Assembly: GCA_963920765.1 (NCBI GenBank)
Contig: OY987246.1
Span: 8,620,501-8,684,500 of the forward strand
Length of the DNA stretch: 64,000 nt
Direction: 5' to 3'
Source of the DNA: Ulota crispa
Lineage: Eukaryota; Streptophyta; Bryopsida; Orthotrichales; Orthotrichaceae
The position numbers were made by a program, and so were the translations under genes. The notes below the pieces were generated by a model. It had not been told where the DNA came from. It did no database searches and saw only the letters and a list, made by a program, of their open reading frames with translations. Position 1 is the first letter of the stretch, and the number at the start of each line of letters is the position of its first letter. Of this stretch, positions 1 through 64,000 are shown piece after piece.

Positions 1-337
1 GGATCGAAAACTATGAAGGATTCTACGATTTTCTCTTCCAGTATAAAATAATCAAAAAAGGTTAAGATAGTCTTTAATGGATCCAACTATGTGGTCAACA
101 CCTGAAGCATGAGTAGTTTCTCTTCATTTTTGAAATATTTTATTTTTAAATAGAATTTTCATTCATCATACAATAGTAAGGTCCCACACTCACCGAAATA
201 TCACTCGTGAATATAAACTGAAGACATAAGAATAAAGAAGAGTGCTGCCAAAATGATATTGCAATGAGAACAGCTTGATGTCTCATATTGCGTTACAAGT
301 GAGAAAAGCAGCCCTAGATTTGAAAAGAGAATCAGAC

Positions 338-2570
338 CTCAATGTGCAAGGGGAGAGAAAAGTTTTCAGCCCCTCGTCCTAGTAACTTGACACCATCCTT
401 CGTTTTCTTCCCTACAGCACCTGCATCCTGCACAAACACATATATTGCAATTTAAGAAAATCTCTCAGAATTTAGACTGTTTTGTTCGGACACTTCAAAA
501 AAAAAACCAGATCACTGAATAATTCTTGGCAGCAAAAAAAATCCACTGAAACATGAAGTCTATGATCTTTACCTTCAGAGTTTTCATGGTAATCAGCTGC
601 GAGGTATCAATGCGGCCTTCTTTCGCCAGCTCAGCGATGGTGTTCAAGTTGACCTCCTGCACTTGAAAAAACAGTTGCTATATCTTTACCATGCTTTTTT
701 AGGGTTTAGCTCCAATTCTAACTTCACTAAGTACAAGCGTTTTTAGAGACATTCTGCAAACAAGAATTTGAATAAGTTTTAGTAACTTTTGTACTCCCTC
801 TGTCCCTAATCAGACACATTTCTTGTACCACTAAAAAGCTCTCCCTTTTGCTGATTTCAAATGCTGAGAAAGCGTTTGTCATGTTCAATGATCTCATGGG
901 GACAAATTAAGTGATTAGGGAGCATTCCTCTCTTAATAAGCTTGGCCTTGCCCATATGAGGTACCATTGTTGGTACTAATCTTTAAATCATCCATAATGA
1001 GAAGCTAGCAACATGCACAAATATGGTATTTTTTGCATGGAATTTGGGTGCCCAAACGGCAACATCAAAGCTAGAGATTTTGCATACATTTGGTAGTATA
1101 ATGATTCTAGAATGCATGTGTCATTAGCACAAAGACTAAAATAATGAAGAGTTGGCAGCATTCACAAACTGACTACGCACAAATATGGTACTTTATGCAT
1201 GGAATTTGGGTGCCCAAAAGGCGACATAAATATTGGAAACTTTATATACATTTGATAGATGATATATCAATTCTAGAATGCATGTGTCCACTAGCACAAA
1301 GACTAAAAACACAATTAAGGTAGGAACACCCATAAGCATTAATGTCCCCATAACCATCACCTCTAAAATCTTGAAAAATCTGTAGAAGTAACTACATGTA
1401 ATTACAAGGATGTACAACATGTGAACATGAAACCTTAGTGTTGGATATGGGTACAATGGCAGTTTGCTCTTTAAAAATTCACAACTTATTCTCAAAGTAT
1501 CCAAATAATACATTTGAAAGTGCAAATTCATTATTTTTTTGTTGCTAACGGGATCTTATAATTTGCTAGATGTTTATTAATAGTCATCGTGTTCTAAACC
1601 CTTAAACTAAGGCTTATGGGTGCTCCTACCTTAATCCTTTGCAATGAAGCTTTTTAGACGTTTTTAGAGGGACAGACAGAGGGAGTAAGGTAGCAGCATC
1701 CATAAGCATTGCGTCCCCGTGCCCGTCACCTGACAGTGGCAGGGCTAATCAATAAAAAAACAAATGGTTGTGGGTGATTGAGTGATGGTTATGGGTGATG
1801 AAGTGATGGTTGTGGGTGACTAGCATGAGGTTTTGAGTACCCATCTCACCATTTAAGAACCAACAAGCCTTGTGATTAGCATCTCTTACACATGGTTCCT
1901 ACAATTTCAGTGATTTTGGACTTTGAAAAATCTTTGTGAACAAATGCTTGCAGTTGGAACCTTGAAATTGATGCCAATATTTTTGGTTTCCATTTCCTAA
2001 CATTTCCTAACATACAGCATTTTTTTCAAAGTTAGTCAATTGTTTTACCTACTCCAAAACCCTTATTTCCACGCTTATGGGTGCGCCTAATTTATATAGT
2101 TTCCAAATACTACATTCCTTGGTATGTTGAAATCCTCTTAACGTGGAGATCGAGACAACAAATGTTTAAGAAATTCAAACCTGGAACGAGTTCATGAACA
2201 CATTGGTGAACCCTCGTTTAGGTATCCGCAAGCGCAACGGCGTTTGCCCTCCTTCAAACCCTAATCGGGGATTCCGGCCATTCCGTGCTTTCTGTCCCTT
2301 GTGTCCACGGCCCGCGGTCTTTCCCTTGCCAGAGCCAATTCCTCTCCCCAAGCGCGTCTTCTGATGACGAGAACCGGGGTTGTCGGCGAGCGTGTTCAGC
2401 GCAAGCAGACCGCCCGGGGGAATGATCCGTTGCCTCACAACATGCTCTCTGGCTTGCTTAATCAATTGCGATCCGGAAGCTACTTCCAACGCCACGCTGC
2501 TACAAGAACGCGCGGCTCCGTTGAACGACCGCCAGATCGAGACCGCATGGCGACTCCACAACTGCTTCAT
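338..2570 (-). CDS. MRPL15: Mitochondrial large-subunit ribosomal protein uL15m, 3' end outside window
   Basis: Three exons join in frame on the minus strand: 2570-2181, 656-573 and 427-338, giving 188 residues. The core is the uL15 signature [19 protein letters not shown] followed by GFEGGQTPL, the 23S rRNA-binding N-terminal part of L15. An N-terminal extension rich in Arg and Ser ([16 protein letters not shown]...) fits a mitochondrial transit peptide. Exon 2 encodes [20 protein letters not shown] and exon 3 [20 protein letters not shown], both as in plant mitochondrial L15. An upstream in-frame ATG at 2606 would add 12 residues; I prefer 2570. Exon 3 meets a GT donor after GAG at 338. Plant homologues continue there, so a last exon probably lies left of position 1. 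If that donor is not used, a TGA at 334-332 ends the protein early. Intron 1 is about 1.5 kb and full of MITEs. Confidence 0.9.
794..1685. mobile_element. Stowaway-like MITE (CTCCCTCTGTCCC type), interrupted by another MITE
   Basis: The ends are inverted: CTCCCTCTGTCCC at the left and GACAGACAGAGGGAG at the right. They are flanked by TA at 792-793 and 1686-1687, as for Stowaway/Tc1-mariner-related MITEs. Inside is a direct duplication of a segment ending with an ATGGAATTTGGGTGCCC-like motif (near 1037 and 1197). Without the element nested at 1318-1631 it is about 575 bp, close to the 565 bp of the second copy at 13093-13657, which lies in the opposite orientation. Confidence 0.85.
1318..1631. 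mobile_element. TA-flanked MITE, GGTAGG family type 1, nested copy
   Basis: The left end is AGGTAGGAACACCCATAAGC and the right end is its inverted partner GCTTATGGGTGCTCCTACCT. Both are flanked by TA (1316-1317, 1632-1633). It lies inside the 794-1685 MITE; the sister copy at 13093-13657 lacks it, which gives an empty site. Other copies are at 29936-30215 and 49639-49960 in the same orientation and 12253-12776 reversed. Confidence 0.85.
1688..2092. mobile_element. TA-flanked MITE, GGTAGG family type 2
   Basis: The ends resemble type 1 (AGGTAGCAGCATCCATAAGC, and GCTTATGGGTGCGCCT at the right), but the interior differs. A second copy with the same interior lies reversed at 20633-21029. The left TA (1686-1687) is shared with the end of the neighbouring 794-1685 MITE, so the two abut. 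The right TA is at 2093-2094. Confidence 0.8.
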
Positions 2571-2851
2571 TGCCTGGCGTTTTGAAGGGGGAAAACAGAG
2601 GAACAATCGAGCAACAATGAGGAAAAAATCGAAGAAAATCGACGATCAGAGCACATGCCGGGAGATTGTTGCACAGATTCTGGAATAGTTTGCCATGATC
2701 GTAATTGTAGCCCGGAAAGGCTTGTGCATCACATCGACGCAGTGCGAACTGCGAAGGCAAGAATGTGAAAGGAACGATAAACCCTAAACCCTGGTTATCA
2801 GGTTCTAATCACTAGAACGTCGACGACATACGACATAGACTCATAGAGTCA

Positions 2852-3853
2852 GAGCATCATCAATGCAGCACGGGCACTTGGGCGGGGCCTGGGATGGCAA
2901 AAAACACTGCTATTTTTTGACTATTGTATAATTAGGAAATGAGATTACTATCATTGGAAGCGTATACAAAAAAAATTCAAATAAATAAAATGACATATGG
3001 TATTGGAAATTGGGCAAACAAACAAATGTCTATTGAAAAAATAGTTAAAGGATAAATAACTAAATTTGGAGTGCCACTATCTAATTATTCTTTACTAATA
3101 TACTGCCCATTGTACCGACGGGTTTATGCCCCTCACCCCCTATCTCCATGCTCCCCAATCCTTGTGCCCCCAATCCTTGTGCTCCAATCCTTGTGCCCCC
3201 ATATCCTCATGCCCCCATATCCCCGTGCCCCCATATCCCCGTGCCCCCATATCCCCGTGCCCCCATATCCCCGTGCCCCCATATCCCCGTGCCCCCATAT
3301 CCCCATGCCCCCATATCCCCATGCCCCCTTATCCCCGTGTCCCCCTATCCTCGTGCCCTCTTATTCTTGTGTCCTCATGTTCCCGTGCCTTCTTTTAGCC
3401 GTGAGAAAGTTGTGGTGCAATTGTCAATGACGGTGCAACTGCTAATGACTTGTCGTTAACGTTTAGTGAAGTAGATAAAAGAGAGTCGTAGGTAATTTTA
3501 CTTTATCCATTTTTACCTTTTTGATCCTAGTCATGCCTAAACCTATCTTATGCCCGACCCTAACTAATTGAATGCTATTACATGATAGGCCCTAACTAAC
3601 TGACGGCTATTCTTTTATTAATATTGACTAGGCATGGTTTGCTGTGTTGTTTGTCCTTTAGCTAAATTTTCAATGAGTGTTAGTTTGTTTGTCCAATTTC
3701 CAATACCATATGTCATTTTACTTGTTTGACAAGTTTTTGTATACGCTTCCAATGATAGTAATCTCATTTCCTAGTTATACACTAATCAAAAAATAGCAAT
3801 GTTTTTGCCGTCCCAGGCCCCACCTAAGTGCTCGTGCTGCATTGATGATGCCC
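2852..3853. mobile_element. Non-autonomous TIR transposon, PIF/Harbinger-like, carrying a minisatellite
   Basis: The inverted repeats are about 200 bp long. The left runs from 2852 (GAGCATCATCAATGCAGCAC) to about 3060, and the right from about 3643 to 3853 (reverse complement starts GGGCATCATCAATGCAGCAC). TCA stands directly before (2849-2851) and after (3854-3856), a plausible 3-bp target duplication. That length suits PIF/Harbinger; the superfamily call is inference, since no transposase is present. The middle is mostly a C-rich minisatellite (3150-3390). It starts about 280 bp upstream of the uL15m start codon. Confidence 0.75.
3150..3390. repeat. 16-bp C-rich minisatellite
   Basis: Tandem copies of a unit close to CCCCCATATCCCCGTG run for about 240 bp. 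They are near-identical in the centre (3215-3310) and degenerate at both edges (AATCCTTGTG and TTATTCTTGTG variants). One strand is almost free of G outside the GTG, which leaves all three frames open and yields spurious reading frames. The array sits between the two inverted repeats of the 2852-3853 element. Confidence 0.95.
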
Positions 3854-3992
3854 TCAAGCAAGCTTAGCCGTGAAACCCCCTACCTAGGTAAATTAAAATA
3901 GCATGAGTAAAAAATTGTATGGGTAAAAAATTTTTAAAAAAATTTTAAAAAAAAGAATGATTACTACATGGGTAAAATATTTGTGTAGGTAA

Positions 3993-4152
3993 CACTACAA
4001 GAAACCCATGTTTTTATAACAAATTTTTTTGGATGTCTACTTGTTATTGTGTTAACAATGACATCAAGATGTTAGTTTTAACATCTATTGTAACATAATC
4101 CAAGTGGATGTTCAAAAAAATCCGGTATAAAAAACACGGGTTTCTTCTAGTA
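3993..4152. mobile_element. CACTA-like hairpin MITE, copy 1
   Basis: It begins CACTACAAGAAACCC and ends GGGTTTCTTCTAGTA, an inverted pair with CACTA-type ends. TAA stands on both sides (3990-3992, 4153-4155), the 3-bp duplication expected for CACTA elements. Almost the whole 160 bp folds on itself. Copy 2 is at 45430-45602. Confidence 0.8.
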
Positions 4153-4630
4153 TAAAAAACAAATAATATATTTTTATGCGTATATATAATAGATTGGGTT
4201 GTTTGTTAGTTTGTAATAGTTGCAATATAATGGAAACATATGGGTAAAAAAACTTGTTGCATGGGTTAGAAATTGCATGAGTAAAAAATGGCATGTGTAA
4301 AAAAATTGCTTGGATAGAAAACAAAAAATATAAAAAATTGTGTGAATGATTAGAGTGCAAATGAATATCAAGTTGACAAGAATATGAGTGTGTGACTATT
4401 TTTATCAAAATTTCTCAAATTTCATGTTTTTTGTTTTTTTGCATATTTATAGTAGGCATCAAATTATAGTATGGAGTATTTGACACTATGAGGTTAATTG
4501 TGCCATCAAATCTTTCAATGTGTCCATAGGACACATGGGTTACACTAGTGTATGATAACAAGGAGCTACACTACAAAAGGCTCTATTGCCCTAAAAGTTT
4601 CTTAGGAAAAGGAACATGTTGACTCTTTAA

Positions 4631-4906
4631 GAGAAATTTGATGCATACCCTTAAAATTTGCAATATTTGTATAGAAGCCCTTTGGTTTTTCAGAAATTGC
4701 ACAAATAACACTTGGCATACTTTCTTAGTTGCAAAAATATCCTTCTCCATAGTTACTAAAAATGCCTGTCATTTGCTTTTGACAACAATGAAGAAAGGTA
4801 TTTTTGCAATTTGAAAGTTTGTTGAGGATATTTGTGCAATTTCTGAAAAACCAATGGGCTTCTATACAAATATTGCAAATTTTAGGGGTACTCATCCAAT
4901 TTTTCC
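4631..4906. mobile_element. Palindromic MITE-like element
   Basis: Arms of roughly 100 bp are inverted: TACCCTTAAAATTTGCAATA and GTTTTTCAGAAATTGCACAAATA on the left answer TATTTGTGCAATTTCTGAAA and TATTGCAAATTTTAGGGGTA on the right. No clear target duplication was found. The ends loosely resemble the 44331-44646 element (CATGGATACCCCT motif). Confidence 0.65.
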
Positions 4907-5211
4907 ATTTTATAAAGAATTTATTTCCTAATGAAGGAATCAATGATGAGGCTTATTATTAAGGTCTGCAAGATTTAGACTGTTGAAGTCAACCTATTCC
5001 CAACAAATGTGTCATTTCCAACCAATATTTCAAACCTAAGTGAACTTTGTTTTTCCTTCTTCTCATATTTCTCAAAGAGTCAAAGATGTCAAACTAAAGA
5101 TGGGGATACAAAGATCCATTCCCAACTCACACCCTAAAACCACGCAATCAATACTTCACAAAATCTAAAATATAAAATCAAATATCTTAAAAGCTTTTGT
5201 TATAGATTGAG
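4907..5211. other. AT-rich spacer without recognised genes
   Basis: I see no coding signal, repeat pair or RNA gene between the two hairpin elements that flank this stretch. Confidence 0.5.
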
Positions 5212-5331
5212 AACTACAAAGAAACCATGGTCAAATCTACAAAAAGTTAACAAAGATTGTGACCTAATCTATAAATTATGTCACAATCTTTGTCAACTTT
5301 TTGTAAATTTGACCATGGTTTTCTTGTAGTG
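5212..5331. mobile_element. Short CACTA-like hairpin MITE
   Basis: Two arms of about 50 bp are inverted around a short loop. The right end, read backwards, is CACTACAAGAAAACCATGG; the left end is AACTACAAAGAAACCATGG. The ends match CACTA termini, with the first base lost on the left. No exact 3-bp duplication is visible. Its interior is unrelated to the 3993-4152 element. Confidence 0.65.
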
Positions 5332-5897
5332 GAATGTGTTGGTTTCAAATTGATTGTGAATTTGTAGTGATTTTGAAAGCAATTTGATCAAAATCTGATG
5401 TTTTTTTCAAACATTTTTTATTAGCATATCTCCTAATTAATTTGATTCATGTCAAGTTTTAGTATATTGTGTTCTTCTTTCTATCTACAAGAGGCTTGCT
5501 TGATTTGAGGTAATTTCAAGCTCTAAAAGGTGGTTAAATGCTTAAAACATTGTTAATGGATGACTAAAAGTTGATGAATATAGCATATTTGATAATGCAA
5601 AATAGTAATTGGCATGAGTTAAAGACATGGAGTTGGAATAGTCTACTCCTCAAATTTTAGTACATATTGTCCCCCTTTATAGGCTTTTAAAATACGTAAT
5701 TGGTTTTGGATTTGATGAATGTTTGATTACATGGGAACGATTTGAGTGAGGAATGAATCTTTTTGTCTACATCTCTATAATAAATGCAATTTTGTTTATG
5801 ATTTTTGAATTTTCTAATTCCAATGCCAAGATGGAAGTTTGCCCTCACGCCATTAAATCCGCGGCGTATCACATTGTGTCATATGTACGTGCAAGTC

Positions 5898-7656
5898 CAA
5901 TGTCATGATGGAAATGCCTCCATCATGTAGATATACGTTTAATATCTAGTTTGATTTAGATTTCAACAAACAAAGAGTTAAAGTAAAAATGGCGCCTAAA
6001 AACCGCCACTTCTCCAGCCAACTAAATCCACGCCTTTGCGACTAAAGATAAGCTTTCAACACTTTTGTATGCCCATAAATGCACGTGACCATCTTATGGT
6101 GATAGTTCTTTTTTCTTTTTATCAGGACTTGTGAAAGGAAATGATGTAAATATCTTTGGTAGAAGTAGTTTGGAGGAAATCTTAAGGTAATTTGTCTTTA
6201 ATCTAAAATTTGAGGTGAAATAGTCTCAAAATAATGATATGGGTAAGTTATGAGGTCCAATGAAAATAGGCCCATCTATGTGAGAGGGGTATGGGCTGAC
6301 TCGTGTGCCAAACTATTTTAGAAAGTTTCCAAACCTTTTGGAGTGTAGTGGAGATTTGTAGAAGAGAACCAAATGTGGCAAGAGTCATAATTCATTGTGT
6401 ATGTTTAATTTTGAAGTGAGATTTGTTGAACTTGTATATCCTTATGTGAAGTTTCCGAAAATTCTATGCTTGCCTGATTTGGAGTTAGCATTCAAAAATT
6501 GTACATGTTTGAATAGGGGAAGATCTGTTTTCTCTCATGTGAAGGGGTGGAGATTTTTATCAACCATAGAAACTAGACAGCTTGTTAGTTTGCTACAAAA
6601 TTTTGAAAAGTGATGATCACTATATAAACTTTCTAAAAAGTTATCAAATTTGAGAATTGGAGCTTTGAGGAGGAAAATATGGAAGAGTCGACTTGAAGGT
6701 TGCATGTCTTGGATGAAATAGAGGCTGTAACTTTGAAGAGTTATAACTTCTTGTCAAGTTGATATGTTTTTTTAAAATTTGTAGGAGTAATAGCTTGTAA
6801 GATTGCCTCTTCAAATTGTTATCTCACATGTTATTTGAAAGATTATTGAAGAATTTATGTTGAGTAGAAGTTAAGAGGTAGGCTATTTTTTTACAAAAAG
6901 AGGGCCGCAATTTTTATGAGCCATAATGTTTGGTTTGTTTAGATTTTTTTTTATAATTTTTTATCAATAATATCTTGTTGAATTAAATTTTCAGAATATT
7001 ATCACTCAAGCCATTTTGAGGATTTTTGAGAGAGCTATGATTTGTAAAAGTTGAGAGGTTATGTGTCTTTTTAATTAAGTTACCTGAATTTTGATTTGCT
7101 ATAACTATTAAATATTGTCTTAATTTTTTGTGAAATTTTTATATGTTGTACTTGATAATATTAACTTTTCAAATTGCTATTACAATTGTGTTTTGAAGCT
7201 ATAACACAAAAGTTATAAAGCTTCAAAAGGGCAGTGGTTGGTTTGCCTAAGAAGGAGGAAAAACCCCACTTTATTTCTTTTCACTTTTGGATAGTAGTAT
7301 AGTTTGAAGTGAGATTTAGAGGTTTGGTTGAGGTAGATAACCGTACTCATTCTAGAAACAAAGTTGTCTTTAGAATTTCCATCTACACTTTGAAGTAGAT
7401 AACCATGTTCATTCTAGAAAAAATATTGTCTCTAGAATTTCCATCTAGATTTTGCAGTAAACGACCGTGCCCATTCTAAAGAAAACATTGTCTCTAAATT
7501 TTTTATAAAGATTCTGCAATAGTTTGAGATTATTCTGAAAAGCAAGTGTTCTTCAAAACTTCTATTCAGAACTCGTGATTGAAAAATCCAACTACACTAA
7601 GTTGCAGCCAAATACTCTGCGTATTCCCAAAGCGCGCTCCTCTCTACCCAACATTG
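5898..7656. other. AT-rich insert splitting the duplicated PMT flank
   Basis: About 1.76 kb separates the two halves of the duplicated flank. It holds a 62-bp tandem repeat (7333-7518) and a 72-residue reading frame at 6395-6613 that resembles nothing I recognise. I found no convincing inverted ends; only a CAATGT/ACATTG hexamer near the two junctions is suggestive. Confidence 0.45.
7333..7518. repeat. Three tandem copies of a 62-bp unit
   Basis: Units start at 7333, 7395 and 7457. Each has GTAGATAACC (GTAAACGACC in the third), CATTCTA, a TTGTCTCTA-like motif and TTTTGCA or similar at its end. They diverge by several bases per unit, so the array is old. Confidence 0.8.
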
Positions 7657-7791
7657 CCATACTACAGCCAAAGTCAAGGCGAATCAAGAGACTACAATTC
7701 TATGGTTTCCATATATTCCATAATTTCTTCATTTTCCTCCCTTGTCCTCTTCTTTTTCCTCACTCTTCCCAATACTTTAAATTTCTGACAC

Positions 7792-8815
7792 TGTGGCCCG
7801 GTTCAGACTAGCATCTGACCAAAAATTTCTCAAATGTGATTGATTGAAATTTGGTTTTTTTTTGCTGTTTGGTTTAGATTGTGGATTTGTCCGGTACTTT
7901 TACATCCATCTTCATCACTGTGGAGACTACCTTATATAGCCACGTCAGTGGCCAAGATAGTGAATATATTTGGAGCTTGTTCCAAAGGTGGTACCAAACT
8001 TGTCCGGTAGAGGTATACTCTTGGGTGACACGCGATTACACAAAATTGTTTCTATTAATCAAAACACCAAACGGGGTGCCGATTTCCATGTCTCAGCCGA
8101 TCACTGGTCTGAATTGGGCCTATGTAACAAATCTTTGCTCATAGACATCTTTTCAATGACTCATTATGGACCATATGGATTGCCCGTGCTAGCGATAGCT
8201 TCCAGCAATCCAAATTTAGCTATATTATTGCATGGACATGCATTTTGTCCTAAAAACTCTACGCAAATTAGAAAGTCCGATGTGTGAACACCTAATTAAA
8301 ACCTACAACCACAAATGTAGATGGAATCTAGACCTTTGTGAAAGTTTTGCTCTAGTTGATCAAGTACAACAGCTTCGTGATGACCTGCTCAACATCCATT
8401 AAGCTACCATTTCCATATGAACATATAGAAGAAAAAAAAGTTGTAATCAATATGTAGCCCAAAAACTACCATTGATTGCATTCCGCATAAAAATAAGAGG
8501 CTCATAAATTGACTATCTAAGAGCTAAAACTGAATTTTGGAGAGGTGGAACTTCTTGAAATATTTTTTAGTAAATTTTCCTTGAAAGACAAGAAGAATTG
8601 GCATCTAACTCACGTTATTTTGTATTTTTTAGAGCAATGTGGAATTAGTTATGAAATTTTGAAGTGGAAAGGTCATAGGGCTCTAAAATGAATCACTTCT
8701 TCAAATGTACATCCACTGTACATTTCTGAAAGGCTATGAATAAGGACATGTACCGGTAGAGTTCATTTGAAGAAGTGAGCGGTATTATTGCCCTAACAGA
8801 GTTTGAGCCTCTTAC
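7792..8815. other. No gene recognised
   Basis: Two overlapping plus-strand reading frames (7881-8144 and 7970-8287) have no motif I recognise, and codon flow shifts between them. I see no repeats of note. Confidence 0.4.
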
Positions 8816-9125
8816 CTTACCAAATCCTAAATTGAGAAAATGAGCTACTGTTTCTACTTGTGCACACCGGCGTGCATCTAGCAGCGGGTCATTGAACACT
8901 CGCACTTCCTGCAGTACGGCGCTCTTCTCAAAGCCGTAAAACAACAAGTACTCAGTTGCAAAAGAAAGAATAACATAGCCCAATCCAAAGTTTCAATCGC
9001 AGCACACACTATTTATCAAATCTTAATCGATTATGCACAGGTCTTGAGGGATTTAAAAAAAATTAAAGCTTACAGTCACTGTCTTGATCATTGTCCTTCT
9101 TGAGAGCAGGTTGCACAAGCACCAT
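8816..9125 (-). pseudogene. Truncated coatomer gamma subunit (gamma-COP) fragment, exons 1-2
   Basis: Exon 1 (9125-9074) reads MVLVQPALKKDNDQDSD and ends at a GT donor. The second part (from about 8953) reads EYLLFYGFEKSAVLQEVRVF then NDPLLDARRCAQV, matching the gamma-COP N-terminus (FYGIEKGAVLQEARVFNDPQLD in the family). After RRCAQV similarity fades (ETVAHFLNLGFGK against the family's ITKLLYLLNQGE) and no further exon follows. The acceptor before exon 2 is not a clean AG and the frame across the join does not hold. Because intron and 5' leader remain, this is a genomic duplicate rather than a processed copy. A working gene would encode nearly 900 residues of the COPI coat. Confidence 0.8.
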
Positions 9126-9816
9126 GGCGATAGCAAAGGTGGAAGATTGCTGCTCTGCAACGGGAGCTGTTTCTACTAAGACGAGGAGGCAAGGTAAAAA
9201 GGAGACAAGCCAAAGAAGTGCAGTCCATTGATGAATGTTAGAAGGGATGAATTATTGCTTACGTTTGGATGTCGTTCTTGAATGAAATTCCTTGACTCTG
9301 CCGGACCCAATGATTTGAGTCTTGATAGGTGCCACAAAGGACCAATCATTTTATAAAAATGAAAAGGAATAAGTTTTGAAGTAACATATGGGCATCAAAA
9401 CTTCTCTAGCCTTTCTTTGCAAATGGAGGGTGCCAAATGGCTCTTACAATGGCTTGAAAAAATGGAACTGAGCGACTGCAAGCTTGACCTCCAATTTTGC
9501 TCTCTAAACAAGCACACCATTAATTGCTGGTGGGGTTGCATTTTTGTACACAATAAAATGAGAAGAGAGAAATAATTTCAAAAACCAAATCAACACCCAG
9601 GGAGGTGCAAACAAAGTTTTTTAGTAGAACTTTTGGGTAAACTTACAAAAAAAGATGATACAAGACACTAGATTCAAGCACAGCAAAATTCAACCGAGAG
9701 ACTAAACTTGTTGTCTCAGAAACAAAGTTTCACTCGGCCGACTACTTTTTGAAGTTTGGCGGGTCTGCGGTGGCCCTCAGTTTAAGGCCTCAACAATCTT
9801 GGAATCCCATATTCAA
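9126..9816. other. 5' flank of the gamma-COP fragment and spacer
   Basis: The first 200 bp (minus strand) look like the old leader of the gamma-COP fragment, with a possible 5' UTR intron (GT near 9262, AG near 9170). The remainder shows no gene or repeat pair. Confidence 0.4.
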
Positions 9817-9907
9817 TCAATATGGAGTTGTCAATTATATATGGAGTGTATCTAGACTTTGTATTAGTCTAGATACACTCCATATATAACTGACAACTCC
9901 ATATTGA
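9817..9907. repeat. Near-perfect hairpin, 41-bp arms, 9-nt loop
   Basis: The arm 9817-9857 (TCAATATGGAGTTGTCAATT...) is the reverse complement of 9867-9907 with one mismatch. Looser pairing extends outward by about 15 bp (CCCATATTCAA against TCAAGTATGGGG). The loop is TTTGTATTA. It could be a fold-back MITE or a small-RNA precursor; the sequence does not decide. Confidence 0.9.
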
Positions 9908-11217
9908 TCAAGTATGGGGTTTTGGGCTCGGGACTTGCTTGTGTGGAGAGGAAGAGTGGAGCTGCTCTTACCACCTGGCCTCCAAAAATTGGCCTACTTT
10001 GGGCTTGCAAACAAGAGGGGCCATCAGATTTGGAGGTCGGGGGCCACTGTCATGGCATGTTAGGAGGCCAAGGAGCCTTGGTCCCCATTGGCTCCCTTCT
10101 TTTGTGCTCAAAAAGAACAAATTGTGAGCAAATCATTTTAGCAAAGAAATGTGCTCATCTTGTCTCATTAGGTTTTGAAGGCCAAGAAGGTGGCTTGAAA
10201 ACAAGGCAATTTTTGAGGCCTGGCAAGTTTTGGGGTCACCCTTTCCAAAAGCTCATCCATTTCTGGGGTTGGGTGGGGCTCTTTTTTGGAAGTAGGCTGG
10301 TCTCTTCCCAAAAGGCCATCCGTTTTGTAGGACAAGTGGTGATGTTCTAACATTGTTAACCAACGCTAGAGGGCTTCCTTTGCTCCTCGCACAAGCAAGA
10401 ATTTCCCAGCGCTATAGTCCAGTAGCCCAGCCACTCACAGTACATACATTATAACTGAAATGTCCCAGAGGTATCTGGGGAGGAACATACCTCCACTTGA
10501 AGGGGAAAGAACCAGCCTAGTTAACAATGTTATGAAGTTAGGTGCAACCATAAGCGTTGTTGGGTTGAGAACACGTGGGGTATTTGGTTGCAATTGTGTG
10601 TGTTGTTGATCTATCTTGTTGTAATCTCAAAACAAAATTCTAGAGAGCACTTGCTCTGTAGAATGGGCTTCTCTATCACGAACTTTAGACAAAATTCTAG
10701 AGAGCACCTACTCTGCAAAATGGGCTTATACTCAATTCTCTAAGTCCCTCAAATCTCCAAATTTATCAAGCTCCAAATCTACCAATCTCCAAACCTATCA
10801 AACCTCTAAACTCTCTCAAATCCTTATTTTTTACCTTACTAGTACATAGTATGTACACTTGATGAGAAGACAAAGAGTGGAACTTGGAGCTAGACAACTC
10901 CAAGTAGAAGATGGGATTTGATATAAGCTACATTTAGAATATTTCTAAATATAACAAAGACTTCTACCTTAGCGAAGGGTTGGAGATGAATGTTAAAGAT
11001 AGAAAGATAAAAATAGTTAAAATAATTCTATATTTATGAAAAGATCGATAGTATAAAATGGGGCTCGGAGGGTGAGGAGATTATTTCCTCTGGAAATTAA
11101 TCTCTCTCCAAGGTTGGGTGGTTGAGCTCCTTCTGGTTTTTATAATTTATTATATGGTCCTTGTTGTTTTAATTGAGTATATGGATGATTTAGGATAAAT
11201 TGTCGGAGGTTTGTAAC
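9908..11217. other. Spacer with a short direct repeat, no gene recognised
   Basis: A 148-residue reading frame (9904-10350) is rich in Gly and Lys with no recognisable domain. At 10630-10725 a segment containing ACAAAATTCTAGAGAGCAC is repeated twice about 58 bp apart. A TIR-like motif (GTGCAACCATAAGCG) occurs at about 10540 without a partner. Confidence 0.4.
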
Positions 11218-12240
11218 ATTTACCTTACCCTAAAAAGCTACCTCACAACTTGTTGCTTAGCCACTTGCAAGTGCATGCTACTCTCTAGATACTTGGATTT
11301 CACATTACTACATCAATGTTGCTATTTTGTTTTTTCACAACTTTGATGTTGTTGCCAAGTCCTTATTGTTGTTAAAAAATACTTATTGCACTATTGTGAT
11401 ATTGTTGAGTATTTTGTAAAATGTCAAGAAATTAATGTGGGACAACCTATGGGTGATTCCAAGAAACATCGGTCCTATTTGGTGTCCCCTTCACCTCCTT
11501 CAGGTGCATTTTGGCTTGTAACTTTTGCGCAACAAGCTCTTTTGAGTTGAAATTTCAGAGGAAGTTACATGTCATAGTTATAGACCTTTAGTAAATTTTT
11601 AAGTTTTTTTAAAATTATTTTACTATTTTTGAATAGCCCCCAAATAGGTGTCTATCTTGGCCATTTTGGGGGTTTTTAGTACTATTTTGGGGGGTTTTTA
11701 GTACTATTTTGGGTCCAAAAAAGCAAATCTCAAGCCACAAATCAAGGAAGTTGTTCATCATAAATCATTACATGGATATGTACAAGGATTTCACAAAATT
11801 CTAAATTCCATGCCATGCACACTAGCTCAAAGTGGACATCCTATCTCCTTGCCTAGGAGATAGGCAAAAACATTAATCAAAAACTGGTTTACATGAGGCA
11901 ATGGGTTAGTAGTAGCTCACAAATAGTCATATTTTGTTTTATTTTTTTGAATTTTTCTACTATTTTCTAAAAAGCAACAAAGAAAATGTCTTTTTGGGTG
12001 TAATTTCTAGCCTCTACTTTTGTGTATAACTTTTAGAATAAATTTTTTCTAGGTCTGAATTTTCACAAGCATGCTATTCTAAGTGCTTTACAAATTTTCC
12101 ATATTTTATTTTATTTAAAAAATATATATTCCAAAAGCTCAGTAATACTATTAGTACAACGAGTACTAAGAGTGTTTGAGACAATACAGTGAGGTGTTTC
12201 TTGGAATCACCCCTAAATGAAATGTTTAGTGTAGTCTGAA
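11218..12240. repeat. Dispersed repeat, copy 1, interrupted by a TIR element
   Basis: Positions 11218-11449 and 12211-12240 together match 30955-31235. Shared motifs include CTCTAGATA, GTTGTTGCCAAG, ATGTCAAGAA and CTAAATG followed by TTTAGTGTA. The 30955-31235 copy is uninterrupted at the place where this one carries the 11450-12213 insertion. I do not know the repeat's class. Confidence 0.65.
11450..12213. mobile_element. TIR element with CTA duplication, PIF/Harbinger-like
   Basis: The ends TGGGTGATTCCAAGAAACA and TGTTTCTTGGAATCACCC are inverted. CTA stands on each side (11447-11449, 12214-12216) and appears once at the matching place in the uninterrupted repeat copy near 31214. A 3-bp duplication suggests PIF/Harbinger. 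No transposase was found in the 764 bp. Confidence 0.75.
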
Positions 12241-12252
12241 GAATTTGCCAAA

Positions 12253-12776
12253 AGGTAGGAACACCCATAAGCGTTAGTTTAAGGGTTTTGAACATGATGA
12301 CTATTAACTCGTAAGCGCCCCAACGACAAGATCCTGTCGTTGGGATCCCAAGTTTATCTCACTTTTCTCTTGATCCATATTGTGAAAAAAGTTGTGGCTA
12401 GTCCCATCAGCAAAGAAGGTAGTCCTTTTTCAGATCCTACGGTCACTTTTTCTGGACGTAATTTTCCAAGCTGTGGTGGCCATTAAACCCCCTGTTTTCT
12501 CCTAAACCCTAAAATCACTCCAAGCGCTCACAGGTTAATAAACATCTAGCAAATTATAAGATCCTATTAGGAACAAAAAAATACTGAGTGCACTTTTGAA
12601 TGTATTATTTGGATACTGTGAGAATAAGTTGTGAATTTTTAAAGAGCAAAGTGCCATTGCACCCATAACCAACACTAAAATTTCATGTTCAGATGTTGTA
12701 CATCCTTGCAATTACATCTCTTTATTTCTATAGATTTTCCAAGATTTTAGAGGTGACGGTTATGGGTGTTCCTACT
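12253..12776. mobile_element. GGTAGG family type 1 MITE, reversed, interrupted
   Basis: The interior matches 1318-1631 read backwards, including the segment around CAAATTATAAGATCCT and GTGAATTTTTAAAGAGCAAA. A 227-bp insertion (12308-12534) splits it. The right end has decayed (CCTACTT rather than CCTACCTTA). Confidence 0.8.
12308..12534. mobile_element. TTAA-flanked insertion inside a MITE, possible piggyBac-like relative
   Basis: TTAA stands on both sides (12304-12307, 12535-12538). Three other copies of the host MITE show an uninterrupted TATTAATAAAC or similar at this point, so the TTAA was duplicated on insertion. The ends are weakly inverted (CTCGTAAGCGCCCCAA and, reversed, CCTGTGAGCGCTTGG) and resemble the CCCCTRAGYG ends of the TTAA family at 53284-54034. 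A perfect inner hairpin, CCAACGACA/TGTCGTTGG, lies near the left end. Confidence 0.65.
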
Positions 12777-13092
12777 TGACATAATGGGGGACATTTGGGA
12801 ATGCAAAGGGTAAGTAAGGGCGGCTTCACATTATGGCCAAAGGTCAAGAGGCCATTGGTTTGCACCAATTAGATTACATGAAATCAAGAGTTCGGCCGCT
12901 CTACCCTTCACACTAGAGGTCAAACTCCAAAGGCCATCATCCCCCATTTGCCTACATGGCAGCACTTTATCATCCAAGGTTGACAGCCTTTCAAAGGGAA
13001 GTTTGGGTTTAGCAAAAATGGAGACCCAAACTATGTGCGAGAGGCCATCGGTTTCAGCATTTATTGCTGTCAATTTCAACATTTATTGTCTA
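12777..13092. other. Spacer between two MITEs
   Basis: There is an 83-codon minus-strand reading frame here with no recognisable domain. I see nothing else. Confidence 0.4.
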
Positions 13093-13657
13093 CTCCTTCT
13101 ACCCCATTATAAAGCTCCAAAAAACTTCTCCATGAGGGGTTAATTGTATTTTTAGTCATTAAGCTAGTGACAAATGCATTCTAGAATCAATATATCACCT
13201 ATCAAATGTCTGCAAAATCTCAAGTTTTTATATTGCCATTTAGACACCTAAATTCCATGCAAAAAGTACCATATTTGTGCATAGTTTGTGAAGGTTGCCG
13301 GCTCTTCTTTATTTTAGTCTTTGTACTCATGACATATGCGTCCTAGAATCAATATACCTTCTACCAAATGTGTGTAAAATTTCCAGTTTTGATGTTGCCA
13401 TTTGGACACCCAAATTCCATGCAAGAAGTTCCATATTTGTACATGTTTCTAGCTCCTCATTATTGATGGTTTATAAGATTAACAGCAACAATGGTACCTC
13501 ATATGGGCAAGGCCAAGCTTGTTAGGAGAGAAATGCTCCCAAATTACTTAACTTACCCCCATGAGATCATTGGACATGACAAACGCTTTCTCAACAATTC
13601 AAATAAGTAAAAGGGAGCTTTTTAGTGAGACAAGAACTATGCCTAATTTGGAAAATG
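13093..13657. mobile_element. Stowaway-like MITE (CTCCCTCTGTCCC type), reversed copy
   Basis: It matches 794-1685 in reverse orientation, without the nested element. The shared parts include two copies of the CACCCAAATTCCATGCA segment and the GGGAGCTTTTTAGTG end. TA flanks both sides (13091-13092, 13658-13659). The outer inverted ends have decayed. It ends about 420 bp upstream of the SDH1 start codon. Confidence 0.8.
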
Positions 13658-14079
13658 TATTTTCAGCGGATTTTCTTGCCGTTTGGCCACTCAATTTGAC
13701 AACCTCTCGACTTGACCGGTCATCTTGCGAAGCCGTCCTAATTTCCTACGAAAATGACATGACTGTGGGGAACGAGTCCACGCAGACATGCAATTCTGCT
13801 CCCAATTCCCAAATCCACCAAAACCCTAATCGAGCATGGCGGTCATTGTGGTCGACGTAGACACCATTCGTGGAAGATTGAGCTAGCGAGCCAAAACGGT
13901 GAGGTCGCCGATCCAAGCTTCCATCCCCGATTGCTTCTCTCATTCCTTCTGGGGTACCAGACGCTAGTTTTGCACCTTTGGCAGGCCTCTTCTTCCACCG
14001 AATTTCACACCTTCCTCGGATAGATAAAATCTTCATTGTGTACATCTTTTGATAGTTTTGATAGGTGTCAGCAGTCACT
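13658..14079 (+). promoter_or_regulatory. Upstream region of SDH1, presumed promoter and 5' UTR
   Basis: This is the gap between the MITE and the SDH1 start codon. It is less AT-rich than the surroundings. No TATA box stands out with confidence. The 140-residue minus-strand frame across 13746-14168 overlaps SDH1 exon 1 and is taken as a chance antisense frame. Confidence 0.4.
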
Positions 14080-20240
<6,161 letters not shown>

Positions 20241-20632
20241 AGACAGACACCGTTTTTTTACCTATTAGCAACAGCAGAAGTTCAGGGTACCCACCTCCCA
20301 ACCGCACATACTCCCTCTGCTGTGGTTGGCACCTGTTGGTTGCATTAGAGGGCATTGCTTATATGCTGTCATCATGCCAGTATCTTACACATAATCTGGA
20401 TGATCGATGAGGACCTCTCTGTTGATAGCATCCTCGGATGGAGTTCAGCCAATTTACAGGGTTTGGGTAGAGCATTGTGCCCTTCAAGAGGAATCAACAG
20501 TGGGTGTGGGTTCCAGATACTTTTGCAGTAACGATTGTAATTTGAATAATCATTGTATATCCGATCCAACTCGGCAACGGAATTGCTGAGCTTTTAGCTC
20601 TGCCTTTTTCCTTACTATGAGAATATGCAGTA
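20241..20632 (+). other. SDH1 3' flank
   Basis: This probably holds the 3' UTR. There is no canonical AATAAA in a clear place and no further gene. Confidence 0.4.
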
Positions 20633-21029
20633 AGGTAGGCGCACCCATAAGCGTGGAAATAAGGGTTTTAGAGTACGTAAAACATTTGACTAACTTTGAA
20701 AAAATACTGTAAGTTACGAAATGGAAACCAAATATATTGGCATCAATTTCAAGGTTCCAACTGCAAACTGCAAGCATTTGTTCACAAAGATTTTTCAAAT
20801 TTCAAAATCACTGAAATTGTAGGAACCATGTGTAAGAGATGCTAAAAACAAAGAGATGCTAAAAACAAGACTTGTTGGTTCTTAAATAGTGATATGGGTA
20901 CTCAAAACTGTCATGGAGTCATCCACAACTATCATTTTGTCACCCATAAATATCACTTAAGTATCCATAACTACCCTAACTTTGTGAGTGACGCCCATGG
21001 AGACGTCATGCTTATGGGTGCACCTACCT
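20633..21029. mobile_element. GGTAGG family type 2 MITE, reversed copy
   Basis: The ends AGGTAGGCGCACCCATAAGC and GCTTATGGGTGCACCTACCT are well kept and flanked by TA (20631-20632, 21030-21031). The interior matches 1688-2092 read backwards. It sits about 390 bp after the SDH1 stop. Confidence 0.85.
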
Positions 21030-21037
21030 TACTTGCT

Positions 21038-21137
21038 TCGTAGTATTCAAACATTTGTGACTTGGGGCTTTATTGATGTTTGAAGTGTCGTAGTATTCAA
21101 ACATTTGTGACTTGGGGCTTTATTGATGTTTGAAGTG
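21038..21137. repeat. Perfect tandem duplication of 50 bp
   Basis: Two identical units start at 21038 and 21088 (TCGTAGTATTCAAACATTTG...). They begin 7 bp beyond the TA at the end of the preceding MITE. Identity indicates a recent event. Confidence 0.95.
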
Positions 21138-21571
21138 TGTGGCAACTGATTTTCAGGCCATTTATGGTGGTGGTTGAGTTTATGCGTTCTTAGTATTATT
21201 GGGACTTGCGCATTAATGCTTCACATTATAGCAGCATTTCGGACTCTGTAGAGAATCTAGTTCTTTTAGGGTAATGATGGAAAATGTTTTTAACATGGAG
21301 GTTAACTTATACGTAGACGATTACATGCTGAATTAAAATTCTTTTACTGTGCGTAATTTATATGAACCAAAAAATTCCCACATAATCGCCGTAGCGCAAT
21401 ACAACCGAAGTCTCCATTGGAGTTTCTTTTTTGTACTAAAATGAGTTGAGATTTTTAATGAATTCCTGCTGTTTGAATGAATGCTTGTCTCATGTCCAAT
21501 AATGCTTGAATTCTTAGGGAAATGCTTATCTTATTACCGAGGGTACTAAATTAGCGTAAATAACAATTTTA

Positions 21572-21969
21572 GGGAATTGATATGTGCACACTCGGGGATT
21601 GATATATGCACACCAAAGGGATGTAAATTATAGATGTTTACCACTAACAAGTTGAATTTGGAAAGTTTGAATTTAGCTTCAGAGACCTTAATTTAGTTTA
21701 GAACCACAAAGAAGGATACATTTGAACAATTCTAATGGAAAAACTTAGTTAGGGGCCATATTACTTTTACCCTTATTTGTAAAAAAAATCTAAGCTTTCC
21801 CACTGGGTGTTTTTCAAACATATCCTTCTACATAAAACCAAAGTATCTAAATCCAAATTTGAATTCCAACTTTCCAAATTCAACTTGTTGTTGGTAAATA
21901 TTTAAAATTTAACCTCCCGGTGTGCATATATCAAATCTTGAGTGTGCACAACGGCACATATCAATTCCC
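21572..21969. mobile_element. Long-palindrome MITE, GGGAATTGATAT family, uninterrupted copy
   Basis: It begins GGGAATTGATATGTGCACAC and ends GCACATATCAATTCCC. The inner arms also pair (AACAAGTTGAATTTGGAAAG against TTTCCAAATTCAACTTGTT). A second copy at 55733-57070 carries a 921-bp insertion; this copy shows the empty site. A target duplication is not clear. Confidence 0.8.
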
Positions 21970-22132
21970 AAATCTTATTGGTATAAATCAATATAATAAA
22001 GATATTTGGACTTGTAGTGCTGCATGGAAGAATGCCCTAAAACCCCTACTAAAGTGAGAGAATGTGAGAGAAAGTAAGAGAAGGAGAAAAGACTGTCAGG
22101 TTCTTGCACCCCTGTGCAGATCTCCTCACATA

Positions 22133-22459
22133 AGGGGGTTTCAAATATAAAATCTAGCTTCTGAACTTCTCACCTCACATGATCTTTGCTCACTAGTGAA
22201 TTGTTTTTGTTCCCTTGCACGCGCAAAGTTTGAGACACCTGTAAGTTTGCAAAAGTTTCTGCAAAAGAAATTTTGGGGTCTGAGGAAACAGATGAATGAG
22301 CCCCGCAAAGCCACAAAAGTGAGTTCCTGACGTTCACTCCTCACGTGAATCACATTAGGAGTGAAGTCCAGAGGTGAGCCACCTTGCGATTCACTAGTGA
22401 ATTTACAGAGGTGAATCGTGACGTGCGTCACCTAAAAAAGTTTAAGTTTGAAGCCCCCT
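22133..22459. mobile_element. TA-flanked MITE, GGGGCTTCAAAC family, copy 1
   Basis: The left end is AGGGGGTTTCAAATATAAAA and the right end GTTTGAAGCCCCCT, with TA on both sides (22131-22132, 22460-22461). Inside are further short palindromes such as TCACTCCT...AGGAGTGA and GATTCACTAGTGAATTTAC. Related copies are at 23191-23516 (reversed) and 30540-30857. Confidence 0.85.
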
Positions 22460-22650
22460 TATAGTATTCCTCATCATTTGGAATAAAAGCATTTTTCTAA
22501 AAAATTCTCCTCTCTTTAGGCTTGTCACCTTCAAATCACGACCTTCGTTTGCCAACATCCCATGCTTCTTTGCTGCGATAATGCTCACAATCCTCACATG
22601 TCTTCTCCAAAAGACTTGACTCGACATGACTCGACATCAACAGGACCGTA
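22460..22650. other. Spacer
   Basis: No gene or repeat pair is recognised here. Confidence 0.4.
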
Positions 22651-22795
22651 GTGTGTACAAAGGGAGAAGGGAGTGACATGCACAACAAAACAAATGTTTG
22701 AAAATTTTGATCCAAGGATATTTGTGAAATTTTTGAAGAGGCGAGGGTATCTATGAAAATATGGCAAACTTAAGGGATATCCATGAAATTTTCCC
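22651..22795. mobile_element. Half copy of the AGGGAAAATTTCATGG MITE
   Basis: It matches the right half of 44331-44646: GTGACATGCACAACAAAA, GAAAATTTTGATCCAAGGAT, TGAAATTTTT, GTATCTATGA and TATCCATGAAATTTTCCC. The left half is missing, so this is a truncated copy. Confidence 0.75.
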
Positions 22796-23190
22796 ATTTT
22801 TCAAACCTAGGTTAACCTTCCTTTTCCTTCTTCTTCTCATATTCCTCTACACTAATATTGCGTTTAGATTGTCCCACACTATTTTCTTAACATTTTGCAC
22901 TATATAAATATTTTCTCCTGCTTTAATATTTTTCATTGAAACTTATTGTTACAAACCATTTTTAGAGGGCCTATCAACAACAATGAAGCTACAAAAGATA
23001 AACTAGTGACTTCCAAGTCATAAACCATGTGAAAACTAAATATTTAGTGAGTTGCATGTGCCTCCAACGGCTCCAAGTGGCCAAGTGATGAGTCACAAGA
23101 TAACCTACCTACCGGGGTAAGACAACCTAATTGTAAAAGAAACCTAAATGCAATATTCAGTATAGATTCAAAAATGTATAATTGTGATTA
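22796..23190. other. AT-rich spacer
   Basis: No gene or repeat pair is recognised here. Confidence 0.4.
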
Positions 23191-23516
23191 GGGAGCTTCA
23201 AACTTAAACTTTTTTAGGTGACTCACATCGCGATTCACCTCTGTGAATTCACTAGTGAATCATGAGGTGACTCACCTCTGGACTTCACTCCTAACGTGAT
23301 GCATGTGAGGAGTGAATTTCAAAAACTCATTTTCGTGGCTTCGATGGGCTCATTCACTTGCTTCCTCAAACCCCAAAACTTCTTTCGCAAAAACTTCCGC
23401 AAACTCACGGGTGTCTCGGACTTTGCGTGTACAAGGGAACAAAAAAAATGCACTAGTGTGCAGAGATCCTGTGAAGTAAGAAGTTCGAAGGCCAGATTTT
23501 ATGTTTGAAGTCCCCC
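23191..23516. mobile_element. TA-flanked MITE, GGGGCTTCAAAC family, copy 2, reversed
   Basis: The ends are GGGAGCTTCAAACTTAAAC and GTTTGAAGTCCCCC, flanked by TA (23189-23190, 23517-23518). The interior matches 22133-22459 read backwards. With copy 1 it forms an inverted pair about 0.7 kb apart, upstream of the PMT gene. Confidence 0.85.
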
Positions 23517-24002
23517 TATTAATGCAAACTCGTTTGTGATTTTTGAATTTTCCAATTCCAAAGCCAGCATGGAAGTTCGCCCTCACGCCCTCGATCCGCG
23601 GCGTATCACCTTGTGCCTCGTGTACGTGCATGCCCGCCCATACTACAGCCTAACAACAGACCGCATTTCCATGGTTTCCATGGGTTCCTCACTTTCCTCC
23701 TTCTCCTTCTCCTTCTCCCTCTCCCTCACTCTTCCCAACACTTCAAATTCCTGACACCATGCAACAAACCCCACATTCCTTTCCTCAAGAAGAAGCGAAA
23801 AACAACTGCAAAATCATCACAGACCTGGCCATTCCACAAGCAACCCCTCACCTGCCACCGTCATTCTTCCCACAATTCCTCACTTGCTTCACTTCATCAT
23901 GATCGTCTACTCCTCTGCCATAGGCATCCCAATTGCAACACTTCTGCCACCTCCAACCACCTCCAACCTTAGCGGGAACCTTAGCAACCACCATCACCAT
24001 TA
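23517..24002 (+). promoter_or_regulatory. Upstream region of the PMT gene with a CT-rich tract
   Basis: A pyrimidine tract (CCTCCTTCTCC repeats) spans about 23694-23735, of the kind found in plant core promoters and 5' leaders. The first 240 bp are duplicated in split form at 5783-7791, which suggests the unit was once a mobile or duplicated promoter segment. Confidence 0.45.
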
Positions 24003-27000
24003 ATGCACAGAATCCCACTCGTTTCAATCGGTCCTTTTGGTTTCAAACATGCTTGGCAGTCGTCGATCCCAGTAACCTGCAGCTTGGTTACTGCACTGGC
24101 GATGGAGGTGGACATGCGACAATGGCCGCTTGTATTCTCATTCATGCTTTTAGTCGCCGTTAAACCCTCGGATGGTCGGAGTGCCTTTCAAAGCAACGTC
24201 AATCGGAAATTCTCAGAGGTCCGGAGTTCGAGTGAGTAAGCCCTAATCCTTTAGATGAGCTTAGACAATCAACTAATCAGTACATATTGGCTTCCTTTGA
24301 AGCGAGGGATTAATTTTAAAGTTTTCAAAAAATTAATGACTCTGGTTGAATCTGCAGATGCTGGAAATATTTTTTTGAAAGTTTTGATGTTTTAAAATGT
24401 GGTTTTGATGTTTTTGTTGAGTCGCAATTTCATGGATTTTTGCATATGATGGGCAATTATGGTAAAACTTTGTTCGGGAGGATTGAAATACTTGCTGTTT
24501 TGGTGCAGATTTGAATAGAGAAATTGTGAGAGTGCTGGGGGTTTTAGATGCTAATGGAGGATTTCTTGGTGACGTCGTTGGAATTGGAGACGAAGATCAT
24601 GTTGACATGGATTTGGTACTGTAGTTTACCTTTTTCTTACACCAGCAGGGATTTGGTAACGTGCAAGAATTCATGGTTTTGAATCTTTTTTATAGAAAAT
24701 TCAATAATTCAAACAAGTACAAATTTTGTATCATCTAATCAACAAACAGCATTGCAAACCTTGTCAAAAAATAAATAATTGAAACTGGATGAAAGAGATT
24801 TAGAACTTAAAACTACAAAAAAGTACATGAGGCCGGTGTCTTAGTCCTTTAGGGTTTAATGAACATTCTTGTGAGAATTCGATAATTTGTCATTTGTAAG
24901 CTTTACCGTTTCAAAAATTAGGTTCGACATTTGTTTGATGTAGTGACAAAGCATGACCAGAAACACTTCATGACGTTTTGTTGTATAACTTGAAATGTGT
25001 TCTGTTTGAGTTTAACGAACATGCTTAGATTTGCAGCTTTGCTTCGTCCTAATTTACATTGGTAGACATATGAAATGGAAGAAGGTTTCACGATGACATG
25101 TGCTGTTATTTACACTTTTTTTTTTGCCGTAGATCTTATAGCAACTCCGGTTTTATTGGTAAGAGTAGGCTATTGTGCGAAGTTTTGCATGAATTTTATG
25201 ATTTTGTGATTGGTTGTTCCTTGCAGGACGTTGGAGGTGTGTCAGATCATTTTGCAACCACGAGCGCCGGAGTGAACCGAACCTTCAAAACGTACAATTT
25301 TGAAGTGTGTGCTCCTCCGTGGAAGGATTACATTCCTTGCCTTGACAATGCTGATGCTATTGGGAAGCTGGAAGGGAGCACTCGGGGGGAACTCTGGGAA
25401 CGGCATTGCCCTCCCAGGGATTACATGTGCTGCTTGATTGCTACGCCATTGCACTACCAACTGTCCATCCGGTGGCCCCAAAGCCGCAATGAGGTCAGTA
25501 TTCACAAACTTGGCTTAAATCAGATGTGTCTTGTTCTGTTTTCTAAATAAATTTTGAATGTTATACCAACTCATTCTCAGGCTTTGAACTCTACGTATCT
25601 CTCATTGTATCCCTGCAAAGTTTTTATTGAGTTTGCACTTTGCAGGGATGAGTTAGTTTTAAAAGGTAGGATGTACTCCATTGAATATTGTGGATTAAAA
25701 AACAAGATAAAAACTGGTGATGTGCTGCTTGCAAAGATTTTGTTATAGTTTGTCACTTATCAAGCTTGCATTGTTTCCTAACGTTTGGTGTGGGTTATGC
25801 ATGAAGATTTATGTTGGCAACGTTCCGCATGCACAATCTCTTGCAGAGAAGGGCGGAGAGAAATGGGTCAAACTTGAGCAAGACAAGCTCCGATTTCCAG
25901 GCGGTGACATTCTTCAATCTTCACGTGGTGCTCATCAGTACCTTGACTACATCGGTAAAGTAAGTCGTCAAGTTTCTTTAGTAATTTTGAGTATGTCATA
26001 TAAGAACTTATTGGAGTTTAAATTCCATATAATTTTGTATCAACACAAGCTATTGCTCTTCAGTGGTTCTGATGATATGAAACTTGACCACCTCAGAGTT
26101 GTACTTTTGTTCAAAGCTGTGGATGCTTTGGTGCTTAAGAGGGTGGAGATAGAGCTTTTGTATTGTTGTTGTTTTTGTGGCTATTGTAAGTAAAAAATGG
26201 TGGTGCTTGTGCAGATGCTACCTGGCATTGGTTATGGGAGCCGGACACGCGTGGTGCTTGACATTGGCTGCGGTGTTGCAAGCTTCGGAGCCTTCTTGTT
26301 TGACCGAGACGTGATTTCTCTTTGCATTGCTCCCAAGGATGGTCATGAAGCTCAGTTTGCACTGGAACGTGGAGTCCCTGCTCTTGTTGCTGTTTTAGCA
26401 ACACGCCGGCTCCTCTTCCCTAGTCAAGCTTTTGATCTCATCCATTGTTCTCGCTGTCAGATCGCTTGGACTCGTCATGGTATGTTTGCTCTCAAACTTT
26501 TTAGGAACTTTGAGGGTCACATAGTATTATAACGCAATTTAAGACATTTCTCATGATAACTGGTTTAATGAAAAGTATGTTGCCATTATCAAAATTAACT
26601 AACAAAGACTGAGGACTTTCATCTCTTCGATTTTTATTTTTACTATTTTTTTTACCAACACCTGCAACGCTCTTTTTTAACCCTGATCATTCAAATTTGG
26701 TTGTCTGAATTATATGTTGCTCTGTTTGACCTCTCAAATGGATTACTTAAAACGGTCAAAAGTTGCTAATGATTTTGGTATCCTCTAGTTATAGTTGCGG
26801 TTACGATTTAGGGTTTAGGGTTTAGGGTTTAACTGAAGGGGTTGGATTGTGCTGGTGCCACCAGATGGAGTTTTGCTAGTAGAGGCAGATCGTGTACTCA
26901 GAGCTGGTGCATACTTTGTGTGGTCGCCCCAAGATAATCAACACCAAGTCTGGAGAGGTACCTTGTAGCCCTAGTTTCTGTAAATTCCCAATTTGGCATA

Positions 27001-30000
27001 GTTTTTTAGCAGATTCGAGTGGATTAAGTGTGAACTTTTCCTATTTTCCGATTTAGTTTTGCTAATGATCGACTCGTGCAACATTCTTTACTGGTTTTGT
27101 AAACATGAAATTTGGTCCCATTCGAATTATGTCTATCAATATAAATAATTGGTTGCTTTCAAACTATGATTCTGTGGTACTCTTGCAGATATGGAAGAAC
27201 TGGTGAAACGACTGTGTTGGGAACAAGTCGGAAAAGACGGGCTTGTTGCCATCTGGCGCAAGCCTCTAAATAATGCTTGCTTAAGGAGTCGGTCAGCAGA
27301 CTCAGGCCCTGCGCTTTGTGAGGCAACTGTTGATCCTGATAAAACCTGGTAAGTTTGTTCTCATGGTCCTTTAACATTCTTTACCTATACAACTGGTTTA
27401 TTTTTAAAATCTGCATCAAATGGGGCATAATCAAGTTGACAACGAAACTTGTGTCGAGCTATCTTAAAAGTCCTACTAGACGAGACGCCTTCCCTTTCAA
27501 CCGTCCACCAAAGCAAAATTGACAATCTAGGCTTAGATATAAGCGTAATTGCCACTCTATATATATAATAGTAGAAAGACATTTCAGTCCTAGTAAAGAA
27601 TGTTATGGCCATAGGTTTATTACGAGGTTTTTGAGCTGTTGCAGTGTTACAAATAAAGAGAATGTGCCAGTTGAGAAGTTCTAATGAACACTGAACTGGT
27701 ACTCTATGACTTTGTATCCGTTTAATATTCTTGAGGAGCTGTCTCAACACCCTTTCAATCTTTCTTTTTTTTGGCTCCCATCTAAAGTCAAGAAGGGTTG
27801 AAAGAATACAGCAAAAGAGTATAAAATTCTCACTTGTATCTCCTTCACCCACCAAGCTACTTCACATATAACTTACATACCTCTCTACATAGTTACTAGT
27901 GACTACATACTACTGAATGTACTGGGACCACCATGTGTAGTGAGCACCTACTAGCAGTGTAATAGAGTTTTTGGCCTTCCACATACAAATATCCTATGGT
28001 AGCTCTAGCTACCTCAAAGTTGATCAACTTTAGGATAATTAAATCATGGTTGCACAACCTAACTCCAACAAAGGTGAGCTCTTACAACATTAGAACTTTT
28101 TTGGTGTTTCTTTTTTTAGGTACGTTGCGCTGCAACCTTGCATAACTCTGCTTCCTGAGAATGGATTTGAGGCACGAGTGCTGGAGTGGCCTGCGAGGCT
28201 ATCAACGCCCCCTCGCAGGCTGGAGAGTGTGGCCATGGATGCTGGACTGCAAGCAAGATCTCAAGTCTTCAAATCAGACCAGAGATATTGGCACATTGTC
28301 GTGGAAAGCTACCTCCGAGGTCTGGGCCTTCAAAAAGAACAGTTTCGGAATATCATGGACATGCGAGCTATGTATGGAGGGTATGGAAATCTTATCCTTT
28401 TGAGACCTCTTAAGTTTACCAAGTCACCAATGGTAAGCACATGTTGTCCAGAATTTTTCAAATGGGTGCACACAAATAGGGGCATAGTTTGAAAGTAATT
28501 ACAAGCTGGGGCATGGCAGCAATGCTACCACTGCTTTATCATTTGGGAGACGTTGGCAAACCAAAGGATGTTTCTGTTTCCGTATGAGCTGCGGAGAAAT
28601 TATACTGGCTGATCAAGTACACCTTTTGACGAGAAGAGACACAAGGCTTGCACACATAAGCGGTTTTGGTGATAGTGGCAGAATTGTGAAGGTGTCCCTA
28701 TTTGTAATTATTTGCAAGTTGTGCCCATGTTTGTATTGTTTTTGTGATTTCACGCCCTTAAATGTAAATATCTCCTAATTTTAATGTAATGTTGAGTTCA
28801 AGTCAAAGAAACTAAGATTATACTAATATGAAGCTATCTTTATTTACATTGTATTCCAACATAACCTTCAGTCATTCAACATGATTACGTAAGTTCAAAG
28901 CTTGTTAGCTTGACATTGGGAAGTTTGTCAGTTTAATAAGGGCTGTTTATATATGTAATGTTTTGTTTTTGTTGGCTATTTGACAGATTTGCAGCAGCGT
29001 TGGTGAACCAAAAAGTGGATTGGTGGGTTATGAATGTTATTCCTATTAGTGGACCAAACACTCTACCTATCATATATGATCGGGGATTCATTGGTGTTTC
29101 ACATGATTGGTGAGTCTCACTAAATTGTAAAAAAGTAAAAAAAGTTCTACAAGTAATGTTGTGATTTCCCTTTCTCTGTCCCTACTCCAAACACGTTATT
29201 TTCTTCTGGACTAGATTGTAATTTTGCTTTTGCTTTTTTTAGAAATGTCAAGTGAGGGGTTTGATTTAGGTACTTCAATTGCTATGTTTGCTTCCTGTGT
29301 TCAGGTGTGAGCCATTTGACACGTATCCAAGAACTTATGATCTGTTGCATGCAGTTGGACTTTTCACCCTTGAGGAACAAAGGTTCTCCCCATTCCAATT
29401 TTTTTGTCAAAGTTGGCTCTCATAGGCTTTTTGTCGCTCACAGAGTGCTGTAAATACAACTTTAAAATCACAGTCGCACCCTACCCCTCCCCTCATTGAC
29501 AAATTGCCTTTTTTTGAGTTTTTCCATTATTGCTTTCATTGATCCAGTTAAACTCCGATTCATTGATCATTGTAGACGAAGAATGAAAAGACAAAAGCAG
29601 TTAGCTATGGAAAATGCACTCAAGCTTGCCTCCTAGTCTTCTAGTTCTTGTGTTTACGCAATAGAAATGTTTAACCTTCTAGATTTTGTCAAAAAGAAAT
29701 TGCAAGGAAATAAAGATGAAATTGACAAATTCAACTGAATCATGGAAACTTTCAAAGATCAGCACCACAAAATCCTGATTAGGTTGTAGTTAGTTTTTCT
29801 TTGCTAAATTTAAGTGAGCTCCTGTTCATTGGGGACCTTTGGAAGTTGCTTTTTGAAAGAATGATATGCATGTACTGTACAAAATGGTTTAGAGTAACTT
29901 GTGATGCAATTTCTTTGTTACCTTAAGGTAGAAACACCCATAAGCGTGTCCCCATAACTGTCACCTCCTAAATCTTGGAAAATCTGTATGACAAGGATGT

Positions 30001-30488
30001 ACAACATGTGAACATGAATTCTTAAAAGTGGCTATGGGTGCAATGGCAGTTTGCTCTTTAAAAAATCAACTTATTCTCATAGTATCCAAATAATACATTT
30101 GAAAGTGCAAACTGTTTTTTTTTTTTTCCTAATAGGATCCTGTAATTTGCTAGTTGTTTATTTATAGTCATCATGTTCAAAACCCTTAGTTTGACGTTTA
30201 TGGGTGCTCCTACCTTAAAAGCTGATATGGATTTGGGCTTAGCAAGGTTTTATTATATGTTGTGGGAAATTGTATTGTATTTGCAGGTGCAACATTGCTC
30301 ACATAGTGCTAGAGATGGATCGCATTCTCCGACCTGGAGGGTGGGTGCTGGTGCGGGAGTCCAACGAAATGGCTTACCGAGTGCAAGCGCTTGCCAAGGC
30401 TCTTCGCTGGACGACTCGCATCCTAGAAACTGAGAGTGGTCCTTTTGGCAAAGATAAGCTTATGTCTTGTCAGAAGCCTCTGGTATAA
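24003..30488 (+). CDS. Probable S-adenosylmethionine-dependent methyltransferase, PMT/QUA family
   Basis: Eleven exons join in frame: 24003-24231, 24509-24615, 25227-25493, 25807-25959, 26215-26479, 26865-26957, 27189-27348, 28120-28380, 28987-29109, 29305-29382, 30287-30488 (TAA); 645 residues, or 608 from the ATG at 24114. This plant family (DUF248, Methyltransf_29) consists of type II Golgi membrane proteins thought to methylate pectin homogalacturonan. A membrane anchor ([13 protein letters not shown]) follows Met 24114. Next come [18 protein letters not shown] and [12 protein letters not shown], Cys-rich family motifs; [14 protein letters not shown], the SAM-binding loop, near residue 268; [15 protein letters not shown]...[29 protein letters not shown]; and [11 protein letters not shown] near 590. 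Family copies have HEAQVQFALERG; this one has [10 protein letters not shown], two residues shorter. The best start is uncertain; 24114 gives the short cytosolic tail usual for the family. Confidence 0.93.
26807..26831 (+). repeat. Short interstitial telomere-type repeat (TTTAGGG)
   Basis: Three full TTTAGGG units plus TTTA lie in the PMT intron between exons 5 and 6, 33 bp before the acceptor. This is the Arabidopsis-type plant telomere unit. At this length it may be a telo-box or a chance insertion. Confidence 0.85.
29936..30215. mobile_element. GGTAGG family type 1 MITE in the last PMT intron
   Basis: The ends are AGGTAGAAACACCCATAAGC and TTTATGGGTGCTCCTACCT, flanked by TA (29934-29935, 30216-30217). 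It takes up about a third of the 904-bp intron 10 and ends 71 bp before the last exon. Confidence 0.85.
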
Positions 30489-30539
30489 TTAAGGTATTGA
30501 CACCCAAAGTTCCACTTTTTGCTCAATCTACACTAAATA

Positions 30540-30857
30540 GGGGCTTCAAACATAAAATCTGGTATACAAGTTTTTCACCTCATATAAGGTCCCAGCTCAC
30601 TAGAGAATTATTTTTGTTCACTCTCATGTCCAAAGTCTGAGACACCCGTGAGTTTGCAATTAGGGTTTTGTACCTTAGTTGGGGTTTGAGTTGAGACACC
30701 CGTGAGGATGAGCCGCGCAAAAGTGAGTTTTTGGAGTTCACTCCTAACATGAATCATGTTAGGAGTGAATTCCAAAGGTGACTCACCTCTCACTTGTAAA
30801 TTCACCGAGGTGAATTGTGATGTGAATCACCTGAAAAAATTGATGTTTGAAGCCCCC
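30540..30857. mobile_element. TA-flanked MITE, GGGGCTTCAAAC family, copy 3
   Basis: The ends are GGGGCTTCAAACATAAAATC and GATGTTTGAAGCCCCC, flanked by TA (30538-30539, 30858-30859). It starts 52 bp after the PMT stop codon, so it probably lies in the 3' UTR or at the end of the transcript. It includes the near-perfect palindrome CACTCCTAACATGAATCATG with GTTAGGAGTG. Confidence 0.85.
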
Positions 30858-30954
30858 TAATAGTGCATTTAGGTGGCCTTAACAATTAAGAACGAATGCC
30901 TTTTTAGAGGCTTGGGGGCCACGTACCCGGACACCATTGTGCAATGGTTTGCCT

Positions 30955-31235
30955 TAACAATTAGGTAGCCTTACCATAGAAAGTTACACCATGATTCATT
31001 GTTTCACCATTCGGAGGCGCATGCAACCCTCTAGATATTAGAATTTCACATGGTTTACAACTTGGATGCTGCTAGTTTGTTTTCCTGCAACTTTGTTGTT
31101 GTTGCCAAGCTTTTTTAAATTTGTTGATTGCAGTAGTTATTGATGAAAATTATTGCAAGTATTTATGTATTTATGTAGTGAAGAATGTCAAGAACTTAGT
31201 GTGGGGCAATCTAAATGCACTATTTAGTGTATGTC
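30955..31235. repeat. Dispersed repeat, copy 2, uninterrupted
   Basis: It matches 11218-11449 plus 12211-12240, in the same orientation. It keeps an intact CAATCTAAATG at the place where the other copy has an insertion. Confidence 0.65.
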
Positions 31236-33233
31236 AATTTATTGAGGTGCTCTTGTATCTTTATTAGAAAGAAAATTCTAACGCACCGAAAAATGTTTTT
31301 TTTTGGATATTGTATGCAGATATTTTGAAGGAGTCAAATATTTTTTGATAGGTGTTCTAAATTTATTCATTTGATGATAGGTAAATACTGATTTAGGGGA
31401 TGTACACCAACTCAGCATTTCATTGAGTGGTGCTTTTGGATCCTCGACAAGCTTGGGTGACTTTACCTTATTGTATATTAGGAGTGGAAGTGCTCAAAAC
31501 CTGTACTCCACAAATGTAGGTGATGTGGGCAATGCAATTTGAAACCTCCATGAATGAGTTATTACTTTGAGACAAGACTTTGGAGCTTAGAATTGTATGG
31601 AGTGAGATCTAGTACACATTATTGTGCATCTGTGATAAGCAGGGGCGCCCATCTTAGTTTGAATCCCACATTATATTGAGAGTTAAATGTAGTTCCTCAC
31701 ATTGAGTTACATCGATGTAGCTTTTAGAGTAGAAAGAGGACCTACTCTTGATACTGTGTAAATTTATAGATGTTGAAATAGATTATGTCCTCTTATGTTG
31801 ATGGTGCTTTTATTCTTTGTATATAAATTGTGGTGAGATATGCTTTCAACGTATTGATAAGGCGTGTCCAGTGAGTGCCATTGTAAACGTTGGTCTTTCA
31901 TTTTGGATTGACTAAATCCTTTCATGCTCTTTACTTGAAAAATAACTGTAATACTTCGAGTCATGATTTACTTAGGATTTGTAATAAGTTTCTAGCGTCA
32001 CTGAAGCGTATGTACTTGATTTTATTCCTAGTGAAGTAACACATTTCATTATTTGTGTTATCCCTAATTGCCCTGACATCCATGTTTTTGGTGATGAAGG
32101 AATTTGAACATACCCTTATATGGGACTTGTTCTTTTTCATTCACTCTAAGCGTCACAGAGGATGTTTTTTGGATCCGGATTCCAGGAACACTTCAATCAT
32201 CAAACTTTATAATCTCCATATCTGTTTGTCAAGAAGTTGTCAACAAATTCCTACGATGGATTTTTTTAATTGTTGCTTACACTCTAAGTTATTCAATTTA
32301 GTTTAGAATGCTCTCCCAAATCTGTTGTTTTGTTTGTGACGCTTACGGGTTGGGGTAAGTATTCATATCGCAATACTGGCTTTAATCATAAGGACATGAA
32401 TCCATGGGTCATACTCCTACGTTACCACTTGAGTTTAACCCCCTAAACAATAAGTTGCCATATAATTGGCATTTGTTACCAACAAGAAATTGGCGTTTGC
32501 TACCAACAAGCGATCTTAAATATCTATATTCCAACTTCTTTGTTGATCTCAAATGTGTGGATCCATTCAAGATATAAGAAAAATATCTTCTTATGTACTA
32601 CCCGCAAAGCCACTTTCAGACGTTTAGAAATGAATACCCACCACCACAGAATTACTGTTTTAGGTTTGCATTTAACACTTCATAATCTAGGAAATTTAAA
32701 CAGGTCCTTCAGGAATTAATCAAACCTTGGAAGAGTGAAAATGATAATTCAGCATCAAAACTGAACCTTCATAGTTACATGTATTTGTTTTATTCACATT
32801 CTTAAATCAACATATTAACTTCAGTTACACAACCAAGTTACTTACACCCAAAGACATACTGATGGCCCAATTCTGGGATGGTGGATTCTTAATTTGGGCC
32901 TACAATCGGGCCCTGATATAAAACGGCCCTTACATTCATTCATTTACACAGCGTCCTTCACTTTCAGATGCGTTACGATATCCTACTTAGTACTCACACC
33001 ACAATTCCAGTGGCAATTTTTAATCAAACAATCAAACCACGCTTGCAAACTTCCAACTGATCATATTCTCTTACCAAGAGATCAACCAAAGCATGAAACT
33101 ACAAGTCTCGACTTTACCAGTCTCACACCGTTTCATAAACTGCAAGTTGAATCTGCATGGAACAGTCAAGCAGCGCTACTAGTACTCTCCTCATTGCAAT
33201 GGAGATTACAGCACGCACCCGAGTGATGACGCA
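31236..33233. other. AT-rich intergenic stretch and 3' flank of the aspartyl protease gene
   Basis: No gene or repeat pair is recognised. The last few hundred bases probably include the 3' UTR of the minus-strand protease gene. Confidence 0.4.
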
Positions 33234-36081
33234 CTAGTCGCACTGGCTGGGAACAAAGCCGACCTGGTTGTGCTCGTTGTCGTAGATGACGCGGAACCCC
33301 TGCTGCTGAATGTTGCCGATGATGGAGGGCCCGTTGGTACTAGCAAAAGCGAAGCAGTACGTGTTGGAGTTGTCCACGGGAATGAGATAGTTGGCCGCGG
33401 GGAGGCGAAGATTGGCACCTCCTTGGAAGTGCAGCGTGACAGTGGGCACATCCACCGACGCCATGCCCGTCAAGTCGTAGCAGGTGTCGAAGAGGGAGAA
33501 TCCTGCTGTTGGCTGCAAATTCGTGGTGCCTGCTTGAAACGCATCGCGCAGCGCGGCGTACGCGCCGGTCTGCAAGCGCGTCACGGACGTCCCCGAGTCG
33601 ATGATGACGCCGCCGTTGCCCAGCGAGTCCAGCTGAAACGCGTTCGTGGGGATGGTGAGCAGAGTGCCGCCCACGCTGATCCCCGTCATCTTGAGGTAGT
33701 AGAACGTCGGCACGCGCGCGTTCGTGGCTTGTGGCGTGAACCTGGAACAGTGCATTGTTAGAGTTAATCCAAATGAGTGGAAAATCACAGCAAACTTTGG
33801 TTCATTTCCCTTTGTCAGTTTCAGTTATTCTTCACATTTTCCCTCACACATTTCTGACTATTTCTTCTGTGATTTTTCCCTCTGTTACATCTCCCTGTTG
33901 GTACACATGGAATTCATATGCAAATCCGTACAAGAAAATTGACGAGAGTTTGCTGTGAATTATAGCCAGTTTTGGAAAACATGATCATGTCGCAGACCTG
34001 GCTCCCGTGGATGGCACTGCGGCGTCGCCGAAGATGAGGGAGGATCCTGCGGAGGAGTCGGTGTCGCGATTCGTGAGGCAGTAGGAGAAGCGGCCGCCCA
34101 TCTGTGGATTCACTTGGTTGGGAAATGCCAGTGGACCTTTGCCCAGTCCTAGTAGCCCCGCTGCTCCCACGAAGTACCCTTCGTTGTCGTGGCCGCAGCC
34201 AAGCGGAATCTTGCTCAACACCACTTGACCCGCTCCTGACGTCGAGTTTAACGACACCGAGTCCGTTGCGAATTCTCCCGTGGTGAATGACCCGTCGCCA
34301 TAGTCCACCTGCCCCCGTTACACCCGTGCTAATATCCTTGTTTAGCAATTTCAACCAACCAAATCGGCAAGCTTCCAGTTTCCAATGACAAGACGCTCAA
34401 GCAGTTTTTTCTTTTTAGTAACTAAAACAGATAAAGATTCGGCGTTAGAACAACTGAACAAAGATTTGCCATTGTAGCGAAAGACTGCCAATCTAATAAA
34501 AATCCCCTTCGGCTCTACGACACGGACTTGTATCCAATATCCAACTACCAAAACAGCCCAGTAGCTAACATTACATTCTATAGAGCGTCTGCACCTCTAG
34601 AGCCAGCATCTCATCTTGAGTATCAAAGTCCATGGCACTGTTTCCACAAATCTTCATGTGTGTCAAGGTTTTAAAAAGAGCAGAGTTTCAAGGGAAACAA
34701 GCAGTAAGGACCACACCATTTAGAGATCAAAATAGCGCCTATGACTAAGAAGCTTTCAAAAGATTTAGAGTACTCAGTGGAGAATGTCAAGAGTTTGCAA
34801 CAGAAGACACACCGGACCTTTATTTTGTCATTCTACACATCTACCAAGCACACATGCAATGACATAAGCAAGTAGAGAGTGGCGTTTGACCTGGTAGAGG
34901 CACTTGGTTCCGGAGCATCCGCTGACATCCAAGTGGAGGCATTGCCTGGAGTTGCAGCCGAGAGGAGAGTACGTGGAGGAGCGGGAGGGGTCGAATACAG
35001 CATCCGTTTGGTGGTAGCAATTGGTGCAAGGAGCGCATTGCAGCCACAAGATGTCACTCCCAGTGTCGAGCACCAGGAACATGCTTCTGGGGGGTGTCCC
35101 CACAGAGACGCGGATGAAGTACTCTCCACTGCCCAAACTGAGGCCTGAAATCACTGGCGCCTGAAAGTCCTGCGACGACGGGATTTTCGTCTGATGGGTA
35201 ACCGTTGCTGACACTCCATTCACCATCTTGTTGATTCTGCCGTTGATGGAATCCACGCGCAGTGCGTCCCGGAGCAAGGTGTCCTTTATCCGCTCCTGGC
35301 GAGTCCTATTGCTCTGTCGGAACGGAGACGACGCAGCGTTTCTGCACCACTCACACCTCACATGAGCGAAAAAACAAAAAGTTGCAGACTTCCTTGTTAT
35401 GGAACCTTCATACAAAGATTTTTGAGGCGTACAGACCAAGTGATAGTGCAATTCTCTCTAACAGTGCCGAATGTAAAGATAGCCACACTTAAACTTGACA
35501 GTGTAAGCTCGGGCTGCGGACGTGAAACGAGCAACTTGAATACAGAGGACTTTGGCATTTGAATATCAACAGTAAAAATAGGCTGCTACAATCAAATTTT
35601 CGGAAAACAGACGAGGGAGAGTAATCGTGAGGAGACAAGATAAGCAGGATACAATTCAAAGGATAATCTCTCCATAGGAACTGAGGCTTTTCATCGGTTA
35701 AAAACGTACAAGGTGTTTGAATTGTACACTTCAAATAAAAGACGATTTCAAAGTTTCTGACAAAGAGAAAAAGAGTAGAATTATTGTGCACCTGTGAATG
35801 ATGTTTGCTCGAAACAGCGCTCCTGCTGCAGCAGGGCGGTTCACTTGCGACGTCGGGAATGTTGTCGCCACGGGTTTGATGCCGTAATGTCGGATGCCCA
35901 GTGGTGTAACCGGTCCTTTATCATTCTCCAGCTCAAGCGAATTGCGAGTTATGGTGTCTGAAAGCAAACTCGGCCGTTGCAACTCTCTCGCAGCCGCATT
36001 GACAAGAAGCAAAGCCAGAGTGAGTAGAAGACATGGTACACCGCGAGGCCATAACTCCCAAGGGCAAGATATTCTTGTCAT
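33234..36081 (-). CDS. Secreted aspartyl protease, nepenthesin/ASPG1 type (A1 family)
   Basis: Four exons join in frame: 36081-35792, 35341-34891, 34308-33998, 33741-33234 (TAG); 519 residues, a usual length. The N-terminus (CLLLTLALLLVNAAA) is a signal peptide, so the enzyme enters the secretory path. A propeptide follows with the family stretch RDALRVDSINGRINKMVNG. Catalytic motif 1 is VLDTGSD with Asp189, followed by WLQCAPCTNCY, the start of the Cys-rich nepenthesin insert. CLYQVDYGDGSFTTGEFATD holds the flap tyrosine. Catalytic motif 2 is IIDSGTSVTRL with Asp399. The C-terminal SIIGNIQQQGFRVIYD is the standard end block. Both aspartates and the cysteines of the insert are present, so the protein looks active. 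The substrate cannot be read from the sequence. The start is the only ATG before the signal peptide. Confidence 0.95.
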
Positions 36082-36585
36082 TGTACCAAGTCTTCGTCTC
36101 CCTTCTTGCTACCACTTCACTATCTCCAACTGAAGTGATAGTTCAAATTTTGCCGAGGTCTATTGTAAATACCCCGGAATGGTGGTTTGAAGTATCCAAG
36201 GACTCGAACTAACTCGGTTGCGCAAGCGACACCGATTAACATACTCTTACTTGAACTGGCAGTATCCCGAAATCCCCTGTATAATCTGCGATTATTTCAT
36301 GGTGACAGCGGCCAGATAAATTCGGTGTTCTTGTCACTCCGATTCAACGAGGATGGAGTTCCAGCTACACTCAAAAAACCTAAGAAACGACGTTTTCCAG
36401 TGTTGAGAAAGAACTGGCTTCCGGTACACCGGATTACACAAAGGTTATCTCCCTTCCACTTCTGATACTGCAATCACTTCCTGGCTATTGCCAAAGAACA
36501 GGATGAATACCAGAAATACTGGCTTCGCATCACCAATGGAAAAATCAAAGAGTCGAGAGACCTGCAGCAATTGCAAGAGCTAAAA
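36082..36585 (-). promoter_or_regulatory. Immediate upstream region of the aspartyl protease gene
   Basis: This stretch is presumed to carry the promoter and 5' UTR of the minus-strand gene. No specific element is called. Confidence 0.35.
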
Positions 36586-36952
36586 GTAATGATAACTCTA
36601 GCTTCAGTGTCTCCAATGCAGTGCTCGTACGCAAGTGTTAAGATCACTATATCTAGACGACGACACAGAAGCAGCTAATTGAATGAGTATCCGTTTCAAA
36701 CACCAGTTTGCACACTCAAAGATCACATACACATCGCGAACTTATAATGCATTAGCGAGCTACCAATGCGGTGATCGTAATAATAACTCTAAGCTTAAAT
36801 CTCTCCAATGCGGTGCTCGTACGCAAATGTTAAGATCACTCCAGACGACGAAACAGAAGCAGCTACTGTAGTTGAATGCGTTTCGATTTCGAAAACCAGT
36901 TTGCACACTCAAAGATCACATGCACATCGCGACCTTATGCATTAGCGAGCTA
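36586..36952. repeat. Tandem duplication of about 190 bp upstream of the aspartyl protease gene
   Basis: Unit 1 (36586-36776) and unit 2 (36777-36952) share TAACTCTA, CTCCAATGC, GTGCTCGTACGCAA, GTTAAGATCACT, ACCAGTTTGCACACTCAAAG, CACATCGCGA and ATTAGCGAGCTA in the same order. They differ by scattered substitutions and small indels. The duplication could double regulatory sites of the protease gene (0.5-0.9 kb upstream). Confidence 0.85.
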
Positions 36953-39900
36953 TGAATGTCAGTGGTGATCAGGACGGCGACGAACACTATCCTTACTTTC
37001 GTTTGAAACCCTGATTGCTCCTCAACTAAGCTTATTTCTCTCCAATGCGACAAAGGGCCACCATGCTCTGCCTCAACTGCTGCACGCTACTTTCTGCAGT
37101 TTACGACAGAGCTGTCTGCTGTATGACGACTACTGCCCACAAAGTGGCACAAAGTGATTCTTCTTGTTGCAGCAGACGCAAGATCTCGATGTAAGAGGGC
37201 AACAAATTCTATGATTAAGGTAGGAATGCTCGCAGCTTTTCTGGCAATCGAAACCCCTGCCTAACGCTCTCACTCGTGCAGTCGTGCTTCTCCTTGCTTC
37301 CCCCCGCCTCCTCCTGCTCCATCCCCGCCATGGACAGGTAAAGCTTTACCATTGCGGCCGAAAGTTAAAGTTAAAGTTAAAGTTAAAGGAAAAGCTCCCG
37401 GTCACAGGTCCCCTATGTAGCAACATACAGCTGCAGTTACTCAGTACAGCCATTTCGTAACCGAACACTCTCCACCCTTTCCTCACACACTTTCTGACTT
37501 ATCCCCGAGCTTATCCCAAGTCCTATACTCCCAGGCTACCAGTTTTTACTTTTTACGAAAATATCAGAAATCACCCCTCTACTTTTTCCTACTACTTTTT
37601 CCCACTGTTTTTCCCACTTTTTCCTGCGTTTCCTACTCTTTCTACTTGTTCCTACCTTTCTCATAACATAATAGATTACCCTTGTGTTTTTTCCATAACA
37701 TAAAATATACATCCATGATTTTGAAAATGTCCGAATTCCACCAAGCATATGTTGCGCATAGTGTTGCCCCTTATTGAAATTAATTTCACCTTTTCGCCAT
37801 TTTGTTTCTTGTATTTCCTAGTATGGATTCGTTACATGTCATGTGGTTAAATTCAAGGCCATTTGCACTTGTCATAATTGAGTTCTTGATTTTTTAGTAC
37901 CCCTAAGGGATGTTGCCTACTGAAAGTGTTGGTTGCACTCATACACAGGTTGCACTCATACACAAACCACTTAGTACGTGAAGAAATGATTTCATAACAA
38001 ATGTCAAAAATCTCCCAAAAAATCCTAGTTGACTAGTAGTATGTTACTATGTTTATGACTTGGCGTGGAATTTCCAAATCCCCAATGGGATTCATGTGCT
38101 ACCAAAATACCCTAGCCATATACAACATATCCAACACATGAGAGCGTATACAATACAACAACATCCTTTAGAGGTTCTTATTTTGAATGTGATTCTTCTT
38201 TGAATGTGAAAAGCGGCTACGGCAATTATGGTACCTATATAGTGGCTCAAACAATTAAGTAAAGGGGTATATGCAAGACAAAAAAAATTGTGTGTATTTC
38301 ACACTATATATTTGGAGGTATTTTTTACACTTCCAAAATATGGGAAAAACTTTTATTCTATGAAGAGTTACATGGATTATATGTATGTATACATATGCAC
38401 ACATATGCATGTATGCTTCTATTTTTACAACTAGATTTGAAGGTGACTACATCACTACATGTCAACAAAAAACATAAAACGCTGTTCATTTATTACATGG
38501 GAGAAGTCTTTGGTGGATAGCATAATCAAACAAAATCAGCTTGCTACTCTCAATCTGTTGGGGTTTGGAGCAAGGGTTTTCTTTTTCTTTTTGTTCCGTT
38601 GGTAAAGCAATGTGCACCTTTGATGCATACAAGTAAAGAGAAAAAAAGATGGAATCATCCATGTTTGCATATTTTTCACAAGTTAGCTTTAATCAATAAC
38701 TTTCGTTCAAATATTGGCAGCCTCATATATTGTTTGAGAGGGATATGGTGGTTTCATTCATTTTTTTCATCCAAAGTTTTAGTATTATGCTAGCAAGAAT
38801 AGAAATTTGGTGAGGTTTTGGCAATAACTTATCCAAACATGTCAACAAATTATTCAAAGTCTTATAATTGAAAAACATTTTGTTTAAAATAATTTAGTGT
38901 CTATTATCTTATGTTAATTCTTTTGTCCACTTGTTACTGATAACACAAAGATAAGGCACAATCTCCTTTTAGAAACGAGCACAAGTAAGGTGAACACACC
39001 TATTGCTATCAATTTTAACAGTTAAAAATGCCTTACAAGATGTGCTAAGAACTACACACATCTTTTACAAAGAGACATGTCGATTAAGAAAGAACAGCAT
39101 GAGTAGAAACCATATTGTTTTTTATTTAAATTTGTTGGTATTTTACAGTGGGTATTTTGGAAAGCACAAAATCTTTTAAGGGTGGGAGCCATGAGTATCC
39201 CAAAATAAAATCCATAACCAAAAAATTCAATTGAGATTCATTAACAGATCTCTTCAAGTTACCTAAAAAAAAATGTTGAATCCAAATTTTGTAATCTAAG
39301 TCCTCAAACATATGCAATACTCGATCTAAATTGTTAATTTAGTAAAAAACAACTCAATGTTTTGATAACCATTAAATCAGTTTGTGTGTCATTCACTGAA
39401 TGTTATAAGGTACGGTATTTTTGTCATCCATTTGGGCTACCTTCAAACTAATATCTTTCCATTTCATCCTCACTTTGACCAAAATTTGATACAGAGAATG
39501 AGAGAACGGTTGAATTGGAAGAGTGTACAATTGGATAAGATGGAATATTCATACAATACTTTTGGTTGTCCAATTTTCCTTTTAAATGATGTTGGAATAG
39601 TCACTAGTACTTTTACCAAGTGAAGGTGTAATTTAAAGTATACGTAATTGAATTTAAGTGAATAATTGGATGGAAGTAGAACTCGCGATGTTTCCTTTTT
39701 CTTTGCAAGCTTCTATATTTTATTATATCATTGAATTTACTAACCAATCGTTGAATCGTTGTTCTTTGGCCAAGCATCACCAAATCTCAACAAAAATTGA
39801 GACTAGCTACAAATCTATATAAAAATCAAGGATAAAACTAAAATTAATCATGGTTTTATTTTTATATAAAAGTAAGATTGTTTAAGAAAACTTTTTAATA

Positions 39901-40756
39901 AATTTGCTTTAAAAAAATTTATAATTTTCTGGTGCAGATTGCCAAAAAAAAAAAATTGCTACAAAAATAACAACATATTTAGTTACAGATTCACAAGTTG
40001 GTGTGAACAAACAACAAGTTCTAAAAAAAATGGGTTTTACTAAACATCCCTCGATCAAGACATTAATATCATTTTCTCTCTTTTTTATCTAGAATTTGGG
40101 CATGGCTTAGTTTCCATTCACAAAGTTATAAGAAAATCACGTGATTTCCTTAAATCCACATTTTAGACTTTTCTAATAATTTCCTTAAAGTAACTAATAT
40201 TGTATCTTGTAAGACTATATTTACAAAAAGTTTGTCTTTTTTTCAAACAATCATTATAAGCTTGATGCCTTTGGAGCTAACCTCAATCCTTGTGAAAAAC
40301 GTGAAAAGAACCAATTGTTTCAACAAATTCAATGATTCAATAATAGAATATAGTTGTTTCAGCATTTTTCAAACAACTTTGCTTAGTGGCAAGCTTCACT
40401 TGCATCTATGCCATCAAATACCAACACGTGATGTTGGTTGCTATATACATGAGCAATTGAGCATTGTAAGGTGTTTTCAGCCCATTGGCATTAGTTATTA
40501 TTTTCACAAAGAGTAAATTAGACAAATTATATCAAACAATCAACCATGTTACAAGCCCTTCATAAACAAGAATGCTTAAAGGAAGATAAGATACTTCTAT
40601 TGTGCTTATTGTGCTTATTGCCTCTTTAGTTACTTCTAAAGTCAATCCTCACACATACTAGTATGAGCAAAATTTACTTTTTTGCAATAGGTGAAAGTGT
40701 TTTTGCCAAAGTGTTGAGAGGATGTGAATTGTCCACAAACAAGTTCTAATCAATCC
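36953..40756. other. Gene-poor AT-rich tract
   Basis: A short AAAGTT tandem repeat lies at 37361-37388. A pyrimidine-rich run with TTTTTCCCAC-like units spans about 37560-37680. No gene, RNA gene or repeat pair is recognised in the remaining 3 kb. Confidence 0.45.
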
Positions 40757-40760
40757 TTAA

Positions 40761-41705
40761 CCCCAAAACACCCAATTGACCATTTTTTGGTTGCTACCCT
40801 TTTTGCAGGTTTCTCAAGATGAAAAAAAAAAACATTTTTTGAAAAAACAAAAACTATTTTCAAATAGTAAAGCAAGTCCACTTTCCAACCCAATTTTAAT
40901 CATGTCAATCCAAGTTAAACTCCACCAAGGAGAATTTTTCAAAGACAAACACTTCAAAATTTGCTAGTGTTATAACATTTACTATTTTGGGAAACTAATG
41001 ATGCTCTCTCCTTCAAAAATATTACATTTTTGAGTTTCAAAATAGAATGTATGTATATAACCAATCCCATCAAATTTTTAATTCTATGAATAAAGTTTGT
41101 AATTTTGGTGAATATAAATGGTAAATGCTTGTAAATTCAATATTGTAGGTTGAGAGCACATTCAGCAGTCAAGTGCCAAATTAATTATTTTTTGACAAAA
41201 TTCTAATTTGGCATCAAGTTTAGTAATTAGTTGAAGATTAGGCATTTTGAAAAAAATATATTACCATATGGCAATCAACTAATTATTTTAGTAGAAGCAA
41301 GCCTTCTTCAAAGTATATTTGACTTTCCAAAATTAGGCATTGGTACAAAGTTTGCATTAGACTGAGCCCTCCTAAAATTAGCCTTGACTTTCTTAAATTA
41401 TCTAGGCTTAATGACTTCTACAACATTAGGCAATTCGATTTTTTGTTTTATTTGACATTGGGCATTTTTAGAGAATAATTTACAAAACAATTGGGCTGAA
41501 TTTTGAGTAATTATTTTATGCCAAATCTGCTCTCAATCCACAATAAATAAGAATCCAAAACTTTTATTGATTGTTTTACCATATGGATAATTACTAAACA
41601 TCATGATTCTTATTTTCTCTTTTGAAATAAACTTCATCAAAGTTACAAAAGTATAATTTTATAATGCATTTATGATTTGCCCTTACCCCTTGAGCATTTA
41701 GGGGT
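40761..41705. mobile_element. TTAA-flanked element with CCCC/GGGG ends, piggyBac-like, copy P1
   Basis: TTAA lies at 40757-40760 and 41706-41709. The right end, read inward, is CCCCTAAATGCTCAAGG, close to the ends of 57083-57677; the left end CCCCAAAACACCCAATT is more diverged. A 401-bp TA-flanked MITE (41143-41543) is nested inside. No transposase is visible, so it would be non-autonomous. Confidence 0.55.
41143..41543. mobile_element. TA-flanked MITE, TTGTAGGTTGAG family, copy 1
   Basis: The left end is TTGTAGGTTGAGAGCACATT; the right end, reversed, is TTGTGGATTGAGAGCAGATT. TA is on both sides (41141-41142, 41544-41545). Copy 2 at 44665-45052 has the same interior (TTGACATTGGGCATTTTT, GATTAAGCCCTC-like motifs). 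Confidence 0.85.
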
Positions 41706-41709
41706 TAAC

Positions 41710-41776
41710 CCCTCAACACCCCAGGTACTGCATAATACAAAATGAGGCAATAATTGCGCCTTTTGGGCGTTGAGCG
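41710..41776. mobile_element. 67-bp TTAA-flanked mini-element (P2)
   Basis: It begins CCCCTCAACACCCCAGG and ends CTTTTGGGCGTTGAGCG, an imperfect inverted pair, between TTAA at 41706-41709 (shared with P1) and 41777-41780. It may be an extreme internal-deletion form of the same family. Confidence 0.45.
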
Positions 41777-41780
41777 TTAA

Positions 41781-44330
41781 GTGTCCTTAGCTAATCAAAT
41801 GGTCATAAGTGAATTCATTAAACTATAAGCAGCTCAATTTTAGCAATTACTAGCAATCCATAATCAAGTTTAGTTGCAAGCCAAATTGTGCAAATAAATA
41901 ATCAAACTACATCATTTAAAATATGATAAAGAGGGTGAAAATCCTTATTGGTAACCAATTGATTTACAAGAGCCGAAGATAATCAAGTCACTTGCAATAC
42001 TACATCTCCAATTGTCTCATCCTATCACACATATATAATCTAATTGTAGAATTAGGCAAGCATGATACCTAAAGGCTAAAGCACACACTTGACAACATAT
42101 CCCGAGAAAAAAAGGAAAAACAACATCTCAAAGACTTTGTTAGAGATAGTTTTCAAAAAACACGTACTGAAATCAGTAGAAACTTATTACTCCAAAACAA
42201 AATGAATTTTTTTTCTTTTCAATGTTTTAGCAAAAGGCAAACATCTTAAATTCAAAGTGGTCAACTCAATCTCTTTGAAAAGATATTGATTACATGTCTG
42301 AGATGAGGTGAATGGGCAACATAATGAAGAGATTTTTGTCAGAAGGGGGAGATGGTGGACAGCTTTGAATGCAAGGGGTCGCGACTCAAGTGGCTCCCCT
42401 TTGGCTTGCCATCAGTGCCCCCATCACTCTCACGAGAAAGGCTCCTGTGAATCTCTGGGCCACCCAGGCGCTGGGGCCGTTCTCTGGGGCCAGGTGGCAA
42501 AATCTCAGCCTTTGCACATGCCAGAAAATGTGAGAGTTTAGATGTTGAGATTGAATTAGGGAATTTTGAATGCACATATGGATTCAAAACTTCTGATTTA
42601 CTCTCAGCTAGAAACTAAGAGGAGGAGGCCAAATATTGATCAACTCCAATATAAGGGCTAGATTATTACTTTTATCCTTGCTCGTAAAAAAAGCTGGTAT
42701 TTTCCACCATGGCTGCACAAAAACTGCATGCTATCTAACTCCAACCTTGGGTTGGATAAGCAATTTTTGACAAGCACCTCAATCATATCTTTTGACTTGT
42801 TCTTCAAACATGAAAATATCCTTGTGACGTGCACCTTTACAATGTAGTGGTTTTTTTGGACGTTTGAAAACGAGAGAACGCGTTACAACAAATATATTTA
42901 AATCACTCATATGATATGGAGAGTCTTACAAAATATCACTAAAAGGGAAGAATTTCTTGATAATGAAAACAAATTTCATTTTTCACTCCTAATCTATACA
43001 GTTTGCAACAAAATAATGAACCCTAACATACAAAACAAATATAGCTAGAGTAGAATAAACAAACAATGATCTTAGAGAAGAAGCATGGTTTACAACAAAG
43101 CAAAAATCAATAACATAACTTATATGCTGCTCTTGCAAGCTTCAGCTTTTGTGTGTTGCTCTGTCACCGTAAGCACTTTGTGCTTTGCTTTGACCTTGCC
43201 TAAATTGATCTTGGGGAATGCTATACCGTGAGCAGGTGTTTGTGATCCATGAGTAGTTAGTCTAGATTTTTTTGTTGAAATAATATATTTCACCTATAAT
43301 TGTGTATATAGGCCCTTGTAATTGTGCAATTTAAATTTCATCTCTTAAAAAATTTGTCATTTTTTAGTTTTTCTGTTGACTTTGAGCTCAAAATTGGTTC
43401 TCACTTACAAAAAAATTGGCTCATGACTCACTATTTTATGCTCACAAAATAGCGTCATCCAATTGTTCTGCCCACCTCCTGTACCTTGCAGCGCCCTTTA
43501 GTGCCCCCACCTTGCCTTGCTCAACTTTGCTTTGTTTTTCAATATTCCACTTTGCTCAGTTCTGGCCTTGCTGGCTGGCTTTTGGCTTTGTCATGCTGTT
43601 CTGGTTTTGAGTTTCTAAGTTTGGAAAGATTCATGGATTCAGAAAAAAATCACCTTAGGAAAGTAAATGTATAATTAATTTTTCACATCATTCCCCAAAT
43701 ATTGGTGACAATTGAACTCTTACTTCAATTGGTAGTTTGGACAAATAACTTTTCTAAAGTGGTCATGTTACTAGAAGATTTCAAACTAATAAATTTTAGG
43801 ACGAGCTAAAAAAATACCCTTCATTTTAGGATTTTTTTGACATGTGACTAGCAAAAACAAATTTGACAAGAATCAGCATTGTTTAGATAAAAATCAAGGA
43901 ATATGTTCCCGTTTGTAGACAAATTCCCTGTTTCTTCAAAACATCCAAAGTGAATTTTTGTGCTTGGAATTATTTCACAATTAGAGGTTTAAAAGCTTGG
44001 TAAATAAATCCGTTTTCTCCTTCTAAGATTTGTTTTTGGTTTTCAAATTTAAACTCATTACTCCCATGGTTTTTTCTTGCAAAAGAGCCCCCTGCTTGTA
44101 CCGTTTTGTACCTAGCCAGGAGAATAATTCTTTCTGGTTTCTCATGAGAAGATTTGGATTTTGCTTGAGAAGAATGTGGTTTCCTCAAGCCAAAATGTCT
44201 TTGATCAAACTTTGTATTCCTTGAGGTTTGAAACCCCCTAATCTTAATATTGAGAATTCAAATTGGATTGTTCACAATTTGTTGGCAAATCTTACATGCA
44301 AAATCCTGTTTCTAGTTTAGATTTAGATTA
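41781..44330. other. Gene-poor tract
   Basis: A GC-richer island at about 42340-42530 contains a 77-codon frame with no known domain. A part near 42640-42720 weakly recalls the interior of the GGGAATTGATAT MITE. No gene is recognised. Confidence 0.4.
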
Positions 44331-44646
44331 AGGGAAAATTTCATGGATACCCCTAAAGTTTGCAATAATGTCATAGATACCCCTACTTTTTCAGAAATTT
44401 CATATGTACCCTTGAACCAAAATTTTCAAGCATTTTTTTTGTTGTGCATGCCACTTCTTTTCTCCCTTTCTACGCACACTACTTCTTTCTTGTTACATGT
44501 GTACACAAGGAAGAAGGAAAGTGACATGCACAACAAAAAAAAAAAGCTTGAAAATTTTGGTCCAAGGATATCTGTGAAATTTTTGTAAAAGCAAGGTTAT
44601 CTATGACATTATTGCAAACTTCAAGGGTATCCATGAATTTTTCCCT
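44331..44646. mobile_element. TA-flanked palindromic MITE, AGGGAAAATTTCATGG family
   Basis: The left arm is AGGGAAAATTTCATGGATAC and the right arm, reversed, AGGGAAAAATTCATGGATAC. Arms pair for well over 100 bp. TA flanks both sides (44329-44330, 44647-44648). A truncated relative is at 22651-22795. Confidence 0.85.
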
Positions 44647-44664
44647 TAGACTCATTGGTGAATA

Positions 44665-45052
44665 TTGTAGGTTGAGAACAAATTCAACATGTTTGTGCCG
44701 AATCAATTAACTTTTGAGAAAAAACCAATTCAGCATCCAATTTTGTAATTAAACAAGATTGGGCACTTTCAAAAAAAAGTTTTTATTATTTAATATTCAA
44801 ACAAATTTTCTAATAGAATTAAGTCTTTTTCTAAGCATCTTCCACTTTCTAAAATTAGTCTTTGGTATAAATTTTTTAATAGATTAAGCCCTCTTAGAAT
44901 CAACCTTGACTTCCCATTAATGTCTTTTATAATATCTGACATTTCAATTTTTTGATTTGTTTGACATTGGACATTTTTGAAGAATAATTTATGGAATAAT
45001 TGGGCAAAATTTTGGGGAATCATTTTATGCCGTATCTGCTCTCAACCTACAG
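44665..45052. mobile_element. TA-flanked MITE, TTGTAGGTTGAG family, copy 2
   Basis: The ends TTGTAGGTTGAGAACAAATT and GCTCTCAACCTACAG are flanked by TA (44663-44664, 45053-45054). It lies 18 bp from the preceding MITE. Confidence 0.85.
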
Positions 45053-45429
45053 TATTAGACAAGATACACTTCGTCCAATATTGATTGTAAAGGATTCTAT
45101 GCGTTGGACAAACGAGAAGTAAGTTATATGGTGTTGCAGAAGTATTAAAGTAGGTTTCGAGAACTTTTGAAATATCTACATTTTTGCCAAAATTTGACAA
45201 TTTCTAAGCCCTTCAAGATTTCAAGATTATTTGGATTTTGGAGGGTATATATCTAAGCAATTTGGACATTTGAACTTCAAGAGGCTACAAGTAGAGTAAG
45301 CTAAGCATGTGCAAAAGTTTTGAGTTCTACATGCCACTGTGAACACTGAGGTGCACAATAAGATTGATTTGGAGATGCTGGAAACCTTCATATGCTATAA
45401 CCAATAACAATAAAAAAATCATCTTTTAT
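45053..45429. other. Spacer
   Basis: No gene or repeat pair is recognised here. Confidence 0.4.
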
Positions 45430-45602
45430 CACTAGAAGAAACCCGTGTTTTTTATAACGGGTTTTTTTGAATGTCCACTTGAATTATGTTACAATAGATG
45501 TTAAAACTAACATCTTGATGTCATGTTTGATGTTATTTTTAACATAAAAAAAAGTAGACATCCAAAAAATTCCGTTATAAAAAACACAGGTTTCTTCTGG
45601 TG
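45430..45602. mobile_element. CACTA-like hairpin MITE, copy 2
   Basis: It begins CACTAGAAGAAACCCGTG and ends CACAGGTTTCTTCTGGTG. The interior (ATGTTAAAACTAACATCTTG) matches 3993-4152. The two copies lie in opposite orientation, although the near-palindromic structure makes this hard to define. No exact target duplication remains. Confidence 0.8.
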
Positions 45603-46726
45603 ATATTAAATCATAAAAAATCCCTCACAATGTCACTTCTTTACCAAGGTTGATAAAAATGTTGGTATATATTGAAGGATGTGTAGGAAATGACTTTCTT
45701 GTGATGAAGTTTTTCTAGTAACTTTTCTTGGTTTCATTTGAAATTAGGGCATTTTTGTAATACAATGCATTGAAACTTAAGTTTGGACATTTCTAAAATT
45801 GGATCCTAACACAAAGCTCTTGGGTCCAATCAATGGCCCAGTTTCAAACTGTTCTCAAATTTGGTCAATGCATTGTGGTGATTGACTTTATTTTGGCTCA
45901 AACCCAAATTTTGGTGCCAAAAAACTTCTCCATGAAAGCCATAATTTTAATAAAACCAATTGAGTCAACCTCCGGTATAACCCTTAGTTGATTATTCAAA
46001 TGAACAAAAGAGGTTTAAGCAATAGATAAGTAGTCAAGCAATGTTATTGCAAATCAAACTATTAAGTACAACTACAAACTCACTAATTGAGGAGAATTCT
46101 GAGTTTCATTGGCAGTATTAAGCATTTTTCTTTTCAACCAATTTTTCGTAAGCATGGATCCAACATTGCCTATATTTATACCATAATTATACAGTATTTT
46201 TGAATGAATGACCAATGTTTTTCTCATGTAGTTTTTATTCCAAGCAATTTTTTGCATTTTGACCATCTAACAACATAATAACTACTATTCCTCCCAACAC
46301 ATTGTTTTATTGCAAGGCACATTAACTATAGTAGTTGCATCCAACTTTATCTTGCAGATGTATGTAAGATTCTACAATACAAGGCTTTATGGTTTGAGAA
46401 CACAAAACACTTATAGTATTCATTGTGGGTCACCAGGATTTCACTAAAACTCACCCTAGACTTAATGACTCTAATACTTTATCTTGGAACCAAGATAAAA
46501 TACCTCCACTACTTTATGAACAAGGGTTAAAATGAGAGTTTGTTTCTATTTTGGAATTGGTCTCATTCATTCCCTTTTGTAGTTCCTATACTAATTTAGG
46601 GTTTGTGAATCCAAATGCAAATTCAAAATTTTCAAATTCAATCCCTTCAAGGTAAACTTCAAAACTCTTACATTTTTGGCATGTGAAAACAAGGTGTCAA
46701 AGCCATTTAGTCCAACATGAGTTTTA
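45603..46726. other. AT-rich spacer
   Basis: No gene or repeat pair is recognised here. Confidence 0.4.
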
Positions 46727-47070
46727 GGGCTGTTCACACTGCATCCCACGTCCCATCTATGCATGTCCCATTGCAACGCCATATCCCAACTTTGTTGCGT
46801 TGTTAATGGCAAAAAGGATTACTAACAAATGTCATGATTATCTTATGCAAAAAAATTGGTGGAACTTGGGTTAAAAGTTAGATCTAATAAAATGGTCAAC
46901 CCAAACCTTGAGTGAAATCCCACCTTCTTTGGCGCCAAAACTTTCAAAAAGTGTGGAATGTGGAATTTAGGACATAGTGTGAAGAGCCAAGCCCCAAATT
47001 TTAACTTTACATCAATCGATTATTTTGAGTTCAGTAGGACTTGGGATGTGGGACATAATGTGAACCGCCC
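46727..47070. mobile_element. TIR element, GGGCTGTTCACA ends
   Basis: The left end GGGCTGTTCACACTGCATCC and the reversed right end GGGCGGTTCACATTATGTCC pair over about 30 bp (continuing CCACRTCCCA). No target duplication is clear, so the superfamily is left open; hAT-like is possible. Confidence 0.65.
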
Positions 47071-49638
47071 CCGAGCCGGCATACAACTAACTTGTGTCCA
47101 ACCATGTTGTGCCAACTCAGCAAAACGTTCTACTCGGCCAGTTACGTGTGAGGGCCACTGGTACCTTCGGGGTTCAATTGCTGTGTAAGTTATTGAAAGT
47201 CACCTCCCAAGCATGGCAAGCAGTGTAAATGAAGGGCAGCTCCTGAACAGAAAATACAGCGTGTTAGTACGCTTGTACTGAATGCCAGTGTAGGTGGAGA
47301 GAGACGGACCCCTGCAACTCCCAGCACTCACGGGTTGCCTGCAACCTTTCCTTTTGCAAATCTTGTTTTACCAAGGACTTTTGAATTATCATTCCTGTCA
47401 ACTTTTGCATATTACACTTTATAACTGGTTGCTACAGTACTATTCTTTACATCTCTGGAAAAAACACTTGATGAAGTTTGGTTGAATTGTTTATCTTCTT
47501 TTTCTTGAAATTTCTACTAAGTTGTTTGTAAACGCATTTGTTACTAGTGTATAGGCACAGGCTTTGTACAGATTGAACATGTATGGGTAATGCAACATTC
47601 AACTTTATAGAATCAAATAAATTGGTCTAAAGTTTAACTTTTATGTACTTTACAAAAAATCAATACTTCATAATTGGATCAAAATCTAACTTTGATGCAC
47701 CGTAATTTTGGTTCTTTTTTGAAATCAAAAATAATAATTGCCTTCATCACAATGCGACTCTTTAATACTTTAATAGAGGCACTTGACATTTTGTTGGTTT
47801 TCTAGCATAAGGTTGGAGGACGTTTGGTGTTCTATATCTCGCGTGTCCTTTATTGCTTCCTCTTATACCAAGAAATTCTAGAAGGTTTTGGAAAAAGACG
47901 CAAAGTTGAATTCCTCCCGCTTAGTAATATGAATGTCTATATTTTACAACTTGGTGTCATTAGAGAAAGAACAAGGTCATTAATTGGTTGTTCACTTTGT
48001 GTAGCAATAAAGTCACTATTAGTCCAAAGATGTTAACAAAGTGCTTTGTAAGGGATTTGAAATGTTTTTAGGTCAATTGCCCACGTTCATAAATATAAAA
48101 CATCAAAATAATGATGAAGAGGTAATCTTTTTAAAAGAATTTAATATCACTAATTGAAGGAAGGATTGGGAAAATATCCAGGGAAAATATTATGGCTCAT
48201 ATGAGTGCCCATTCCAAGTGTACTGTAACACAAAAGATTTACTTTTTACTATTTGAATTGGAATTTTGTTGGGACCATTCACCTCAACTTTTGCTGCTTT
48301 GCCAAAAGAAAATTGTGTGTGCGCCATAAGATTTGTATACAAAAGAGTGTTGCTTTGCTTGTCTAAATAAGCACCTAAGCATGGCTTCTATTAATATTCA
48401 AAATGAAGGGCAATGTTGGCACATCTATGCCAAATATCTATACATTTGTAAAAAATAAGTTAAGCAAGTATCAACAGAAGTTGGCATCTACATTTTAGAT
48501 TGCTGTTTGTCAACCCCTTTTCGTTTGGGTACTTTGTTGCCAAATATTTTAGGAACTACAAAGGAGACTCTTCCATATTTTAACATCTGGATATTGCAAA
48601 TTGATTAAAGTCATGTTTGTTAAAATGTCGCATGCTATGTAGGAGTTCTTGCAAATCACGATTTTTGACAAGCAAGGAGTGAAACATAATTATAAAATAC
48701 TAAAAACACCCATTCATATCAATAGAAAAAAGAGCACAAAATCAACCAAGTTTGTTTCTAGAACATAAATTTTTGTTTATCTACAAATGAACTATAATGA
48801 GTTATTTTTGACATCTAGATATTTAGGAAAAATAAAAACTAAAACTAAAGCAAATTGCTCTTTTCATCATAGATCACATACTTTTCACTACTGCTACTAT
48901 TTGATTCTTGTAATCTTTTTAGTTGTAGGATCTTGAAACAACACCATGAATAATAGTAGTATAATTGACTTGAAGGATGCTTATGTTTAAAATAAAATAA
49001 AAATTAAGAATTTTGATTTTTAAAAGAAAACTTGCAATCGAATCATTGTTGAAATTTAGATAATTTTTTTTGAGTTTTTGGGAGTTTGATATGTATGTAT
49101 ATGTATATATGTATATTTATTGACTACTTTATACTAATCATATGCATATGTTTATGCATATAATTTTGCATGTATTCAAGTGCGCGCGTGCGCACATATA
49201 CATATATATAGATAGATAGAGGGAATTGTTAAAGCCGTACCCAAAATTGCTACCACCACACATCAAGGTGTGCTTTGAGCATGAATTATGAGAATTGAAT
49301 GTTGATATCTAAAATTGGATCAAAAGGTTTGTTTCACCTTAATCATTCTAACGCTGTATACAATTTGATTGGAGGTGTTTGCATTTGAAACTAAAAATAT
49401 AGGACTTTTCAATATTTAAAGCAAAAATACATCAAAAGAATAGCAGATGTGCAATAAAAGTTCAACAAAAAAATTGTATTTGTTCTTCTTTCTTTCAAGA
49501 AGGTAGTAATACCTTGATTGAATGAATCATGATGAACCGCTTGAATAAAAAAATAGCATTAAATTTGTGAAATTCATGCTTATAAGGGTGTGGCATTAGC
49601 AATTTTGAGTGTGGCTTTAGCAGTTCCCTACACATATA
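47071..49638. other. Gene-poor tract with a TA/TG microsatellite
   Basis: A microsatellite zone lies at about 49086-49216 (GTATATATGTATA, GTGCGCGCGTGCGCAC, ATATATAGATAGATAG). No gene is recognised. Confidence 0.45.
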
Positions 49639-49960
49639 AGGTAGGAGCACCCATAAGCAACTCTATCCCCGTAACCGTCATCTCTAAAATCTTGGAAATT
49701 TTTTGGAAGTAAATAGATGTAATGATAAGGATGTACAACATGTAAACATGAAAACTTGATAGTGGTTATGGGTACAATGGCAATTTGCTCTTTCAAAATT
49801 CACAAGTTATTCTCATAGTATCCAAATAATACATTCAAAATTGCAAACTCATTGTTTTTCTGTTCCTAATAAGATCTTATAATTTGCTAGCTATTTATTA
49901 ATACTCATAATGTGCAAAACCCTTACATTGACGCTTATGAGCTTATGAGTGCTCCTACCT
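49639..49960. mobile_element. GGTAGG family type 1 MITE
   Basis: The ends AGGTAGGAGCACCCATAAGC and GAGTGCTCCTACCT are flanked by TA (49637-49638, 49961-49962). The interior is as in 1318-1631. A short GCTTATGA duplication lies near the right end. Confidence 0.85.
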
Positions 49961-49962
49961 TA

Positions 49963-50642
49963 TAAGAGTGAATGTGAAATATAGAAATATTCATAAAATA
50001 TTTTGATGATAATTATGCATTATGGACTTAACATTAATGTGTCTGTGTAAACTTAATGATCAGTTGTGTCAAAAGTAACTTTCCTCAATCTCCACGTAAC
50101 CATTCTCAAAGAGTATATCTTGTCTTGTAGTTGGATACATTGAGAAGTAGGTGATAGCAAAGATTTTTCACTATGACCACTAAATTATTTAGGTTTTTTT
50201 TTGTTTTTGTAATGAAGCCATTCTTTAGATAGGGGCATTACCATAAAGACATAAATTTTGGGTTTGATCATGGAAAGCTTGAAAAAATCTCATAGTTTCT
50301 ACAAGAAAGAGTGAGGCTTTGAGAGCGTTTGGAGTGTGATTTACAACTTAGATTCAAATGATATATTTTTTTGTTATTTAAATAAGACCGCTTCTTTGAA
50401 ATAACTAATTCAAGTGAGAAATCATTTAATGATACTTGTATACGTGAAGAAAATTGCATGTATTGGTTAAAATTTAATGAAATAGCTAAACAAAATTACA
50501 AAAGCCGTAAGTTGGGCATTTTGGTCTATTAGGGAAATTACTGAATTTGGAAAACTATGATGCTTGATTGTATCATGATTGAATGTACAGACAACAGTAG
50601 AACCAAATGGTTCTATTGGAATTGCAAAACATGATTAGTTCT
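49963..50642. other. AT-rich spacer
   Basis: No gene or repeat pair is recognised here. Confidence 0.4.
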
Positions 50643-50646
50643 TTAA

Positions 50647-50945
50647 CCCCTCAAGGACCATTGTTCCTTTGGGGGACAAATGGGATTTCAAGCATGTACC
50701 TATGGCTAAACTACTTTGTGGGAATGTAGTTTTTTCTTCATTCTGATATTTATTAAAAAAAATCAAAATGAATTTATGGAAAAAGCTGCTCCCCGGGCAG
50801 CCAAAAACTTCTTGAAAATTTTCAATTTTTTCAAATAAAAATCTGACATGAGTTCTTTAAACTTATATAGATGTGGGGAGCTTTGAATCATTCAATTTTG
50901 ATGAACAAGATGAAAATTATGAGAAGTTTTAGTTTGCGAGTAAGT
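50647..50945. mobile_element. Partial copy of the TTAA family (P3)
   Basis: It starts at TTAA (50643-50646) with CCCCTCAAGGACCATTGTTC. It matches the right half of 55885-56805 read backwards: GCATGTACCTATGGCTAAAC, TACTTTGTG, AATTTATG and AGCTTTGAATCATTCAATTT. No matching right end was found downstream, so the copy appears truncated. Confidence 0.7.
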
Positions 50946-53279
50946 GTGGTTTCAAGAGAAACCCACATATTATACAGACAAATAAATAAATAATCTTCAA
51001 TTCATAAAGAATTGATGGTTGATTACTATTTTTGTTTACACAGTGAAATTGATGTGGAAATGAAGGTGCATACGGAATGACAAACGTTAAAAAATTACAT
51101 AATTTGAATCCCATGATACCGTCTTGAATAGCATATGAAATTGTAAATTTGGATGGAAAGGCCTACTCTAAATAGTACTGTTGTTCACATCATTTTGTGA
51201 TTTGTATATTCAAAAAAAATCAACGGCATAATAATAATTTTTCAAAACCTGTCTATAAATTAAGAGAATTGGAAACAAAGACGTAGTATTACATCTTGTA
51301 TTATAATAGATTTGGTTTACATTATGCCTGTCGGTCAAGCAAAGTAAGATTTATAAATTTGTGATTAGTCGAGGGGCAAGGGGCAAAGTGTGAAACTTGT
51401 GATTGATCAAGGGTCGAGGGGCAAAGTGATGCACATGGGTGTTGCGTGTGAAAGGACATTTTTGGTGGAACCCATTGAATCTTTTTTCAACTTGAGATTT
51501 AGATATAAAGGGGTGTGGAAAGAGATGAACTGACAAATTGATTTGAATCTAAAATTGAAATTGAGGTTATGTTACTCCATAAAATATGTTTTGTGAATGG
51601 GAGGTGACATGAGAGAGTATGACATGGGGATAGTATAGAGGCCTCAATCAAATGGAATGCCTCTCATTCATAACGCTCATTCATGACCCAATGAACAATA
51701 TATCCAAAATGTGTCCATAGGATATGGGTTATATCAGTTGTTTGATAAAATGTAATTGATCAAAGTAATTGTAATATTCCTTCCAAATTACCATTTTCAT
51801 ATTTCAAATATGTATCAAAACTTTGTCGTAACAAATGCTAGGATAGACAATACCTGAATTTAAATATATCTAAGTGTTCCATTATTTCTTCTAGGTCAAG
51901 TCGTGAAAAAGATAAATTGCCTTTTTAATGTTTTGGTGATAAAAGTAGGTTTTTCATTAATTTTGTTAACAAAGAAAAAAATGATTTAGATTTGGATGTT
52001 CCTCAAGCCTTTAAAATGGAGCGGCTTATGTGTTATAAACTTCAACTTAGTTTTAATGATGCCAGCGGGTAAAAATAAAATTTGGTTGGTTTCATCTTTA
52101 AAATGTCAAAATATATTTTCACTCTTTTTTGTTTGTGTTTTTGCACATTATTTCATAAATTTAATCTTTAATAATCACTTAGATATGAATGTGGAAATCT
52201 TGATTTCTCTCATGAAGTTCTGCACTTTCATAACATTCAGTAGCCTGAAGAGAGGCTACCTTTCCCTCTCTTCAGGTATCATCCACAAACTTCATCCTAA
52301 TACAAACCAAAAAAATCAAAATAAAAGTTATTATTATTATTATTATTTAATTTTTTTAGCATGGTTGGCCCCCTCATCGGCGTCAAGTGAGCCTTTCTCT
52401 CATAAACTCTTTGACAAATTCAGCCAAATGTCCCCTTAGCTAAAGATGGGTGTGGAATATTCCACACTACTTCAGCTAATGAATGAAATGGTGTGAAATA
52501 TTCCACACCATTTCATGTGGAGGGAGGGCAACGTCCACTAGCGCTACTGAATGTTATGTTGTATACAATTGAAACTAAAAATTAAGACCTCTTTCCGTAC
52601 TAAACAAGAAATCATGTTAACACGTATGAGTACAAAAATTGTACTATATAGTAAATTGATCTGGAAGAGATCCTTTTCTTAGATCAAATAATTAAAATCG
52701 ACTAAAATAAAGGTCTCGAATAACGAGTCAAATTTTTAGCGAAAACAATGATTAGTAATACAAAAATGTGCTAGTGAAAAAACATATTTGCAACTTAGCT
52801 TAGGTAATTTGTTGTTAATGCTTGTTCTACATGATCTTTGATTGCCTTATATTGGTGTATCTTTGGCATAAATACAACATTTCTTTAGAATTGTTGAAAA
52901 TTACTCTCATTTAATTTCTGGATGACTAAGTGCTAATATTTTGCACTATTGGATGTCAAAAATGTCACATTTTCAAACATTGGGATATTCTAACTTATTT
53001 TTATTTAACTTCTTATTGATTTGCCTTTTTGTTTTAATGAATATTATATTAAATTTCAAAATTTCAGTAACAAATTGAAACATTCACGAACTGATGTCAA
53101 ATGAAATTTACACATTTGTATACACGTCAATCTTTTTCTTAGCAAATATGGGTAATAATCACCTAATAAAACCATTGCCAAGTATTCTTACAAACAATTG
53201 TCCACTCCGTCATAGCACACAACTTTATTCATGCTTCTTCGAAGTTGATACATTTTACTAGATATTTGCAATTGGAGCC
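50946..53279. other. Gene-poor tract with hairpins
   Basis: A 13-bp-arm hairpin (CCTGAAGAGAGG/CCCTCTCTTCAGG) lies at about 52242-52275, a TTA microsatellite at about 52328-52348 and palindromes at 52450-52514. A 147-residue frame at 51996-52439 is low-complexity and resembles nothing known. Confidence 0.45.
52450..52514. repeat. Two related perfect or near-perfect palindromes
   Basis: GTGTGGAATATTCCACAC (52450-52467) is a perfect 18-bp palindrome. GAAATGGTGTG/CACACCATTTC around AAATATTC (52485-52514) repeats the same core. Both contain GAAnnTTC, the shape of a heat-shock element, but no gene is nearby. Confidence 0.8.
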
Positions 53280-53283
53280 TTAA

Positions 53284-54034
53284 CCCCTGAGTGCATAGGC
53301 CATTTTCACCAAAATTAGAGATTTTGGAGACCAATTACTTTGATGCATTGTATCTTAGTCAATCAGATCATTTACAAAAGTGACCATTGAAAATAGTGGA
53401 AAACTACTTAGAAAATGGCTTGCAAATTTTGGGAACAACTAATCGTGGGAGATGGGATACAATTACATTTGATCAAACAACATGTGATGACAAAATCTCA
53501 ATTTTTGGTAGGTAGTTGCTACTTGATGAGTTTTAAAAAATTCTATAAGCCCTTGATTCATCTTAAATTTTATGAGCAGCAAGATTGGAAATGAATGCAC
53601 ACACTTGTAAATTATTGAAATTTGCACTTCTTTTTATGTCAAATTTTAGGTCTTCAAATTGCTATTGCATGGAAAACAATGACCGGCACAGTCAATGACG
53701 GTTGCCATAATAAGGGTTTAGAACATGCTTGAACCCTTGCCAACAACTTTCCCACTACCACAAAGCACATAGAAGGAAGCTTGCAAGGGATATTGACCAA
53801 TTGCAGCCTGTAAAACATTGCTTGCCACCACGCCCCGTATGGTGTTTCACCCAATCAAATCTCTTGAGACACTTGTACAACATTTGATTTGCCTCGCCAT
53901 TACTTCATTGGCATGGACAACTTGAATGTTTTCATAATTATAGTCTAAAGCAAGATCAAAAAAGTAGATCCGGTTCCTCAAATAAGCATTTCTAATCCCC
54001 AAAGGCAGTATGTTGTCTCTTAGACGCTTAGGGG
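53284..54034. mobile_element. TTAA-flanked element (P4), diverged subfamily
   Basis: It starts after TTAA (53280-53283) with CCCCTGAGTGCATAGGCC and ends GACGCTTAGGGG before CTAA (54035-54038). The reversed right end CCCCTAAGCGTC pairs with the left end CCCCTGAGTGC. The interior differs from the other copies. It abuts the next element. Confidence 0.6.
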
Positions 54035-54038
54035 CTAA

Positions 54039-54945
54039 CCCCTAAAGCCCTGGGGCCTCTATTTTGTCAAATGACACTCAAAATTGCCACTTTTATGGCA
54101 AAGAGCAAAAAAGTTCAAAAATTGGTCTTTTTGCATATGTAATTGTAGGATCTTGTACTAGACTAGTATCAAAATGTGGAAAAAAAATCCAAAAACTTTG
54201 ACCACACAAATTGCCAAATATTTGCGTTTAAAGTGTAAAAAACAATTTTTTTTGCACCTTGCATGACTAGATTATTTGACTTTGAACTTTTTTAATTTAA
54301 AACTTTTGCACCACAAAGTTTTGAGGTTTATTTTTTTATGATGGAGAATTGAGTTGAGAATCTTTAGAAAAAATTCAAAACAAAAAATACTTAATTCTCA
54401 ATCTTAAAAAACACATTAGGTGGAAGAAGGTGTGAAATTGAACAAAAAATTAAATTGTTATTAACCTTGCAATGGAATTGAAACGCAATAATCCCAATGG
54501 TAAGATTGTTTTAGAAAACAAACTTCACCCTCTCCAACGGTTTATTTTGAAAAAATGTTAAACTTACATTCAAAAATGAAGTTTATAAGTTATTTTTTCA
54601 AGAAGTTGCTTGAATACCCCGAAAAACAAGATTGTCCCTAACTTTCTCATAACTAGTCCAAATGTAATGAATCAAAGCTTCAGATGTAGACAAAACTAAA
54701 TCCTATGAGAAGAAAATTAAAAAGAAAACAATTTGTTTTTCTTGCCCAATCTCCATAAATTTGTGCTTATGTAGGCATAGCTGTTGCTTTTGGGCAAAGA
54801 TTGGAATAAATACTATAATTCCCAAAAGCTAATGTGTTTTCCTATCTTCAAAAAAAGTTACAAAAAATCAAGACAAAATTTAAGGCTGTAGATGCCTGCC
54901 CAAAATCCCATTTGTCCCTCAAGAGGACACTCAGGGATTTAAGGG
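54039..54945. mobile_element. TTAA-flanked element (P5), homologue of P6
   Basis: The left end is CCCCTAAAGCCCTGGGGCC after CTAA (54035-54038); the right end, reversed, is CCCTTAAATCCCTGAGTG before TTAA (54946-54949). Internal motifs shared with 55885-56805 include GCCACTT, TGTAGGATCTTG, AAATTTATG and AGCTTTGATTCATT. Length is 907 bp against 921 bp for P6. Confidence 0.75.
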
Positions 54946-54949
54946 TTAA

Positions 54950-55732
54950 TTGTGTTTTTAATTTCACTAAAGTCAATCTACAATGTAAAAATGAATTGAG
55001 AGTGGTATGGAGTTGAAAAGTTTCTTCCACAAGAAAGAGTGTTATGGTAGATATGTCCATGATCAGTCACATGTCACACACATGCCAATGACCAATCATA
55101 TACCTGCTCTCATTTCTTGGTGCGTGCGAGATTCCAATTCAAATTAAACATACTTCGTTGTTCATACGTGTGTGATAGTTGGAGTTGCAAGCGCAACTTG
55201 CCACAATTTAGTCATATGATGATACTTTCTAATTTCAACATACTTTATACCGAAAGAACTCACTATCTAAACTTAATACATTTGTAAGTGGTAATTGACT
55301 ACTATCCTTGCAATTTTGTAACATCTATTTCCTAAATCCTATTTAGTACTAGAATTAAAAAAACAACTACTGGGTAGTATATTTTATCAAAAACAAAGAT
55401 CACAATTTTTTATTGTTTGAGTTTACAGTGGCCACTTTCACAACTTTTTGGATGTCAAATAGTGCATGACAGTTATAACCAACAATTATAGTCGCAATAA
55501 GAAATGCTATAGAATAATGCATATGCGCCCATTAGCTCAAAAGCAATCCCATCAACAAGAAGAATAAAATTTAGGCTTCATCCTTGTGCTTTTGGATTTT
55601 GAATAACTTCAATTTTGATGGAGCAGTCTACCACTCAAATTCAAAAGTTGTTGATTACAAGTGTCACGCACTATATGACCCAAAGAAAATCCCAATTTAC
55701 ACTAAATTCTACAAGAAGATTTGGGAATTGAT
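54950..55732. other. Spacer
   Basis: No gene or repeat pair is recognised here. Confidence 0.4.
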
Positions 55733-57070
55733 ATATGCACATCCATAGTTTCATACATGCACATTGGAGGGGTGGGGTTAATTTAGATATTTACTATTAA
55801 CAAGTTGAATTTGGAAAATTTGAATTCAAATATAAAGTTGGAGATCTTGATTTGGTCTAGAACCTCAAAGGAGGTTACAATTAACCCCTAAAGGACCAAG
55901 CCCTTATTTTGTGAAAATCACTAAACACTGCCACTTCTAGGAGGTTTTGTAAAACAAGATTTTATGTTTTGTTTTTTGGAAATCCAACTGTAGGATCTTG
56001 GCCCAGATTAGTAGAGGTACTTGTGGGAAAAAAAGTAGCTCATTCCAAATGAAGAGGAGTGAGATATTTACATCTAAAGTGAAAAAAAAGTTTCTTTCCA
56101 TGCTGCCCAAAAATTTCAGAAGCGTTTGACCACTATTATAGCAAAAAAATTGCTCTACCCAAAGTTGCACTTTATTTTTTCCACGTAGGAGATCTAGTTA
56201 GGTATTTTTGAGAGAATTTTCAAATCAATTGGAACTACACAACACATGGGAAAATATACTACATAAAAAGAAGTAGAGAATGAGTCAAAACACTAAATTG
56301 TTAACAATTTAATTACTGAAATGAAAAATGCAAATCCCAATCATTCTAGTGTTGTGGTAAACAACCTACTTCTTTTGGTTTTTTTTTCCAAAATATTGAA
56401 AATTGAGTAAAATTAAGGACTTCAAAGTTTATTTTAGAGTAGAGATTCCATAACTGCCCTCAAACAAAAACTCCTCAAAACTTTCATGTCATTGATTGAA
56501 ATTGAATGATTCAAAGCTTCTCACCTATAAAAAAATCTAAAGAACCAATTTAAAATTTAAAATTTAAAAATGTAAATTTTAAAGTAATTTTGGGGTTGCT
56601 TGGATGGGCAAATCTCCCCAAATTTTCATAAATTCATGCATAACTTCTTCATCAAATGTTGGAATGAAGACAAAATCACATGTCCACATAGATCTTTGAA
56701 TTCCCGCCTTCAATGAAAGTTTTAGAAAATCACACAAAGTAGTTTAGCCATAGGTACATGCCCAAGTCCAACATGTCACTCAAAGGGACAATGGTCCTTT
56801 AGGGGTTAAACAATACCCAATGGAGAAGCTTAGCTCTTTTTTATAAATAAGGGTAAAAGTAATAATTTTCTCCCTAACTAAGATTTTCCACTAGGCGTGG
56901 TTCAATTGTAACCTCCTGTATGATTCTAGACTAAACTGTGACCTCTAAAACCAAATCTAAATTCAAATTTTCCAAATTCATCTTATTGACAGTAAATATC
57001 CGACGGTAATTATCTAATGTTCACCCCAGGTGTGCACATATTAACCCCTAGTGTGCATATATCAATTCCC
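55733..57070. mobile_element. GGGAATTGATAT family MITE, copy 2, carrying a nested TTAA element
   Basis: It begins GGGAATTGATATATGCACAT and ends GCATATATCAATTCCC. It matches 21572-21969 along both halves. Removing the nested P6 and one TTAA leaves about 413 bp, against 398 bp in the other copy. Confidence 0.85.
55885..56805. mobile_element. TTAA-flanked element (P6), best-supported piggyBac-like copy
   Basis: CCCCTAAAGGACCAAGC at the left and GGTCCTTTAGGGG at the right are inverted, with TTAA at 55881-55884 and 56806-56809. In the homologous MITE at 21572-21969 the same spot reads ACATTTGAACAATT once, so the tetranucleotide was duplicated on insertion. TTAA choice with a CCC start is diagnostic of piggyBac. 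No transposase frame is visible in the 921 bp. Confidence 0.85.
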
Positions 57071-57082
57071 TAATCTTATGCA

Positions 57083-57677
57083 TTAATCCCTAAATGCCCA
57101 GGGCACCATATTTTGGTGTTGACAATATTTTGAAGTTCCATAAAATCTAAGTAATTTGTTTTTTTTAGTATTTAGTATTTTAGAATTATTCTATTTGAAA
57201 TCTAGTTTTAGCTTCAAAAACCTGATTTTGAAAATTAATAATTGTGAATTTTCTTTTCATGATTTTGTGCAAGGGTGTCCATTGCAATCTTGACATTTTT
57301 AGTTTTGAGAGTTCATGAAAATGACCCTCAAATACATTAGATCTTGGAGAAAAATCCACAACAGAAGTATGTCCTTTAACCTGATATTTTTTTGGTGACC
57401 AACATTTTAGATTTGACATGTGAAAAGAAGGTTGAAAGACTCGAAGTCATTTTTGCAGTTTTAACACCCTCTTTATCAAACATTACAATCTTTCAATCCA
57501 TAAGCAAAATTGTCATGTTTTCTTTTCTTGTGTGATGTTTAACATATCTAGTTTGAATTTGTATGGTTACAATTTAAAAAAAATTAATACAACTTATCAA
57601 AATGTTGACTTTTGTTCAATACAGTAGAGAGCAAATTCCTAAAAACTCAAAAAAGGCCTTGGGCATTTAGGGGTTAA
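57083..57677. mobile_element. TTAA-type element (P7)
   Basis: Coordinates include the terminal TTAA at each end. The left is TTAATCCCTAAATGCCCAGG; the right, reversed, TTAACCCCTAAATGCCCAAG. The inverted ends are the best match to each other of all copies. It lies 12 bp beyond the 55733-57070 element. Confidence 0.75.
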
Positions 57678-59969
57678 GTATCTCCTATAATCAAGCCACT
57701 TGTTGAATTTTTGGCCTTGATTTGATAAAGGATAATAGTTAACTGTCCTAAAAGGGGTACCAAAGAATCTTGAACCAGTAGAAATCTAGGGCCCTTCTAG
57801 ATTTTGGTGGAACGCAGAACGGCATGTGAGGGGAATGATGCTGTGGTGCAGTAATAATAATGAAGCGTCGTTCAAGGGTTGGGCTAAGCTTAAGCTTAAC
57901 TTAAGCTTAACTTAGAAAGGGCGCCGTGAGCGCCATATGGCCCCGCCCTCCCTCCCACTCTTTTGGAATGTCTCCGTGCCACGCACAGATTCCTCCCCTC
58001 CCGCTCATCTCGCGCTCCGCGGTGCCGGCGCCTCTGTCGGGACAACACACCACGCCCTCCTCCTGATCACGACCGTACTCCCAAGCAAGCACGCTCTCTC
58101 GTAGTCGATCGATCTAAGCTTCGAGCGAACTTGTATTCCCGATGGTGTAGTGGATCGGACCACGGAGAACGCCGCCATTGCGACCTTTCTGATCCTTTCC
58201 GTAGAGCTATGGCGTTTTCGCTGTTCATTCCATGCAGCCGGAAGAGCGCGCCACCTTAAACAAAATTTCAGATGATATGCCGCTCGCTCGACGTGGACGG
58301 AACTGCCTCGCCTAGTATTCAGGTTTTTTTATTTTTATTTCCTGTCAAGCCTGTGCAGTAACTTAGTGAGCTTTTCATTTTCCTCACGCTTCATCTTCTT
58401 TTTTTGCTTATTTCTCTTTCTATCTGTGCTACATTGTTACTAATTGTTGGATTGTCAATGCACGTAGGGTTTGTATGTTTACTGCACGATGTGCGAGGTT
58501 TTGCTTGCACGTGTAGAGTGTCTTAGGTCGTTTTATTCGCTGATTGCAACTTAATTTTATATATATTTTTGGTAGAGATCACGGTAGTTTTTATAAACGT
58601 GCATGATTGAAATGAGAGACGGGGGAGTGTATACTAGATTGGCCGGAGATGCATTTCTCGACTCGACCTAGCCTCTCTGGAAATCTGTTCGAGACCAGTA
58701 GGTTGTGGAATACTCACTTAGCTGATCTTGTAGTGGAATTTAGAATTAGATTATTGTGCTTTGTATCGCGGAATTGCCTTGTTCTCCTCTGCTTTACTTT
58801 ATTTCTGGAGTGTCTCACACTTCGTCTCACTCCTTACAAACCTGAAACTGGCGAGAAACCTAAGAATGCAGTGTGCACCTCTAAGTAAATAGTAATGTAA
58901 TGCTCAACATACCGAGGCTCCAATCTGAAGAATGTGACTCGTTTTTATATGTAAAGGCTGCAATGCGTAGATGCGTAATGAATTACGGCAAAAATTGCTG
59001 ATGTTTCCCTTTAGGAGTCACGTCAGCCACTGATTATGGAGATTTATCAGCAATCTGAAATGCTGCGAGCTTCGGTATTTCCTCGTTAGCAGGGAACAGT
59101 TCATAGGAAAGCAAAATGGCGTAGTCTCCTGAAGTCCATATCCTCACGAAGATGCCCACCATCTACCCCGATTGCGTCTGTTATTCTTGGAGTACCGGCG
59201 TGGTCGTTTGAGAGGTTTGAGTCTTTAACCATGTAGTGCATTCCGAAATTCAAACGAATGAATTGAAGCTGGACGCTTTTACAATATCTTAAGCAGCCAA
59301 CCTCTGCTCTTAGAATGGTCGCCGCTTCTTTGAAATTTCTGATGAAAGGCTAAGGCCTTCCACACAGTGATATCTGTGACCGACTTGAATAGAAGTGTGT
59401 CTATCTTTTTGATAATAGTCGGGTACAAACTCTTTAGACAGCTTAAAAATAGTTTCGTCTCGAGGCCTCTATTGTATCACTCTTGCGTCGGTGCAAATTT
59501 TCGAACACAATCAAAGAAGTTCCTGTGCTTCAGGATAGACAGGCCTACTTTGTGTTGTGCAATTCTAGTTTTCGTCATTTTCTCGTGCTACTGATTCTGT
59601 GCTGAGGCAGGTAATTGGATGCCCATATTCAGTGAACTGGAGAGTTGAAGGCTCACATAGTTACTTACCTCACAATTCTGGCACAAATTCTTTAGGATGT
59701 ACGTGCGCTCACGAGTTTGCTACTCGGGAATAATGTTTTCCTTACGTGATCTTCTGTCGACAGGTTTTTACTTGAAATTGGTGCACACCAGTCGAAGCGA
59801 AAGAGATCTTCAAAAAGTTTGGCATAAGTTGAAGTTACCATTCAACAACATTGAAGCTTGTACTTGAGTAATCTTTAAAAATCCTGTCCTGATAATCCGC
59901 TTTAGGAGACAACTACAGACTTATGTGGAATCAAACCTAGCCCGTCAGTTGTTTGACAGTACTGCAGCC
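57678..59969 (+). promoter_or_regulatory. Upstream region of the ARF-GAP gene, GC-richer at 57.8-58.3 kb
   Basis: From about 57830 to 58320 the base composition rises and looks like a promoter with a non-coding first exon; CAG-GTTTTTT near 58320 could be its donor. The stretch to 59969 would then be leader and 5' UTR intron. A tandem AAGCTTAACTT motif lies near 57890. Small frames (57963-58259, 58649-58888) match nothing I know. Confidence 0.4.
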
Positions 59970-62900
59970 ATGCAGTTCGCCAAGCTTGAAGATTCACCCA
60001 TGTTTAGGAAGCAGGTAAATACAGGGCAAATTCATTGAGATGTTTTCTGCATTCTGAATTTAAAGATAATGAAATCAATTTGATTTTGCATCCGCCATCC
60101 AGTAGTATTACAGTAAGTGTAATGGATCAAATTAGCTCTTTAATAATTTGTTTAGCTTTTGTACGTGCTGTTCGGGTCTTCTGTGCATCATTTACTTGTC
60201 CCTGGTTCCGTTACTGAGTCCTTGGAGCTGTGTATGAGCATCAGGAATCTGACGGAATGTATCTTGTAGAAATAATTTGAATGTTGTGATTAACAGCTTC
60301 AGGCACTTGAGGAAAACGCTGAGTCATTGAGGGAGCGGTGCCAACGATTCTACAAAGGGTGTCGCAAGTATACGTATGATTGTTAAACATGGGCGTACTA
60401 GCTCAAAGTTCTCTTGCCTGTGTCTCACCTAGTCTTTATCTAAAGTTTAGTGTCTTTATCTCTTAATTCTGGACTTCCTGATGCCGAGTGTTGTGGGATT
60501 TCGGCAAACGAAGTTTGGCATTGCCTTGATATCTTCTTATGTTTTGCGGTACTCCAGAGACGGATTGGGAGAAGCTTGCGACGGTGATGTTGCGTTCGCA
60601 AATGCCTTGGAGACCTTTGGTGGAGGCCATGATGATCCCATGAGTGTGGCTGTTGGAGGTCCTTTTTCTGTACTAGCCTCCTTTTACAAAATTTAGAATG
60701 AAGAACAAATGATTGAGTTTTCTTTTGCCATCTTTAGCATACGTTGTCATTAACATAGGGCTTTTGAATCTACCTTGTTTCTGGTCTTTAGTGAACAAGG
60801 TTTACTTTTCAATCTTTTTGGATTGAATTGTACTGCTCATATGTATGGGTTGCGTCCATTCTTCCCAAGTGCAATTAGATATCATAAGTGATCTATTTTG
60901 ATATGTACGTGTCATTTGATTTGTCCGTTTGGTGCAAAATTTTAAATAGAATTTTGTGGTTTTGGCGGCCCTTTTCTTATTGCTGTGCTTTTTTGTCCTG
61001 GAAAATTTCAGGACCTGTAATGACAAGATTCACTATTGCCCTCAGAGAGATAGGGACATACAAGGAAGTCCTTCGTTCACAGGTGCTCCAGATTTGCCAT
61101 ATTTTCTCTCAAATGTAGATATTGAATGTCATGCGTTCAGAATGCACATATGCTTTTATCTTCAAGACACTCTTCAAAATTTTCTATCATTGGGCTCGGT
61201 TGTACCTGAATTTTCTGTATAGCGTGTGTACTTTCGAATATCCTCGAGTGTTACCCTGGGAGTTCCTGTCTACCAATAGACCTATCTTGTGAGAGGCTTA
61301 TCTAGTACCGTGAAACATAATTTGAGAAATTCTTCGATTTTTTTAGGTGGAGCACATGCTGAACGATCGATTGACGCAGTTTGTTAGCATCGATCTTCAA
61401 GATGTCAAGGTCCATTCTTTAACTCCGGAAAGCTGATGCTTAAGTATGGTTCCTATTCGTCTCTAGTGATTCAGCTGGTATAGTCGCAATTGATGAATAT
61501 CTTGTAACTTACTTGTTCTGTGTTGTTGATGACAGAATGTAAAGGTTGGTGAGGAGCTTCAAACTAAATCGGGGTTGTAATCTTTTTGGTATCTGCAATC
61601 ACGGTCCTGTTTATTTGCTACAACGAATTATGCTTATTTCTGTCGGGCCGACTATGAACGGAGCTGTCAAATACTATTTGTCTAGTTCAATATTTTTAAT
61701 TGTGTTTTGGATCGTAGGGTTGCAAGGATGACTGCTTTGTGCCGTAGTTATAGTTGGCTTTTAAAATCTGTGGTATATAGTTCGTACATTCATTCTGTGG
61801 CTCGCAATCACTTTGTTACTATCTAATCCGCACGATCTCTCCTTTTAATTCCTGAGGTACTGCTTTCATTATTTTGGAGCTCGGGGGTTTGAATGAATTT
61901 TCAGCTTCTGACCTTGTGTCAAGTATTGAATATCACATTTAATTAGGATAATTGAATGTACAGGAACTTAGAAAGCGGTTTGACAAAGCAAGTGTGCATT
62001 ATGACCAGGTAGCTACTTGCTCTTACTCCTGTTGGATGCCATTTCCATTGTACGGTTTTCTAAAGCCTTTTGTGCTTCAATACGTGATGTGACATACTTA
62101 CTGTGCAGATGTAATTATATATTAATTTTGCAGTAAGCTCCTTGTTCAGCATAAGTCTAGCAGCAAATAATTTCAATTTATATGCGCTCATAATGTCCCT
62201 GCATGTACCCCTTCATTGAGCAGGTGCGGGAAAAGTTTCTATCCTTGAGGAAGGATACAAAGCCAGAGGTCGTTGCAGGTTTTGAGGAGGTATTTTTATT
62301 CCCTCTTGATTAATTTGATGTTTCATGTGTGAAGATGCGTTTTTGTTGAGTGCAATTCTGGGCTTTTGATTTTTTAGTTCAGTTTTGGAATTGTCTCACA
62401 GTAGTCGATTTTTCAGGCTAATTACATTTCTGTTGAAATCGAATACCTCCGGATCTTATAAGAATTTTTTTTTATTCTTTATTTTCTCGAGTTGATTTAC
62501 CAATGTGCTGTGTCTACATGCTCAGGGTTTACGAAATTCCAAGTCACAATTTGAGCAAACTCGATTCAATCTGGTATCTTCTCTCGCAACTTTGGACGTC
62601 AGGTTATTGAACAACATTAACACATTTCTTACTTTGTAATACAAGATGTAGATCTTATGCGTCTCCTGTTATTCCCGGTACTCTACCGAGGCAGTTTCTC
62701 TATGTGCTGTCATTTCGAATGCTAGGATCTGGTTTTTAACCTCAAATTATCATTATCTCAGATGACAGCACTATCCAATATCGAGGCAAAGAAAAAGTTT
62801 GAGTTTCTAGAAGCTGTGAGTGGCTCTATGGATGCTCATCTTCGTTACTTCAAGCAGGTAGATACTGCAATATCGTGTCTTTTTCGCTGAAATGTGTTTA

Positions 62901-63973
62901 GATTGCTTATTGAAGATCCTCTTCCTTGGGATTGTGTGACTTAGTCTGGTTGTTTGTATAGTGATGATTATGACGTACTGCATGTTTCACCTTTGACACA
63001 GGGTTACGAGTTATTACATCAGATGGAACCCTATATTCACCAGGTAAAGATAAAATTTCTCATTGCCTCCTTTGATTTGTTTTATGCATGTCGCACTTGT
63101 CGCTTAATGCACATATAAATAAAAGATATGCTAATATCATATTCTGTCTTCGTGAAAACGTTCGCCAACAAGATTGCTTTCGTTTCTGTGTGAACTAATT
63201 AAACATTTGCAAATCATATCTGGCTTGTTATTTGATGCGACGGGCAGGTACTAACATATGCGCAACAATCACGGGAAAGAGCCAACTCCGAGCAGGTATT
63301 ATTGGCAGACCGTATGCAGGAGTATCGACGGCAAATGGAGAGGGACAATCAACGCTCTTTCAGTGGTGCTGATATCGCTCCAGGTGGTGATGGAATCCAA
63401 GCTGTTGGTCGCAGTTCACATAAGATGATTGAAGCTGTCATGCAGTCCACCCCAAGAGGAAAGGTAGTAAATCAAGCGATGCAGTTCTACATAAGTTGTT
63501 GCTTATATTACAGCTTGCAGTGCACACTGAAATTGTTGTATGTTTCTCTCTGCAGATACAAACTATCAAGCAAGGTTACATCTTGAAACGATCTTCAAAT
63601 TTGAGAGGTGACTGGAAGCGGAGGTTCTTTGTACTGGATAGTAGAGGAAATTTATACTATTACCGAAAACAATGGGGCAAACCAACAGTAAGTTGATTTT
63701 TTGTGACAACTCTCCGCAGTATGGAAAGTAGTCCCATTTTAAGGGTCTCAAAATTTAATTTTCTTTTGCATGCCTTACTTGTTTGCCAAGTTCCTGAAAA
63801 CATGAGAAATTGTCAACTCACATATCCCTATGATTTTCGACTCACAGGATGACAAAACGATTGCCCACCAAACTGTTAATCTTCTGACTTCAACAATAAA
63901 AATTGACGCTGAACAGTCGGATCTTCGATTTTGTTTTCGTATTATATCACCATCAAAAACTTTTACGCTCCAG
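59970..63973 (+). CDS. ARF GTPase-activating protein, BAR-PH-ArfGAP-ankyrin (AGD1-4 type), 3' end outside window
   Basis: Thirteen exons join in frame: 59970-60014, 60297-60373, 60558-60658, 61012-61082, 61347-61409, 61964-62008, 62224-62289, 62526-62573, 62762-62857, 63002-63043, 63248-63463, 63556-63687, 63848-63973; 376 residues so far. The start MQFAKLEDSPMFRKQ equals the MHFAKLDDSPMFRKQ start of plant ACAP-like proteins. Residues 1 to about 230 form the BAR domain that senses membrane curvature (ALETFGGGHDDPMSVAVGG, FTIALREIGTYKEVLRSQ, AVSGSMDAHLRYFKQGYELL). GRSSHKMIEAVMQS links to the PH domain from about 295 (GYILKRSSNLRGDWKRRFFV), which binds phosphoinositides. The catalytic ArfGAP zinc finger and ankyrin repeats lie beyond 64000. 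Arabidopsis relatives act in trafficking and vein patterning (AGD3/VAN3/SFC). Confidence 0.95.
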
Positions 63974-64000
63974 GTTCGTGTTTTGCCCTCGGCCTATCGT

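Follow-up and report, generated by a model that had tools for sequence, protein, structure and literature searches.

Short piggyBac-type elements in the moss Ulota crispa and the large piggyBac population to which they probably belong

A stretch of the genome of the moss Ulota crispa, 64,000 nucleotides long and referred to here as the window (C5:8620501-8684500), contains seven intervals (P1 to P7) that begin with similar short sequences beside TTAA or a one-base variant of it. The question raised by this locus is what these intervals are, and whether they belong to the piggyBac superfamily of transposons. The observations described below make it very probable that they are non-autonomous (MITE-like, 0.5–0.95 kb) piggyBac members in a moss genome whose piggyBac population is both very large and diverse.

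The original prediction placed element-like starts at 40761, 41710, 50647, 53284, 54039, 55885 and 57083, and all seven are present with an offset of a few bases at most. It further proposed that an inverted partner closes most of the intervals. This is true of P1, P4, P5, P6 and P7, where 12–16 of the first 20 bases agree between the two ends of each, but not of P2 and P3. The terminal inverted repeats start with CCC[C/T]T, as is characteristic of the piggyBac superfamily, and each end of P1, P5, P6 and P7 bears TTAA, or a variant of it that differs in one base. These four, having two ends and relatives elsewhere in the genome, are also the ones for which the proposal of a multi-copy element family stands, with P3 added as a one-ended relative of P6. 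No open reading frame of at least 120 aa, and so no transposase, is found within P1–P7, as had been noted before and as is expected of MITEs. The coordinates of all features are collected in Table 1.

Table 1. Element-like features of the window, in window coordinates
Feature	Position	Strand	Ends or basis of assignment
P1, non-autonomous piggyBac-type element	40757..41708	+	TTAA at both ends, TTAACCCCAAAACACCC ... GCATTTAGGGGTTAA
Inverted-repeat element inside P1, not piggyBac	41141..41547		TATTGTAGGTTGAGAGCA...TGCTCTCAAYCYACARTA, ~0.4 kb
P2, end-like sequence, not confirmed as element	41705..41729	+	TTAA common to P1 and P2
P3, one-ended remnant related to P6 right half	50643..50949	-	sequence identity
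P4, two-ended candidate element	53280..54038	+	ends TTAACCCCTGAG ... CTTAGGGGCTAA
P5, non-autonomous piggyBac-type element, 0.9 kb	54035..54949	+	two ends and genome copies
P6, non-autonomous piggyBac-type element, 929 bp including both TTAA	55881..56809	+	genome copies
P7, non-autonomous piggyBac-type element, 595 bp including both TTAA	57083..57677	+	genome copies

The first of the intervals, P1, is ~0.54 kb long once the element nested in it is subtracted. An uninterrupted, TTAA-ended relative occurs at positions 182-726 of a locus fetched from elsewhere in the genome (L022), and a related piece is found in another (L025). Among 17 matches to the right end of P1, nine terminate precisely on the final base of TTAA, one falls a single base short and seven run on. 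The nested inverted-repeat element is missing from the L022 relative and has a second copy at 44663-45054 of the window; a third lies at 8565-9570 of locus L009 and is itself split by a P7-type element. Two foldbacks also occur in the window, at 44329-44648 (112-nt arms, 88% complementary) and at 45418-45614 (63-nt arms, 84% complementary). P1 adjoins the end-like P2 across a single TTAA. P2 was considered as an element and rejected, because a search for its right end found none and the body is not repeated among 40 scored candidates. P3 consists of a block (50643-50723) that is 85% identical to positions 850-929 of P6 in reverse orientation, and a further 75% block at 50801-50936.

P4 and P5 stand back to back across one common CTAA, a variant of TTAA. 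No match to P4 was found in the fetched loci, and when P4 and P5 were searched as one query all 40 scored candidates matched the P5 part and none the P4 part. P5 matches 39 other places in the genome at 84–87% identity, with one further row at 80% (40 scored of 6,028 candidates); these matches start at 54036 in 31 of 39 cases and end within 54948-54953 in 35 of 39. P5 and P6 had been described as alignable copies of ~0.9 kb, which is borne out by 600 identical positions among 861 aligned columns (z 28.6 against 30 shuffles).

P6 itself has 39 other copies at 85–88% identity, most of them full length (40 scored of 8,218 first-look candidates; the 42 rows comprise one self match, the 39 copies and two side pieces). 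The copies start within the first two bases of the query in 37 of 39 cases and extend at least to the final base of the right-hand TTAA in 35 of 39, with 22 stopping exactly there. Three that lie close together on contig C9 score equally and could have arisen by local duplication. The search with P7 gave 76 rows from 40 scored of 5,046 candidates, self included, with limits mostly at query positions 1-5 and 597-600, which are the TTAAs. Four other copies of P7 match in one piece and the remainder in pieces whose halves, when rows are compared, stand ~65 bp apart; P7 is without this stretch, which is present in the middle of many of its relatives. The elements are short, non-coding and high in copy number, as MITEs are, and P6 exceeds the usual MITE length, given as under 500 bp in the excerpt of a study of coral elements (PMC2872659).

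Scoring of the flanks of copies for TTAA had been suggested. It was applied at both ends of a selected set of 20 copies, the 10 best of P6 and 10 of P7 that have both halves. Exact TTAA is present at 35 of the 40 ends and a one-base variant at the other five (TTGA twice, GTAA, ATAA and TTAT). The outer flanks, compared by eye, vary between copies, and a few contain the end of another such element. No duplication of any other type was seen at these 40 ends of 20 well-matching copies. The P7-type element in L009 has TTAA on both sides and lies inside its copy of the ~0.4 kb inverted-repeat element. The related empty site is provided by the copy at 44663-45054 of the window, where a single TTAA occurs at 44819-44822; its flanks agree with those in L009 at 36 of 40 bases on the right and at 18 of 30 on the left, the latter only moderately alike. 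Set side by side, the two sites are as expected for an insertion at TTAA that duplicates its target. A TTAA target site that is duplicated on insertion is likewise a property of piggyBac.

A search of the genome for a DDE_Tnp_1_7 transposase enclosed by the same ends had also been proposed. At least 120 stretches match PF13843 (DDE_Tnp_1_7), every one scoring above the Pfam cut-off and the best with an E of 1.3e-73 (116 of 528 candidates scored); in some cases more than one stretch belongs to a single gene. No match to PF13843 was obtained in 14 control genomes, which says little because the named controls are bacteria. Twenty of the transposase places were fetched with flanks, plus two more (L041 and L042). 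In eight of the 20 (L009, L011, L012, L013, L014, L017, L018 and L021) paired, inward-facing ends of the TTAA and CCCYT type bracket the transposase. This supports the superfamily named at the outset from the ends alone, and in this search for PF13843 no transposase of another type came to light between such ends. The bracketed elements are 5.0–6.3 kb long, with exact TTAA at 13 of 16 ends and a one-base variant at three; at least three of the four TTAA bases were required when the ends were chosen, so these counts are not independent evidence for TTAA. The pairing of ends is absent or doubtful in the other 12 loci, and no paired ends were seen at L041 and L042.

The limits of L009 (on C3) and L018 (on C10) are defined by homology, with DDE_Tnp_1_7 inside them as in piggyBac. 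The two align over 5,029 columns at 90% identity, a stretch that opens with the first base of one TTAA and closes one base beyond the other. Homology between L012 and L021 likewise starts and stops at the marked ends, except for a separate repeat outside. With L009 as query, a third copy covering the whole query was found on C8, while C11 yielded one that is diverged and broken; the query had been cut at TTAA, so these two matches are no test of the limits of the element.

The transposases are diverse. Pairwise identity among the 20 domains is 29–81% (median 35%), and average linkage gives six groups at a distance of 0.6 and twelve at 0.45. The catalytic aspartates of the Trichoplusia ni (T. 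ni) piggyBac transposase are D268, D346, D447 and D450. Aspartate occupies the four corresponding places in 19 of 20, 15 of 20, 17 of 19 and 16 of 19 stretches; the majority of the stretches contain stops. One locus, L019, has a stop-free reading frame of 389 aa (4314-5480, C2:34594948-34595949) that aligns with piggyBat (9c0f, E 2.6e-24) and with the T. ni transposase (6x67, E 7.6e-20), with aspartate at all four places aligned to both. Between one and eight stops interrupt the domain in 17 of the 20 stretches, and each of the eight bracketed copies has 1 to 8. L019 and L027 have no stops but also no clear paired ends, and L027 has asparagine at the third aspartate; L028 has no stops but its domain is cut short. 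Paired ends together with an uninterrupted transposase domain were found in none of the copies examined. The reading frame of L019, beside which no paired TTAA/CCC ends were seen, may be a domesticated gene, or else an old copy that has lost its ends.

A link between the short elements and the long ones beyond the ends themselves is seen for P6. The 39 bases that follow the terminus on its left side correspond in register to the right end of L011, and none of 1000 shuffles is as good; this comparison also gives a z of 6.9, the highest of 160 comparisons. In the same local test P6 is matched as well by one of 1000 shuffles with L021, where a low-complexity stretch is involved, and by seven of 1000 with L012. 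For P7 compared with L012 and L021 the global z is 3.9 and 4.8, and in the local test 128 and 184 of 1000 shuffles are as good. Descent of P7 from an element of the L012/L021 type is not claimed, the global test being suggestive and the local test not significant. Beyond the ends, none of the eight bracketed elements is a clear partner of P1, P4 or P5; the highest z for these three is 3.9 (P5 with L011), a pair for which 189 of 1000 shuffles are as good in the local test.

Targeting of TTAA is not exclusive to piggyBac. The short elements could accordingly belong to some other group of TTAA-targeting DNA transposons, the piggyBac transposases of this genome being a separate matter, and this reading draws on the weak link of P7 to any particular transposase-bearing element and on a transposase search that covered PF13843 only. 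It is very unlikely in view of the end type that brackets PF13843 in the eight loci, the homology-defined limits of L009 and L018 and the subterminal sequence common to P6 and L011. Under the preferred reading, membership in piggyBac, a transposase from a full-length element of 5–6 kb would bind the CCCYTNANNGNCC ends, excise the element at TTAA and join it into another TTAA, which would leave TTAA on both sides. Action of these transposases in trans on the short elements is inferred, as is the pairing of a given lineage with the family that it would have moved.

The families examined do not appear to be fresh, because their nearest copies are just 88–90% identical (88% for those of P6, 90% for those of the L028 copy). 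The two other full-length copies of the L009 type are 90% and 88% identical. It would follow that the tested families are old and perhaps inactive; younger families may exist.

The assembly comprises 274.8 Mb in 157 contigs. Within the window the motif TTAACCCC occurs at 12 sites against 1.9 expected, and TTAACCCCTNA with at most one mismatch at 17 against 4.9; none of 100 shuffles is as high in either case. Genome-wide, CCCCTAAAGGACCA, the exact end of the P6 type, has 8,876 sites and its reversed-pattern control none. TTAA precedes 7,555 of these (85%), an unselected set, the background density of TTAA being ~4.3 per kb (window and 20 transposase loci). The wider end pattern TTAACCCYTNANNGNCC has 31,318 sites, and its control nine. 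It is conceivable that the intervals are chance matches of the short CCCCTAAA motif beside TTAA in AT-rich DNA; the motif is short, and chance may account for P2 and for a site at 57041. As an account of the whole this is exceedingly improbable given these excesses and the full-length copies of 0.6–0.9 kb, and for P1, P5, P6 and P7 their copies already refute it. Counting two ends to each element, the wider pattern gives an estimate of ~15,600 elements in the genome, a count that misses ends outside the pattern and includes some orphan ends. At 0.6–0.93 kb each, they would amount to roughly 9–15 Mb, or 3–5% of the genome.

Two element ends meet across one common TTAA at 491 places in the genome, an arrangement like that at the P1/P2 and P4/P5 boundaries. 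The random expectation is ~206 (15,659 squared divided by 1.19 million TTAA, a total extrapolated from the window and the 20 transposase loci), or ~150–270 if the TTAA density of chalcone synthase loci or of the window is used. This 2–3 fold excess may reflect insertion beside the elements' own ends, and is treated as a lead only, because a difference of this size could also arise if insertions were clustered or segments had been duplicated.

The surroundings of the elements are those of a plant genome. Judged by eye, several frames of the window look like genes of a plant (SDH1-like, aspartic protease and ArfGAP). A chalcone synthase reading frame on C1 (L037), a single marker, scores 661 bits with PDB 6dx7, which we take to be the Physcomitrium patens enzyme, and two near-identical entries, and 526 bits with the next, 2p0u, presumably from Marchantia, a difference that leans towards a moss. 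The chalcone synthase family as a whole is represented by 33 stretches (L029-L040 were fetched), some of them clustered on C1, C3 and C9 with equal or near-equal scores. That piggyBac is seldom reported from plants might suggest contamination of the assembly by an animal or another piggyBac-rich organism, but with P6 copies on every one of contigs C1 to C10, plant-like frames in the window, and chalcone synthase genes on the same contigs, which are multi-megabase in length, there is hardly any likelihood of this.

The abundance of such elements in a land plant had been called unusual, and the literature agrees so far as its available portions extend. The excerpt of a 2025 paper places piggyBac across animals, fungi and protists and occasionally in plant genomes. 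A bee paper lists plants, fungi and animals as hosts, with no plant example in the part available (PMC10140906), and a plant review, also in excerpt, names piggyBac as a superfamily (PMC10794571). Repeat tables for a fern and a grass (PMC6890710, PMC8319324), seen as extracts, give 1,230 copies (122 kb) for Ceratopteris and a single copy for Stipa. No report of piggyBac from a moss or liverwort was found among the open-access titles and beginnings of abstracts that were listed; one may exist in a subscription paper or in Repbase. One candidate report (PMC10619864) was rejected, the word in its excerpt being 'piggybacking'. The type of transposon and its mechanism are ordinary; the host and the very large numbers are unusual, since the excerpted open papers record no more than traces or an occasional presence of piggyBac in plants.

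A land-plant genome in which at least 120 transposase stretches fall into several lineages, and whose elements number an estimated 15,000 or more, would alter the picture of piggyBac as a rarity in plants. A broader proposal, offered tentatively and with the balance somewhat against it, is that in some mosses a long-standing, native piggyBac population is a leading class of DNA transposon, with numerous transposase lineages and over 15,000 short derivatives in one genome, maybe favouring TTAA beside its own ends. The origin of piggyBac in mosses becomes testable, as descent or as transfer from animals, fungi or protists. In addition, piggyBac is a main tool in genome engineering, and the moss elements offer relatives of it that are adapted to a plant.

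Several known systems may be compared with the elements described here. Like the Stowaway and Tourist MITEs of plants, they are short, non-coding and high in copy number. Stowaway and Tourist duplicate TA and TAA, respectively, and belong with another transposase superfamily than piggyBac. The T. ni piggyBac and piggyBat share with the moss elements the TTAA target, the CCCYT ends and the four catalytic aspartates aligned to 6x67 and 9c0f. What sets the moss apart within the superfamily is that the host is a land plant and that the ends are counted in tens of thousands; the bracketed elements, at 5.0–6.3 kb, also differ from the T. ni element, given as 2,472 bp in the excerpt of the bee paper (PMC10140906). 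The nearest described parallel seen is that of the piggyBac MITEs of corals, the CMITEs, which according to the available part of their description (PMC2872659) are non-coding and TTAA-flanked with ends of the piggyBac type. One CMITE family is tied there to a piggyBac-like transposon by sequence adjacent to its ends, and an allele free of the element was found. The host of the CMITEs is an animal, whereas in the moss the two most-tested families are 0.6–0.9 kb long and are present in very large numbers.
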